A stretch of DNA of 48,241 nucleotides from a bacterium (lineage in GTDB: Bacteria > JACRDZ01 > JAQUKH01), in NCBI GenBank assembly GCA_040754625.1, contig JBFMCF010000128.1, forward strand, positions 1-48,241, given 5' to 3'. Shown in pieces: positions 1-48,241 of the stretch; within the stretch, counting starts at the first letter, position 1, and each line of letters opens with the position of its first letter. The notes under the pieces were generated by a model. It did not search any database and had not been told where the DNA came from. It saw only the letters and a list, made by a program, of their open reading frames with translations. Both the position numbers and the translations under genes were made by a program.

Positions 1-43
1 AAAATTTTAATTATTTTTAATCAAACATGGCACTACACTTTGG

Positions 44-83
44 CCAAAAAAAAGAACCGCCCCTTATTTCTATGCGGTTCTTT
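44..83 (-). terminator. Rho-independent terminator of the six-gene TIR/sugar operon
   Basis: A perfect 10-bp stem (AAAGAACCGC at 51-60 with GCGGTTCTTT at 74-83, 13-nt loop) is followed, reading leftward, by a run of T (A-run 46-53 on the plus strand). It lies 20 bp past the stop of the small membrane protein gene, so it closes the leftward transcription unit that begins near 6249. Confidence 0.85.
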
Positions 84-102
84 TCGCTTCTTTTGCGATT
101 TT

Positions 103-519
103 TTAGGGTTTAACTGTCAAAGTTCTGACAACTAAATATATTATTATAATTGCCATAATAATAATGCTATGAAAAATAACAAGGGTTTTTGAAAAAAGCA
201 CATTAAACCATGTATCAACTTTTTCATTTAGAGAAAGCGTATTCATCGAAAAATCAATTTCTGCCTCTTTTTTCTCCCGGACTACATCATATAACATTCT
301 AAAAAGTCTTTCTTGTCTAAGGAAATATGCATCCAAAATCCAAAAAGCTGTTGCTGGAAAAAATGCTAAAAGGACAAACTTTATATTTGTATCTTTGTTT
401 GCTAACGCGACTATCGCAGCTATCAAAATAACACTCCATCCTTTTAATAAAAATGAGTTATTAGCCATTCTATTAATAATATTTTGAATCATTTCAAGAT
501 GTTTAATTTTATTTTCCAT
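103..519 (-). CDS. Small multi-spanning membrane protein, last gene of the TIR operon
   Basis: A 138-residue protein with an amphipathic N-terminal stretch, hydrophobic segments at about residues 27-41 and 47-66 (the second running into an aromatic/Arg-rich YFLRQERLFR motif), a charged central region rich in Lys/Glu, and a C-terminal hydrophobic helix at about 112-132. No enzymatic motif is visible. It starts 28 bp after the TIR-like gene and is followed directly by the terminator, so it is very likely co-transcribed with it. Small membrane proteins next to TIR or nucleotide-sensing proteins are often effectors or membrane anchors in defence loci; that role here is inference. I recall similar hypothetical proteins but cannot name a family with certainty. 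The RBS is weak (AGAAGA), suggesting translational coupling or low expression. Confidence 0.75.
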   Translation of the reverse strand: MENKIKHLEMIQNIINRMANNSFLLKGWSVILIAAIVALANKDTNIKFVLLAFFPATAFWILDAYFLRQERLFRMLYDVVREKKEAEIDFSMNTLSLNEKVDTWFNVLFSKTLVIFHSIIIMAIIIIYLVVRTLTVKP

Positions 520-547
520 AATATTTTTTCTTCTAAACTATTTACAA

Positions 548-1648
548 TTACTTTTTAGACTTCTTCCAAATATTATCAAAATGATGCTCGAATAAATCGT
601 AATAACCTTCTTCTTGACCTTTCTTTATCAGTAAAATAGGAACATGTCCACATAGGTTTTTATCTTTTATCTCTTTGCCGAGATGATATAATTCTACATA
701 CACTTCGTCATCAAATATTATCATTCCGGTATATGGTGTTTCATAATATTTAATTTTTACATTTTTATAACTTAAATATTTAGATGAAACTTCATTACTA
801 TGAATTACAAGGTCACTTTGTTTATGGACTTTATCTTCATTTTCAATTTTGGTACGTTCCTTCGCGGCATAACAATTTTTAGACAATAAAAGCATTTTTG
901 CATTAACCCCATTTGTAATTGCACTTTCAAATAACCTCCCAATTTTATTTTCTTGCTCGTTTCCTTTTTCATCTTTTTTATATGGCATAACATATCTGCG
1001 GAGTGTGAAACCTAACATTCGTATTTCCCCTTTTTCACTTGATAATTTTTCAAACCTTTTTTCTAACGAATTAATAACAGAGTCCCTATTTGGATAAACT
1101 CCTATAAGTCCCCGCATAGAAGCCTCGTAAAAATTCGAAATAAATTCTTTTACACGGTCTATTTCAATTTGTTGTTTTTGCGGTTTTAAACAACAATCTG
1201 GCAATTCAATTTTGCCACACTTTTTTGGTAACCTTTTATTTAAAAATAATATTTCCTTAAAAATCCTTTGACAATTTTTTTCATCAATAATTTCGTATAT
1301 ATCAAGTCTTTCATTTTTTAAGCTATCGATTGTTTTTCTATCTGCATCATTTGTATATAATACAAATATTTTTAGCTTTATCATCTGTGCCCAATACAAT
1401 TCTTTTGTAAGCCAATCTGATTCTTTGTGATCCGTAAGTATCTGAAGAAAACATGTTGATTTATTAAGACAATCTTGAACTGTATCTTCTCTGTTTTTAC
1501 CTTTGGTAAGTTCAGATCTAACAATAGAATAATTTAGATTATTCCATTCATTGAAAAATTTTTTAAATTGTTCAACAATCTGCTCAGATTTTTCATTGCT
1601 TTCTTTAAAACTAATAAAAACATTTTGTTTACGAACAGTTTTTCCCAT
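548..1648 (-). CDS. TIR-like domain protein with C-terminal PLD-like (DUF5919-type) domain
   Basis: About 366 residues. The start at 1648 (MGKTVRKQ) is chosen over an upstream Met at 1675 because an AGGGAG ribosome site lies 8 nt before it, inside the last codons of the preceding SDR gene. Residues 9-14 (NVFISF) resemble the first TIR strand; residues 60-90 hold the pattern of the TIR alpha/beta region with S77-x-W79-x3-E83, where E83 sits at the position of the catalytic glutamate of TIR NADases. The C-terminal half (about 200-366: RMLGFTLRRYV..., GMIIFDDEVYVELYHLG, Y-x2-LFEHHFDNIW) resembles the PLD-fold sensor region found at the end of many signalling proteins; no HKD catalytic motif is seen. 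The family reading is from pattern recognition. NAD-cleaving abortive-infection activity is inference. Confidence 0.65.
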   Translation of the reverse strand: MGKTVRKQNVFISFKESNEKSEQIVEQFKKFFNEWNNLNYSIVRSELTKGKNREDTVQDCLNKSTCFLQILTDHKESDWLTKELYWAQMIKLKIFVLYTNDADRKTIDSLKNERLDIYEIIDEKNCQRIFKEILFLNKRLPKKCGKIELPDCCLKPQKQQIEIDRVKEFISNFYEASMRGLIGVYPNRDSVINSLEKRFEKLSSEKGEIRMLGFTLRRYVMPYKKDEKGNEQENKIGRLFESAITNGVNAKMLLLSKNCYAAKERTKIENEDKVHKQSDLVIHSNEVSSKYLSYKNVKIKYYETPYTGMIIFDDEVYVELYHLGKEIKDKNLCGHVPILLIKKGQEEGYYDLFEHHFDNIWKKSKK

Positions 1649-1652
1649 TTTT

Positions 1653-2642
1653 CTAACTCCCTTTATAAAAATCAATCAATTTATTAATGATTTGTTTAGG
1701 GTCTTTATATTTTGGCCGCCAACCATTTCGTATGATTTTACTAATATCAGAAACATAGTGCTTAGGTTCATCCTGACGCGCTTTCCCAAATTTATAAGAT
1801 AATTTTAAATTATACTCTTTTTTAAGAATTCCTATTGTCTCCAATATGCTCAATTCATTTTTTGGGCCACCACCTACATTATAAACTGTAAATTTACCAT
1901 CTGCAAAATGTTTAAAGTTCTCAAGTTCCATCTCAATAATATCTAAAAAATCATCAATATATAATATATCTCTGGTTTGTTTACCATCTCCATATATAGT
2001 ATATTCCTCTCCAGTAATTGCACATTTTATAATATTAACAAGCCAGCCATGAATTTTAGATCCATTTTGTGCGGGACCTACAATACTGCTCATTCGATGA
2101 CTAATGACATTAAAATTATATTTATTTGCATAATAACTTAAGTAAAGTTCTCCCATACGTTTTGAAAGTGCAAAGGGCGGTTTGGGTTTACTTAGTTTCT
2201 CTATTGTATTGCAGTTTTCTGAAACTTTATTACCTTTTTGCATTTCTTTTTTTATTGAAATAGGATCATATATCCGCATAGAATTACAGTAAATAACACT
2301 AGCAGAGTGTTTACGTGCATATTCAGCAACAAGGAGTGTTCCATAAGCGTTTGATTTAAAATCTGTTACAGGATCATTTTCCGAAATAACCGCTGAAACT
2401 TGTGCTGCCGCGTGTAAAATATAATCACACGGCGGAATAATAGTCCAGGTGTTTGAATCTGCAATATCTTTCTGATATATTTCTACATTTGTTTTGTTTA
2501 ATTCTTCCTTATAACGAATAGATTTTGGCGAATCATCAAAATCAATAATAACAATCTCATATTTACTATATAACCTTCTAACTGTATGAATTCCAATAAA
2601 TCCAAGACCACCTGTAATTAATAATCTTTTTTTAGATTTCAT
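1653..2642 (-). CDS. NAD-dependent epimerase/dehydratase (extended SDR) with Tyr-to-Phe active site
   Basis: A 329-residue extended short-chain dehydrogenase/reductase. The Rossmann glycine motif GGLGFIG is at residues 11-17, an acidic residue ends strand 2 (IIDFDD, 33-37), HAAA follows at 77-80, and the mid-region has YCNSMRIYD with Ser121. The usual Tyr-x3-Lys catalytic pair appears as F157-A-L-S-K161, so the catalytic Tyr is replaced by Phe; the codon reads TTT. Family members act on nucleotide sugars (UDP-/GDP-/dTDP-hexoses). An AAGGA site precedes the ATG, which abuts the stop of the 2H phosphoesterase gene. Substrate cannot be told. Loss of the Tyr suggests altered chemistry or a binding-only role. 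Confidence 0.85.
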   Translation of the reverse strand: MKSKKRLLITGGLGFIGIHTVRRLYSKYEIVIIDFDDSPKSIRYKEELNKTNVEIYQKDIADSNTWTIIPPCDYILHAAAQVSAVISENDPVTDFKSNAYGTLLVAEYARKHSASVIYCNSMRIYDPISIKKEMQKGNKVSENCNTIEKLSKPKPPFALSKRMGELYLSYYANKYNFNVISHRMSSIVGPAQNGSKIHGWLVNIIKCAITGEEYTIYGDGKQTRDILYIDDFLDIIEMELENFKHFADGKFTVYNVGGGPKNELSILETIGILKKEYNLKLSYKFGKARQDEPKHYVSDISKIIRNGWRPKYKDPKQIINKLIDFYKGS

Positions 2643-3314
2643 TTAATTTTTCCTTAAACTAAAACGGTAGAGTATTTCCCCTGCAATCATATAAGGTTTT
2701 TTTTCTGCAGTCAATAAAATTTCATCAATAATTGATTCACCCAAATAAAAATTATCAGTTAATGATTGAAATTTTTTAGTAAATGTTTGAATATTATCCG
2801 GACAGTTTTTAAATCTTAAAATTGTACAATGAATTCTTTTAGGGAGAGGAGCAAGTTCTATGGATAATTCTTGATTTAAAATTTTGTATGCATCATCTCT
2901 TATTTTTTTTATCTCGCCTGACTCGTTTAATATTTCAAGAATTGCAGCGTTTTTAAACAATTTGGGTTTGCCGACATAAATCTTAAACGGTCTTACTTCA
3001 TGTAAAATAGGTATGACTTCAGATATTATTTGAGGGACAATTTTTTTAAACTGATAAACTTTTTTATCTGAGGGGTATTCATAATTTTTAAAATTTACAA
3101 GAGTCATTAAAGTTATGTGTGTCTGTTTATAAGGATATACATAAATATTTGTTGAATCAAATTCAAGGAGTTTGTTACGAAATTTATCATAAGATTCCTT
3201 AAAAGCGGAAGGAAGCGGCCAAATTGCAAGATTTATCCCATAAACAGGAATGTTTAAATTGATATCCCTGTTAAGAAATATATCAGGTTCAAAACTATTA
3301 ATTTTCAATGTCAT
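2643..3314 (-). CDS. 2H phosphoesterase superfamily protein
   Basis: A 223-residue protein with two H-x-T tetrapeptide signatures, H66-I-T68 (THITLM) and H162-C-T164 (RIHCTIL), about 95 residues apart: the hallmark of LigT/CPDase-type 2H phosphoesterases, which open 2',3'-cyclic phosphates or cleave related phosphodiester bonds. The alternating hydrophobic strands around both motifs fit the two-lobed fold. It lies 55 bp after the phosphohexomutase gene and directly abuts the SDR gene. Only a weak RBS is visible. Its association with sugar-phosphate enzymes hints that the substrate is a sugar or nucleotide phosphodiester rather than RNA, but this is inference. Confidence 0.8.
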   Translation of the reverse strand: MTLKINSFEPDIFLNRDINLNIPVYGINLAIWPLPSAFKESYDKFRNKLLEFDSTNIYVYPYKQTHITLMTLVNFKNYEYPSDKKVYQFKKIVPQIISEVIPILHEVRPFKIYVGKPKLFKNAAILEILNESGEIKKIRDDAYKILNQELSIELAPLPKRIHCTILRFKNCPDNIQTFTKKFQSLTDNFYLGESIIDEILLTAEKKPYMIAGEILYRFSLRKN

Positions 3315-3369
3315 ATGGATAATTTGTCAAATTTATATGGCTAAATAATTTGTAAATATATTCCATTTA

Positions 3370-5379
3370 TTAAATTCTTATATTAACAATCGACCTCTGA
3401 TAAGCCTCAATTTCACTTTTATCCTGCCCTTCGAAATAATATCGCAAAAGAGCATCAGTACCTGATGCGCGAATAATACACCAGAAGGTCTGGAATTCCA
3501 TAAGTGTTCCTTTACCCCCGCCATCCTCTCCAATAGAACAAATCTTTTCAATCTCTTTAACTGGCAGGTGTTTTTCCCCATTAGGTAATTTACTATTAAT
3601 TTCATTACATATATCTTCTTGAGGTCTACCATTTGAAGATTGTTCTGCTAAACCCTGAAAATATTTAATAGTCTGATCTCTTTTAACAATTCCTATAGAT
3701 TTCGCTTTTCTCAAATTTTCCCCTTTCAAACTTTCATCATATAAACGGACGTCAGCCCTTTTAAAATATTTATTTTTTATTTTATATTTTTCAATTAAAC
3801 CGCAGTAATAATCAGCAAATGACCGATTTGAATTATATAAAGAAGACGCAAGTGAGAGTGTTATTAGAGCTAACTGCATTCCGTCTTTTTCACGCAGAGC
3901 AATTAAACCTTTTGTGCCGGTTTTATTCATTAAAAGCTCGGAACTACCCAAAATTGCACCCCCTGATTCTTCACACATAATTATTGCTCTCGGATTTTTT
4001 CCTATTTTTACTTTTTCTCCATCCGGAGTTATAAAAGGTTCATTTATATCAAGACGGTTTTCCAGCCATTCTGCAAAAGTTCCCATATATTTAAAACCTA
4101 CCGGGACTTTAGCAACCGGTAATTTATAAAATAAAGCAATTTCATTAATAGAACGAGAAGTGGAAATTGAAGTTGTAACAAACCAGCTATAGGCATCAAT
4201 AAGATTAGCTGATTTTAACACATCAATTCTATAGGAAACAAGCATTAAATAAATTTGATTAGGGGTAAAATATACTATACACTTATCACTATCAGGAATT
4301 ATTTCAACTTCTAATCCAAGATCACTATAATATTTTGCTCTATTTGCGGATGCAATAGTCACAATATTAAATCTATCACCATCGGGATCCCAGATAAAAA
4401 CAACATTTGCTTTATTATCAAGAAGAATCTCTTGCGCTCCAATATTACGGTATACTTGTGGTTTGCTTGGATCGGGGCCGTATTCTCCTCCTATACCATG
4501 ATATTTTTGGTCTTCCTCCCCATAAAAATATTGAATAACACTATTTTCTCCGATTTCAATACCAAATAGCTGGAATAACCGCTCTGTAGTTTTCTTCATC
4601 GAACCGCCAACGGGGCAGACAGAACAACGAAAACCCTTTTTTACGGCTTTTAATATATCATCTTGCGATTTTTTCAAAACTATCGACTTCTGATATTTAA
4701 TATATGGTTCATCAATATTAAAATCATAACTAATATTTTCATTCGGCTGCCATGGAGCAAGTTTGATTGTTTGACGGTTTTTGACTATATTTTTAACTTC
4801 GGCAATGAGTTCTTCCTCTTCAGCTAAAAGTTGTTTCCCGCAAGAATCCATAGGTTTCCACCCGCCTTTAAAAAATTGAGAGTGACTTGCTGTAATATTA
4901 TCTCCGCTCTGGTAACTGTTATAAAAAATACCAAAGGATGAATACCAGAGCGGTGTTGTTGTCACCGATTTACGAAGATGGACTTTAATATTATGGGCGG
5001 AATAAATACGAGATAAAATACAAATGAATTCTTGTGTATGAGGCCGGGTTTCTCCTCCGATATGCACGTGTGCTTGTTCGTTATCTTTAAGTTTTCGTTT
5101 AAAAACACGTGCTTTAGCTTCGCCTAAAATAGCAATAGTAATAATATTAAATGCCACTTCAGGATTTGCTATATCTTTTGGATCTAATTGATCTCGATAA
5201 CCGGCTGTCATTAAAGAAAAATTTTCTACCCAGCTTACAAGAGAATATTCGACAACCAATAATTCATTTATTTCGATTTTTTGTTCTTTATTATTATAAG
5301 GATCAATTTTAGCCTTTTCTCTTTTCATTTCATCCCACTTATGTAAACTATTTCTATGAACATATAAGAATCCACTCAA
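3370..5379 (-). CDS. Alpha-D-phosphohexomutase-family protein, unusually long
   Basis: A 669-residue protein with all four signature loops of phosphoglucomutase/phosphomannomutase enzymes: phosphoserine loop TASHS (Ser165), metal loop DPDGDR (331-336), sugar loop EESGG (about 470) and C-terminal phosphate loop RASGTD (about 640). These interconvert hexose 6- and 1-phosphates. The family is usually 440-580 residues; the extra length includes an N-terminal extension and an insert of about 100 residues between the Ser and metal loops. The start shown is a TTG overlapping the stop of the HAD gene by 4 bases; an ATG at 5328 is an alternative. Its pairing with a second, unrelated PMM-like protein upstream is odd. 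The exact substrate is unknown. Confidence 0.85.
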   Translation of the reverse strand: MSGFLYVHRNSLHKWDEMKREKAKIDPYNNKEQKIEINELLVVEYSLVSWVENFSLMTAGYRDQLDPKDIANPEVAFNIITIAILGEAKARVFKRKLKDNEQAHVHIGGETRPHTQEFICILSRIYSAHNIKVHLRKSVTTTPLWYSSFGIFYNSYQSGDNITASHSQFFKGGWKPMDSCGKQLLAEEEELIAEVKNIVKNRQTIKLAPWQPNENISYDFNIDEPYIKYQKSIVLKKSQDDILKAVKKGFRCSVCPVGGSMKKTTERLFQLFGIEIGENSVIQYFYGEEDQKYHGIGGEYGPDPSKPQVYRNIGAQEILLDNKANVVFIWDPDGDRFNIVTIASANRAKYYSDLGLEVEIIPDSDKCIVYFTPNQIYLMLVSYRIDVLKSANLIDAYSWFVTTSISTSRSINEIALFYKLPVAKVPVGFKYMGTFAEWLENRLDINEPFITPDGEKVKIGKNPRAIIMCEESGGAILGSSELLMNKTGTKGLIALREKDGMQLALITLSLASSLYNSNRSFADYYCGLIEKYKIKNKYFKRADVRLYDESLKGENLRKAKSIGIVKRDQTIKYFQGLAEQSSNGRPQEDICNEINSKLPNGEKHLPVKEIEKICSIGEDGGGKGTLMEFQTFWCIIRASGTDALLRYYFEGQDKSEIEAYQRSIVNIRI

Positions 5380-6206
5380 GAAATATATTTATATTTTCTT
5401 AATATTTCTATTGTTTCTTTCCATGAGTTTGTTTGTATAGCTTCAACCGGACATTTAGTTTTTGAAGGCCATTTTTCTATAAATTTTTTTATGGCGGCGT
5501 CATTACCGCCTTCAAATAAGGCATCTCCGATAAATATCAATCTTTCAGTCCCTTCTTTCAATAAAGTTCTAATTGCATTTGTTTTGTCCTGATCAATAAT
5601 ACCGATATCAAAAGATGTCTGCCCCCCTAATGTTATTATTAAACCCCTTCTGTTTATTAAAGTTGACAATTCCTGGTTAAGATAAGACATAATTTTTTGT
5701 CTATATCCGTTAATTCGATCAAATTCACTAAAATTTTTTCTGTTAATTTGGACTTCTAAATCTTCCTGCTCTACCCTGCCTATGGGACAAAAATTAATCA
5801 TGGAGATTCTATCAGTTATTCTTTCTCCTATAATCTTTAAAGACTTGGGTAAGTGGAATTCCTGTAATCCCAAAGTCTTCTCCAGTACCTTCATCAAAAA
5901 ATTATAATCAGTTTCACCAAGATATTGTCGGATGTTAAATTGTGAAACCAGTTCAATAGACATATCATTTGAATAATCACACTTATAATGAATTGCCCCG
6001 TTGCTCACAAAAGCGCTAAACTGTCCCCGAAAACCAAAATTGTAGAGCGGTTTAAAAAACTGCTTTTCTAAAAGCGAACGGTGGCTGCCGGCAACAACAT
6101 GAAACGGGACAGAAAGATGTTTCAAGATTTCTGCCATTGTTTCGTTAATCGGTTGACGCGGCGGGGTTAATGTATTATCAACATCAAACATAATAGCTGT
6201 CTGCAT
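5376..6206 (-). CDS. HAD-superfamily protein resembling eukaryotic-type phosphomannomutase
   Basis: A 276-residue HAD protein. Motif I is FDVDNTLTPPR (Asp8 and Asp10), very close to the FDVDGTLT.PR signature of eukaryotic PMM1/PMM2; motif IV reads FIGDALFEGGNDAAI, matching the PMM GD...GGND pattern. It therefore looks like a HAD-IIB phosphomannomutase, or a sugar-phosphate phosphatase derived from one. It is the first gene of the six-gene run, with a GAAGGGA ribosome site and its own promoter at 6249-6276. The length is slightly above that of human PMM2. Whether it acts as mutase or phosphatase cannot be decided from sequence. Confidence 0.8.
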   Translation of the reverse strand: MQTAIMFDVDNTLTPPRQPINETMAEILKHLSVPFHVVAGSHRSLLEKQFFKPLYNFGFRGQFSAFVSNGAIHYKCDYSNDMSIELVSQFNIRQYLGETDYNFLMKVLEKTLGLQEFHLPKSLKIIGERITDRISMINFCPIGRVEQEDLEVQINRKNFSEFDRINGYRQKIMSYLNQELSTLINRRGLIITLGGQTSFDIGIIDQDKTNAIRTLLKEGTERLIFIGDALFEGGNDAAIKKFIEKWPSKTKCPVEAIQTNSWKETIEILRKYKYIS

Positions 6207-6248
6207 TTTTTTATTTCCCTTCTATTATAAAAACAATTAAATTTAAAT

Positions 6249-6276
6249 ATTTTAGCATAATTTCCAATAAACTCAA
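6249..6276 (-). promoter_or_regulatory. Sigma70 promoter with extended -10 for the TIR/sugar operon
   Basis: Reading leftward: TTGAGT (6271-6276), a 16-nt spacer, then TGC-TAAAAT (-10 at 6249-6254 with an upstream TG dinucleotide). It overlaps the last codons of nadD and precedes the HAD gene ATG by about 40 nt, so the operon can be transcribed independently of nadD. Confidence 0.55.
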
Positions 6277-6938
6277 CTAACTTTCTGATACAAACCATTC
6301 TCATAAATATATTCAAAAACTCTTTTAGGTACAAAATAATTTACAGATTCCCCATTTTTTATTTTTTCCCTTATCTCAGTTGACGAAATATCAAATTCGC
6401 CTGTTTCAAGAAAAATTATCTTATCAGCCAATGCGTTATTATGCAATATTTTCCGTATTTTATTCTTTAACAATGTTAGGGCGGGTTTAGAACCGGCCCC
6501 TACCAGCTCATATCCCGGCCGGGGCGTGACAACAAAATTGCAAAGCTCTAATAATTCTTTCCATTCCTTCCACTCCATAAATTCCAGAATTGAATCCGCC
6601 CCCATTATAAAATAAAATTCTGCCCCTTCTTTAAAACTTTTCTTTAACTGCTTTATTGTTTCAATTGAATAGGATTTCCCCCCGCGTTTTACTTCAATAT
6701 CGGATGAGTCAAAAAAAGGATTATCTTTTATTGCAAGCCTTACCATGTTTAAGCGGTGGCAACCGCTAACTAAACCAGACACTTTTTTATGCGGAGGATA
6801 GGAAGAAGGAATAAAAACAACTTTGTCCAGCTTCAGGCGTTTCCTGGCCTCTTCTGCAATCAAAAGATGGCCGTTATGGACAGGATTAAATGTGCCTCCA
6901 AAAACACCGATAAGTTGTATTATTTTTCCTTTTTTCAT
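6273..6938 (-). CDS. nadD: Nicotinate-nucleotide adenylyltransferase
   Basis: A 221-residue enzyme that adenylates nicotinate mononucleotide in NAD synthesis. Visible signatures are GVFGGTFNPVHNGH (11-24; nucleotidyltransferase T/HxGH motif), the substrate loop SSYPPHK, and SSTEIREKI near the C-terminus (ISSTxxR motif). The family is normally about 190-215 residues. The extra length comes from residues about 144-155 (ELVGAGSKPALT), encoded by a palindromic repeat also found at 34025-34053, so this looks like an in-frame repeat insertion after the conserved TPRPGY segment. The annotated ATG has its RBS-like AGGA almost touching it, so a slightly later start is possible. Confidence 0.93.
   Translation of the reverse strand: MKKGKIIQLIGVFGGTFNPVHNGHLLIAEEARKRLKLDKVVFIPSSYPPHKKVSGLVSGCHRLNMVRLAIKDNPFFDSSDIEVKRGGKSYSIETIKQLKKSFKEGAEFYFIMGADSILEFMEWKEWKELLELCNFVVTPRPGYELVGAGSKPALTLLKNKIRKILHNNALADKIIFLETGEFDISSTEIREKIKNGESVNYFVPKRVFEYIYENGLYQKVS
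6475..6503. repeat. GC-rich palindromic repeat inserted in frame in nadD
   Basis: The stretch beginning gttagggcgggttt and ending ggcccctac matches, with only a few differences, the intergenic element at 34025-34053. It encodes VGAGSKPALT on the minus strand. Its GC content contrasts with the flanking gene. Confidence 0.7.
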
Positions 6939-6960
6939 TCCTGTTAATTCTTAATTGGTT

Positions 6961-7254
6961 TTACTCCTTGTATCCAAATTTGCAGTTTAAACACTTTGGA
7001 GAATAACGTTCTATCATTTTATGGCCGCATTTCGGGCATTTCCTATACCATTTATCTAAAAAGATTATCACAACAAGTATTAATATAAAATAAAGCGCGT
7101 CAAACCAGCTAAAAAACCGCCTGGTCAATGGATGTAATCCCATTTGACAAGACTCAATCCCTGTAACAATATACCAGGATAAAGCTAACGATATAGTTGA
7201 GACCCAATATATCACCTTCCTCTTTTTGTATAGCCTGGCATCGCCGTCAACCAT
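6961..7254 (-). CDS. Two-TM membrane protein with C-terminal zinc ribbon
   Basis: A 97-residue protein with hydrophobic helices at about 14-33 and 50-67 and a C-terminal tail with CPKC (C72, C75) and CLNC (about C88, C91), a zinc-ribbon arrangement facing the cytoplasm by the positive-inside rule. An AGGAG site is placed well before the ATG. It sits between proA and nadD, with a 125-bp gap upstream holding nothing recognisable. Function unknown. Confidence 0.75.
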   Translation of the reverse strand: MVDGDARLYKKRKVIYWVSTISLALSWYIVTGIESCQMGLHPLTRRFFSWFDALYFILILVVIIFLDKWYRKCPKCGHKMIERYSPKCLNCKFGYKE

Positions 7255-7380
7255 TATTTATCGCTCCTGTTTAATATTCTTTCTATGCCATTTTAACTTC
7301 CATTAATTTCATTTTACTTATCTATTTTTTAATATTTTTCCCTTTATTCTAAAATTAACCGGGGCATCAGAAGGCATTTT

Positions 7381-8637
7381 TTATTCTCTAACCTGCCCGT
7401 TCCCGTAGATAATGAATTTGCTTGTTGTAAGCTCTTCCAGTCCCATCGGCCCGCGGGCGTGGAGTTTGTTGGTGCTTATGCCTATTTCCGCGCCGAGCCC
7501 GAACTGGCCGCCGTCCGTAAACCGCGTTGACGCGTTAACATAAACCGCGGCGGAATCCACTTCCCGCAGAAACCTTTGTGAATTTTCATAACTTGATGTC
7601 ACAATAGCGTCCGAGTGGTGCGACCCGTAAAAATTTATATGCCCTATCGCTTCATCCATATCCTTAACTGTGCGGATGGACAAAATCAAATCAAGATATT
7701 CAGTATACCAGTCATTTTCCGATGCCTCTTCGATTCCCTTCAAAATTTTCCTTGTTTCTGGACAGCCTTTTAAAACAACCTTAGCGCCAGTTAAAGATTT
7801 CGCGGTAATGGGTAAAAACTTTCCCGCGATTTTTTCATGGACCAGCAGTGTTTCAATCGCGTTGCAGACTCCTGGCCTCTGGACCTTTGCGTTAAAAACA
7901 ATTTTATCAGCCATATCAAAATCCGCCGATTCATCAACGAAAACATGACAGACACCTTTATCATGTTTTATCACAGGAATAGTCGAATTTTCCACAACGT
8001 TTCGTATAAGTTCTTCCCCACCGCGCGGGATTATCACATCCAGGTATTTATCCTGTTTCAGCATTTTCATCACCGCTTCGCGTTCAGTAATATCAATTAT
8101 CTGGACACATGATTCCGGCAGGCCCGCTTCCCTTGCCGCCTCAATTAAAATTCCGGCAAGTGCTATATTAGACCTTATGGCCTCTGAACCTCCCCTGAGA
8201 AGAACACTGTTTCCCGCCTTTACACACAGGGAAGCGGCCTCCACAGTAACATTCGGCCGTGACTCGTAAATAATCCCTATCGCTCCAATCGGCACCCTCA
8301 TTCTGCCAATAGTCAAACCATTCGGCCTTTTCCACATTTTTATCACTTCTCCCACGGGGTCGGGTAAATTTATCACATCTTTAAGGCCTTCGCACATTTC
8401 ATCTATCCTTTTTTCATTCAAAACCAGCCTGTCAATCATTGCGCCTGATGTCCCGCTTTTTTTCGCGGCCTCCACATCTTTTTTATTCTCAGCTATGACA
8501 AAATCAGCTTTTTCTTTAAGCTTTTTGCCCATTAATTCAAGCGCACGATTTTTAACACGTCCCTCTACGGAAGCCAGTTTCATGCCCGACTCACGGCACA
8601 ATCCTGCTTTACGTTGTATGTAAACTTCTATCTGCAT
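7381..8637 (-). CDS. proA: Gamma-glutamyl phosphate reductase
   Basis: A 418-residue NADPH-dependent enzyme making glutamate-5-semialdehyde for proline synthesis. Signatures include RMRVPIGAIGIIYESRPNVT, the catalytic cysteine in QRPGVCNAIETLL and GPMGLEELTTSKF near the C-terminus. The start at 8637 (MQIEV) is preferred over 8655 because GGGAGG lies just upstream (8643-8648). The gene begins 28 bp inside the end of the glycosyltransferase gene, implying translational coupling. No proB is next to it. Confidence 0.95.
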   Translation of the reverse strand: MQIEVYIQRKAGLCRESGMKLASVEGRVKNRALELMGKKLKEKADFVIAENKKDVEAAKKSGTSGAMIDRLVLNEKRIDEMCEGLKDVINLPDPVGEVIKMWKRPNGLTIGRMRVPIGAIGIIYESRPNVTVEAASLCVKAGNSVLLRGGSEAIRSNIALAGILIEAAREAGLPESCVQIIDITEREAVMKMLKQDKYLDVIIPRGGEELIRNVVENSTIPVIKHDKGVCHVFVDESADFDMADKIVFNAKVQRPGVCNAIETLLVHEKIAGKFLPITAKSLTGAKVVLKGCPETRKILKGIEEASENDWYTEYLDLILSIRTVKDMDEAIGHINFYGSHHSDAIVTSSYENSQRFLREVDSAAVYVNASTRFTDGGQFGLGAEIGISTNKLHARGPMGLEELTTSKFIIYGNGQVRE

Positions 8638-9757
8638 ATTTTCCTCCCAATTCAATTATTATGTTACCGATGTCACTTGTGGCCGTTGGTTTTGCGAGTT
8701 TCAACGCGGATTGCTTCATTTGTAGAAGCTTTTCAGGGTCTTTAAACAGCATTTTAACTGTACTGCCTAATTCATTAATATTATCCACTCTGACGGCTGT
8801 CCCATTTTTAACAAGAAACCGGCTGTTATATTCTTCCTGCCCGGGAATAGGATTAACAATGACCATCGGCAAACCCTTGATTAGGACCTCGGCGCTTGTT
8901 AAACCGCCCGGTTTTGTAATAATTAAATCGCTTATGTCCATGAGTTCGTTCAAATGCTCAGCAAACCCATAAACTTTCAGTTGATTGCCCTGATTAACTT
9001 TTATTAAATCCAGTTTTTTCTTCAGTTTTTTGTTATTCCCTGCGACGGCGATCACCTGGTATGGAATATCAATCTTATCGAGTTCAGATATGACTTCCTT
9101 GAGCTTCCCTATCCCGCGGCTTCCGCCCATTAAAAGTATTGTCTTTATTTTATCTGATAATTTTTCTTTCCTTAATATTTCCTGTTTATTATTGGACATT
9201 GCGAAATCCTGGGCTACAGGGATACCGGAAAGTTTTATTCTATTTTCATCAATTCCGTGTTCCATAAGTTTCATTTTCATATCTTCTGTCGCGACAAAGT
9301 ATATATCCACTTCTTTATAAATCCAGTAAATATGCGCCACAAAATCCGTCATTATGGCAACAAGCGGGATATTTATTTTTTTCCTTCTTTTTAACCCGGC
9401 GACTATACCGCACGGGATGGCCTGCGTGCATACTATTACCGAAGGGTTAAACCTCTTGATAAGTGAATAAAACCTTATAGAATTCCCCCAGTTTATCAAT
9501 GAGTAGAATATATTAATTTTTTTCTTTACCCAGGTATTATCGTATAAATACCCCCATAATTCAGGCGCTAATTTTATTGTATAAAAATAAATAAATGAAA
9601 CAATATTCGTTGCCACAAAACCTGAAAAGCTGAAGGAATTTACGCATAATGTGGCAATATCAGGGTCACGCGTTTTTATATACTTTTCAATCGCCTTCGC
9701 GGCCTGCTGATGGCCCGACCCTATGGAAACATAAGAAAATAAAATACGCGGTTTCAT
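8609..9757 (-). CDS. GT28-family glycosyltransferase (MGDG synthase/MurG-like, diacylglycerol glycosyltransferase type)
   Basis: A 382-residue protein. The N-terminus SYVSIGSGHQQAAKAI is the SxxxGxGHxxAA motif of the MGDG synthase/UgtP family of GT28; the C-terminal donor-binding half has LLMGGSRGIGK and the KPGGLTSAEVLIKGLP signature (GGxT...E), with PIPGQEEYN further on. These enzymes transfer hexose from a nucleotide sugar to diacylglycerol at the inner face of the membrane. A hydrophobic segment after residue 50 fits membrane attachment. The product could be a glycolipid; the acceptor cannot be told. It overlaps proA. Confidence 0.85.
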   Translation of the reverse strand: MKPRILFSYVSIGSGHQQAAKAIEKYIKTRDPDIATLCVNSFSFSGFVATNIVSFIYFYTIKLAPELWGYLYDNTWVKKKINIFYSLINWGNSIRFYSLIKRFNPSVIVCTQAIPCGIVAGLKRRKKINIPLVAIMTDFVAHIYWIYKEVDIYFVATEDMKMKLMEHGIDENRIKLSGIPVAQDFAMSNNKQEILRKEKLSDKIKTILLMGGSRGIGKLKEVISELDKIDIPYQVIAVAGNNKKLKKKLDLIKVNQGNQLKVYGFAEHLNELMDISDLIITKPGGLTSAEVLIKGLPMVIVNPIPGQEEYNSRFLVKNGTAVRVDNINELGSTVKMLFKDPEKLLQMKQSALKLAKPTATSDIGNIIIELGGKYADRSLHTT

Positions 9758-9810
9758 AATGAAGAATATTTTAGCATACTTCTATCTTGTGTCAAAGAAG
9801 TTTAAATAAA

Positions 9811-9846
9811 AAAACCTTCATAAGTTATCATCCTTATGAAGGTTTT
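9811..9846. terminator. Strong hairpin terminator
   Basis: A perfect 14-bp stem (9811-9824 with 9833-9846; loop of 8 nt). Both arms are flanked by A/T runs; on the minus strand the stem is followed by seven T residues. It ends the long leftward block that began at ylxM; it may also act on the plus strand. Confidence 0.9.
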
Positions 9847-9871
9847 CAAAAATTCAGAAAATAGCCGTACT

Positions 9872-10582
9872 TTATTTCCTGATCAGGGCGCGGGTCGGTT
9901 TATCTTTTTCTAATTGCCTGACATATCTCTCTATATCTTCACCCAAATCTATTTTCCTGTAAATATTGTTCATCAAATTTTTTGTATCAATTTCCCTCAA
10001 ATTCTGTTCTAAAATCACATTTACCATTGTCCATATAATATCTTCTCTTAATTCTTTTTCCTTTAAATCCGCAAAAATACCGCCCAAAAGCAAAAACCGC
10101 GGGTAATCTCCTTTTTGGCTGATTACCTGGCCCGCTATTTTTCTGGCACCTTCCTCTGTTAAACCCCTCATTAAAAATTCAGCCAGCGATATCACCGCGG
10201 TCTCCTCCGCATCTTCTTCTTTACCTTTTTTCAACCCTCTATTTTCAAACTCATTTAATAATGCCCGGGACAATTTCAGGGTTTCTTTATTTTTGTTTAC
10301 AACGTCGATAATATTTTTCAATCCGATGTCTTTGGACAGTCCTTCCTTGATTTTGTTAATCAGCGGAGTAACCGGGACCATTTCCTTTTTTGCCTGGTCC
10401 AATATCTCCAATAATTCAACCTGGTATTTTGTTTCCCGGTATTGATAATTCTTTATTTCTGTAATAATGTTATCCAGATTTATTTCTTCCTGGAAATTCG
10501 AAGAGGCAAATGTTTTAATTTGACAAAGACCTGCGAAAACTGCACATAATATAACTGCTATAACAGACTTATTTAACTTCAT
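9872..10582 (-). CDS. Secreted/periplasmic protein of unknown function
   Basis: A 236-residue protein with a clear signal peptide (MKLNK, hydrophobic core to about residue 20, cleavage likely after TFA-S at 26-27). The mature part is largely alpha-helical and charged, with no cysteine pair or catalytic motif I recognise. It is the last gene before the terminator and follows the sigma/anti-sigma pair, so it may be part of that regulon or its envelope-stress output. I do not recognise the family. Confidence 0.75.
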   Translation of the reverse strand: MKLNKSVIAVILCAVFAGLCQIKTFASSNFQEEINLDNIITEIKNYQYRETKYQVELLEILDQAKKEMVPVTPLINKIKEGLSKDIGLKNIIDVVNKNKETLKLSRALLNEFENRGLKKGKEEDAEETAVISLAEFLMRGLTEEGARKIAGQVISQKGDYPRFLLLGGIFADLKEKELREDIIWTMVNVILEQNLREIDTKNLMNNIYRKIDLGEDIERYVRQLEKDKPTRALIRK

Positions 10583-10602
10583 TGTATTTCCCTCTGCTTA
10601 TA

Positions 10603-11235
10603 TTATAACTCAAGCAATGAATTTTTTCCACCAAAACCGTCATCTATAAATTTCTTTGCACCGGGATCAGGCATCCATCTTTTACCGTCAATAACAAACA
10701 TATATTGGTATCGCCCTTTTTTCAGGGGAACATCAATTGCCCATTTATTATCGCCGTCAGGATTGAGCATCATGGCCTTTGTATCCCACCCGTTAAAATC
10801 ACCGGCTAAAGAAATCGTGTTTATTCCATTGTAATTCCCGGGCAATTCGAGTTGGAATTTAACATTTATTACCTCCGCGCCGCTAAACCGGTTTCTTGGA
10901 AATAAGTAAAGGCTTATGCCCATTAAAAGAACGAGCGAGAAGGCCACTGCCACATTCCATCTTAATACCCTCGGCGTAAAAATAAAATCCAGCCAATCGG
11001 CTATTTTGTTACTGCTGTATTTGTTAATGCGGTCTGCAACCCGGTATGTAAAATCAGCGGGAACAGTAATCACTGAAACTGATCTTAAGCCGTCAAGCAT
11101 CTCTTTAAGCTCTGTAAACTCCCTTTTACAGCTATTACATTCCTCCAAATGGGAGGCCAGCCTCTTATGCTCATCCCCGGCAAGGATCCCCTCTATATAG
11201 GCGTCTAATAATTCAATTACTTCATTGCATTTCAT
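10603..11235 (-). CDS. Zinc-finger anti-sigma factor fused to a CBM48/AMPK-type glycogen-binding domain
   Basis: About 210 residues. Start at 11235 (MKCNEV) chosen for the GCAGGAG site upstream. Residues 3-36 form a ZAS zinc finger (C3, H29-x3-C33-x2-C36), the usual anti-sigma binding unit. A single TM helix is at about 97-116. Outside the membrane is a domain ending the protein with VSLAGDFNGWD-like (TISLAGDFNGWDTKAM) and YQYMFVIDGKRWMPDP, the signature of CBM48/AMPK glycogen-binding modules. It lies just after the ECF sigma gene. Known ZAS proteins hold their sigma factor until an envelope signal is perceived; a sugar-binding sensor is inferred. The fusion is unusual in my experience. Confidence 0.85.
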   Translation of the reverse strand: MKCNEVIELLDAYIEGILAGDEHKRLASHLEECNSCKREFTELKEMLDGLRSVSVITVPADFTYRVADRINKYSSNKIADWLDFIFTPRVLRWNVAVAFSLVLLMGISLYLFPRNRFSGAEVINVKFQLELPGNYNGINTISLAGDFNGWDTKAMMLNPDGDNKWAIDVPLKKGRYQYMFVIDGKRWMPDPGAKKFIDDGFGGKNSLLEL

Positions 11236-11281
11236 TTTTATCTTCTCCTGCTTTAATATACCAAAATTTTTTGTGTAAGTT

Positions 11282-11869
11282 TCAAAATTTATTTTTTGTT
11301 TCTTTGTCCCAAAGTTCTTTAAGGACCCTGCGCGCACGGTGTATCTGAATCTTCACTGTCCCAAGCGGTAAATTAACTATATTGGCTATCTCATTGTATT
11401 GTAAACCGTGCAGGTACTTTAAAACCACCACCACCCTGTATTTTTTAGGCAGCTGGCTGATAATCCGCTGGACAATCATATCGTTTCTCTTTTTTTGCAA
11501 TACCTCCTCGGGTGTTAATTCATCCGAAGCTATCGGCAATTCAAAATCATCGTCCTCCAGGTTAGAAGGTGATTCAAATGAAACCATCTGCATCTTTTTA
11601 TTATCTTTAAGGCGGTTCCGGCAAACATTTATGGAAATAGTATATATCCATGTAAAAAAACTGTATGTTATTTTATATTTGTTTAATGACCGGTATGCCC
11701 TGAAAAAGGCCTCCTGGGCAACATCTTTTGCCTCTTCCCTGTTTCCCAAAAGCCTGTATGCCAGATTATATATTTGAAGTTTATACTTATTAACAAGCGA
11801 CGTAAAGGCGTCATTATTTCCTTTGAGACATTTTCTTACAAGAATTATATCCTCTTCATGCGTGTCCAT
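11282..11869 (-). CDS. ECF sigma factor (RpoE-like)
   Basis: About 195 residues. Region 2 reads NLAYRLLGNREEAKDVAQEAFFRAYRSL (bulk of the -10 binding helix), with FTWIYTISINVCRNRL after it; region 4 has LPKKYRVVVVLKYLHGLQYNEIANIV and GTVKIQIHRARRVL, the helix-turn-helix that reads the -35. Start 11869 (MDTHEED) is the first Met in good register with family members; AAAGGAG lies upstream. It is followed by its membrane anti-sigma factor and preceded by the pilin genes, so it may control secretion or envelope functions. Confidence 0.92.
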   Translation of the reverse strand: MDTHEEDIILVRKCLKGNNDAFTSLVNKYKLQIYNLAYRLLGNREEAKDVAQEAFFRAYRSLNKYKITYSFFTWIYTISINVCRNRLKDNKKMQMVSFESPSNLEDDDFELPIASDELTPEEVLQKKRNDMIVQRIISQLPKKYRVVVVLKYLHGLQYNEIANIVNLPLGTVKIQIHRARRVLKELWDKETKNKF

Positions 11870-11918
11870 CAGTCTCTTTGCTCCTTTAAATGGGGTCATC
11901 AAGGAAAAACAAATTATT

Positions 11919-11960
11919 GCTCTCTCCTTGCTACCCTTGACCCTCGCCCCTTGCTGCTTG
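11919..11960. repeat. Heptamer tandem array between pilin-like and sigma genes
   Basis: Six degenerate 7-nt units: GCTCTCT, CCTTGCT, ACCCTTG, ACCCTCG, CCCCTTG, CTGCTTG. It lies in the short gap between the ECF sigma start and the end of the upstream pilin-like gene. Confidence 0.6.
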
Positions 11961-11967
11961 TTATTTA

Positions 11968-12375
11968 TCACCATGCAGAATAATAGTCTCTTTTCCCCTC
12001 GCTGGATTTCATAGATTCTTCTTTTGACCTGCTGTGTATATCAGAAAAACCCAGATCACCGTTTAGGGTCCAATCCAATTTGCCGGTTACAGGGTCAAAA
12101 AACGGTTTGCGAAGACATTTGAAAGCCACCAATTCACTGATATCGGCGGGAAATTTATTATATTTTTTTTTGTATTCTTTTATCCCGTTTCTTATGCTTT
12201 CCAGGCGAAACTTCAATTCCTCTTCTTTATCCCGTTTGACTATAGTCCTCCAGACTGGTGCCACTACCGCAAGATTTATGCACATAACCGCAATAAAAAT
12301 CATGAGCCAGATATAGGTAAATCCTTCACTTGAATTTTTTGTGCCAAAGGCACTCCTCAACTTTTCACTTTTCAC
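11968..12375 (-). CDS. Pilin-like (pseudopilin) protein with non-canonical class III leader
   Basis: A 135-residue protein with a prepilin-like junction (SSEG-FTYIW) followed by a 20-residue hydrophobic helix and a C-terminal domain ending in DPVTG...W and Y-S-A-W, parallel to the two neighbouring pilins. Position +5, normally Glu, is Trp, which would weaken N-methylation and register in the pilus. The start is uncertain: a GTG at 12375 lies inside a heptamer repeat whose units create several in-phase GTG codons, and no proper Shine-Dalgarno is seen. It probably acts as a minor pseudopilin. Confidence 0.75.
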   Translation of the reverse strand: MKSEKLRSAFGTKNSSEGFTYIWLMIFIAVMCINLAVVAPVWRTIVKRDKEEELKFRLESIRNGIKEYKKKYNKFPADISELVAFKCLRKPFFDPVTGKLDWTLNGDLGFSDIHSRSKEESMKSSEGKRDYYSAW

Positions 12376-12411
12376 TTTTCACTTTTCACTTTGATCCGCC
12401 AAAGGCGGATC
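12360..12411. repeat. Heptamer array (ACTTTTC) followed by GATCCGCC palindrome
   Basis: Nearly five perfect copies of ACTTTTC from 12360 to 12393 adjoin a hairpin GATCCGCC-aaa-GGCGGATC (12393-12411). The array supplies the start region of one pilin-like gene and the hairpin lies just past the stop of the next one. Confidence 0.85.
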
Positions 12412-12415
12412 GATT

Positions 12416-12847
12416 TCACCATTCATTATACGCGGTCCCGTCCAATGCCAATAGATCACTCCCGCTGTGTATATCAAAAACATCCACCTCTTCAGGGGCT
12501 GAAGATATTGTGACCCACGTGTCCCTGCTTTTAGTAAAAGGGTCCATGGGAATTGACCTGATATATCTTTTTTCGACAAGGTCCTCCAGGCTTGCCGGAT
12601 AGGCATTATTATCGGCGTAGTACTGGTCAATAGTGTCCCTCATGACAAATATATCCTTTTTTAACGCGGCCTCTTTTGCTTTTATGACAGAATTTTTATA
12701 AATCGGCTCGGCAAATGACAGAATAATCCCGAGTATGGAAAGCGCAATTACCAGTTCGATTAAAGTAAATCCCCTGTCCTCCAATTTTGCGTTTTGCGTT
12801 TTGCATTTTGCATTTAAAAAATTACCAGTCACTGTATTTTGTCCCAT
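12416..12847 (-). CDS. Type II secretion/type IV pilin-like protein (GspG-type)
   Basis: A 143-residue pseudopilin. The leader is about 26 residues with the cleavage site DRG-FTLIE (Glu at +5 present), then a hydrophobic helix, then a GspG-like globular part with YYADNNAYPASLEDLVE and IPMDPFTKSRDTW, and a terminal NEW. GspG builds the major pseudopilus of type II systems. Leader residues are partly encoded by a heptamer array. Its start overlaps the end of the upstream pilin gene by 26 bp and has GAGG six bases before the ATG. Confidence 0.9.
   Translation of the reverse strand: MGQNTVTGNFLNAKCKTQNAKLEDRGFTLIELVIALSILGIILSFAEPIYKNSVIKAKEAALKKDIFVMRDTIDQYYADNNAYPASLEDLVEKRYIRSIPMDPFTKSRDTWVTISSAPEEVDVFDIHSGSDLLALDGTAYNEW
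12784..12818. repeat. Heptamer array (ATTTTGC/GTTTTGC)
   Basis: Five 7-nt units: ATTTTGC, GTTTTGC, GTTTTGC, ATTTTGC, ATTTAAA. They encode the AKCKTQNAK part of the pseudopilin leader. Confidence 0.8.
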
Positions 12848-13337
12848 CTAACGCCTCTTCTTCACTTTTAGAACGGACATCATAAATATTCCTTCCATCT
12901 GTATTTTTACTGTCAAACGCGTCACTATATGAACGTGCCGCCCATTCTTTTGAGCCTGTAACAGGATCCTCCGGTATCCGCCTCAAAAATTTAAGTTCAA
13001 CCAGTTCTTCCAGGGTAAGAGGATAACCTATACGGTCCACTTCTTCAACTTTGAACTTCTTGTAAAGTTCCTCCCGGTTTTCATCCCTTTTTGTGCTGTA
13101 AAATTCAGTTTTTAATTCATCAAATTTTATCTTGTAATTGTCAATCGATTTTCTTATCTCCCTTAGGGCCCTTCGCAATTCTATTTCGTCGTTTCTCTTT
13201 ATTGTTATCCTTGTCAGGGGTAAAACAACAGAAGATAAAATCCCGATTATAGCTAAAGTAACCATTAACTCGATAAAACTGAAGCCCTCCGAAATTTTGA
13301 ATTTTGAATTTTGAATTTTGAATTTTTTATTTAACAT
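12822..13337 (-). CDS. Type IV pilin-like/pseudopilin protein
   Basis: A 171-residue prepilin: leader ending in SEG, then FSFIELM with Glu at +5 and a hydrophobic helix, followed by a charged helical region and the GspG-like segment YPLTLEELVELKFLRRIPEDPVTGSKEW. It ends in YSDW like its neighbours. The start overlaps the last codons of the secretin gene by 11 bp. The N-terminal leader (KFKIQNSKFK) is written by a heptamer repeat and is therefore probably variable between strains. Confidence 0.9.
   Translation of the reverse strand: MLNKKFKIQNSKFKISEGFSFIELMVTLAIIGILSSVVLPLTRITIKRNDEIELRRALREIRKSIDNYKIKFDELKTEFYSTKRDENREELYKKFKVEEVDRIGYPLTLEELVELKFLRRIPEDPVTGSKEWAARSYSDAFDSKNTDGRNIYDVRSKSEEEALDGTKYSDW
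13291..13326. repeat. Heptamer array (GAATTTT)
   Basis: Four perfect GAATTTT units (13299-13326) preceded by an imperfect 8-nt one. They encode most of the signal leader of a pilin-like protein. Confidence 0.85.
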
Positions 13338-15279
13338 TTACCTGCGCGCCCCTGAAAGTTACAGGAAATGACTGGGGCATCGGGCTTTCAGGGGTAACCT
13401 TTTTTGCAGAAGCATTGTCAAAACCAATAAGACTTTCCCCTGTCCCGGAAGCTTTGAAATTAACGCTCATAAGCAGCCCCGAACCGCTTACACCCTTTAC
13501 CTGCCCCAGACGGGTAAGGCCGACTATCACCCGTCCCCGGTTAACATCATTCGAAAATAAAAAGGTAGTCGTGTTCCCGTCCTGCCCCAAAAAAGATCCT
13601 TCTTTTGCCGAGACAAATTGCAGGACTTTTGGGTTATATGTAATATAAAAAGGCACGGCAAAAAGATCTGAAATATTATTTACCATTATCTCTAATGAAA
13701 ACTCTTCATTAATTTTGGCATCTTTAGTCTGGGGATTAATATAAATCATATTTGAAACTATATCTGGCTGGCCGGATAAATCCTCTTTTGTCTTTTCTGT
13801 TTTTTCTTCCTCCATGGCGGATTTTTCTTCAACTATCTTCTGCATTTTTGTGAAAGCCTCTTCCACAGGTTCACTGCCTTCTTTAGGCAAAGGGGGTATC
13901 TCCTGCAATAATTCCGGCTTTGCGGGACCGGCAGAAGAAACTTCTATCTCCTTAGACATTACGGCCGTGTCCTGCGCCAGAACAGTTCTATCAACTATAT
14001 AGGGTGTCATCTTCATAATAATCTCAGTTTCAATTTTCTGGTCGCGGCTTGAAGTAAATAATGTCCCAAGAAATGGAATTTTATGCAGCATCGGCACCCT
14101 GGAAGCGCCTTTTCGCTCCTCATCGCTGATTAACCCGCCTAAAATTTTGGATTCACCGTCTTTTAACCTGATAAAACTCTCTACATTCCTTGTGCGGATT
14201 AACGGGTATCCTTTTGAAGTATATTCAACTATTGAACTTACTTCCAGGTTTATTTTAACTGTCACCTGGTTATCAAAATGGATATTTGGTTCCACATCAA
14301 GTTTAATTCCCACATCTTTATACTGGACCTGGGTATTAATGGTCTCTTTCCCCTCGCTGTCCTTTGTGGACGAAGAAATTTCGACGGGGATACGGTCCGC
14401 TATCATAATCTTTGCCTTTTGCTTGTTAGTCACCCTTATTCTTGGATTAGCAAGTATTTTCGCAAAGCTTTTATCATTAACAAGGTTATACCAGACACTG
14501 GGGAGCGAAAGATTTATGTTTTTCTTCACGCTTCCTTCAAATTTTATCTCGTTTAAACCGGATAAAACCCCTTTTTTATCACCTTCTCCCCCGCCTAACT
14601 GCATACCGAGATTTTCCAACCTGTTCCGGTTTATTTCCAGGAGCTCCAATTCAATGTCGACCTGGGTCCCAAGCTTATCATTGGCCTCAATCACCTGCTG
14701 GGCCATATCAATATTTTCTTTTGTATCGCGAAGGACAATAGCATTAAGCCTTTCATTAATAAATATCTGTTTCGTCTGAATCATAGTGCGAAGCAGGTTT
14801 ATAATGTCTTTCGCTTCGGCATTGGTCAAATAAAAGGTCCTTATCACCATATCCTGGTAATTTTTTATCCTTTCTCCCTTTTTAGGCACCACCACCATGG
14901 AATTTTTATCAATGGTTATTTTTGTCAAATCGTTTGTTTTCAATAAAATATCCAGCGCCTGTTCAAAAGGAAGAGAATCAATGTAAACATTGATTTTTTT
15001 ATTTTGGACCGTTTCGTCAAAAAATATGTTTACACCTGTCATTTTTGATAAAATCTCAAAAATATCTTTAAGATAAGCATTTTTAAATTTAAGAGTAATC
15101 GGCTGGATCGCGGGGTCCTGTTTTTTCCCCGGGTTTGCCGGATCCGCCGGTTTTACATGGACGGTGCCGGAATTTTTTTCTGAAGCCCCGTCTCCCGGTT
15201 CGTTGTCAATTTCGCTGTAAATCCCGGTTTGAAGATAAAAGATACCCGTTATTAAAAACAGGATAATTCCCTTTTTCAT
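13327..15279 (-). CDS. Secretin (GspD/PilQ-type) with C-terminal cohesin domain
   Basis: A 650-residue outer-membrane secretin. Signal peptide at 1-20; short N-terminal domain (about 60-112, LKFKNAYLKDIFEILSKM) and an NolW/N1 domain (about 120-195, FYLTNAEAKDIINLLRTM); the secretin core (about 215-430) has VGIKLDVEPNIH and the LGGLI pore signature. After a linker rich in Glu/Lys, residues about 510-650 form a cohesin-like beta sandwich (VNNISDLFAVPFYITYNPKV). A cohesin tail on a secretin is uncommon and could bind a dockerin-like or surface partner (inference). An excellent GAGGAG site precedes the ATG; pilO ends 10 bp upstream. Confidence 0.92.
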   Translation of the reverse strand: MKKGIILFLITGIFYLQTGIYSEIDNEPGDGASEKNSGTVHVKPADPANPGKKQDPAIQPITLKFKNAYLKDIFEILSKMTGVNIFFDETVQNKKINVYIDSLPFEQALDILLKTNDLTKITIDKNSMVVVPKKGERIKNYQDMVIRTFYLTNAEAKDIINLLRTMIQTKQIFINERLNAIVLRDTKENIDMAQQVIEANDKLGTQVDIELELLEINRNRLENLGMQLGGGEGDKKGVLSGLNEIKFEGSVKKNINLSLPSVWYNLVNDKSFAKILANPRIRVTNKQKAKIMIADRIPVEISSSTKDSEGKETINTQVQYKDVGIKLDVEPNIHFDNQVTVKINLEVSSIVEYTSKGYPLIRTRNVESFIRLKDGESKILGGLISDEERKGASRVPMLHKIPFLGTLFTSSRDQKIETEIIMKMTPYIVDRTVLAQDTAVMSKEIEVSSAGPAKPELLQEIPPLPKEGSEPVEEAFTKMQKIVEEKSAMEEEKTEKTKEDLSGQPDIVSNMIYINPQTKDAKINEEFSLEIMVNNISDLFAVPFYITYNPKVLQFVSAKEGSFLGQDGNTTTFLFSNDVNRGRVIVGLTRLGQVKGVSGSGLLMSVNFKASGTGESLIGFDNASAKKVTPESPMPQSFPVTFRGAQVNVK

Positions 15280-15289
15280 CTAATTCTCC

Positions 15290-15823
15290 TCATAAAAAAT
15301 AAGTAGACATCGTTAATTGTATTGATAACTCCTCGCGCATGGAATACGACGTTTTAATCGCCAAACGTTCAATCCAGATGACTTTTCTCATTGTTTCTAT
15401 TTCATAGATAAACCTTCTTATTTCGGAATAACTTCCTTCCACGGGCAGAGAAAAAGAAAGACGGTTATAACCTTCATCTTTTATAAGCTGATATTTTACA
15501 CCGCTTACTTTAACCCCTGTTTTTTCCGCTATATTGGGCAGTTCCCTGATTAATCTTGTAATTTCCTCATAACGGGGAAGTATTAAATCAAATTTTTGCA
15601 GGTCGCTTTCAGTTTTACTAAAATTATCTTTAAAATATTTTTCATTTTTTATTCTTTTCCTTGCTCCAAACAGGTTGTCTCTTAACTCAAAATACTCTGA
15701 TTCTTTGTGATTTACCACCGTTTTTTTCTGCCGTATTACAAACCAGTAAAATACAATATTTAAACCTATTGCCGTGATAAAACCTATTACTAAAACCTTT
15801 AGCGGCTGCCTTAAATTTTCCAT
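15290..15823 (-). CDS. pilO: PilO-like inner-membrane alignment protein
   Basis: A 177-residue protein with an N-terminal TM helix (about 10-28), a coiled region, then a ferredoxin-like fold with FSLPVEGSYSEIRRFIYEIE, typical for PilO (GspM-type) proteins that join with PilN and PilM to align the machine across the periplasm. It directly follows pilN and precedes the secretin, the standard pilMNOQ order. Assignment rests on order and fold pattern, since sequence identity in this family is low. Confidence 0.85.
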   Translation of the reverse strand: MENLRQPLKVLVIGFITAIGLNIVFYWFVIRQKKTVVNHKESEYFELRDNLFGARKRIKNEKYFKDNFSKTESDLQKFDLILPRYEEITRLIRELPNIAEKTGVKVSGVKYQLIKDEGYNRLSFSLPVEGSYSEIRRFIYEIETMRKVIWIERLAIKTSYSMREELSIQLTMSTYFL

Positions 15824-16375
15824 TTATTCCTTGTTATATTTGGCTGTTATAACAAACCTCACCAAATCGTTTTCTTCAATTTCCACGTTACTGTGCTCTG
15901 ATAAAAATACATCTTTAAAATAACCGGATAATTGAAGGTTATCAACAAATTTCACGATATCGTCAATTGTCTTTGCCAAACCGATAATCTTGATGTTATT
16001 TTCGGCAAAAGAAGGTATTATTTCAGTAATACTTATTTCATCAGGGGTGCGCTCTTCAAGATGATAAATAAGCCCTGTCCATGAAAATTCCTGTTTTTCT
16101 ATTAAGGTGTTAACATAATTCACTTTTTTTGATAAAGCTTTTAAATCTTTTTCTGACAGCCCCTTTTCATTAATTATCCGCCCTGTTTTTTCCAATTCTT
16201 TATTCAAATTAGAATTTCTTTCATTCAAAACAGTTAATTGCTTTTCATAATTATAGACCAATTTATAGTTATAAAATACCGCGCCTGATATCAGGAAAAA
16301 AATCCCGGCATAAAAAATAACAATAACTGACTTTTTCTCATACCGGTGCTGGGATAAATTTATTTCCAAATGCAT
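15824..16375 (-). CDS. pilN: PilN-like inner-membrane assembly protein
   Basis: A 183-residue protein. The cytoplasmic N-terminal stretch HLEINLSQHRYEKK resembles the PilN motif (INLLP-like) that binds PilM; a TM helix covers about 17-35, then a coiled coil and a C-terminal ferredoxin-like domain (IKIIGLAKTIDDIVKFVDNL). It ends exactly where pilO begins and starts 8 bp after pilM. Confidence 0.85.
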   Translation of the reverse strand: MHLEINLSQHRYEKKSVIVIFYAGIFFLISGAVFYNYKLVYNYEKQLTVLNERNSNLNKELEKTGRIINEKGLSEKDLKALSKKVNYVNTLIEKQEFSWTGLIYHLEERTPDEISITEIIPSFAENNIKIIGLAKTIDDIVKFVDNLQLSGYFKDVFLSEHSNVEIEENDLVRFVITAKYNKE

Positions 16376-16382
16376 GTTTTAC

Positions 16383-17456
16383 CTATATCAATAACCCGGT
16401 GGCCGAAGCATAATTTGACATACAGCCTGGTTCTTTACTTTGCACAAAATTTATTTCGTCTGTCTGATTAATCTTAAAAGTATCCAGATTAAAAATATTT
16501 TTAAAAAATATATTAATATTTTTAAATTCCGCGCTCCCGCCTGCCAGAAAAATCTTTTCTACCGCGCCTCCGCCTGCCTTATTTTTATAGTATTGCAAAG
16601 ACGCGGATATTTCCCTCGCAAGATTTCCCTGCGCCGGTTTAATCGAGCTGAAATTGTCAAGCAAACCCATTTCTATTAATTTGGAAACATCAATGTCTCC
16701 GGGGAAAAACACATCTTTCATTTTTTTACTTTCCGCGTCCTCCCAGCTTATCGAAAAATGGTCTTTAATCCTTGTTGTAAAATCTCTCCCGCCTGTATCA
16801 ACCGGGCGGAAAAAATCAAGTTTCCGGTTTTTTATAATTAATAAAGTCGTTACCTGGTGGCCAAAATTTATTATAAGATAACTACCGCCGCCTTTTTCAA
16901 CAAAATTAAAAAAATTAACCAGCCCAAAAGAGCTTAAAACTACTGAAACAGGTTTTAATCCGGACTGCCTTAATGATTCTTCATACTCTGCCAGAATATT
17001 CTTATTAACCAGCACCGCAAAAAGCTTATTAAACTCTTTCTTGTCTTTTGTCTCTTTTTCCAAAACCTGGTAATCAACCGCGAAATTTTTGTCCAGATTG
17101 AGATCTGCTTCCTTCTTCAATTTCCATATAATAAGCTCTTTCGCGTCTTCCCTTTCAGCCGGCACGTTCTCCAATTCCAGAAAGACGCTCCGTCCGCAGG
17201 TATCAGGCATACCGATTGCTATTTCTTTATCATATACTCCGGTCTTAAGAAATAATTCTTTTATTTTTTCCGTAAAAACTTTTTTATCACGGATATTCCC
17301 GTTAACAAAACTGCCCCGGATTAAATCCCCGGGCAGAAGTATATTCCCGGAATTTATAATTTTTATTTTTTTGCCCCGTTTTATTTTAATTAATTTAATG
17401 CTATGGCTGCCGATATCAAGCCCGACTGAAATATCTTTTGGGGTCAAAAAAAACAT
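16383..17456 (-). CDS. pilM: PilM actin-like ATPase of type IV pilus/type II secretion machinery
   Basis: A 357-residue cytoplasmic protein of the actin/FtsA fold. Residues about 10-25 (SVGLDIGSHSIKLIKI) are phosphate-1; LIINFGHQVTTLLII is phosphate-2; IFLAGGSAEFKNI is the adenosine loop. PilM binds the PilN tail on the inner face. GGAG is positioned before the ATG. It is first of pilMNOQ, and separated from gspE by a palindromic repeat. Confidence 0.93.
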   Translation of the reverse strand: MFFLTPKDISVGLDIGSHSIKLIKIKRGKKIKIINSGNILLPGDLIRGSFVNGNIRDKKVFTEKIKELFLKTGVYDKEIAIGMPDTCGRSVFLELENVPAEREDAKELIIWKLKKEADLNLDKNFAVDYQVLEKETKDKKEFNKLFAVLVNKNILAEYEESLRQSGLKPVSVVLSSFGLVNFFNFVEKGGGSYLIINFGHQVTTLLIIKNRKLDFFRPVDTGGRDFTTRIKDHFSISWEDAESKKMKDVFFPGDIDVSKLIEMGLLDNFSSIKPAQGNLAREISASLQYYKNKAGGGAVEKIFLAGGSAEFKNINIFFKNIFNLDTFKINQTDEINFVQSKEPGCMSNYASATGLLI

Positions 17457-17471
17457 ATTTCTCCATTATTA

Positions 17472-17533
17472 GCAGGGGCAACTCTTGCGGCTGCCCGATA
17501 TTTTTCTTTGGGCAGGGCAAGCCCTGCCCCTAC
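17472..17533. repeat. Palindromic element between gspE/pilB and pilM
   Basis: Two GC-rich inverted pairs: one around GCAGGGGC...GCTGCCC and a stronger palindrome GGGCAGGGC-aa-GCCCTGCCC (17510-17529) followed by CTAC. The CCCCTAC end is shared with the elements at 6475 and 44763. It sits directly after the gspE stop; it could attenuate transcription into pilM. Confidence 0.75.
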
Positions 17534-17534
17534 C

Positions 17535-19409
17535 TTACTCCACAAACGTCACCCTGTTAACCTCTTTGAGCGTGGTTTCTCCGTCAAACACTTTCTTTAA
17601 TGCCGCTTCGCGCAGGAAGACCATGCCTTCCTCTTTCGCCTTAAGTTTTATCTCTGAAAACGGCTTTTTTTCTAAAATCATTTCTTTAATATTATCGGAA
17701 AGATGTATCAATTCAAAAATGGCCTTTCTTCCGAAATAACCTGTCCAATTGCAATGTTCACAGCCTTTTCCCTTATAGAATTTCCTGCCTGCCGCATAAG
17801 TTAAATCAATCCCCGAATCCAGCAGTTCCTTTTCCGGAATCTTAATAGAAACTTTACAATGGCGGCAAATGCTCCTTACAAGCCTTTGTGCAATCATACA
17901 ATTCAGCGCGGAAACAAAATTATACGGCTCTATCCCCATGTTAATCAGCCGCGTAATAACATCAACAACGTTATTCGCGTGTATTGTGCTGAATACCAGG
18001 TGACCGGTTAACGCTGATTGGACCGCAATCTGGGCTGTCTCAGGGTCACGGATTTCTCCAACCATTATTTTGTCCGGGTCATGCCTCAAAATAGAACGCA
18101 GTCCTCTCGCAAAGGTAAGCCCCTTTTTTTCATTAACAGGAACCTGTGTTACTCCTGATAACTGGTATTCAATGGGGTCTTCAATAGTAATTATCTTTTC
18201 CTCCGGCGTATATATCGCGGAAATTGCCGCGTAAAGGGTCGTGGTTTTTCCGCTCCCGGTGGGCCCGGTAACCAGTATCATGCCATAGGGTTTTATTATT
18301 TCTTTCTTGAATCTTTCCAATTCTTCAGGGTCAAACCCAAGGCTTGTTAAATCCAGGTCCAGCGCTATTTTATCCAATATGCGGATAACCACATTTTCTC
18401 CAAAATTACCGGGAATAACCGAAACCCGGAAATCAATGTTTCGCCCTTCATATCTGATTTTAAAACGCCCGTCCTGGGGAATCCTTTTTTCCGCGATATT
18501 CAATTCTGACATTATCTTAATTCTTGAAACTATCACTTCATGGAATTTCTTGGCCATTTTTTCCATCGCCGGGTAAAGCACTCCGTCTATCCTGTATTTC
18601 ACGCTTATATCTTCCTCTCTCGCTTCAACATGGATGTCGCTTGCCCTCTTTCTGATAGCATTATTAATAATGGAATCAACCATTTTAATTACAGGATTGT
18701 TTTTATCTTCCAATTCTGTAATATTTTCCTCTTTTTTTTCTTCTTCCCCGTCTTCTTTTATTATATGCATCCCTAAATCTTCCGCCATTTCCTGCAGGAC
18801 ATTGGATTTATTTTCAAAATTCTCTAAAATATTTTTAATCGCCCTTTCCGTGCTGACCACAAGTTTTATCTGCGTACCCAGCAATATTTTCAATTCATCA
18901 AGCAATACAAGATTAGCCGGGTCAGAAACCGCGATAGTTAAAACATTGCCTTCTTTTTTGTATGGAATAAATAAATAATCCCGCATTTTCTCCACTGTAA
19001 TTTCTTTAAACAGCCCTTTATCAACAAAAAAATTTTCCAGGGAAATATATTCCAAACCTTGTTGTTTTGCCAGCGCTTTTGCCACCTGTTCATCGTTAAC
19101 CAAGTTTTCTTCCAGTAAAATTTCCGTCAACTGTCCTTTCCCGTTTTTTTGTTTCGTCAAAGCCTTTTCCAGTTGAGTTTGGGAAATTACTCCGTCTTCA
19201 ACTAATATTTCCCCTACATTTCTGCCTGAGTATATTCCAAAAATAGATTTTTCCAGTTTTTTCTTGTCGATAAGATTATTTATAACCAGAATCTCGCCCA
19301 ATCTCCCTCCTGTCTTCTCCTGCTCTTTTAAAGCTGTCTCAAGACCGTCACTGGAAATTGCTTTAATATCCAATAAATGCTTAATCCACCTGGAATTTTT
19401 GTCTTCCAT
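17535..19409 (-). CDS. pilB: GspE/PilB-type secretion ATPase
   Basis: A 624-residue hexameric ATPase that drives pilus/pseudopilus assembly. The N-terminal 130 residues hold about three MshEN-like repeats (GEILV...LEKAL...Q), then a linker. The ATPase core has Walker A GPTGSGKTT (382-390), Asp box GHLVFSTIHAN and Walker B IMVGEIRD (448-455). C515, C518, C550 and C553 make the tetracysteine zinc site typical of GspE and PilB. Whether it serves a pilus or a type II system cannot be decided without the platform protein, which is not in this window. Confidence 0.95.
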   Translation of the reverse strand: MEDKNSRWIKHLLDIKAISSDGLETALKEQEKTGGRLGEILVINNLIDKKKLEKSIFGIYSGRNVGEILVEDGVISQTQLEKALTKQKNGKGQLTEILLEENLVNDEQVAKALAKQQGLEYISLENFFVDKGLFKEITVEKMRDYLFIPYKKEGNVLTIAVSDPANLVLLDELKILLGTQIKLVVSTERAIKNILENFENKSNVLQEMAEDLGMHIIKEDGEEEKKEENITELEDKNNPVIKMVDSIINNAIRKRASDIHVEAREEDISVKYRIDGVLYPAMEKMAKKFHEVIVSRIKIMSELNIAEKRIPQDGRFKIRYEGRNIDFRVSVIPGNFGENVVIRILDKIALDLDLTSLGFDPEELERFKKEIIKPYGMILVTGPTGSGKTTTLYAAISAIYTPEEKIITIEDPIEYQLSGVTQVPVNEKKGLTFARGLRSILRHDPDKIMVGEIRDPETAQIAVQSALTGHLVFSTIHANNVVDVITRLINMGIEPYNFVSALNCMIAQRLVRSICRHCKVSIKIPEKELLDSGIDLTYAAGRKFYKGKGCEHCNWTGYFGRKAIFELIHLSDNIKEMILEKKPFSEIKLKAKEEGMVFLREAALKKVFDGETTLKEVNRVTFVE

Positions 19410-19413
19410 AATT

Positions 19414-19881
19414 TCAGCCTTTCTTTTTTGTTACCGCTTCCCAGAACATTACCGCCAATCCCGCGAGGCTCGTGCTTATAACACCGGCAATAACACAGGT
19501 TAACGCTATAGAAAGAGCGAGGTTAAAATCTTTTTCCAGAAAAAACCCGAATAACCCGCCTAATACACCGGAAAAAATACCCGCGCCGAGCATGCTGACC
19601 GCTGAGTCAAGTGTTCTTTCAATAACATTCCTCCTGAAAATTTTTTTATTTTCTCCCATTAGAAGCCTCATCAGAATAAAACCTGTTGTTAAACCTATTA
19701 TCCCTCCTGCCACGCCGCCCTTCAGCTCGGAAGTATAGACTGTACTGATTACAGAACCAAAGACTGTAAAAATCACCGTGATGGTCTGGAAAAGACGGTA
19801 ACGTTCCGGACCTGTTACCTGTTTCGCGTCAACCCTTGGGAGAACGGTTTGGACTTTAGAATCTTCCTGAGTTTGAGGCAT
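19414..19881 (-). CDS. Four-TM membrane protein of unknown function
   Basis: A 155-residue protein with a soluble N-terminus (about 35 residues) and four Gly/Ala-rich hydrophobic segments at roughly 33-50, 57-73, 92-112 and 120-146. No motif or charge within the helices suggests an enzyme. AAAGGAG lies before the ATG and gspE follows after 4 bp, so it belongs to the secretion transcript. Family not recognised. Confidence 0.75.
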   Translation of the reverse strand: MPQTQEDSKVQTVLPRVDAKQVTGPERYRLFQTITVIFTVFGSVISTVYTSELKGGVAGGIIGLTTGFILMRLLMGENKKIFRRNVIERTLDSAVSMLGAGIFSGVLGGLFGFFLEKDFNLALSIALTCVIAGVISTSLAGLAVMFWEAVTKKKG

Positions 19882-19893
19882 ATCTGACTCCTT

Positions 19894-20259
19894 TCATTCA
19901 AGCTGGAAAGCATCTTTGATTAATTCAATTTTTTTAATATTAATTGAACCATTTTGATATAAAATAACCACAACATCAAATCTGCATGAAAAATCATTTA
20001 AGCTTTTTTTCTTCAGGTAAAACTGGGCTACCCGTATTATATTTTTCTTTTTCCGCCATCCAATGGAATCCTCAGGCGGGCACTGCCCTTCTTTTCTGCT
20101 GCGGACCTCCACAAATACCAGTGTTTCCCTGTCTAACGCTATTATATCAATTTCCTGGTGTTTGAAACGGAAATTTCTTTCAAGAATTTTATACCCTTCG
20201 CGTGTTAATAAGTTACAGGCCTCCTCTTCGGCGAAATTTCCTTTTTGCTGCTTTTCCAT
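19894..20259 (-). CDS. yraN: YraN family (UPF0102) nuclease-like protein
   Basis: A 121-residue protein with the PD-(D/E)XK-like core of the YraN family: N-terminal KGNFAEEEACNLL helix, then HQEIDIIALD and LVFVEVRSRK giving E/D-x-D...E-V-K/R, followed by the RKKKNIIRVAQFYL helix. Length and position after rnhB fit the common bacterial arrangement. Its exact role (resolvase-like DNA processing has been proposed for relatives) is not settled. Confidence 0.9.
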   Translation of the reverse strand: MEKQQKGNFAEEEACNLLTREGYKILERNFRFKHQEIDIIALDRETLVFVEVRSRKEGQCPPEDSIGWRKKKNIIRVAQFYLKKKSLNDFSCRFDVVVILYQNGSINIKKIELIKDAFQLE

Positions 20260-20280
20260 ATCATCACCTTACTAAATGCC

Positions 20281-20361
20281 ATGAAACGTGAATCGTTAAA
20301 TGTAAATATAATACTATCCACTATTTACTATTTACTATTTACTATTTACATTTCACGTTCC
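20281..20361. repeat. Heptamer array spanning the rnhB stop and the rnhB-yraN gap
   Basis: Four perfect ACTATTT units (20320-20347) continue as ACATTTC and ACGTTCC, and a matching complementary-style array (GAAACGT, GAATCGT, TAAATGT) lies at 20283-20303. The last codons of rnhB (VEREM and stop) are within the array. Confidence 0.8.
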
Positions 20362-20963
20362 ACCGTTTCCTTCACAGGCTGGTAACTTCTCCTGTGAATC
20401 GGGCACGGGCCATGTTTTTTTAATGATAAAAGGTGTTCCTTTGTTCCGTAGCCTTTGTGGTTTATAAAATTATATTCAGGCCAGAGCTTATGATATTCAT
20501 CCATCAGCCTGTCCCTGGTTACTTTTGCTATTATTGAAGCGGAGGATATTGTAAATGAAAGAGAATCCCCCCTGATTACGGGGATTTGGGGAATGCCTAT
20601 TTGCGGTATTTTTTCTCCATCTACCAAAAGGCAGCCGGGCTTTATTTCAAGGCTTTTTATCGCCTTCTTCATTGCCAAAAAACACGCCTGTCTGACATTT
20701 ATCCGGTCTACCACATTTTCATCCACCCTGCCTAAACCTAAAGTCAGGGCTTTGTTTTTAATTATGTCAAACAATTCCTCCCTTTTACGGGGAGAAAGCT
20801 TTTTGGAATCATCAATTTCTTCCAGATAGAATTCCTTCGGAAGTATTAAAGCGCACGCGACAACAGGCCCGGCTAACGGGCCGCGCCCGACTTCATCGAC
20901 ACCGGCAATAAAATTACAGCCTTTTGACCAGACTAATTTTTCATAAAAGAGATTATTTTTCAA
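20346..20963 (-). CDS. rnhB: Ribonuclease HII
   Basis: About 205 residues; removes ribonucleotides from DNA/RNA hybrids. The catalytic motif FIAGVDEVGRGPLAGPVV is intact (Asp-Glu pair), with LLVDG, SASIIAKVTRDRLM and HKGYGTKEHL downstream. The initiation codon is most likely the TTG at 20963: AAGGGGG lies 6 nt before it, whereas the TTG two codons earlier touches that site. The C-terminal residues ETVEREM come from the adjoining repeat array. Confidence 0.93.
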   Translation of the reverse strand: MKNNLFYEKLVWSKGCNFIAGVDEVGRGPLAGPVVACALILPKEFYLEEIDDSKKLSPRKREELFDIIKNKALTLGLGRVDENVVDRINVRQACFLAMKKAIKSLEIKPGCLLVDGEKIPQIGIPQIPVIRGDSLSFTISSASIIAKVTRDRLMDEYHKLWPEYNFINHKGYGTKEHLLSLKKHGPCPIHRRSYQPVKETVEREM

Positions 20964-20985
20964 AAACAACCCCCTTGGTTATCGG

Positions 20986-21021
20986 CTCCAGGGTCAAGGA
21001 TCCAGGATCTTCACCCTGGAG
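20986..21021. repeat. Hairpin with heptamer-like interior between rplS and rnhB
   Basis: CTCCAGGGT (20986-20994) pairs with ACCCTGGAG (21013-21021), a 9-bp stem. The interior has 7-nt units CCAGGGT, CAAGGAT, CCAGGAT. No T-run follows on either strand, so it is not a classic terminator. Confidence 0.6.
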
Positions 21022-21049
21022 ACCTAAAGCCTTTAGCATGGAACTACTT

Positions 21050-21577
21050 TTAAACCTTTTCAGTTTCCTTTTTCGACTTCTCTTTTGCGGCTTTTTTCGT
21101 TTTTTTCTTGACTTCAGTTTTTACTTTCGCGCTTTCTTCCGCTTTCGTTTCTTCTTTCGCCTTATCTTTTTCAATTTCACCAGATTGCACCTCTGCTTTT
21201 ACTTCGGGTAAAGCCCCTTTCGACTGCAAATCTTCTTCGAGTTTTTCTTTAATCCTTCCTTCTTTACGGGATTTTCCTCTCAAATAATATAGTTTCGACC
21301 TTTTTATCATTCCCTTTTTTACCAGTTCAATCTTTTCCAGGGAAGGTGAACAAATAAAAAATTTTCTTTCAACACCAACACCGTATGAAATTCTCCGGAC
21401 GGTAAAAGTCTCCTGTATTCCATGGTTCTCGCGGGAAATCACTATTCCTTCAAAGGCCTGGATCCTTTCCTTATCTCCCTCGACAATTTTTAAATAAACC
21501 TTTATGGTATCTCCCGGCCTAAAATCAGGGAAAACCCTTTTAGGCTGTTTACTTTCGATTATTTTCCTAAAATCCAT
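21050..21577 (-). CDS. rplS: Ribosomal protein bL19 with long charged C-terminal extension
   Basis: About 175 residues. The first 115 are normal bL19: [52 protein letters not shown] and [15 protein letters not shown]. The remaining ~60 residues are an unusual Lys/Glu/Ala tail, probably disordered. Start 21577 (MDFRKII) has a GGAGG site 8 nt before it; the more upstream Met lacks one. Gene order trmD-rplS is conserved in bacteria. Confidence 0.95.
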
Positions 21578-21637
21578 GACTAATTTCCTCCATTTTTTTA
21601 TCATCCTGCTAATTATTTTTTATCAGCCATAAGCCGG

Positions 21638-22315
21638 TCACTTTGTGAATAGATCTTTCCTTTTCTTCAAAGTTTCCCGTATACTCTGCTTTTTCCTCCA
21701 TGATTCTATCTCCTTATGGTTACCCGATAAAAGAACATCCGGGACCCGCATTTTCCTGAATTCCCGGGGCCTTGTATATTGGGGATATTCCAGTAACCCA
21801 TCGCTAAAAGATTCATTTTTTACGGAATCTTCGCTTCCAAGCACTCCCGGGACAAACCGCACAACCGAATCGATTAAAACCATCGCGGGCAATTCGCCGC
21901 CTGTGAGAATAAAATCTCCGATTGAAATCTCTTCATCAATAAATTCTTTTACTCTCTCGTCAATTCCTTCATAATGGCCGCATATCAAAATTAACCGTTT
22001 TTTCCTGCTTAAACCTTTTACTGATCGGACATCAAGCCTTTTCCCCCTGGGACTCAATAAAACCACCCATGTATCTTTTCTTTTATACTTAACCGCTTTC
22101 AAACATTCATAGATGGGTTCAACCTTCATAATCATTCCGGGGCCGCCGCCATAAGGATAATCATCAACCGTTTTGTGTTTATCTTTAGAATAATCCCTTA
22201 TGTTATGAACATCAATCTTAACCAGGCGTTTTTCCTGCGCCCTTTTAATTATACTCTCCCCGAGAACATTTTTAAACATATCAGGGAAAATCGTCAATAT
22301 TTCAAAATGGATCAT
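21638..22315 (-). CDS. trmD: tRNA (guanine-N1)-methyltransferase
   Basis: About 225 residues, SPOUT fold; methylates G37 of tRNA to prevent frameshifting. It has IHFEILTIFPDMF, DDYPYGGGPGMIMKVEPI, LLSPRGKRL, LICGHYEGIDERV, the knot loop EISIGDFILTGGELPAMVLID and YTRPREFR. Start 22315 (MIHFEIL) matches the family N-terminus; the reading frame remains open upstream but that stretch does not resemble TrmD. rimM, usually just upstream, is missing. Confidence 0.95.
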   Translation of the reverse strand: MIHFEILTIFPDMFKNVLGESIIKRAQEKRLVKIDVHNIRDYSKDKHKTVDDYPYGGGPGMIMKVEPIYECLKAVKYKRKDTWVVLLSPRGKRLDVRSVKGLSRKKRLILICGHYEGIDERVKEFIDEEISIGDFILTGGELPAMVLIDSVVRFVPGVLGSEDSVKNESFSDGLLEYPQYTRPREFRKMRVPDVLLSGNHKEIESWRKKQSIRETLKKRKDLFTK

Positions 22316-22490
22316 ACGAATTACCTTGGGAAACCTCCCCCGGAATTTTCTGCCGGATCTGTATCTATAATATATCCGGCCCTTTAGCAACAAAATTCCC
22401 TTGAAGCTCCGCATTAATGATACAGTGTTTCCCCTGGAATATTTACCTCAAATTTTCTATACCCTGCCGGGAAATTTATACCGGTAATTT

Positions 22491-22733
22491 TTAACGGGGC
22501 TTGTTTTTTAATAATAAATTTTTTACCGTATCCGAGGGCTTTGCTCCGACGCCAATCCAATAATTTATCCGGTCGATATTAAGCTTAATATCCGCAGGAT
22601 TTGTCAAAGGATTATAATAACCAAGTTCTTCAATAAATTTACCGCCTAACGCCCTGGTAGATTCCGCCGCCACAACACGAAAAAACGGCCTGTTCCTAGT
22701 ACCCATTCGTTTTAGTCTAATCTTTACCGCCAA
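22491..22733 (-). CDS. rpsP: Ribosomal protein bS16
   Basis: An 80-residue protein with VKIRLKRMGTRNRPFFRVVAAES and IEELGYYNPLTNP, diagnostic of bS16. The start codon is TTG, balanced by a near-perfect AAGGAGGTGATC ribosome site 4-8 nt upstream, the longest Shine-Dalgarno in the window. It follows ffh, the typical ffh-rpsP order. Confidence 0.95.
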   Translation of the reverse strand: MAVKIRLKRMGTRNRPFFRVVAAESTRALGGKFIEELGYYNPLTNPADIKLNIDRINYWIGVGAKPSDTVKNLLLKNKPR

Positions 22734-22759
22734 AAGTGATCACCTCCTTACTTATAACC

Positions 22760-22804
22760 GTTTAAACTGTTCAAACCGCTCAAACCGTTTAAACAGTTTA
22801 ACGA
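22760..22804. repeat. Nonamer tandem array between ffh and rpsP
   Basis: Five 9-nt units, each starting G[TC]T[TC]AAAC or alike: GTTTAAACT, GTTCAAACC, GCTCAAACC, GTTTAAACA, GTTTAACGA. It lies between the ffh stop and the strong rpsP ribosome site. The period differs from the 7-nt arrays elsewhere. Confidence 0.8.
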
Positions 22805-24136
22805 TTATCTATTCGCCATCATATTTTTCAAACCACCCATATCGAATTTATTGCCTTTGCCGAATTGTTTCATCATCTTTTTCATCTGTTCATAACGGTT
22901 AATCAGCTGATTTACCTGCTGGACCGTTGTCCCGCTGCCGTTTGCAATCCTTATACGGCGCGAGCCGTTTAAAATCCTCGGGTTTAATCTTTCTATTTTT
23001 GTCATGGAACTAAGTATCGCCTCCATAGCCTTCATATTGTTTTTTTCCGCCGCGCCGATGTTAATTTTATTGCCTAACCCCGGAATCAATTTAACTACCT
23101 GTTCCATCGCGCCTAATCTTTTCATATTTTTAAACTGTTCTCTCATATCTTCCAGCGTAAATTCATTTTTTCTAAACTTCTGTTCGAGTTTTTTCGCCTC
23201 GTCTTCAGAATAAATTTTTTCCACTTTTTCAGCCAGCGTAAAAATATCCCCCATTCCTAAAATCCGGCTGGCCATACGGTCCGGGTAAAACGAATCTAAA
23301 TCATCAAGCTTTTCACCGATACCGACAAACTTAATCGGGCGCTGGACAATGGAACGGAGCGAAAGCGCGGCACCTCCCCTCGCATCACCGTCAAGTTTTG
23401 TAAGAATCACGCCGTCAATCCCTAATAACGAATTAAACTCTTTCGCCGCGGCAACCGCCTGCTGGCCGGTCATAGAATCAACTACCAAAAGAATTTCATG
23501 GGGCGAAAGCCCTGCTTTTAATTCCCGCAACTCATTCATCATCTCTTCATCAATATGGAGGCGTCCCGCAGTATCAAGCAGCACACAATCATAATTATTT
23601 TCACGGGCATGTTTTAAACTATTTTTTGCGATATTTAAACAATTTCTACTTTCCTCCAGATAAACCGGGATATTGCAGGATTCCCCTAAAATTTTAAGCT
23701 GTTCCTGCGCCGCGGGACGGTATATATCCAGTCCAACCATAAGTGGGCGGTGCCCGTTTTTGGACAAATGGACCGCTAATTTCGCTGTCGTAGTAGTTTT
23801 ACCTGTTCCCTGGAGGCCTGTCATCATAATAACAGTCGGTAAACTATCCGCGAATTTTATTCTCGACACATTATCACCCATTAAATGGGTCAATTCATCC
23901 GCGACATACTTCATAACAAGCTGGGCCGGAGTAACACTGGAAAGGACCTCCTGCCCCAATGCCCTGGATTTTATCACCTCTATGAAATCTTTGGTCACCC
24001 TGTAATCAACATCCGCCTCGAGAAACGCGACCCTGATTTCTCTTAAAATATCTTCAATGTTCTTTTCATTCAGTTTGTTCTGGCCTAACAGCTTACGTGT
24101 AACATCCTGCAGGCGGTTTGACAAATTTTCAAACAT
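22805..24136 (-). CDS. ffh: Signal recognition particle protein Ffh
   Basis: A 443-residue SRP54 GTPase that targets nascent membrane proteins. The N domain (1-90) is followed by the G domain with GLQGTGKTTTTAKLA (G1), LDIYRPAAQEQL, LLDTAGRLHIDEEMM (G3), TKLDGDARGGAALS (G4) and FVGIGEKLDDL; the Met-rich M domain covers the last 120 residues with SRRIRIANGSGT, the SRP RNA-binding segment. No 4.5S RNA was recognised nearby. It overlaps ylxM by 8 bp. Confidence 0.97.
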   Translation of the reverse strand: MFENLSNRLQDVTRKLLGQNKLNEKNIEDILREIRVAFLEADVDYRVTKDFIEVIKSRALGQEVLSSVTPAQLVMKYVADELTHLMGDNVSRIKFADSLPTVIMMTGLQGTGKTTTTAKLAVHLSKNGHRPLMVGLDIYRPAAQEQLKILGESCNIPVYLEESRNCLNIAKNSLKHARENNYDCVLLDTAGRLHIDEEMMNELRELKAGLSPHEILLVVDSMTGQQAVAAAKEFNSLLGIDGVILTKLDGDARGGAALSLRSIVQRPIKFVGIGEKLDDLDSFYPDRMASRILGMGDIFTLAEKVEKIYSEDEAKKLEQKFRKNEFTLEDMREQFKNMKRLGAMEQVVKLIPGLGNKINIGAAEKNNMKAMEAILSSMTKIERLNPRILNGSRRIRIANGSGTTVQQVNQLINRYEQMKKMMKQFGKGNKFDMGGLKNMMANR

Positions 24137-24392
24137 TTTTCTTCCTTTTCATTTTGCTGAACTTATTATGATAAAGCTTCAAACTGGATTCGTATTTTTC
24201 CAAATCCTTCGTTATGTTTTTTATGCTGAAGTAGACTGCCTGTCTTGTCACTTTTAATTTTTCCGCAATCTCAGAAAGATTTAAATCGCAATTAAAATAA
24301 AGATTTGCCGCCTTCTGTTGTTTTTTAGTTAAAAGATTACCGTAAAAATCAAACAGCAGGCTGTTGCGGACTTGTTTATCTAAAGCTTTCAT
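24129..24392 (-). CDS. YlxM-like helix-turn-helix protein
   Basis: An 87-residue protein with LTKKQQKAANLYFNCDLNLSEIAEKLKVTRQAVYFSIKNI, a sigma-region-4-like helix-turn-helix found in the YlxM/p13 family. YlxM in Firmicutes and relatives is encoded just before ffh and affects SRP GTPase activity. The gene starts the long leftward block, with its own promoter and a 9-bp inverted repeat between promoter and ATG. It might bind that repeat (inference). Confidence 0.88.
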   Translation of the reverse strand: MKALDKQVRNSLLFDFYGNLLTKKQQKAANLYFNCDLNLSEIAEKLKVTRQAVYFSIKNITKDLEKYESSLKLYHNKFSKMKRKKNV

Positions 24393-24396
24393 AATT

Positions 24397-24448
24397 GTAA
24401 AGTAATTTTACTTTACACAAAGTATACAACAAAATTTATTTTTGTCAA
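24397..24448 (-). promoter_or_regulatory. ylxM-ffh promoter with operator-like inverted repeat
   Basis: Reading leftward: TTGACA (24443-24448), 16-nt spacer, TATACT (24421-24426). Transcription should begin near 24414, inside a perfect 9-bp inverted repeat GTAAAGTAA-tt-TTACTTTAC (24397-24416) that ends 4 bp before the ylxM ATG. Such placement fits an operator or an RNA hairpin at the extreme 5' end. Confidence 0.75.
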
Positions 24449-24461
24449 CACAATAAATCAA

Positions 24462-24490
24462 TTGACGGAGTTTTTTATGTGGCATATAGA
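24462..24490 (+). promoter_or_regulatory. Consensus-like sigma70 promoter for an ncRNA
   Basis: TTGACG (24462-24467), 17-nt spacer, TATAGA (24485-24490), divergent from the ylxM promoter with the two -35 elements 13 bp apart. No open reading frame follows on this strand; a structured region with a terminator does. Confidence 0.75.
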
Positions 24491-24497
24491 TTTTAAA

Positions 24498-24662
24498 TAG
24501 AAACGGCCAACGAGGACAAATAAAAAAATATAATCCCCGCTTAGGCCGTCCCGATCAAATGTTGGAGATGAAAAAAAAGGCTAAAATGGGGTGGTGGCCT
24601 TTACAACCGCCGGACTTAAAACGGCCTGGTTTGGTCTCTCTAATCTGATCGGGTTTTTTTTT
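24498..24662 (+). ncRNA. Candidate structured RNA of unknown family
   Basis: From the promoter start point (about 24497) to a T9 run at 24654-24662 there is a compact, multi-stem layout. Stem A is ACGGCC/GGCCGT (24503-24508, 24544-24549) around an A-rich loop. The closing stem CCCGATCA/TGATCGGG (24550-24557, 24646-24653) encloses GAGA/TCTC pairing, AAAGGC/GCCTTT (24576-24581, 24597-24602) and a bulged hairpin AACC-GCCG...CGGC-ct-GGTT (24605-24632), then ends in poly-U, so the terminator stem is the base of the domain. ACGGCC recurs at 24621, allowing a competing fold. It is not recognisably 4.5S, 6S, tmRNA, RNase P or a known riboswitch. A perfect TATAAT at 24529 could give a shorter form. 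Confidence 0.65.
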
Positions 24663-24768
24663 GGGGCACTTTTCTATATCAATCACCGGTTAACCACTTC
24701 CATAAAGGTGAATATTTTAAGTTTTTAGAAAAAGCAACGGAGAAGTTGAAAAAATATTATATGTTTTA

Positions 24769-24942
24769 TCAAAGGGGATTCTTTGTCGTAATAGTTCCAT
24801 CGGGCAATTCAAAATATAACTTCTTACGCCTGGCGTAAACATTCGGCAATCCCTTTGCCCTATTTTCTTCCTGTGCTTTTCTTACAGCACGATTCCCGAT
24901 TCTTGTAACCTCTAAAAACTTTTCATATGTTTCTTTTTTCAT
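24769..24942 (-). CDS. Small basic protein partnered with the zeta-like P-loop protein
   Basis: A 57-residue protein (starting MKKETYEKFLEV) whose ATG overlaps the stop of the upstream P-loop gene by 4 bases, implying coupled translation. It has a basic helix (IGNRAVRKAQEENRAKG) and a short end with YARRKKLYFELPDGTI, a pattern I recall from small proteins found beside zeta-toxin-like ATPases. It may be the antitoxin or a partner; not experimentally known to me. Confidence 0.7.
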   Translation of the reverse strand: MKKETYEKFLEVTRIGNRAVRKAQEENRAKGLPNVYARRKKLYFELPDGTITTKNPL

Positions 24943-25505
24943 TTTAAATCCTCTTTAAATAAGTCAAAAGACTCATCGTCAACAATTTTATAATTTTCAC
25001 CTTCTCCTGTGGCAACTTGAATGAATTTATCTTCACCATTGTAAAATAAACTCCAGTTATCTGCTGTTTTCTTGTAAATATTCCAAAAATTTTTCTTGCT
25101 TCGCGAAAATCTTCTTATTACGTCTTCATTCGAAATAAAATGCCCGCCTTTACGCACTCTGATCTTTATCCTGTTAATGGCAATTTCAGGGTTATCCACA
25201 AAAATATAATTTAAAATAATTTTATAACCGCTTTTTTTTAACAACTCTATAACTCTTGTAATATATTTACCCGCCAAAGTGGTTTCAATAGCAAAAGATT
25301 TACCTTCACCAGCATATTTTTTTATTTCTTTTAAAAATATCTTTCCTGCTTTAATTCTTACTTTTTCTACTGAGCCGTTTTCTGACAATTCATAAGCGAT
25401 ATCATCCGCATTCAAAAAAGGCAAACCATATCCTTTTATTAATTCTACCCCAACTGTTGTTTTTCCACTGCCATTTGGCCCTGCAATAATATGGATTTCT
25501 TTCAT
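24939..25505 (-). CDS. Zeta-toxin-like P-loop kinase family protein
   Basis: A 188-residue protein with Walker A AGPNGSGKTT (8-17), LNADDIAYEL (zeta-type nucleotide/sugar substrate motif), FAIETTLAGK and an Arg-rich lid (RIKIRVRKGGHFISNEDVIRRFSRS). Zeta toxins phosphorylate UDP-N-acetylglucosamine and poison the cell wall; many relatives with this layout are labelled only as AAA/P-loop proteins. With its 57-residue partner it makes a plausible toxin-antitoxin module. No clear RBS precedes the ATG. Confidence 0.82.
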   Translation of the reverse strand: MKEIHIIAGPNGSGKTTVGVELIKGYGLPFLNADDIAYELSENGSVEKVRIKAGKIFLKEIKKYAGEGKSFAIETTLAGKYITRVIELLKKSGYKIILNYIFVDNPEIAINRIKIRVRKGGHFISNEDVIRRFSRSKKNFWNIYKKTADNWSLFYNGEDKFIQVATGEGENYKIVDDESFDLFKEDLK

Positions 25506-25578
25506 ATTTTAATCTTAATTTATAATATTATACCTTTTTTTCTCGAATTCTCCAAACAGATATTTTTTTAACCAAATT

Positions 25579-26343
25579 TCATCGGGTTTTTCCTTTTACG
25601 CTGTTTTTTAAAGAGCCGATTCCTTCGATTTCAACTATTACAGTGTCATTCGCCTTCATCGGGCCTATACCTGACGGGGTCCCGGTTGAAATAATATCTC
25701 CCGGAAACAAAGTCATAATACGAGAGATAAAAGAAACCATAAAATCAACTTTAAAGATAAAATTTTTAGTATTGGAATTCTGCTTTATTTTATCATTCAG
25801 ATAAAGTTTTATCGATAAATTATCAGGGTCAATATCGTTAACGATATACGGCCCTGTCGGGCAAAACGTGTCGAAAGATTTTGCCCTCGTCCACTGGCCG
25901 TCTTTTCTCTGCAGGTCGCGGGCCGTGACATCATTCAGGCAGGTGTATCCGAGTATATTTTTCTTTGATTCCGAAGGCGTTATGTCCTTTATTTTGTTTT
26001 TAATGACAACCGCGAGTTCAGCCTCGTAATCAAGCTGGCTGACGGAAGCAGGATAAATAATATTATCACCAGGCCCTATAACAGCGGTGGCCGGTTTTAT
26101 AAAAATAACAGGCTCATCAGGCGTTTTAAGATTCATTTCCTTCGCGTGATCCGCGTAATTTAATCCCGCGCATACAACCTTGCCTGGAAACACAGGGGAC
26201 AATATTTTCACTTCATCAAGACTAAATTCTTCATCAGTAAAATTATATTTGTTAAAAATATCACCTTTAATAACTTTTATTTTGCCATTTAATACTTCAC
26301 CGTAATATATTTTTTTGTTTTTATCAAAACGCGCAATTTTCAT
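25579..26343 (-). CDS. Fumarylacetoacetate hydrolase family protein
   Basis: A 254-residue FAH-fold enzyme: CAGLNYADHAKEM, PVIFIKPATAVIGPGDNI, LDYEAELAVVI (metal-binding Glu pair), GYTCLNDVTARDLQ and GDIISTGTPSGIGP. Members are 2-hydroxyhepta-diene-dioate isomerases, acylpyruvases or oxaloacetate decarboxylases, using Mg2+. Substrate cannot be assigned. AGAGGAAA precedes the ATG. It is transcribed away from the divergent CoADR gene. Confidence 0.93.
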   Translation of the reverse strand: MKIARFDKNKKIYYGEVLNGKIKVIKGDIFNKYNFTDEEFSLDEVKILSPVFPGKVVCAGLNYADHAKEMNLKTPDEPVIFIKPATAVIGPGDNIIYPASVSQLDYEAELAVVIKNKIKDITPSESKKNILGYTCLNDVTARDLQRKDGQWTRAKSFDTFCPTGPYIVNDIDPDNLSIKLYLNDKIKQNSNTKNFIFKVDFMVSFISRIMTLFPGDIISTGTPSGIGPMKANDTVIVEIEGIGSLKNSVKGKTR

Positions 26344-26431
26344 TTTTCCTCTTTAAGCCATTTTCGTTTATTTTAGCTTTTATATTATATTTATTCAACA
26401 TAATATTCTATTTTTGTTTCCAAAAAACCGC

Positions 26432-26469
26432 TTGACATAATATTTCGCTTTATCGTAATATCAATATTA
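26432..26469 (+). promoter_or_regulatory. Promoter placing the start point at the CoADR ATG (leaderless mRNA?)
   Basis: TTGACA (26432-26437), 18-nt spacer, TAATAT (26456-26461). The expected start point is 26468-26469, which is the A of the ATG, and no Shine-Dalgarno is seen. The -10 is one arm of a palindrome TAATAT-ca-ATATTA (26456-26469), which could be an operator. Confidence 0.65.
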
Positions 26470-28133
26470 TGAAATTACTGATAGTCGGAGGTGTAGCGGG
26501 CGGTGCTGCCGCCGCGGCAAGGGCGAGAAGGCTTGATGAAAATGCCGAAATAATTATTTTTGAGCGCGGCGAATATATCTCATTCGCGAATTGCGGCCTG
26601 CCTTATTACGCCGGCGGCGTGATAAAAGAAAGGAATTCGCTAATTCTCCAGACACCGGAGCATTTTTCAAAAAGATTTAACATTGACGTAAGAATCAACA
26701 GCGAGGTAACCGGCATAAACAGGCAGGATAAAAAAATAACTGTCAAGGACCTGATCAAAAATAAGGAATACGAGGAATCTTACGACAAACTGCTTCTCTC
26801 CCCCGGAGCGAAGCCTGTCATTCCGGCTTTCAGCGGAATTAATCCTGAAGATTTATACGCCGTCCGGACTATACCTGACATAGATAAAATTAAAACAAAG
26901 CTGAAAAGCGATATAAAAAGCGCCTTAATAGTCGGCGGAGGATTTATCGGGCTTGAAATGGCTGAAAATATTATTAAACTGAATATTGAAACTCACTTGA
27001 TAGAAAAACTGGACCAGGCCGCCCCTCCTTTTGACAAAGACATGGCGGTCATCCTCCACAGGGAACTCAGGCATAACGGCGTAAAATTGCATCTGGATGA
27101 AGAAATAGAAAGCATTATTAAAGATAAAAATGAACTTGTCATTAAAACCAAATCCGGTTTAAAGATAAAATCCGGCATGGTTATTTGCGCGATAGGCGTC
27201 CAGCCTGAAACCGGTTTATTTAAAAAAGCGGGCCTTGAAACCGGCGCAAAAGGCGCGCGCGTAAACAACAAAATGCGGACCAGCGATGAAAACATTTACG
27301 CCGCGGGAGATGTCGTTGAAACAAAAAATCCCATAACCGGCGAATATTGGCATGTCCCCCTGGCATGGCCCGCCGCCCGGCAGGCCCTTGTAGCAGTTAA
27401 TAATATATTCGGAATAGAAGATTCTTATTCCGGAAATTACGGCGCTTCCATAGTTAAAGTTTTTTCTTTAACGGCGGCCTCATGCGGGGTAAATGAAAAA
27501 TTGCTTTCAAAAACAAACATAAAATATGAAAAAGTTTACACGCACCCTTATAATCACGCGGGTTATTATCCCGGCGCGTCGCAATTATCATTTAAAATCA
27601 TTTATGAAAAAGATAACGGCAGGATACTGGGCGCGCAGATTATAGGCCGCCAGGGCGTTGATAAATATATGGATGTCCTGTCACTGTCAATAAAACATGG
27701 TTTAACAATGTATGATTTGTCAGAATCCGATTTCTGCTACGCTCCTCAATACAGCTCCGCGAAAAACGCGTTGAATTTCGCGGGAATGATCGCGGTCAAT
27801 CATTTAAGAGGGCTGGCAAAACTAATTCACTGGGAAGATGTTTTAGACACGGATTTCCTGCTTGACGTCCGGACACCTATTGAATATAAAAACGGCACCG
27901 TTAAAAACGCGTATAATATTCCAATTGACGATTTAAGAAAAAGGCTTGATGAAATACCGAGAGACAAGCGTATTCTTGCGTTCTGCCAGGTTGGAATAAG
28001 GACGCATAATTCTGTAAGGATCCTTGTCCAGAACGGTTTCAACGCTTATAATTTATCCGGGGGATATAAAACATACCTGAATTATATAGAGGCAAAACCC
28101 GGCACCGCGCCGGACATTCCTGCCGGCGGCTAA
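26469..28133 (+). CDS. CoA-disulfide reductase/NAD(P)H oxidase fused to rhodanese
   Basis: A 554-residue flavoprotein. Residues 5-12 give the FAD motif (VGGVAGGAAAA), C42 in SFANCGLPYY is the redox Cys of CoADR/NADH oxidases, VGGGFIGLEMAEN is the NAD-binding motif and YAAGDVVE the second FAD motif. The last ~95 residues form a rhodanese domain with DVRTPIEY and the active C506 in FCQVGIRTH. CoADR-Rhd proteins act in CoA/polysulfide redox, as in Shewanella and Bacillus. This fits a microbe handling sulfur under low oxygen. Confidence 0.95.
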   Translation: MKLLIVGGVAGGAAAAARARRLDENAEIIIFERGEYISFANCGLPYYAGGVIKERNSLILQTPEHFSKRFNIDVRINSEVTGINRQDKKITVKDLIKNKEYEESYDKLLLSPGAKPVIPAFSGINPEDLYAVRTIPDIDKIKTKLKSDIKSALIVGGGFIGLEMAENIIKLNIETHLIEKLDQAAPPFDKDMAVILHRELRHNGVKLHLDEEIESIIKDKNELVIKTKSGLKIKSGMVICAIGVQPETGLFKKAGLETGAKGARVNNKMRTSDENIYAAGDVVETKNPITGEYWHVPLAWPAARQALVAVNNIFGIEDSYSGNYGASIVKVFSLTAASCGVNEKLLSKTNIKYEKVYTHPYNHAGYYPGASQLSFKIIYEKDNGRILGAQIIGRQGVDKYMDVLSLSIKHGLTMYDLSESDFCYAPQYSSAKNALNFAGMIAVNHLRGLAKLIHWEDVLDTDFLLDVRTPIEYKNGTVKNAYNIPIDDLRKRLDEIPRDKRILAFCQVGIRTHNSVRILVQNGFNAYNLSGGYKTYLNYIEAKPGTAPDIPAGG

Positions 28134-28148
28134 ACAAAATTCCGGCCC

Positions 28149-30830
28149 CTACTTCTTCCTTTTGATGAATTTTACTATCTCCATCGCCCAGAGAGGGAAA
28201 GAAGAAATAATAATCACAAATATCCAATGATACATTTGCAGGGGGTCCGTCTTAAATATTTTCTGGAAGAACGGGACATAAACCACCATCATCTGCAGTA
28301 AGAAAGACATTAATACCGCGAAAACCAGTTTTTTATTCGTGAATATCCCCATTTCAAATATGGACCTTGTCGTGCTCCGGCAATTAAAAGAGTGGAACAA
28401 CTGGCTGCAGGCAAGGACCACAAACGCCCCGGTCCTTGCGTGAAGCAAACTTTCGTTCTTAACATACAACAGGTAAACAAACGCCGACAAACTGCATAAC
28501 GCGATAAATAAACCCTGCATTAACATCGAAATCCCTCTTTCTTTGTTGATTATCGATTCGTTTACGGCAAGGGGCGGGCGTTTCATGATATTAGGGTTAA
28601 CAGGATCAACCCCCAGGGCGAACGCCGGCAGGCCGTCAGTAACAAGATTGACCCAGAGGATATGAATAGGAAGTAGGGGGACAGGCAGCCCGGCAATTGA
28701 CGCGATAAACATAACAAGTATCTCCCCCGCGTTACATGACAGGAGGTATAAAATGAATTTCTTGATGTTATCGTAAATGCCCCTTCCCTCTTCAACCGCC
28801 GCGACGATTGAGGCAAAATTATCATCCGTCACGACCATACTGGACACCTCTTTCGTGACATCGGTCCCCGTGATTCCCATAGCGACCCCTATGTCCGCCT
28901 CCTTGACCGCGGGAGCGTCATTCACTCCGTCGCCGGTCATCGCGACGATTTCATCGAGTTTTTTCCACGCGCGGACAATCCTCAATTTATGTTCGGGGGA
29001 CACCCTCGCGTAAACGGAAATATCCCTCACTTTTTTGCTGAATTCCTCCTCGCCCATTTTATCAAGTTCTTCCCCCGTTAGTGCGATCGAATTTTCATTA
29101 AAAAACCCCAGTTCTTTCGCTATCGCCACCGCCGTATTTTTATGGTCCCCTGTAATCATCACTGTTTTAATCCCCGCGGTCTTGCATTCTTCCATGGCCT
29201 TTTTAACCTCCGGGCGCGCGGGGTCGATCATCGCGATAAGGCCGAGAAACACAAGGTCTTTTTCAACCGCACCAGCTTCAATCTTCGGGGGCAGGCTTAC
29301 AAGGTCCTTATAGGCAATAGCCAATACCCTCATCGCACCTGCCGCGAGATTATTATTTTCCTCATCTATCTTTTCACGGTCATCTTCAGACAATTTCCTT
29401 ATATTTCCGCCGTCTTCTATGTAAACACACTCTTTTAACAATACATCGGGCGCGCCTTTCACATAAATGGAATAATGGTTGTTATACTGCCGTATAACCG
29501 TCATCTTTTTCCGCTCAGAATCAAACGGAATTTCATCAATAAATTTATATTCCTGTTCTGCTTTTTCCTTCCATATACCTCCCTTGCCGCATAAGGTCAA
29601 AATCGCGCCCTCAGTGGGGTCCCCCGCTATCCTGTAATCACCGTTATTTTTCACAAGCTGGGCGCCGTTACACAACACCCCGGTCAATAATGTTTTATTT
29701 AAAGCGGGAAAATCCGGAGGGTTTATTTTTTTATCATCATAAAGAATATCTCCAGCCGGGTTATACCCGATACCCGTCACTTTAAACGATTTACCCCCCG
29801 AATATACCACCTGGACCGTCATTTCATTTTTTGTCAAGGTCCCTGTTTTATCCGAACAAATGACTGTCGCGCAGCCCAGGGTCTCAACCGAAGGCAGTTT
29901 TCTTATTAAAGCGTTCCGTTTGACCATTCTCTGGACGCCGAGCGCGAGTGAAATTGTTACAATCGCCGGGAGCCCTTCGGGTATTGCCGCTACTGCAAGG
30001 CTTACAGCGGACAAAAACAAATCTATGACTTTTTCCCCATGAAAAAAACCTATTACAAAAATAATTCCTACAAGCGCGAAACATAAATAAACAATCCATT
30101 TCCCGAATTCCTCGAGTTTCTTCTGCAGGGGCGTTGCCTCTTCTTCAATGCCCTGGATCATGCCCGCAATCCTGCCTAATTCCGTTTTCATTCCTGTTTC
30201 AACGACAACCGCGCGCGCCTTTCCTGTCGATATCGACGTCCCCATGTAAACCATATTGGCGCGGTCAGCCAGGGGTATTTCTTTTTCATCCAGGGCGATA
30301 CTTGTTTTGATTACGGGGGTGGATTCACCGGTCAGGGAAGCCTCCAGACTGGAGAAATTTGATGTTGACCATGTAATCCTGCTGTCCGCGGGAACATTGT
30401 CTCCCGCTTCCAATTCTATTAAATCACCGGGGACTATTTCTCTCGACGGAACAGTCTGGTGTTTCCCGCTTCTTATAACTTTTGAATTCGGGCTTGATAG
30501 TTTTTTGAGGGCCTGGAGTGATTTTTCCGCGCGGTATTCCTGGATAAAACCGAGGACCGCGTTTAAAATCACTATCGCGACTATCACAACCGCGTCAATC
30601 CATTCCTTTAAAAAACCCGAAACTATGCTCGCGGAAATCAAAACCCATACTATAAAATCATTAAACTGCCCGAGGAACAAAACAAGCGGGTTTCTGGCCT
30701 TCGCTTCTTCCATCTGGTTATGCCCGTACTTCTCAATCCGCTCTTTTGCCTCCTTAGGCGCAAGTCCGTTTACCAAATCTGTCTTTAACAATTTTGCTGT
30801 TTCATTTTCTTCTAACTGCCAATATTTCAT
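28149..30830 (-). CDS. P-type Ca2+-like ATPase (P2 type)
   Basis: An 893-residue membrane pump. Features: TGES actuator motif (SLTGESTPV), PEGLPAIVTISLALG in TM4 (Ca/Na pump signature), phosphorylation loop SDKTGTLTKNEM, MITGDH and AMTGDGVNDAPAVKEADIGVAMG. About ten TM segments occur with four at the C-terminus. The pattern most resembles bacterial PMCA/SERCA-like calcium exporters. An AGGAGG site precedes the ATG. A palindromic fragment (CCGGCCCCTAC) separates its stop from the convergent CoADR. Confidence 0.93.
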   Translation of the reverse strand: MKYWQLEENETAKLLKTDLVNGLAPKEAKERIEKYGHNQMEEAKARNPLVLFLGQFNDFIVWVLISASIVSGFLKEWIDAVVIVAIVILNAVLGFIQEYRAEKSLQALKKLSSPNSKVIRSGKHQTVPSREIVPGDLIELEAGDNVPADSRITWSTSNFSSLEASLTGESTPVIKTSIALDEKEIPLADRANMVYMGTSISTGKARAVVVETGMKTELGRIAGMIQGIEEEATPLQKKLEEFGKWIVYLCFALVGIIFVIGFFHGEKVIDLFLSAVSLAVAAIPEGLPAIVTISLALGVQRMVKRNALIRKLPSVETLGCATVICSDKTGTLTKNEMTVQVVYSGGKSFKVTGIGYNPAGDILYDDKKINPPDFPALNKTLLTGVLCNGAQLVKNNGDYRIAGDPTEGAILTLCGKGGIWKEKAEQEYKFIDEIPFDSERKKMTVIRQYNNHYSIYVKGAPDVLLKECVYIEDGGNIRKLSEDDREKIDEENNNLAAGAMRVLAIAYKDLVSLPPKIEAGAVEKDLVFLGLIAMIDPARPEVKKAMEECKTAGIKTVMITGDHKNTAVAIAKELGFFNENSIALTGEELDKMGEEEFSKKVRDISVYARVSPEHKLRIVRAWKKLDEIVAMTGDGVNDAPAVKEADIGVAMGITGTDVTKEVSSMVVTDDNFASIVAAVEEGRGIYDNIKKFILYLLSCNAGEILVMFIASIAGLPVPLLPIHILWVNLVTDGLPAFALGVDPVNPNIMKRPPLAVNESIINKERGISMLMQGLFIALCSLSAFVYLLYVKNESLLHARTGAFVVLACSQLFHSFNCRSTTRSIFEMGIFTNKKLVFAVLMSFLLQMMVVYVPFFQKIFKTDPLQMYHWIFVIIISSFPLWAMEIVKFIKRKK

Positions 30831-30941
30831 CCGGCCTCCTGATTTATTTTTGTATTATACCTTAATTCCAGCCAAAAAGTATTAAAAAATATCTTGACAG
30901 CAAAAAAAATTAGTAGCAATATTAATGGTGAGGACAAAAAA

Positions 30942-31523
30942 ATGGTTAAAAACCTGTTTGCGTCTTGTTTTATTTTTATTATATCCGTTGTATTTCTTTT
31001 TTCAGGCTGCGCAACGATTAAAAAAGATACACCAGATTACTACTTCCAAAAAGCCAAAGAAAATCTTAAAAACAAAAACTATTCCGGGGCCATTTCTTAC
31101 CTCGAAAAAGCCGAAAAAAAAGATTTAAAAAAAAATTTAACACCTGAAATTTTCCTTCTGAGCGGCGAAACATATTTCAAAAAATCTATAGAATACAGGG
31201 ATTCTATTATCATGTTTGATGATGAAACCAAATCCATATATTTATCCTATCTTAAAAATGCCAGGCATTATTTTGAAAAGCTTATTGAAAAATTTCCGAA
31301 AAGCGAACTGGCGGATGACGCCCAGTTTAACATCGGTGTAATCTTTGACTGGGATGAACTTGGCGGGGTGAATGATTTCGAACAGGCTTTAGTTGAATAC
31401 CAAAAAGTCATTGACAACCACCCGGGAAGTTCCGCGTATCCGAAAGCAAAAGCCAGGATAGAATTAATAAATTCTTTTTATGGCGGGATAAGAAGTACGC
31501 CCCACGATATTAAAAAACCCTGA
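30942..31523 (+). CDS. Tetratricopeptide-like lipoprotein, BamD-type
   Basis: A 193-residue lipoprotein. Start at 30942 (MVKNLF) rather than the upstream TTG at 30894 because GTGAGGA sits 7 nt before it and the signal sequence then fits. The lipobox FLFSGC puts the lipidated Cys near residue 24. Downstream are helix pairs (YYFQKAKENLKNKNYSGAISYLEKA; KLIEKFPKSELADDAQFNIGVIFD; ALVEYQKVIDNHPGSSAYPKAK) typical of TPR proteins such as BamD or YbgF. It probably sits in the outer membrane leaflet. Function beyond that is inferred. Confidence 0.85.
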   Translation: MVKNLFASCFIFIISVVFLFSGCATIKKDTPDYYFQKAKENLKNKNYSGAISYLEKAEKKDLKKNLTPEIFLLSGETYFKKSIEYRDSIIMFDDETKSIYLSYLKNARHYFEKLIEKFPKSELADDAQFNIGVIFDWDELGGVNDFEQALVEYQKVIDNHPGSSAYPKAKARIELINSFYGGIRSTPHDIKKP

Positions 31524-32021
31524 ATGGAACCCAAATTCATCGCAGACAATATGCTTGGACGCCTCGCGACCTGGCTTCGGATACTCGGTTATGACACGCT
31601 TTATTTCAGGAATATCGAAGACGATAATCTAATTAAACTTGCCTTAAATGAAAACCGAATAATCTTAACCCGCGACACGCGTTTAATCAAAAGAAAACTC
31701 GTCAAAAACTTCATTCTTATGCAAAATGACCTGTGGAGGGAACAAATAAAAGAATTGGCGGGTAAAGGTAAAATACAGTTAGATTTTACTTCACGCATTT
31801 TCAGCCGGTGTCTAATCTGCAATGAAACGCTTCTTTCTATTGAAAAAGAAAAGGTAAAAGGAAAAGTGCCGGACTATGTCTATGAAACACAGTCCGATTT
31901 TTCATCCTGCCCCAAATGCCAGAGAATGTTCTGGCAGGGAACGCATATAGCAGAGATTAGAAAATTCCTGCAAGCAGTTTCACCACTTCTAATCAACCTT
32001 CAAAAAACACCTGGACAATAA
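31524..32021 (+). CDS. Mut7-C RNase-fold protein with zinc ribbon
   Basis: A 165-residue protein starting MEPKFIADNMLGRLATWLRILGYDT, the hallmark of the Mut7-C (PF01927) PIN-like family, with D-N and TRDTRL acidic positions, then a zinc ribbon CLIC (about 94-97) and CPKC (about 130-133). The ATG directly abuts the stop of the preceding lipoprotein gene, so translation is likely coupled. Its 3' end overlaps the convergent exchanger gene by 29 bp. Confidence 0.88.
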   Translation: MEPKFIADNMLGRLATWLRILGYDTLYFRNIEDDNLIKLALNENRIILTRDTRLIKRKLVKNFILMQNDLWREQIKELAGKGKIQLDFTSRIFSRCLICNETLLSIEKEKVKGKVPDYVYETQSDFSSCPKCQRMFWQGTHIAEIRKFLQAVSPLLINLQKTPGQ

Positions 32022-32973
32022 TAAATAAAACATATCCGCCTATTAGTATAGCGCCTTCTAATTTGGAAACAGATTTCCCGGAAAGCATAAAAATAAATAA
32101 TGCAGAACTCATCACAATAACAGCCGGGATATCAAACATCAGGTTTTTCTGGGAAATAATTACCGGTGAAAGAACGGCTAAAATCCCTAAAGTGACAAGT
32201 AACGTAAAAACATTGGAACCGAGTGTTTCCGATACGACAACATCAGTCAGCCCTTTTTTAACAGCCTGGTAGGCGGCTATAATATTGGGGATTGACGGCC
32301 CTATCGCGCCTATTGTCATACCTATAAACCGTTCATCTATACAAAATAACTTGGATAAATATATAAGCTGTGAAGTAAACAGGTGCGCGCCCGCCAGAAG
32401 GAGGGCCAATCCCAGGGTGAAAGCAATCCATGCCGAACGGATTTTCCCGAAACTAAACCCGAGTAAGTCAAGTTCCAGTTCAATCTCTTTCAGCCGTTCT
32501 TCCTTTGGTTCCGGACGTTCCCTCTCCTGCAAAAAAACATTTATAAGATAAGGTATAAAGAGAAGAAAAAAGGCAAATCCCTCGATCCGTGTTATCATGC
32601 CGGTAGAACCTACGGCAAAGATAAGCACGGGGACTGTTATGGAAAAAATACCGTCACGCAAAATAATTACGGTACTTACCTGCAACGGTCTGACAAGCGC
32701 GGAAAGGCCTGTCATAAGCGCAATATTGCATATTATTGAACCCAGTGTGACTCCGAAACTGAGTGAGGCATGGCCTTCAAGAACGCCGTAAATAACAATC
32801 AGGACCTCAGGGAGACTTACAGAGACTGAAACAAGAATCAGGCCCACGCTTATACGTGATGTGCCGAGCTTCCGGGCAATAGGTATAAGCGAATCCGTAA
32901 ACCAGTCTGATCCCTTGCCGATTGCCACGATACTCACTATTCCAAGCAATAAACTCAAAAAAAAATCTGTCAT
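31993..32973 (-). CDS. Sodium/calcium exchanger-family (CaCA) cation antiporter
   Basis: A 326-residue membrane protein with the duplicated alpha-repeat architecture of YrbG/NCX-type antiporters: GKGSDWFTDSLIPIARKLGTSRISVGLILVSVSVSLPEV in the first half and GMTIGAIGPSIPNIIAAYQAV in the second, each with acidic/Ser/Asn positions used for cation binding. Ten TM helices are plausible. Start 32973 (MTDFFLS) fits the helix start; no RBS is obvious. It points at the Mut7-C gene. Confidence 0.85.
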   Translation of the reverse strand: MTDFFLSLLLGIVSIVAIGKGSDWFTDSLIPIARKLGTSRISVGLILVSVSVSLPEVLIVIYGVLEGHASLSFGVTLGSIICNIALMTGLSALVRPLQVSTVIILRDGIFSITVPVLIFAVGSTGMITRIEGFAFFLLFIPYLINVFLQERERPEPKEERLKEIELELDLLGFSFGKIRSAWIAFTLGLALLLAGAHLFTSQLIYLSKLFCIDERFIGMTIGAIGPSIPNIIAAYQAVKKGLTDVVVSETLGSNVFTLLVTLGILAVLSPVIISQKNLMFDIPAVIVMSSALFIFMLSGKSVSKLEGAILIGGYVLFIIVQVFFEG

Positions 32974-33012
32974 ATTAATTATTTTATCACAATAAACCGA
33001 TTTATCAAACAC

Positions 33013-33054
33013 AAAAAAGGCACCCTGGTTTCCAAATCGGGACCAGAGCGCCTT
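33013..33054 (-). terminator. Terminator downstream of cysK
   Basis: On the minus strand AAGGC and CTGGT segments pair with ACCAG and GCCTT (33017-33054), followed by a run of six T (33013-33018 A-run on plus). Position just after cysK supports termination of that gene. Confidence 0.75.
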
Positions 33055-33076
33055 ATTATTAACAAGTGCAAATCCT

Positions 33077-34006
33077 TTATGTATTAAACAACTGTTCCAT
33101 GCTTAAATACCGCTCGCCGGTATCGGGCAAAATCACAACAACGATCTTGCCTTTTCCTAAATCTTTTGCGACTTTCAACGCGGCAAAAACGGCGGCACCG
33201 GCGGAAATTCCAACAAAAAGGCCCTCTTCCGCGCAAAGACGCCTTGAGGTTTTAAACGCGTCAGTATCATTGACTTTAATTATTTCATCAATTATTTTCT
33301 GGTTTAAAACTGCGGGGACAAAACCCGCGCCTATCCCCTGGATTTTATGGGGCCCGGGTTTTCCTCCTGAAAGAACAGGTGAATTTTCAGGCTCCACGGC
33401 CACTAACTTCGCGTTGATTCCGTTCTTCCGAAGGACCTCTCCTACCCCTGTCAATGTCCCGCCTGTTCCTACACCCGCGACAAACGCGTCAATTTTACCG
33501 CCTGTCGCTTCAATAATTTCTTTTGCTGTTGTTTTCCTGTGTATTTCGGGATTTGCGGGATTTTCAAACTGGTTTGGAAGAAAACTGTCTTTTATTTCTT
33601 TCGCGAGTTCCTTGGCCCTTTTCACGGCCCCGGACATCCCCTCCGGCCCGGGCGTCAAAACAATCTCCGCGCCAAAAGCGGTCAAAATCCTCCTTCGTTC
33701 AATACTCATTGTTTCCGGCATAGTCAATATCAGCCGGTAACCTTTTACCGCTGACACCATGGCAAGCCCGATTCCCGTGTTACCGCTTGTAGGCTCGATG
33801 ATCACCGACCCTTTTTTTAAAAACCCTATTTTTTCCGCGTCTTCAACCATAGAAAGGCAAATTCTGTCTTTTACCGAACTTGCCGGGTTGAAACATTCCA
33901 ACTTGCCATAAATAGATGCCATCCCGTCTTCAACGATTTTGTTTAACTGGACCATCGGTGTATCGCCGATTAATTCCAGAATATTACCGGCTATTTTTTT
34001 TGGCAT
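33077..34006 (-). CDS. cysK: Cysteine synthase A
   Basis: A 309-residue PLP enzyme converting O-acetylserine and sulfide to cysteine. [10 protein letters not shown] contains the Schiff-base Lys, [11 protein letters not shown] binds PLP phosphate, and [15 protein letters not shown] plus DTGERYLS complete the family signature. AGGAGAT lies before the ATG. It is downstream of the DUF39 gene, separated by a palindromic repeat, and followed by a terminator; both likely act in sulfur amino-acid synthesis. Confidence 0.95.
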
Positions 34007-34024
34007 AAAATCTCCTGTAAAATC

Positions 34025-34053
34025 TGTAAGGGCGGGTTTAAAACCCGGCCATA
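34025..34053. repeat. Palindromic repeat, second copy of the nadD element
   Basis: Begins gtaagggcgggtttaaaacc and ends gccatac; about four fifths of positions match the element in nadD at 6475-6503. GGGTTT/AAACCC are the inverted arms. Lies between the DUF39 and cysK genes. Confidence 0.75.
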
Positions 34054-34068
34054 CTTAGTGCTCTGGGT

Positions 34069-35244
34069 TTATTCAAACGGCCGTTCAATCAGCGGTTTGA
34101 ATTTATCGTTTAAATCAAGTGTCCTCGCTGGCGCACTCAAAAAGAACCTGCCTTCTCTTATCCAGCTTTGCAAAACACCTGCTATTTCTCTTGCCATCGC
34201 GTAACTTGAAAGCGGCACGGTGGGAACTTCCCTGCCTTTAAATGTAATTTTTCCGCTTTTTAACTGGGCGTAATTGACTTCCCCGTGAGACTGGGCTACA
34301 CCCTGCGGATAATCGCGGCTGTAATCGACTATCTGGGTATAAATATCCTTATCCGGAATTGCCGCGTATTTTAAGATTTCCTCGCTGAGTATAGGTATCG
34401 GGATTCCTATGCCCACAATAATAGTAGTGCCGTATTTTACGAAAGTCGCACCTTTTAGATAGCGGGTACTCATTTCCTTAAGATTCCCGACCACCGCTAT
34501 GGTTCCAGCCGGGCTCCGCGGCACTCCGTTTTCTCCCCTTTTAGCTGTAGGACTGTGTTGTGTTCCTTCCCAGTAAACATAGCCTTGAGCGCCTGCAAGG
34601 AAAATCCTTGTACCGATACCGATTGTTTTATAAAAAGGGTCTTTTAGAAGCGGGCTCAACTGCCCCGCGCTGCAGTAATTCGCGTTACCGGCGTTTCCCT
34701 TTAAAGTCCCCATGTATGTATATATGGTTTTTTCTCCTAAATTAATCGCGCAGTTATAATTCTGGTATGAATTCCTCGGATTGGTAAGCACTGCCTGGTT
34801 TATGTCTTTAAGGTTAACCAGTGTCTTCAATTCCTTTCTCGGATAGCAGTCTGTTCCATACGCGATAGCTTTTAATTTTACGTCTTTGCCCGCTAACAAA
34901 TCTTCGATGACATGGCCGCCGCCGTATTCAAATGTCCCGGGGTCGCTGTCAGGAATTTCCGTGGCGCCGATGTAAAGGTCTACAGCCGCCAATCCCGCGT
35001 AAGCGTTTATATCATTCAGCCATGCTTTTTGAATTTTTATTTTAGGTTTTGAATGGCCAATATTCAAAAAGGCCCCGCTTGAACACATTGGGCCGAAAGT
35101 CCCTGTGGTAACAACATCAACTTCCTGCGCTGTTTTCTTTAAACCCTTTTCTTCCACCATTGAAATAACTTCTTCCGCGGTCACTACCACCGCCTTTTTC
35201 TGCCTGATTTTCTCATTAATCTCTTCATAGGTTTTTGTTGACAT
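34069..35244 (-). CDS. DUF39/homocysteine biosynthesis protein (aspartate-semialdehyde sulfurtransferase-like)
   Basis: A 391-residue protein with TTGTFGPMCSSGAFLNIGH (conserved Cys), DSDPGTFEYGGGHVIEDL, GNAGNANYCSAGQLSPLL and QGYVYWEGTQHSPT, as in PF01837 proteins. In methanogens the DUF39 protein with a ferredoxin partner makes homocysteine from aspartate semialdehyde and sulfide. No ferredoxin/NIL domain is fused or adjacent here; the neighbour is cysK. An AAGGAG site 7 nt upstream confirms the ATG. Function by homology, partner unknown. Confidence 0.88.
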   Translation of the reverse strand: MSTKTYEEINEKIRQKKAVVVTAEEVISMVEEKGLKKTAQEVDVVTTGTFGPMCSSGAFLNIGHSKPKIKIQKAWLNDINAYAGLAAVDLYIGATEIPDSDPGTFEYGGGHVIEDLLAGKDVKLKAIAYGTDCYPRKELKTLVNLKDINQAVLTNPRNSYQNYNCAINLGEKTIYTYMGTLKGNAGNANYCSAGQLSPLLKDPFYKTIGIGTRIFLAGAQGYVYWEGTQHSPTAKRGENGVPRSPAGTIAVVGNLKEMSTRYLKGATFVKYGTTIIVGIGIPIPILSEEILKYAAIPDKDIYTQIVDYSRDYPQGVAQSHGEVNYAQLKSGKITFKGREVPTVPLSSYAMAREIAGVLQSWIREGRFFLSAPARTLDLNDKFKPLIERPFE

Positions 35245-35306
35245 ATTTGTACTCCTTATTAAATTATTAAAAGTATCAAAGTATATTAACTATATCAATT
35301 TTGTAT

Positions 35307-35336
35307 AGTTTAACACGATATAAAAAACCCTGTCAA
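35307..35336 (-). promoter_or_regulatory. Candidate promoter for the DUF39-cysK unit
   Basis: Reading leftward: TTGACA (35331-35336), 18-nt spacer, TGT-TAAACT (-10 at 35307-35312 with an extended TG). It lies about 60 bp before the ATG. Confidence 0.5.
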
Positions 35337-35360
35337 GTGTTTTTTACTTAAAGGCTTAGT

Positions 35361-35397
35361 AAAAAAAATAGAGGCATATCCTTAAAAGATATGCCTC
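35361..35397 (-). terminator. Terminator downstream of btuB
   Basis: A perfect 10-bp stem GAGGCATATC/GATATGCCTC (35371-35380, 35388-35397, 7-nt loop) followed on the minus strand by eight T. It closes the separate btuB transcription unit. Confidence 0.88.
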
Positions 35398-35439
35398 CAC
35401 TCTGAAACCCGGATAATCCACAACGAGCCGAACATCCGG

Positions 35440-37398
35440 TTAATAATTTATCTTAATACCGCCGTAAAAAGATGAACCGGGTGTCCCGTACCCTTTAGCT
35501 TCTTCATATTTCCTGTCAAAAATATTATCGGCCTTTGCAAACATTTCAAAATTCCCGATTATTAAATATGACACAGAAACATTAAGCAATTCGAAACTAT
35601 CAAGGACTACCTTTTGCGCCGGAAATACAGAGGTATCCCTGTCATCTCTTTTCCCTGTATATGAATAATTAACATTTAATATGCCGTTTTTGTTAAAATT
35701 ATAGGCCGCGCCTATTCCATATTTGTATTTCGGCCTTCTTAACAGATTTTCATCTTTTACCAAATTTTTAGCATCTAAGTGCATGCCATTGATATTGACT
35801 GTTAAATTATTTACTAATTTAAGCATGCAATTCAATTCCAGCCCTTTTGTTTCCGCCTCTGAAATATTTTTATATTTAGATGCCGCTAAATCATAATCAA
35901 TCAAATCAGAAAAATCATTTGAAAAATAAACTAAATCAAAAAATATCCTTTCATCCAGAAAATTCTGTTCAATTCCCGCGTCCCACCCCTTTGTCTTTTC
36001 AGGATTGAGGTTTTCATCTCCGTAAGAGGAATAAAGTTGGTAAAGCGAAGGTGATTTGAAACCGGTGGCATAACTGGCTTTTAACTTGCTCCCTTTAGAA
36101 TCCAGAACAACCCCGGGTGCAATTCTATAGGTAAGCTTCGAACCAAATTTATCACGGCTGTCAAATCTCGTTCCAAAATTAACAAAATATTTATCATTAA
36201 AAACATCTTGATTTTGAAGGTAAACCGCCTTGTTTCCGGACGTCTTCAGGGAAAAATCAGAGGTAAACGGGCCCCATGAGCTTTCCGAATAGGAGGTTGA
36301 TTTTCCTCTTTCTTCCTCATATTCCAGCCCGATTAAAAAATTATTTTTTGAAGCGAATAACATATTATGCTGCCAGTCAATTTTCCGGATTTGCGAAGAA
36401 TAAAAATCGTCTAAAAAATCATCCGGGTTTGCAGGGTCCTTTTCGTTTTTGTACGTCCTGTTATGCCGGGAAAATGAAATGTTAATATTTTGTTCCCCGT
36501 CTTTCACGAGCGCGGGTATTGAGCTTTTTAAACCCGCGTAAAACTCTTTGGTTTTACCCGTATAATTTACATCATCCTTACCCTGTCCACCGCCGTTATC
36601 AAGATCCTGGACAGCATCAATATATTTCAGAACCAAATCCGTATTAATGCCGTCTCCTGATGTAAACCCGAATTTTAAACTCCCTGACGTATTTCTATAT
36701 CCGTCTTTTTCCGTGTTTCCATATTGTTCTCCCGCGGATGAAATACCCTCGGTATCGATACGGGAAATTCCGAATGAATATCTGAATTTCCCGATTGCAT
36801 CTTCTATTCCAAAAGATTCGCGGAATGTTTTAAATGAACCGGCCGCCGCATTTAAAACGTTTTTTTTTCCCGTCCCCTTTTTTGTGATTATATTAATAAC
36901 GCCCCCTATGGCATCTGAACCGTAAATCGGACTCTGGGGTCCGCGTATAATCTCGATTTTTTCAATATTCTCCAGTGTCAGGTTGCTCATATTATATGAA
37001 CGTCCCATGGATATCGGGTCATTCATTTCAATGCCGTCAATCATTATCAAGGTATGCTCGGTATTTGCCCCGCGGATAAATAAAGAGGCGTTCCCGCCGA
37101 AACTGCCAGTCTGGGCAATAGTTATACCGGGAATATTTTTTAACACCTCGACAACATTTGTTTCTTTTTTATCCTCAATTTCACCGGATGTAATTACTGT
37201 ATATGAACTTGCGACAAGCTTCCTCGGAGTGGCTGTCCTGTTGGCTGTAACAATTTCTTCCATACTTGTAATTCTGCACTGGACATCGCTTTCTTTGACC
37301 CTGATTGTCCAAGTTTCATAATCTTCATCCTGGGCCGATACAATATTAAAAAATATAACAAACAAATAAACAAAAATAACAGAAATAATTCTTTTCAT
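35440..37398 (-). CDS. btuB: TonB-dependent outer-membrane receptor, BtuB-like
   Basis: About 652 residues. Start 37398 (MKRIISVIF) gives a signal peptide to about residue 23 (IVSAQD) and has AAAGGAAAAG upstream. The plug domain follows: TSGEIEDKKETNVVEVLKNIPGI, RGANTEHTLIMIDGIEMNDP, IEIIRGPQSPIYGSDAIGGVINIITKKG; the rest is a beta barrel ending in an aromatic-rich strand (GGIKINY). Cobalamin specificity is inferred from the riboswitch in its leader and the adjacent btuFCD. Confidence 0.9.
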   Translation of the reverse strand: MKRIISVIFVYLFVIFFNIVSAQDEDYETWTIRVKESDVQCRITSMEEIVTANRTATPRKLVASSYTVITSGEIEDKKETNVVEVLKNIPGITIAQTGSFGGNASLFIRGANTEHTLIMIDGIEMNDPISMGRSYNMSNLTLENIEKIEIIRGPQSPIYGSDAIGGVINIITKKGTGKKNVLNAAAGSFKTFRESFGIEDAIGKFRYSFGISRIDTEGISSAGEQYGNTEKDGYRNTSGSLKFGFTSGDGINTDLVLKYIDAVQDLDNGGGQGKDDVNYTGKTKEFYAGLKSSIPALVKDGEQNINISFSRHNRTYKNEKDPANPDDFLDDFYSSQIRKIDWQHNMLFASKNNFLIGLEYEEERGKSTSYSESSWGPFTSDFSLKTSGNKAVYLQNQDVFNDKYFVNFGTRFDSRDKFGSKLTYRIAPGVVLDSKGSKLKASYATGFKSPSLYQLYSSYGDENLNPEKTKGWDAGIEQNFLDERIFFDLVYFSNDFSDLIDYDLAASKYKNISEAETKGLELNCMLKLVNNLTVNINGMHLDAKNLVKDENLLRRPKYKYGIGAAYNFNKNGILNVNYSYTGKRDDRDTSVFPAQKVVLDSFELLNVSVSYLIIGNFEMFAKADNIFDRKYEEAKGYGTPGSSFYGGIKINY

Positions 37399-37433
37399 CT
37401 TTTCCTTTCTTCTCCCGTGAGAATACATTCCAT

Positions 37434-37540
37434 AACAGGCAATCGTCCGGGCTAACCCGCCTCAGGCAGGTATTACCGTTGCAGGGCAGCGTTCCGAATT
37501 TCCGACACAGGCGGATCACGGAGACTTCCTTTGCCTATTT
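37434..37540 (-). promoter_or_regulatory. Cobalamin riboswitch upstream of btuB
   Basis: On the minus strand AGGCAA at the 5' end pairs with TTGCCT at the 3' end (P1). Between them are AAAGGAAG, a GTGTCGGAAATTCGG stem region, the core CGCTGCCCTGCAACGGTAA and the CCGGACGATTGCCTG 3' box, each in the order of the cobalamin riboswitch. Interior hairpins ACCTGCCTGAGGCGGGT and GATCCGCCTGTGTCGGA look like palindromic elements rather than typical riboswitch arms. It leads into the btuB ATG about 35 nt later. Confidence 0.8.
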
Positions 37541-37595
37541 GGTTTAGTTTAGTAAATATTTATTATTAACATATACTTCGACAACAAATTATAAA

Positions 37596-38429
37596 TTACA
37601 TATCTTCACCTCCTTCAAATCCGGACTCCCCTTTCTTATTATTAACATTATTATTTTCTGAAACCAAAAATACATACGGTTTTTTTGATACCGGATTTTT
37701 TTCAACAAGAACCATAGTTTTATAAACCTCTTCGATAGTCTGGTAGGTTAAAACTTCCTCCGGCATCCCAATTTTGTGTATCTTTCCGTTATTAAAAAGC
37801 ATCAGCCTGCCGCAGTATTCAGACGCCAGGTTCAGGTCATGTAAAACAATAATTACCGTAATGCCTCGTTCCCTGTTCATTCTTTTAATCAAATCCATAA
37901 TCCTTACCTGATGCGCTATATCAAGCTGATTTGTAGGTTCATCCAGAAGAAGCAATCTGGGCTCCTGGCAAAGTGACCTTGCGATACAAGCCAGATGTCT
38001 TTCTCCTCCGCTTAAACTTCCTAAAGTCCTGTTTCTGAATTTTAAGGTGTCTGTTATTTCCATAACATCGCAGGCAATTTTTTCGTCATGCCGTGTTTCA
38101 AAAAACTGAAATTTTTTTCTATGCGGGATCCTTCCCAGAAACACGAATTCTTCAACTGTCATCATTAAATCCATATTCGCATTTTGAGAAACCACGGAAA
38201 TATTTTTTGCCAATTCCATGCAAGACATTTTATTTATATCAAATCCATCTAATAAAATACTTCCCCGCACGGGATTTACAATTTTCGTTATCGCGCGAAA
38301 AAATGTGGTCTTTCCGGAACCATTCGGTCCTATAACTCCAAAAAATTCACTTTCGTCCATTTCAAAATCGACATCCTGTAGAATTATTTTATTTTCATAC
38401 CCGCAGGTTAAATTCCTGATTTCGAGCAT
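37596..38429 (-). CDS. btuD: ABC transporter ATPase for corrinoid/siderophore uptake (BtuD-type)
   Basis: A 277-residue ATPase: Walker A GPNGSGKTT, LSGGERHLACIARSL signature, Walker B LLLLDEPTN and the His switch VLHDLN. The family is FepC/BtuD. A C-terminal Asn/Gly/Glu-rich tail follows the core. An AGAGGAGA site precedes the ATG. It follows btuC. Confidence 0.93.
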   Translation of the reverse strand: MLEIRNLTCGYENKIILQDVDFEMDESEFFGVIGPNGSGKTTFFRAITKIVNPVRGSILLDGFDINKMSCMELAKNISVVSQNANMDLMMTVEEFVFLGRIPHRKKFQFFETRHDEKIACDVMEITDTLKFRNRTLGSLSGGERHLACIARSLCQEPRLLLLDEPTNQLDIAHQVRIMDLIKRMNRERGITVIIVLHDLNLASEYCGRLMLFNNGKIHKIGMPEEVLTYQTIEEVYKTMVLVEKNPVSKKPYVFLVSENNNVNNKKGESGFEGGEDM

Positions 38430-38512
38430 ATATCTCCTCTCTGAATGACCAAAAAACCGAAGAATTTAAAAACTTTTAAATTTTATACTTTTTCTGTCCT
38501 TTCGTTTTTTCG

Positions 38513-39520
38513 TTATTCAGTTCTTTGCATCCCGGCAAAAACATATATAAAAAGGCCTCCGCCTATAATACCTGTTATAACTCCTACCGGCAGTTCCAAC
38601 GGCGAAATTACGGTTCTTGCCAAAGTATCGCACAAAATAAGAAACGCTCCCCCGGCAAGATATGATGATACAAGAACTATCCTGAAGTCCCTGCCGGCAA
38701 TTAACCGTACCAGGTGCGGGATTACAAGCCCCACAAAACCTATTGTCCCCGCAATTGATACGCATGCGCCGACAAGGATTGATGTAAGCAAAAATAAATA
38801 TTTTTTAACCTTTTCCGTATCTATTCCCAAATGGCGGGCATCCTCTTCTCCCAAAACAAAAGCATTTAAATCAGCGGAATAAAAGTATGATATTACAAGC
38901 CCCAGGAAAGAAACCAAAGCCATTAAATAAATTAAATCCCAGTTTGTCTCATCAAGGGAACCCATCATCCAAAAAATAATCTTCTGCAAATCTTCACTGC
39001 GCGAAACCGCCATTAAAAACATCAGGAGAGACGATGATATAAAACTTACCATTATGCCGTAAAGCAGTAAATCATGAATTTTTACAATACCTTTTTTCGA
39101 ACTTAACAGATAAAGACAAAAAATTATTAATCCCGCGCCAATAAAGCCTGAGAAAGGCAGTGTCCAAAACCCCGCCATTTTGTTTATTTTAAAGATAATA
39201 TTTAAACACACGCCGAGCGCCGCACCGCCTGAAATTCCCAGCGTATACGGTTCAACCAGAGGGTTTCTGAACATTCCCTGGAGTATTACACCGCTAAGGC
39301 TTAACGCTGAACCCGCGGCAAAACCCAGTATAATGCGCGGGAGGCGGATATCAAAAATAATGCTGTATTCAGTTGTATTCTCTCTTGTGAAAAGCAAAGA
39401 AAATATTTTGCCAAAAGGTATTTCTGCCGAACCTGTAAAAAGAGAAAATATCCCTGCCGATACGGCAAAAACACTTAATAAAAAAATGTAAAAAGACCAA
39501 TTTATTAATTTTTTATTCAT
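38513..39520 (-). CDS. btuC: ABC transporter permease for corrinoid uptake (BtuC-type)
   Basis: A 335-residue permease with about ten TM helices: LPRIILGFAAGSALSLSGVILQGMFRNPLVEPYTLGISGGAALG, the classic FecCD/BtuC opening, and GTIGFVGLVIPHLVRLIAGRDFR, the coupling helix region. Partners are the BtuF-like and BtuD-like proteins on either side. It sits 19 bp after the btuF stop. Confidence 0.93.
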   Translation of the reverse strand: MNKKLINWSFYIFLLSVFAVSAGIFSLFTGSAEIPFGKIFSLLFTRENTTEYSIIFDIRLPRIILGFAAGSALSLSGVILQGMFRNPLVEPYTLGISGGAALGVCLNIIFKINKMAGFWTLPFSGFIGAGLIIFCLYLLSSKKGIVKIHDLLLYGIMVSFISSSLLMFLMAVSRSEDLQKIIFWMMGSLDETNWDLIYLMALVSFLGLVISYFYSADLNAFVLGEEDARHLGIDTEKVKKYLFLLTSILVGACVSIAGTIGFVGLVIPHLVRLIAGRDFRIVLVSSYLAGGAFLILCDTLARTVISPLELPVGVITGIIGGGLFIYVFAGMQRTE

Positions 39521-39538
39521 GATAATTAAAAATTCATC

Positions 39539-40453
39539 TTACTTAGACTTTAACTCCCCCTGCCCCCTTTTTAAAAAAGAGGGGATTGGGGGAGTTGTTT
39601 TTTTCAGTTTCGGATTTAGAGTTTTAATCTCCGGATGCAATAATTCCGCTATAAATTTTAGAGTTTCAGGAAATGTTACAGGTGTCGGGCTGCAAAGCGC
39701 ATATGAATCAATAATAAAAATTTTCTTATTTTTTACTGCCTGAAGCATGCTGTATTTTTCCCATTCTTTTTTTTCCTCTTCGCCTGTAATCCCCATGTCT
39801 GAAATCAAAATCACGCAAGGATCATTCTTCAGAAGCTCTTCTCTTGAATAAAGCCCGCTTTTTAAGCCTTTTGTTATATTTATTCCATTCGCAAATTCAA
39901 TAAAATCATTGCCAAACATATCGCCGGTTAACGCGAATAAGGGTTTTGAACCTAACTGGACAAAAACACTTGTTTTCCTGGTACCTCTGACTTTTGTTTT
40001 TAGTAAATCCACCTTTTTTTTTGAATCGCTGATAATCTCTTTGGCTTCTTTTTCTCTCTCCGCTATTTTCCCAAGTTTTAAAAAATTCCCGCACAGTTCT
40101 TCATAATTTTTTGCCAGAGGGAAAACAACAACATTCACACCCACTTCGGCAAGTTTTTTGACGGCGTTCACATCCGTTAAATTTGACGCCAGTACATAAT
40201 CGGGTTTAAGGCTCATAATTTTTTCAAGATTAACCTCCATTACAGTCCCTACACGTTCAATCCTGTCCTCTGCTTTGCAGTAAACCGTGCACCCGATAAG
40301 TTTATCCGGAACATTCAAAAGATAAAGTTCATCAGTCAATACCGGCGCCAAAGATATTATTCTTAATGGGTTCCCTGAAAAATTTCCCTGCTGAAAAACA
40401 AAAAATACAAATAAAATCAAGACTAAAACTTTTCTTATTTTTTTAAAATCCAT
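39539..40453 (-). CDS. btuF: Periplasmic corrinoid-binding protein (BtuF-type)
   Basis: A ~304-residue ABC solute-binding protein. The start at 40453 (MDFKKIR) gives a signal peptide; no RBS is visible for this or the alternative at 40471. It has RIISLAPVLTDELYLL, the class III binding-protein opening, KPDYVLASNLTDVNAVKKL, and LLKNDPCVILISD. The C-terminal 15 residues (TPPIPSFLKRGQGEL) are encoded by a long palindromic repeat and are foreign to the family. The gene starts inside the end of cbiB. Confidence 0.88.
   Translation of the reverse strand: MDFKKIRKVLVLILFVFFVFQQGNFSGNPLRIISLAPVLTDELYLLNVPDKLIGCTVYCKAEDRIERVGTVMEVNLEKIMSLKPDYVLASNLTDVNAVKKLAEVGVNVVVFPLAKNYEELCGNFLKLGKIAEREKEAKEIISDSKKKVDLLKTKVRGTRKTSVFVQLGSKPLFALTGDMFGNDFIEFANGINITKGLKSGLYSREELLKNDPCVILISDMGITGEEEKKEWEKYSMLQAVKNKKIFIIDSYALCSPTPVTFPETLKFIAELLHPEIKTLNPKLKKTTPPIPSFLKRGQGELKSK
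39552..39596. repeat. 45-bp palindromic element forming the btuF C-terminus
   Basis: AACTCCCCC (39552-39560) pairs with GGGGGAGTT (39588-39596); inside, CCCCCTTTTT pairs with AAAAAGAGGGG. It would fold as one long hairpin and encodes TPPIPSFLKRGQGEL in the btuF frame. No T-run follows, so it is not a typical terminator. Confidence 0.85.
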
Positions 40454-41385
40454 AATAAAAATAGTCCGCATGACAGGAACAAACCGGAGGAAATATACGC
40501 TATAAAAATACTCTCTTTTATATGTTTTTTATCCAACGAATTTATCCCGTCTCCGATAAATGGTTTTGTAATACTTACGGAATTGTAAAAATTTGCTCCG
40601 CCCAATCTTACTCCTAAAGCTCCTGCGACTGCCGCTTCCGGTATTCCGCTGTTTGGGCTCGGATTTTTATCGCCGTCTCTTCTTATAATTTTCCATGAAT
40701 TAAACATATTTTTTCCCGCCAAAAAACCTGCTAAAGGCAGAAATAAAAGCGACAATCTCGCCGGTATATAATTCGCGGCATCATCAACTCTCGCAGAAAA
40801 CCACCCGAAATCCCTGTATCTTTCATTTTTATAACCGACCATTGAATCCAGTGTATTAACTGCCTTATAAGCCAAAGCTAAAGGTGCGCCGCCAATAAAA
40901 GCGTAAAAAAGAGGGGAAATTATACCATCTACGATATTCTCCGAGACAGTTTCAACAGCCGCCCTTATGATCTCCTTTTCATCCAGGTTACCCGTATCTC
41001 TCCCGACAATTTTACCCAGCCTCTCACGTGCTGATTTTATATTATTATTTTCCAATTCATCATAAACGGACATGCTTTCATCTTTCAAATCCTTTATTGA
41101 CAGAGCTGTATACACGCAAAAAACAGAAAAAACCAGGCCCAAATTTTTATTTATTGAATAAAGATATTTATCAATAAAATATACTGACAAATAAACGCCG
41201 CCGGCAATTAAAATATTAAAAATGACACCCGCGGTTTTTTCGTTTTTTATCAATTTACGCATGACCGGTTCCAATTTACCTGCTGTAAAACCGATGCCTT
41301 TTACCGGGTGAGGCAGCCATCCCGGATCGCCGAATATCAAATCCAATATGTAGGCTAAAATAACAATATTTATCCTTTCAATCAT
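40435..41385 (-). CDS. cbiB: Adenosylcobinamide-phosphate synthase (CbiB/CobD)
   Basis: A 316-residue membrane enzyme attaching aminopropanol phosphate to adenosylcobyric acid. YILDLIFGDPGWLPHPVKGIG, RDTGNLDEKEIIRAAVETVSENIVDGIISPLFYAF, LAYKAVNTLDSMVGYKNERYRDFGW, SPNSGIPEAAVAGALGVRLGG are family signatures. The ATG overlaps the cobQ stop by 4 bases. Confidence 0.95.
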   Translation of the reverse strand: MIERINIVILAYILDLIFGDPGWLPHPVKGIGFTAGKLEPVMRKLIKNEKTAGVIFNILIAGGVYLSVYFIDKYLYSINKNLGLVFSVFCVYTALSIKDLKDESMSVYDELENNNIKSARERLGKIVGRDTGNLDEKEIIRAAVETVSENIVDGIISPLFYAFIGGAPLALAYKAVNTLDSMVGYKNERYRDFGWFSARVDDAANYIPARLSLLFLPLAGFLAGKNMFNSWKIIRRDGDKNPSPNSGIPEAAVAGALGVRLGGANFYNSVSITKPFIGDGINSLDKKHIKESIFIAYISSGLFLSCGLFLLWILKK

Positions 41386-42938
41386 ACAACCCTTTTTCTT
41401 AAATCTAACATTTTATAAATCAAACCCATATTCAAATTCTCTCTCAGCACATTCGCCAGTTTATCAAATTCTATATCCTGGTCATAATTTGTCTCTGTTT
41501 TTAAAGGTTCCCATCCCTTTGCAATTCTAATCCTGTTTAAAAAATCCCTTCGGAACTTATCACTTTCAAACAATCCATGGATATACGTTCCTATAATTCT
41601 TCCACTCTTATCTATCATCCCGTCATAATCATTTGTTTCTTTACTTAAAATTTGGAATAATGGTTTAAAACCTTTTGGAACATTCGTTTTGCCATGATGT
41701 ATTTCATAACCGGAGATATTTAAACCAGATTTTAAATGCTTACCTCTTACCTGTGTCAGAGTTTTCTCTTTTTGCAGATTTGTTTCAATAGGCAATAATC
41801 CTAATCCGTCAATTTCTTTATTTTTAGATTCTATGCCATATTTATCAAATATTTTTTTACCAAGCATCTGATACCCGCCGCAGATACCGATCAGGACCGT
41901 AAACCGTGAACCGTGAATCGTGAATAAAATTTTTTCAGCAAAGCCTGATTTCCTGAGATATTGCAAATCACCGGTTGTGTTCTTTGTTCCGGGGAGGATT
42001 ATAATGTCAGGATTGCCTAATTCTCCCTGACTTCTCACATATCGCAATAACACATCAGGTTCTTTCTCAAGCGGGTCAAAATCAGTAAAATTGGAAATGT
42101 GAGGTAAATAAATTACCGCCACGTCCAATAATTTTTCCTTCTTCTCTTTTTGCTCTACTCTCTTTGCTCCACTTGTCCGCCGTGGAGGATGCACCATGCT
42201 TTCTATCGGCACCGAATCCTCCTCCGGTATCCTTACATCACGGAAATACGGAATCACACCAAGAACTTTTATCCCTGTGCGTTTTTCCAGAAATTTTATC
42301 CCTGGTTTAAGAAGATTTATGTCCCCGCGGAATTTATTTATTATTATTCCCCTTACCCTGTTTCTTTCCCTTCCGGTCAACAGTTCCAGCGTCCCGACCA
42401 CCCATGCTAACGCCCCGCCTTTATCAATATCACAAACCAGGATAACAGGCGCTCTGGCGTATTCCGCCATTTTCATATTTACAAAATCATGCGACTTTAA
42501 ATTTACCTCAGCCGGGCTTCCCGCCCCCTCGATAACAACAGCTTCATATTTATTGATCAGCCTATCAAAAGACTTATGGACTGTCTTTACCAGGCTTTTT
42601 TTATGTTTTATATACTGGACAGCCTCCATATTTCTGAGCGGTTTTCCTAATACAATTACCTGCGCGCATGTATCGGTGTTCGGTTTAATTAAAATAGGGT
42701 TCATTTCAACAGAAGGCTCAATACCCGCGGCATGCGCCTGGACCGCCTGCGCCCGTCCGATTTCCCCTCCTTCTTTCGTGACATATGAGTTCAATGCCAT
42801 ATTCTGTGCTTTAAAGGGGCAGGCCATGAAACCATCCTGCAAAAATATTCTGCAAAGTCCAGCCGTAATTACGCTTTTCCCGACACCTGAACCGGTCCCG
42901 CAGACCTGAATAGCTTTAGCTTTTTTCACCCAAAACAT
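41382..42938 (-). CDS. cobQ: Cobyric acid synthase (amidotransferase), with repeat-derived inserts
   Basis: A ~518-residue enzyme that amidates cobyrinic acid. Its dethiobiotin-synthetase-like N-domain has TGSGVGKSVITAGLCRIF and the C-terminal GATase has GICGGYQMLG (nucleophile Cys), EIHHGKT and GTYIHGLFE. Two inserts are unusual: about 20-25 residues (PPRRTSGAKRVEQKEKKEK) after EEDSV..E, and FTIHGSRFTV just before the Cys loop; both are encoded by 7-nt arrays. The ATG start touches a ribosome-like AAAGGA; a GTG at 42929 with 8-nt spacing is a good alternative. The first codons overlap the preceding aminotransferase gene. Confidence 0.93.
   Translation of the reverse strand: MFWVKKAKAIQVCGTGSGVGKSVITAGLCRIFLQDGFMACPFKAQNMALNSYVTKEGGEIGRAQAVQAHAAGIEPSVEMNPILIKPNTDTCAQVIVLGKPLRNMEAVQYIKHKKSLVKTVHKSFDRLINKYEAVVIEGAGSPAEVNLKSHDFVNMKMAEYARAPVILVCDIDKGGALAWVVGTLELLTGRERNRVRGIIINKFRGDINLLKPGIKFLEKRTGIKVLGVIPYFRDVRIPEEDSVPIESMVHPPRRTSGAKRVEQKEKKEKLLDVAVIYLPHISNFTDFDPLEKEPDVLLRYVRSQGELGNPDIIILPGTKNTTGDLQYLRKSGFAEKILFTIHGSRFTVLIGICGGYQMLGKKIFDKYGIESKNKEIDGLGLLPIETNLQKEKTLTQVRGKHLKSGLNISGYEIHHGKTNVPKGFKPLFQILSKETNDYDGMIDKSGRIIGTYIHGLFESDKFRRDFLNRIRIAKGWEPLKTETNYDQDIEFDKLANVLRENLNMGLIYKMLDLRKRVV
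41896..41930. repeat. Heptamer array (ACCGTGA) inside cobQ
   Basis: Five 7-nt units: ACCGTAA, ACCGTGA, ACCGTGA, ATCGTGA, ATAAAAT. In the minus-strand frame they encode FTIHGSRFT immediately upstream of the GATase nucleophile loop. Confidence 0.8.
42142..42176. repeat. Heptamer array in the second cobQ insert
   Basis: Units TTCTCTT, TTTGCTC, TACTCTC, TTTGCTC, CACTTGT, giving the Lys/Glu/Arg-rich insert between EEDSV and the conserved AVIYLPHISNFTDF block of CobQ. Confidence 0.65.
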
Positions 42939-43995
42939 CCTTTAATGCTTTAATTAATTTGATATTTTCACGCCGTTTTCTAATTGCGACCCTGAAATAT
43001 TCATTATTCAATCCCCTGAAATTCCCGCAGCTTCTGATCAAAATGCCTTTTGAAATAAGTTTATCTTTTAATTCATCTGCATTTTTGATTTTTCTGTTTC
43101 GAAGTTTGCATAATATAAAATTGACACTTGGGCAAAATACTTTAACACCCTCTGCTTTCCTGAGATTATTGAATAAAAAATCCTTCTCGGTGGAAATATT
43201 TTTCCTGGTATCTTTAATATATTTGTCTGCCTCTAAAATATCTTTTACTGCAGCCTGCGCGAATAAATTCACGTTCCACGGGTATTGAATGCCGCGGAGC
43301 ATTTTTATTAAATCTTTATGTCCTGCCGCGTATCCGATTCTTAACCCGGGAATCGCATACAATTTTGTCAACGACCTTATTACAATTAAATTTTTTGTTC
43401 TATTAACTTTCTCTATTAAACTAAATTCCTCACCATTAAAAAGAAACCCAATAAAAGCTTCATCCACTACCATAAGTTTATTATTTATTTCGCAATACTT
43501 AACCAATTCAAAAAGTTCATCTTTTTCCAAAAAATTTCCCGTCGGATTATTCGGGTTGCCCAAAAAAACTGCATCCATATTTTTAAGCAGCTTTTCTACT
43601 GCCTGGATATCAATCTTAAAATTGTCTTTTTCCTTTGTTTTATGGAAAACAATACCTGATTTATTTGCCTTTAACGCAAACTCATATTCGCTGAATGCCG
43701 GTGTAATAACCAAAGCGTTTTTAATATTTAAGGCCCTTGGGATTAAATAAATAAGTTCTATTGACCCGTTTCCCGCGATCAGATTATCTTCTTTTATGTT
43801 GTGATAAGCCGCTAAAAGCTTTTTGACACCGGTTGATTCCGGTTCAGGATAATTAATCAACCTGTCAATATTTCTTATAATATTAATCTTTAAACTTTTA
43901 GGAATACCCAGAGGATTTATATTTGCGCTGAAATCAACCAGCCTTTTATTTTCAGGATAAAGCCATATATTCCCGCCGTGAATTCGATTTATCAT
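42916..43995 (-). CDS. cobD: Threonine-phosphate decarboxylase-like aminotransferase (CobD/CobC type)
   Basis: A 359-residue fold-type I PLP enzyme. HGGNIWLYPENKRLVDFSANINPLG is the usual start of CobD/CobC threonine-phosphate decarboxylases; NPNNPTGNFL, VVDEAFIGF and RSLTKLYAIPGLRIGY (PLP Lys in SLTK) are catalytic. It makes (R)-1-aminopropan-2-yl phosphate for CbiB. HisC would be the alternative but the surrounding genes settle it. AGAGGGG precedes the ATG. Confidence 0.9.
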   Translation of the reverse strand: MINRIHGGNIWLYPENKRLVDFSANINPLGIPKSLKINIIRNIDRLINYPEPESTGVKKLLAAYHNIKEDNLIAGNGSIELIYLIPRALNIKNALVITPAFSEYEFALKANKSGIVFHKTKEKDNFKIDIQAVEKLLKNMDAVFLGNPNNPTGNFLEKDELFELVKYCEINNKLMVVDEAFIGFLFNGEEFSLIEKVNRTKNLIVIRSLTKLYAIPGLRIGYAAGHKDLIKMLRGIQYPWNVNLFAQAAVKDILEADKYIKDTRKNISTEKDFLFNNLRKAEGVKVFCPSVNFILCKLRNRKIKNADELKDKLISKGILIRSCGNFRGLNNEYFRVAIRKRRENIKLIKALKDVLGEKS

Positions 43996-44003
43996 TTTCC
44001 CCT

Positions 44004-44753
44004 CTAAAAATCCTTAAATAAAACCAAAACTAAACTAAATAAAAGAACTATAACCTCGCTGATTTCACTTGCCGCACCTATCGTATCCCCCGTCATTCCG
44101 CCTATTTTTCTCTTAAACCAGTTTACTATAAATAATATTGTAACTGCTGACAATATAAATATTAGTATTCCATTTATTTTTAGCAATACTGTGAATAGGC
44201 CCACTGTAAAAATTAGTCCAAAAACCAATTGTTTGTATGTTGTTTTGCCGACAAAATATTTTGCTTTGCCTTCTTTACGCGGATAATTGGTTTTATAACA
44301 GGCGGCCACCTGCATGAACTTACTGAATACCGCCATTAAAAAAATTATTTTCCAGAAATTTTCAAACGGCAGCAAAACTGTGAAAAGTGAATATTTTAAA
44401 ATTATAAGACACACAATGCCAATAACACCCATCGCGCCAACATGGCTGTCCCTCATAATTTCTAAAATTTTCGAAAGCTCTTTATCCCCGTAAAAACCGT
44501 CACAGGTATCAGCAAAACCATCAAGATGCATCCCTCCGTAAATAAAAATCGAAATAATCAGAATCAGCGCGCTTTCAACTTGTATTGGCAAAAATCGTAA
44601 AGTGAAAAGGCTTAAAACCAGAACAAGCCCAATGATCGCGCCAACAACCGGGAAATAAGTTAAAGATTTGCCGAAATCTTCTTCCCTTAATTCACCATTG
44701 ATATTAATGGGAAAAATGGTTAAAAATTGCAATGCGATTAGAAAATGTTTCAT
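44004..44753 (-). CDS. cobS: Adenosylcobinamide-GDP ribazoletransferase (cobalamin synthase)
   Basis: A ~249-residue membrane enzyme joining alpha-ribazole to adenosylcobinamide-GDP. The Mg2+ motif GGMHLDGFADTCDGFYG is present, with LREEDFGKSLTYFPVVGAIIG and GMTGDTIGAASEISEV. Start 44753 (MKHFLIAL) fits the family; the upstream ATG at 44774 lies inside a palindrome. No Shine-Dalgarno is visible because the palindrome occupies that place. Confidence 0.93.
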   Translation of the reverse strand: MKHFLIALQFLTIFPININGELREEDFGKSLTYFPVVGAIIGLVLVLSLFTLRFLPIQVESALILIISIFIYGGMHLDGFADTCDGFYGDKELSKILEIMRDSHVGAMGVIGIVCLIILKYSLFTVLLPFENFWKIIFLMAVFSKFMQVAACYKTNYPRKEGKAKYFVGKTTYKQLVFGLIFTVGLFTVLLKINGILIFILSAVTILFIVNWFKRKIGGMTGDTIGAASEISEVIVLLFSLVLVLFKDF

Positions 44754-44762
44754 AATTATTTT

Positions 44763-44784
44763 GGGCGAACACATGGGTTCGCCC
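44763..44784. repeat. Palindromic element upstream of cobS
   Basis: GGGCGAAC (44763-44770) pairs with GTTCGCCC (44777-44784) and is followed by CTAC, the end shared with the elements at 6475 and 17510. It forms a hairpin right before the cobS start and may affect its translation. Confidence 0.75.
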
Positions 44785-44792
44785 CTACAATT

Positions 44793-44820
44793 CTATGCAC
44801 TATGCTCCATGCTCTATGCT
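44793..44820. repeat. Heptamer array at the cobT stop
   Basis: Four units CTATGCA, CTATGCT, CCATGCT, CTATGCT. The last codons of cobT (SIEHGA) are formed by it. Confidence 0.8.
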
Positions 44821-45873
44821 TTTTTCCGATACACCCGCGCTTTCAAATGTCGCCATTTCATTCAGAATCTTTACACCCGCTTCAATCACAGTCATCGCAA
44901 GCGCCGCGCCTGTTCCTTCCCCCAGTCTTAAGTTGAGGTTTAGAACAGGATTTAACCCGATAAAATCCAAAATAACTTTATGGCCTTTTTCAACAGAGCA
45001 ATGCGAAGCAATCATGTAATCTTTAGTTTTAGGCTCAATTGTATAGGCAACAAGCGCCGCCGCTCCTGAAATAAAACCGTCAATAACAACCGGCACCCTG
45101 TGTGAAGCCGCCGCAAGAATCACGCCTGCCAACCCTCCGATTTCAAAGCCTCCGACCTTAGACAAAACATCCAATCCGTCCTCTGGATTTGGTTTATTTA
45201 TTAAAAGGCCTTTCTTGATTGTTTCTATTTTATTCGCTAATCCTTTATCATCAATCCCCGTTCCCCTGCCCGTAACATCTTCGGCCTTGCACCCTGTAAT
45301 CGATGAAACAATCGCGCTTGAAGGAGTTGTGTTGCCAATCCCCATATCACCTGTCCCTGCAATATCGATCCCATTTTTTAATTCTTCTTCAAATATTTCA
45401 ATCCCAGCCTCAATAGACCGAATCGCCTCTTCTTTTGTCATTGCATTCCCCTTCGTAAAATTCTTCGTCCCTAAATTAACTTTTTTCACTTTTAACTTTT
45501 CACTTTTAACTTTTAACTCTTCAGCCACTCCCATATCCACCACAACAACCCTCGCCCCCGCATGCCTTGCCAACACATTTATCCCCGCTCCGCCATTTAT
45601 AAAGTTGTAAACCATCTGGGGCGTCACTTCTTTAGGAAACGCGCTTACGCCCTCTTCCGTTACTCCATGATCTCCCGCCATTGTAAAAATAACCTTACTT
45701 TTTAACAACGGATTATCAATCCTTGTAATTTCAACTACCTGTTTAGCCAGGTCTTCAAGCCTTCCCAGACTCCCCTGGGGCTTGGTAAGATTATCCAGCC
45801 TTTTTTGGGTTTTTCCCGCCAAAGAATTGTCTATTTTGTTAATCCTGTTTATTGTTTCTTTTAGTATCTGCAT
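44800..45873 (-). CDS. cobT: Nicotinate-nucleotide-dimethylbenzimidazole phosphoribosyltransferase
   Basis: A 357-residue enzyme that activates the lower ligand base. KPQGSLGRLEDLAKQVVEI, VIFTMAGDHGVTEEGVSAFPKEVT, GAGINVLARHAGA, GDMGIGNTT and LGEGTGAALAM (general-base Glu) are all conserved. Residues VKSEKLKVKK after VAEEL come from a 7-nt array (45486-45520) and the C-terminal SIEHGA from another. AAGGAG lies 5 nt before the ATG, which is inside the Cys-rich gene. Confidence 0.95.
   Translation of the reverse strand: MQILKETINRINKIDNSLAGKTQKRLDNLTKPQGSLGRLEDLAKQVVEITRIDNPLLKSKVIFTMAGDHGVTEEGVSAFPKEVTPQMVYNFINGGAGINVLARHAGARVVVVDMGVAEELKVKSEKLKVKKVNLGTKNFTKGNAMTKEEAIRSIEAGIEIFEEELKNGIDIAGTGDMGIGNTTPSSAIVSSITGCKAEDVTGRGTGIDDKGLANKIETIKKGLLINKPNPEDGLDVLSKVGGFEIGGLAGVILAAASHRVPVVIDGFISGAAALVAYTIEPKTKDYMIASHCSVEKGHKVILDFIGLNPVLNLNLRLGEGTGAALAMTVIEAGVKILNEMATFESAGVSEKSIEHGA
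45486..45520. repeat. Heptamer array (TCACTTT/TAACTTT) inside cobT
   Basis: Five units TCACTTT, TAACTTT, TCACTTT, TAACTTT, TAACTCT. Encodes the ELKVKSEKLKVK segment in frame, between VVDMGVAE and VNLGTKNF of CobT. Confidence 0.85.
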
Positions 45874-46108
45874 CTATTCTCCTTTTGTTTTTCCGGATTA
45901 TTTTAAAAATATTATCTACAGTTTTCTTTTTATGTATCCAGTTACAATGCTCGCACGACCAGATATTTTTCTTAAACTTTATTGAATAAACATATTCCCC
46001 CCTGAGTTGATTTCCACAAGGATATAACGGGCAATAACAAAACGTGCAGTCTTCCAATCCTTCATGGCATGGATAAAATTTACAGAATTTGTTAGCTCTG
46101 CTTATCAT
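45839..46108 (-). CDS. Cysteine-rich small domain protein in the cobalamin operon
   Basis: An 89-residue protein with ten Cys residues in pairs (FCKFYPCH, CTFCYCPLYPCGNQ, CEHCNWIHKK), matching the PF04071-type Cys-rich small domain, probably binding Zn or an Fe-S cluster. Such proteins occur in cobalamin clusters of anaerobes; the role is unknown, perhaps metal handling or lower-ligand processing (inference). AGGAG precedes the ATG. The last 35 bp overlap cobT. Confidence 0.85.
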   Translation of the reverse strand: MISRANKFCKFYPCHEGLEDCTFCYCPLYPCGNQLRGEYVYSIKFKKNIWSCEHCNWIHKKKTVDNIFKIIRKNKRRIDADTKRNNKQD

Positions 46109-46110
46109 TA

Positions 46111-46638
46111 TTAGCTCCTACTCTTTATTTTTACGGGAACTCCCGCCTGCATAAAAACTACTTCTTCCGCGTTTTTTGCCATTATCTGATTAGCAAATCC
46201 TATTAAATCCGCAAACCGCCTTCCCAGCGGATTATCCGGAACCAAACTACTACCCACATCATTAGAAACCAAAATTACAGTCCGCTTGCTTTTTGAAACA
46301 ACATTTTTTAATTTTTTAATTTTTTTTATTATCTCCGGTTCTTTTAATTCTTTAAGAAACAAATTAGACACTAATAAACCCAGACAATCAATTATTATTA
46401 CTTCATATTCATTACCTGTTTTCTCTATCATCCCAGTAACATCTTCATTTTCCTCAATAGTCTTCCATGTTTTAGGCCTTGAGGATTTATGGAGTTTGAT
46501 CCTCTTTTTCATCTCTTCATCAGAAGCGGTTGCCGTCGCGATAAATGCAACCTTTTTGCCCAGCTTTTTTGCCAATTGAACAGCATAAGAACTTTTCCCG
46601 CTTTTTATCCCGCCAAAAATAAAGATAAATTTATTCAT
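46111..46638 (-). CDS. cobU: Adenosylcobinamide kinase/guanylyltransferase
   Basis: A 175-residue protein: P-loop FGGIKSGKSSYAVQLA, TATASDEEMKKRIKLHKSSRP, VIIDCLGLLVSN, VSNDVGSSLVPDNPLGRRFADL. Bifunctional, it phosphorylates adenosylcobinamide and adds GMP. First gene after the cobalamin riboswitch, so its leader holds the regulatory elements. The RBS nearest the ATG (GGAAAG) is modest; a better AAAGGAGGG is 16 nt away and part of a hairpin. Confidence 0.95.
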   Translation of the reverse strand: MNKFIFIFGGIKSGKSSYAVQLAKKLGKKVAFIATATASDEEMKKRIKLHKSSRPKTWKTIEENEDVTGMIEKTGNEYEVIIIDCLGLLVSNLFLKELKEPEIIKKIKKLKNVVSKSKRTVILVSNDVGSSLVPDNPLGRRFADLIGFANQIMAKNAEEVVFMQAGVPVKIKSRS

Positions 46639-46653
46639 CTTTGCTTTCCGAAT

Positions 46654-46712
46654 ACCCTCCTTTGCTAAAGCTTCGGAGGGTTATTTTCTTCACTTCCAAC
46701 AGTGAAGAAAAT
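46654..46712 (-). promoter_or_regulatory. Two hairpins in the cobU leader, one covering a Shine-Dalgarno-like site
   Basis: ACCCTCC/GGAGGGT (46654-46660, 46675-46681; the AAAGGAGGG motif sits in one arm) and ATTTTCTTCAC/GTGAAGAAAAT (46683-46693, 46702-46712; 11 bp). They lie between the transcription terminator and the cobU ATG. Confidence 0.7.
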
Positions 46713-46750
46713 AAAAAACCCTTAACACCAAAATATTGATGCTAAGGGTT
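46713..46750 (-). terminator. Riboswitch-controlled terminator before cobU
   Basis: On the minus strand AACCCTTA (46743-46750) pairs with TAAGGGTT (46717-46724), then six T. An AAGGGT stretch upstream (rev. of 46769-46776) and AGGGTGCA (46748-46756) can pair with the left arm instead, so an antiterminator is possible. Position between riboswitch and first gene supports a cobalamin-induced attenuator. Confidence 0.8.
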
Positions 46751-46785
46751 GCACCCTGATTTAACTTCACCCTTTCCTCGAGGAA

Positions 46786-46872
46786 ACGCGTAAACGTGTA
46801 TATGCGTTGATGCGTATATGCGCTAAAATTCTTAATACGCGTCTATGCTTCACACTTCAACGCTTCTACGCA
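46786..46872. repeat. Degenerate 7-8-nt repeats between riboswitch and terminator
   Basis: Runs such as ACGCGTA, AACGTGT, ATATGCG, TTGATGCG, TATATGCG and, further on, ACGCGTCT, ATGCTTCA, ACGCTTCT. Unit lengths alternate 7 and 8. Part lies within the expected expression platform. Confidence 0.6.
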
Positions 46873-46875
46873 AGT

Positions 46876-47080
46876 ACAGGCAGGTATTCTGGCTTTCCGG
46901 CACTTTCAGCAGCCTTCCCACCCCGATTTCACATCGGGACAGTGGCAAACAATCGCTAAAAGCTTCCTCTTCTCTTTCACGCATCCACGCTTTTGCGCTT
47001 CTACGCATCATCTCTTCAAAAAGGACCGGATTACAGCGGCGGGACCGCGCCGGTTTCCAACCGGCTTCCCTGAACCTGTA
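46876..47080 (-). promoter_or_regulatory. Cobalamin riboswitch controlling the cob/btu operon
   Basis: On the minus strand: ACAGGTTCAGGGAAG, CCGGTTGGAAACCGG stem, core CGCGGTCCCGCCGCTGTAATCC, GCCACTG/GGTGGGAAGGC region, then GCCAGAATACCTGCCTGT; ACAGG pairs with CCTGT as P1. This matches the AdoCbl-type aptamer. The segment between GTAATCCGGTCC and GCCACTG is about 85 nt, roughly three times the usual, and contains an 8-nt tandem array. It is followed by the attenuator and cobU. Confidence 0.92.
46979..47010. repeat. Octamer tandem array inside the riboswitch variable arm
   Basis: Four 8-nt units: ACGCATCC, ACGCTTTT, GCGCTTCT, ACGCATCA. On the RNA it lies in the peripheral loop, outside the cobalamin-binding core. 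Confidence 0.75.
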
Positions 47081-47178
47081 ATTTCAAAAATTATTATATA
47101 TAAAAACAAAAAAAAGTCAATTAAAATTAATGGATATCTTGCCTAAAATCCTTTTTGATATTTTTTCCCAAATATCAC

Positions 47179-47207
47179 TTGACAATTTTATTGCGATGTT
47201 ATAACAT
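47179..47207 (+). promoter_or_regulatory. Promoter and likely autoregulatory operator of the AbrB-Doc pair
   Basis: TTGACA (47179-47184), 17-nt spacer, TAACAT (47202-47207). The palindrome GTTATAAC (47199-47205 region) and a repeated ATAAC nearby overlap the -10, as expected for antitoxin autorepression. Confidence 0.6.
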
Positions 47208-47240
47208 TGTAATAACCTTAGAAGAAATGGAGGCAAAATC

Positions 47241-47483
47241 ATGTTAAGAAAAATATGTTCTGTCGGCAATAGCCAGGGGGTTTTGATACCAAAAGAAATC
47301 CTTAAAAAAGCGAATTTGACAACCGGCGATGAAATTGAATTAAGTTTTGAGGAGAAAAACAAAAAAATTATCATAAAGTCTGTAAAATCTTATCACGAAC
47401 CGATAGATCCGGAGTTCGCGTCACAGGTCAAGGAATTTATCCAGCAATATAAACCCGCTTTGAAAGAACTTGCGAAAAAATGA
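47241..47483 (+). CDS. SpoVT/AbrB-type antitoxin
   Basis: An 80-residue protein. Residues 1-45 (RKICSVGNSQGVLIPKEILKKANLTTGDEIELSFEE) form the swapped-hairpin AbrB/MazE DNA-binding fold; the C-terminal 35 residues (about 48-80), helical and charged, should wrap the toxin. GGAGG sits 7 nt before the ATG. The stop overlaps the Doc start by 4 bases. Confidence 0.92.
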   Translation: MLRKICSVGNSQGVLIPKEILKKANLTTGDEIELSFEEKNKKIIIKSVKSYHEPIDPEFASQVKEFIQQYKPALKELAKK

Positions 47484-47866
47484 AATACCTGACTACTGAA
47501 CAAATTTTATTTATTCATTACCGGTTAATCGAAGAAACCGGCGGGAGCCATGGAGTCAGGGACACCTCACTGCTTAAATCCGCGCAGGCACGCCCTATAT
47601 CAACATTCGGCGGAAATGACCTTTATCCTGATATTTTCACAAAAACCGCCGCATTGACGCATTCATTAATTAAAAATCATCCTTTTATCGATGGCAATAA
47701 AAGAACGGCGATAACTTCCGGCTCGCTTTTCCTGGCACGCAATAATTATTTACTGAAAGCTTCAAATGAAGAACTTGAAAAATTTACTTTGAAAATCGCC
47801 GCCCGGAAAATCCAGATTGAAAAAATCGCGGATTGGTTCAAAAAACATTCAATTATAAAAAATTAG
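47480..47866 (+). CDS. doc: Doc/Fic-family death-on-curing toxin
   Basis: A 128-residue Fic-fold protein with the signature NHPFIDGNKRTA (H-x-F-x-D-G-N-K-R), as in phage P1 Doc, which phosphorylates EF-Tu. The N-terminus MKYLTTEQILFIHYRLIEETGG is typical. It pairs with an AbrB-type antitoxin instead of Phd, a common variant. Overlapping genes indicate coupled expression. Confidence 0.93.
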   Translation: MKYLTTEQILFIHYRLIEETGGSHGVRDTSLLKSAQARPISTFGGNDLYPDIFTKTAALTHSLIKNHPFIDGNKRTAITSGSLFLARNNYLLKASNEELEKFTLKIAARKIQIEKIADWFKKHSIIKN

Positions 47867-48169
47867 CCATATTAATCTGTCTTTTTTTATTTTTTGCCAA
47901 AAGTTTACCTTTTCACGCTTTTGTCGACATAATCGTGAAAATATTAAAATAAAAGGCATTTTTTACGGTTTTGTCTATAATTATATTTGGATAGAAACAA
48001 ATAGTAATAGATTTGAACGCGCCGATTTCCCCTTAACCCTCATCTTCAGCCGAGCCGTCAAATAAAATCTTCCCTGTTTTTTTTGAAATGATTAACCGTT
48101 AATAAATTCATACTTTGATTCCTGAGAAGTAACTCTTGATTTAGAAATTATACTATGCTATAAAGAGTC
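47867..48169. other. Gene-free stretch after doc
   Basis: About 300 bp, very AT-rich, without a convincing open frame on either strand. It contains one inverted repeat, TTTTCACG (47910-47917) with CGTGAAAA (47934-47941) around GTCGAC, and a weak echo of it (ACGGTTTTGTCTATAA at 47967-47982). Nothing else is recognised. Confidence 0.6.
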
Positions 48170-48241
48170 ATGTATAAAAAAACTTCTCCCCAACAAAAAT
48201 TATTCGGTATAGACACACAGTTATCCTCTTCATTGCGCAAT
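48170..48241 (+). CDS. Truncated ORF at window end, possibly transposase N-terminus
   Basis: An open frame from the ATG at 48170 runs off the window; the 24 visible residues (MYKKTSPQQKLFGIDTQLSS...) remind me of N-termini of IS transposases. Family cannot be fixed from so little. Confidence 0.35.
   Translation, partial: MYKKTSPQQKLFGIDTQLSSSLRN

Follow-up and report, generated by a model that had tools for sequence, protein, structure and literature searches.

Small RNAs are usually assisted by proteins such as Hfq, CsrA and the KH-type chaperones. To our knowledge, nearly all described families of sibling sRNAs come from bacteria in culture, of which many have Hfq or CsrA. Sibling sRNAs are homologous RNAs that occur in several copies (reviewed in PMC4211561). 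CsrB families have multiple copies per genome (PMC6262261). The LhrC1-5 RNAs of Listeria are also multicopy and lie at separate loci, with a 5' stem-loop, a terminator loop and regulation that is largely independent of Hfq; one LhrC copy is located within the operon of an iron protein (PMC13350326).

Here we analysed a window of 48,241 nucleotides, by which we mean the whole stretch of DNA under study, from a bacterium of an uncultured and little-known lineage. An initial annotation had proposed that it carries an unidentified structured non-coding RNA divergent from ylxM-ffh, and this proposal stood; no Rfam family matched the RNA, and its homologues covary. We regard the locus as very probably a real RNA gene with its own promoter and terminator, and by comparison with Rfam the predicted RNA is a member of a previously undescribed family. 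The nearest known kind is the sibling sRNA: each genome has several homologous copies at separate loci, every copy has a promoter and a terminator of its own, and they share a conserved structure with compensatory changes. By this anatomy the family would be of the sibling kind, with a presumed action in trans on presumed targets. It resembles LhrC1-5 in its multiple copies, its separate loci, its 5' stem-loop and terminator and its apparent independence of Hfq. It differs in lacking an Rfam match and in that the CU-rich motifs of LhrC are single-stranded, whereas the CUCU of the new family is paired with GGAG in the terminator stem.

The RNA gene in the window

As read from the sequence, the gene extends from the start of its promoter at 24462 to the end of its T tract at 24662 and would specify a structured, non-coding RNA of ∼165 nt. 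The promoter (24462-24490, + strand) was assigned from the sequence and the family consensus, with a -35 element TTGACG at 24462-24467, a 17-nt spacer whose 3' part is a conserved TGGCA (24480-24484), and a -10 element TATAGA at 24485-24490. A promoter with this spacing had been claimed at the outset, and the motif proved to be common to the family, whose consensus is TTGACG-N12-TGGMATATAG with spacers of 16-17 nt, the exceptions being one TTTACG and one TTGACA. Upstream of the -35 the members are about as similar to one another as background, and identity rises to 0.88-0.93 at TGGMATAT. From the position of the -10, the transcript is predicted to start at ∼24497. The A-rich 5' leader AAATAGAA (24495-24502, +) is conserved in the members as an AAAYAGAARC-like sequence and is predicted to be single-stranded, with unpaired probabilities of 0.8-1.0.

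The 5' hairpin H1 (24503-24549, +), identified from pairing probability and covariation, contains GAGGA in its 5' arm, and its loop is rich in A and U; ACGGCC at 24503 pairs with GGCCGT at 24544 with a probability of 0.88-1.0. The long 3' hairpin H2 (24550-24653, +), found in all seven members of the family, is also the terminator stem. Its basal helix pairs CCCGATCA (24550-24557) with TGATCGGG (24646-24653) on the + strand, the counterpart in one G001 member, G1c, being CCCGATTA/TAATCGGG, and is followed by a T9 tract (24654-24662, +), as a T run follows it in every member. The nested stems closed by the terminator that had been described earlier are present at 24550-24662. Above the basal helix the alignment revealed a conserved core on the + strand, comprising a bulge AAT (24558-24560) and GTTGGAGA (24561-24568) on the 5' side and TCTCTAAT (24637-24644) on the 3' side. 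The AU of the bulge, GGAG and CTCT are invariant in 7/7 members, as is the G24564-U24641 wobble, so that the family core can be written UUGGAGA/UCUCUAA with an invariant G-U and an AU-containing bulge, inside the terminator hairpin. Pairing statistics for helices 5/6 define an upper helix of AGGCU (24578-24582) with GGCCU (24623-24627, +), GGGCU/AGCCU at the level of the family, which encloses a variable apical hairpin (24592-24612, +).

The earlier claim that the transcript contains no ORF was borne out, as there is none of at least 60 aa and the longest has 29 aa. It is very improbable that the transcript instead encodes a small protein, beginning MLEMKKKAK... at 24559. An ATG followed by similar residues occurs in four members (MLEMKKKAK, MLEVKKGLK, MLETEKRAK and MSEMITRLK), but it falls at the stem bulge, is replaced by ATA in 3/7 members and has no Shine-Dalgarno sequence by eye, and the reading frames range from 14 to 29 aa with nothing common in their C-termini.

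Neither of these two signals was listed by simple scanners: the -10 of the promoter ends in A where the rule demands T, and the loop of the terminator is far larger than the scanner allows. The predicted fold of the window copy (-56.1 kcal/mol, z -2.31) is modestly unusual, 4 of 200 shuffled sequences being equally good. With a modest single-sequence fold and silent scanners, the case must rest on homologues, and the evidence we consider decisive is comparative: a second copy, an orthologue, seven members in all and compensatory changes.

Family members and covariation

A DNA search of the window genome (G000; 2.75 Mb, 98% complete) identified a second copy, G0b, with 77% identity on contig C23, and an orthologue 76% identical to the window copy was found in G001, the only other sequenced genome of the same genus (MAG STD1_102). 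A further copy was recovered with a core pattern. A covariance model built from the first four copies (R1) led to further members, and a second model (R2) was built from seven; R1 had scored the two d-type members at 27.7 and 36 bits, and they were then included in the model. With R2 the seven members score 117-160 bits. Three are in G000, namely G0a (C128, the window), G0b (C23) and G0c (C25), and four in G001, namely G1a (C46, which is JAQUKH010000046.1 of isolate STD1_102), G1b (C1), G1c (C7) and G1d (C21). By sequence they are of a type (G0a, G0b, G1a), b/c type (G1b, G1c) or d type (G0c, G1d), and all seven share the unusually well conserved promoter, the A-rich 5' leader, the 5' hairpin and the terminator hairpin with its invariant core. 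Seven convincing members were thus found in two genomes, and R2 gave no other convincing match among 60 genomes, which comprised G000, G001 and 58 others, two of them from the same phylum.

Several weaker hits were discarded. On inspection, weak model matches at G001:C29, G000:C119, G000:C41 and G003:C178 were judged to be chance, as were an attenuator-like hairpin at G000:C95 and a 31-nt match in G053; three matches of viral contigs to the promoter/leader pattern were chance too. A pattern scan of genome contigs was swamped by Pseudomonas repeats with the same 18-mer and gave one useful match, JAQUKH010000046.1. This 18-mer, CCCGRTCANATGTNGGAG, occurs frequently in genomes of Pseudomonas (loci L018-L133), where it is probably part of REP-type repeats, and is unrelated to the sRNA family.

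It had been reasoned that an absence of covariation in homologues would speak against the RNA. In the alignment of the seven sequences 89% of cells are paired and 13 of 32 pairs show a double change, and the covariation score was reached by none of 500 shuffles. When partners were slid as a control, pairing fell to 31-51%. The outer and inner helices of H1 (helices 1 and 2) covary; helix 5 has 96.4% of its cells paired and double changes in 3 of its 4 pairs, and helix 6 has 75% paired. RNAalifold independently predicts the same 3' hairpin, and does not predict the 5' hairpin, which is not in the same register in all types. Since only two species carry the RNA and the seven sequences are partly paralogues, these statistics are supportive, not final.

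These comparisons also bear on whether the sequence is a mobile or MITE-like repeat and not a functional RNA, which we think highly unlikely. The copies do lie at unrelated places in two genomes; they differ by compensatory changes, however, have no terminal inverted repeats at their ends by eye, and are syntenic between the species at two loci (the a type by an FAH hydrolase gene, the d type near ResB), which are therefore old and retained.

Gene neighbourhoods and comparison with 4.5S and 6S RNAs

In the window the RNA is divergent from ylxM (24129-24392, −), which encodes a UPF0122 HTH protein (PF04297, 80 bits) and has its own divergent promoter (24448-24421, −; promoter scanner), and from ffh (22805-24136, −), which encodes SRP54 (PF00448/PF02978/PF02881); both genes are outside the RNA gene. 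This position had suggested a link to SRP, and the ffh neighbour in G000 is what the RNA has in common with the bacterial small SRP RNA (RF00169). The architecture differs, however, there is no match of gathering score to RF00169 at the RNA, and the 4.5S RNA of the genome is located elsewhere (G000:C33:9707-9788), where it scores 49.5 bits (cut-off 40). Nor does the place by ffh persist: the G001 orthologue, G1a, keeps on one side the convergent FAH hydrolase, followed by a CoA-disulphide reductase, while its upstream genes are unrelated and do not include ylxM-ffh, and the other copies are likewise away from this pair. On the grounds of the 4.5S RNA elsewhere and of synteny we regard an SRP RNA or accessory SRP RNA as refuted. 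Viral contigs yielded no ffh protein.

The RNA had also been compared with a 6S-like regulator or a switch having two exclusive folds, since ACGGCC occurs twice (24503 and 24621) against one GGCCGT (24544). The strings and all coordinates given for them are correct; the second fold is where the proposal fails. When GGCCGT is paired with the second ACGGCC, the fold has -33.5 versus -54.0 kcal/mol, 20.5 kcal/mol worse, with a predicted probability of 0, and this energy led us to reject a two-state switch; by eye, moreover, the b- and d-type members do not preserve the second complement exactly. In length and in its long hairpin the RNA is similar to 6S RNA (RF00013), but the canonical 6S RNA is elsewhere in the genome (G000:C3:24128-24317, 85.7 bits versus a cut-off of 46.4), the new RNA has no gathering-score match to RF00013, and R2 has no match to the 6S loci. 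We therefore give very little credence to a 6S-like RNA polymerase regulator or a switch. Rfam 15 at gathering and relaxed thresholds gave no match at the RNA, only tRNAs in a neighbouring locus and one cobalamin riboswitch elsewhere in the window. The riboswitch (RF00174, 59 bits; 46862-47094, −) precedes a same-strand run of cobalamin-synthesis-like genes, named by eye, from 46638 down to 42916.

The gene downstream is convergent for G0a, G0b, G1a, G1b and G1c, so that these are not 5' leaders. Only the d-type copies have a same-strand gene downstream, and in G001 it encodes a CxxCH cytochrome, directly before which G1d is placed. In both genomes the d-type RNA is near the CcsA-ResB cytochrome-c biogenesis pair, directly downstream of resB in G000 and ∼2 kb past that gene in G001. 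G1b lies divergently to ccmE-ccmF-ccmH, beyond which are genes for an ABC protein and another cytochrome-c assembly protein, together with ccmB. That two independent loci of about five lie beside cytochrome-c maturation genes is unlikely by chance; the adjacency was noticed after the fact and is treated as a lead. Only the neighbourhood suggests a link to respiration and cytochrome c.

Other genes were noted in passing. A Zeta-toxin-like P-loop gene in the window (24771-25505, −; PF06414, 32 bits) is followed by a 57-aa ORF that by eye may be its partner; the corresponding site in G001 lacks this gene, and the RNA there lies directly beside the FAH gene. A Fic/Doc-like ORF of 128 aa (47480-47866, +) was seen by eye near the contig end. 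CoA-disulphide reductases with a rhodanese domain are encoded at 26469-28133 (+) of the window and at L188:10037-12436 (−), the G001 homologue having extra C-terminal TusA and DsrE domains. In the rpsP-trmD-rplS cluster of the window (21638-22733, −), khpA (ylqC) and rimM, which normally lie between rpsP and trmD, are missing.

Candidate protein partners and mode of action

Among the four genomes compared from the phylum (G000-G003), Hfq (PF17209) was not found, although it was found in 5 control genomes. CsrA (PF02599) was not found in G000 or G001 and was found in G002, G003 and the E. coli, B. subtilis and T. maritima controls, while KhpA/B was not found in G000 or G001, with positive controls. 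An assembly gap could hide one such protein, but this is not likely in both genomes. An Hfq-dependent sRNA was rejected since Hfq was not found in the host, and so, with CsrA not found there, was a CsrA sponge of the CsrB/RsmY kind. The family shares with CsrB/RsmY several copies per genome and the occurrence of GGA motifs. It differs in that CsrA was not found in G000/G001 and in that its conserved GGAG is paired and present once per RNA, in place of GGA repeated in hairpin loops.

On balance we favour a stand-alone sigma-70-type sRNA gene of a new sibling family that acts, more likely than not, by base pairing in trans without Hfq. Through the promoter they have in common, the copies would be co-transcribed in response to a single signal, and each RNA would fold into the 5' hairpin and the long terminator hairpin. 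The family would then act in trans, most likely by pairing of the exposed A-rich leader and variable loops with mRNAs, and the invariant core by the terminator, with its AU bulge and GGAG/CUCU, may be a common element for stability or protein docking. No convincing target emerged from a rough cofold interaction scan that covered 57-58 nearby genes in each genome.

Core invariance at paired positions equally suggests a protein partner. We therefore also considered a family of sequestering or scaffolding RNAs in which the AU/GGAG-CUCU bulged stem docks a protein and the apical parts vary freely, so that the RNA would work as 6S or CsrB RNAs do, for another protein; this seems to us possible and less probable than base pairing. 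It would account for the strongest invariance lying in the paired core, including the G-U wobble and the AU bulge, while the loops vary, as well as for multiple copies as in CsrB families, and Hfq, not having been found, would not be there to assist pairing. On the other hand, there is a single core per RNA versus the repeated sites of CsrB, CsrA itself was not found, and a terminator stem may also be invariant because of its role in termination or because the copies are recent paralogues.

In a more speculative reading, which we hold to be rather unlikely, three to four co-expressed siblings would form a regulon tying cytochrome-c maturation and respiration to one signal, with the core recruiting a yet-unfound RNA-binding protein in a host without detected Hfq, CsrA or KhpA/B. 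With two loci lying by cytochrome-c maturation clusters, the idea of a respiratory regulon can be tested. The family is well supported and has no Rfam entry, and its lineage is one where three usual sRNA-binding proteins were searched for and not detected; for that reason it is also a concrete bait with which to look for a different protein partner of sRNAs.

Outside the family members, matches to the promoter pattern in the genome were not clearly above control. Two individual strings in G001 are recorded here. At L173 (G001:C5:59849-59873, −) the promoter and leader of the sRNA occur almost as they do in G1c (TTGACGATTAAAATATTATGGAATACATAATAAACAGG); they stand before unrelated sequence with a strong Shine-Dalgarno sequence and a 26-codon hydrophobic ORF downstream, and would represent either a degenerate copy or a recruited promoter. 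At L176 (G001:C15:41525-41549, +) a similar promoter string, TTGACG..TTATGGAATATAAA, precedes a type IV pilin-like gene.
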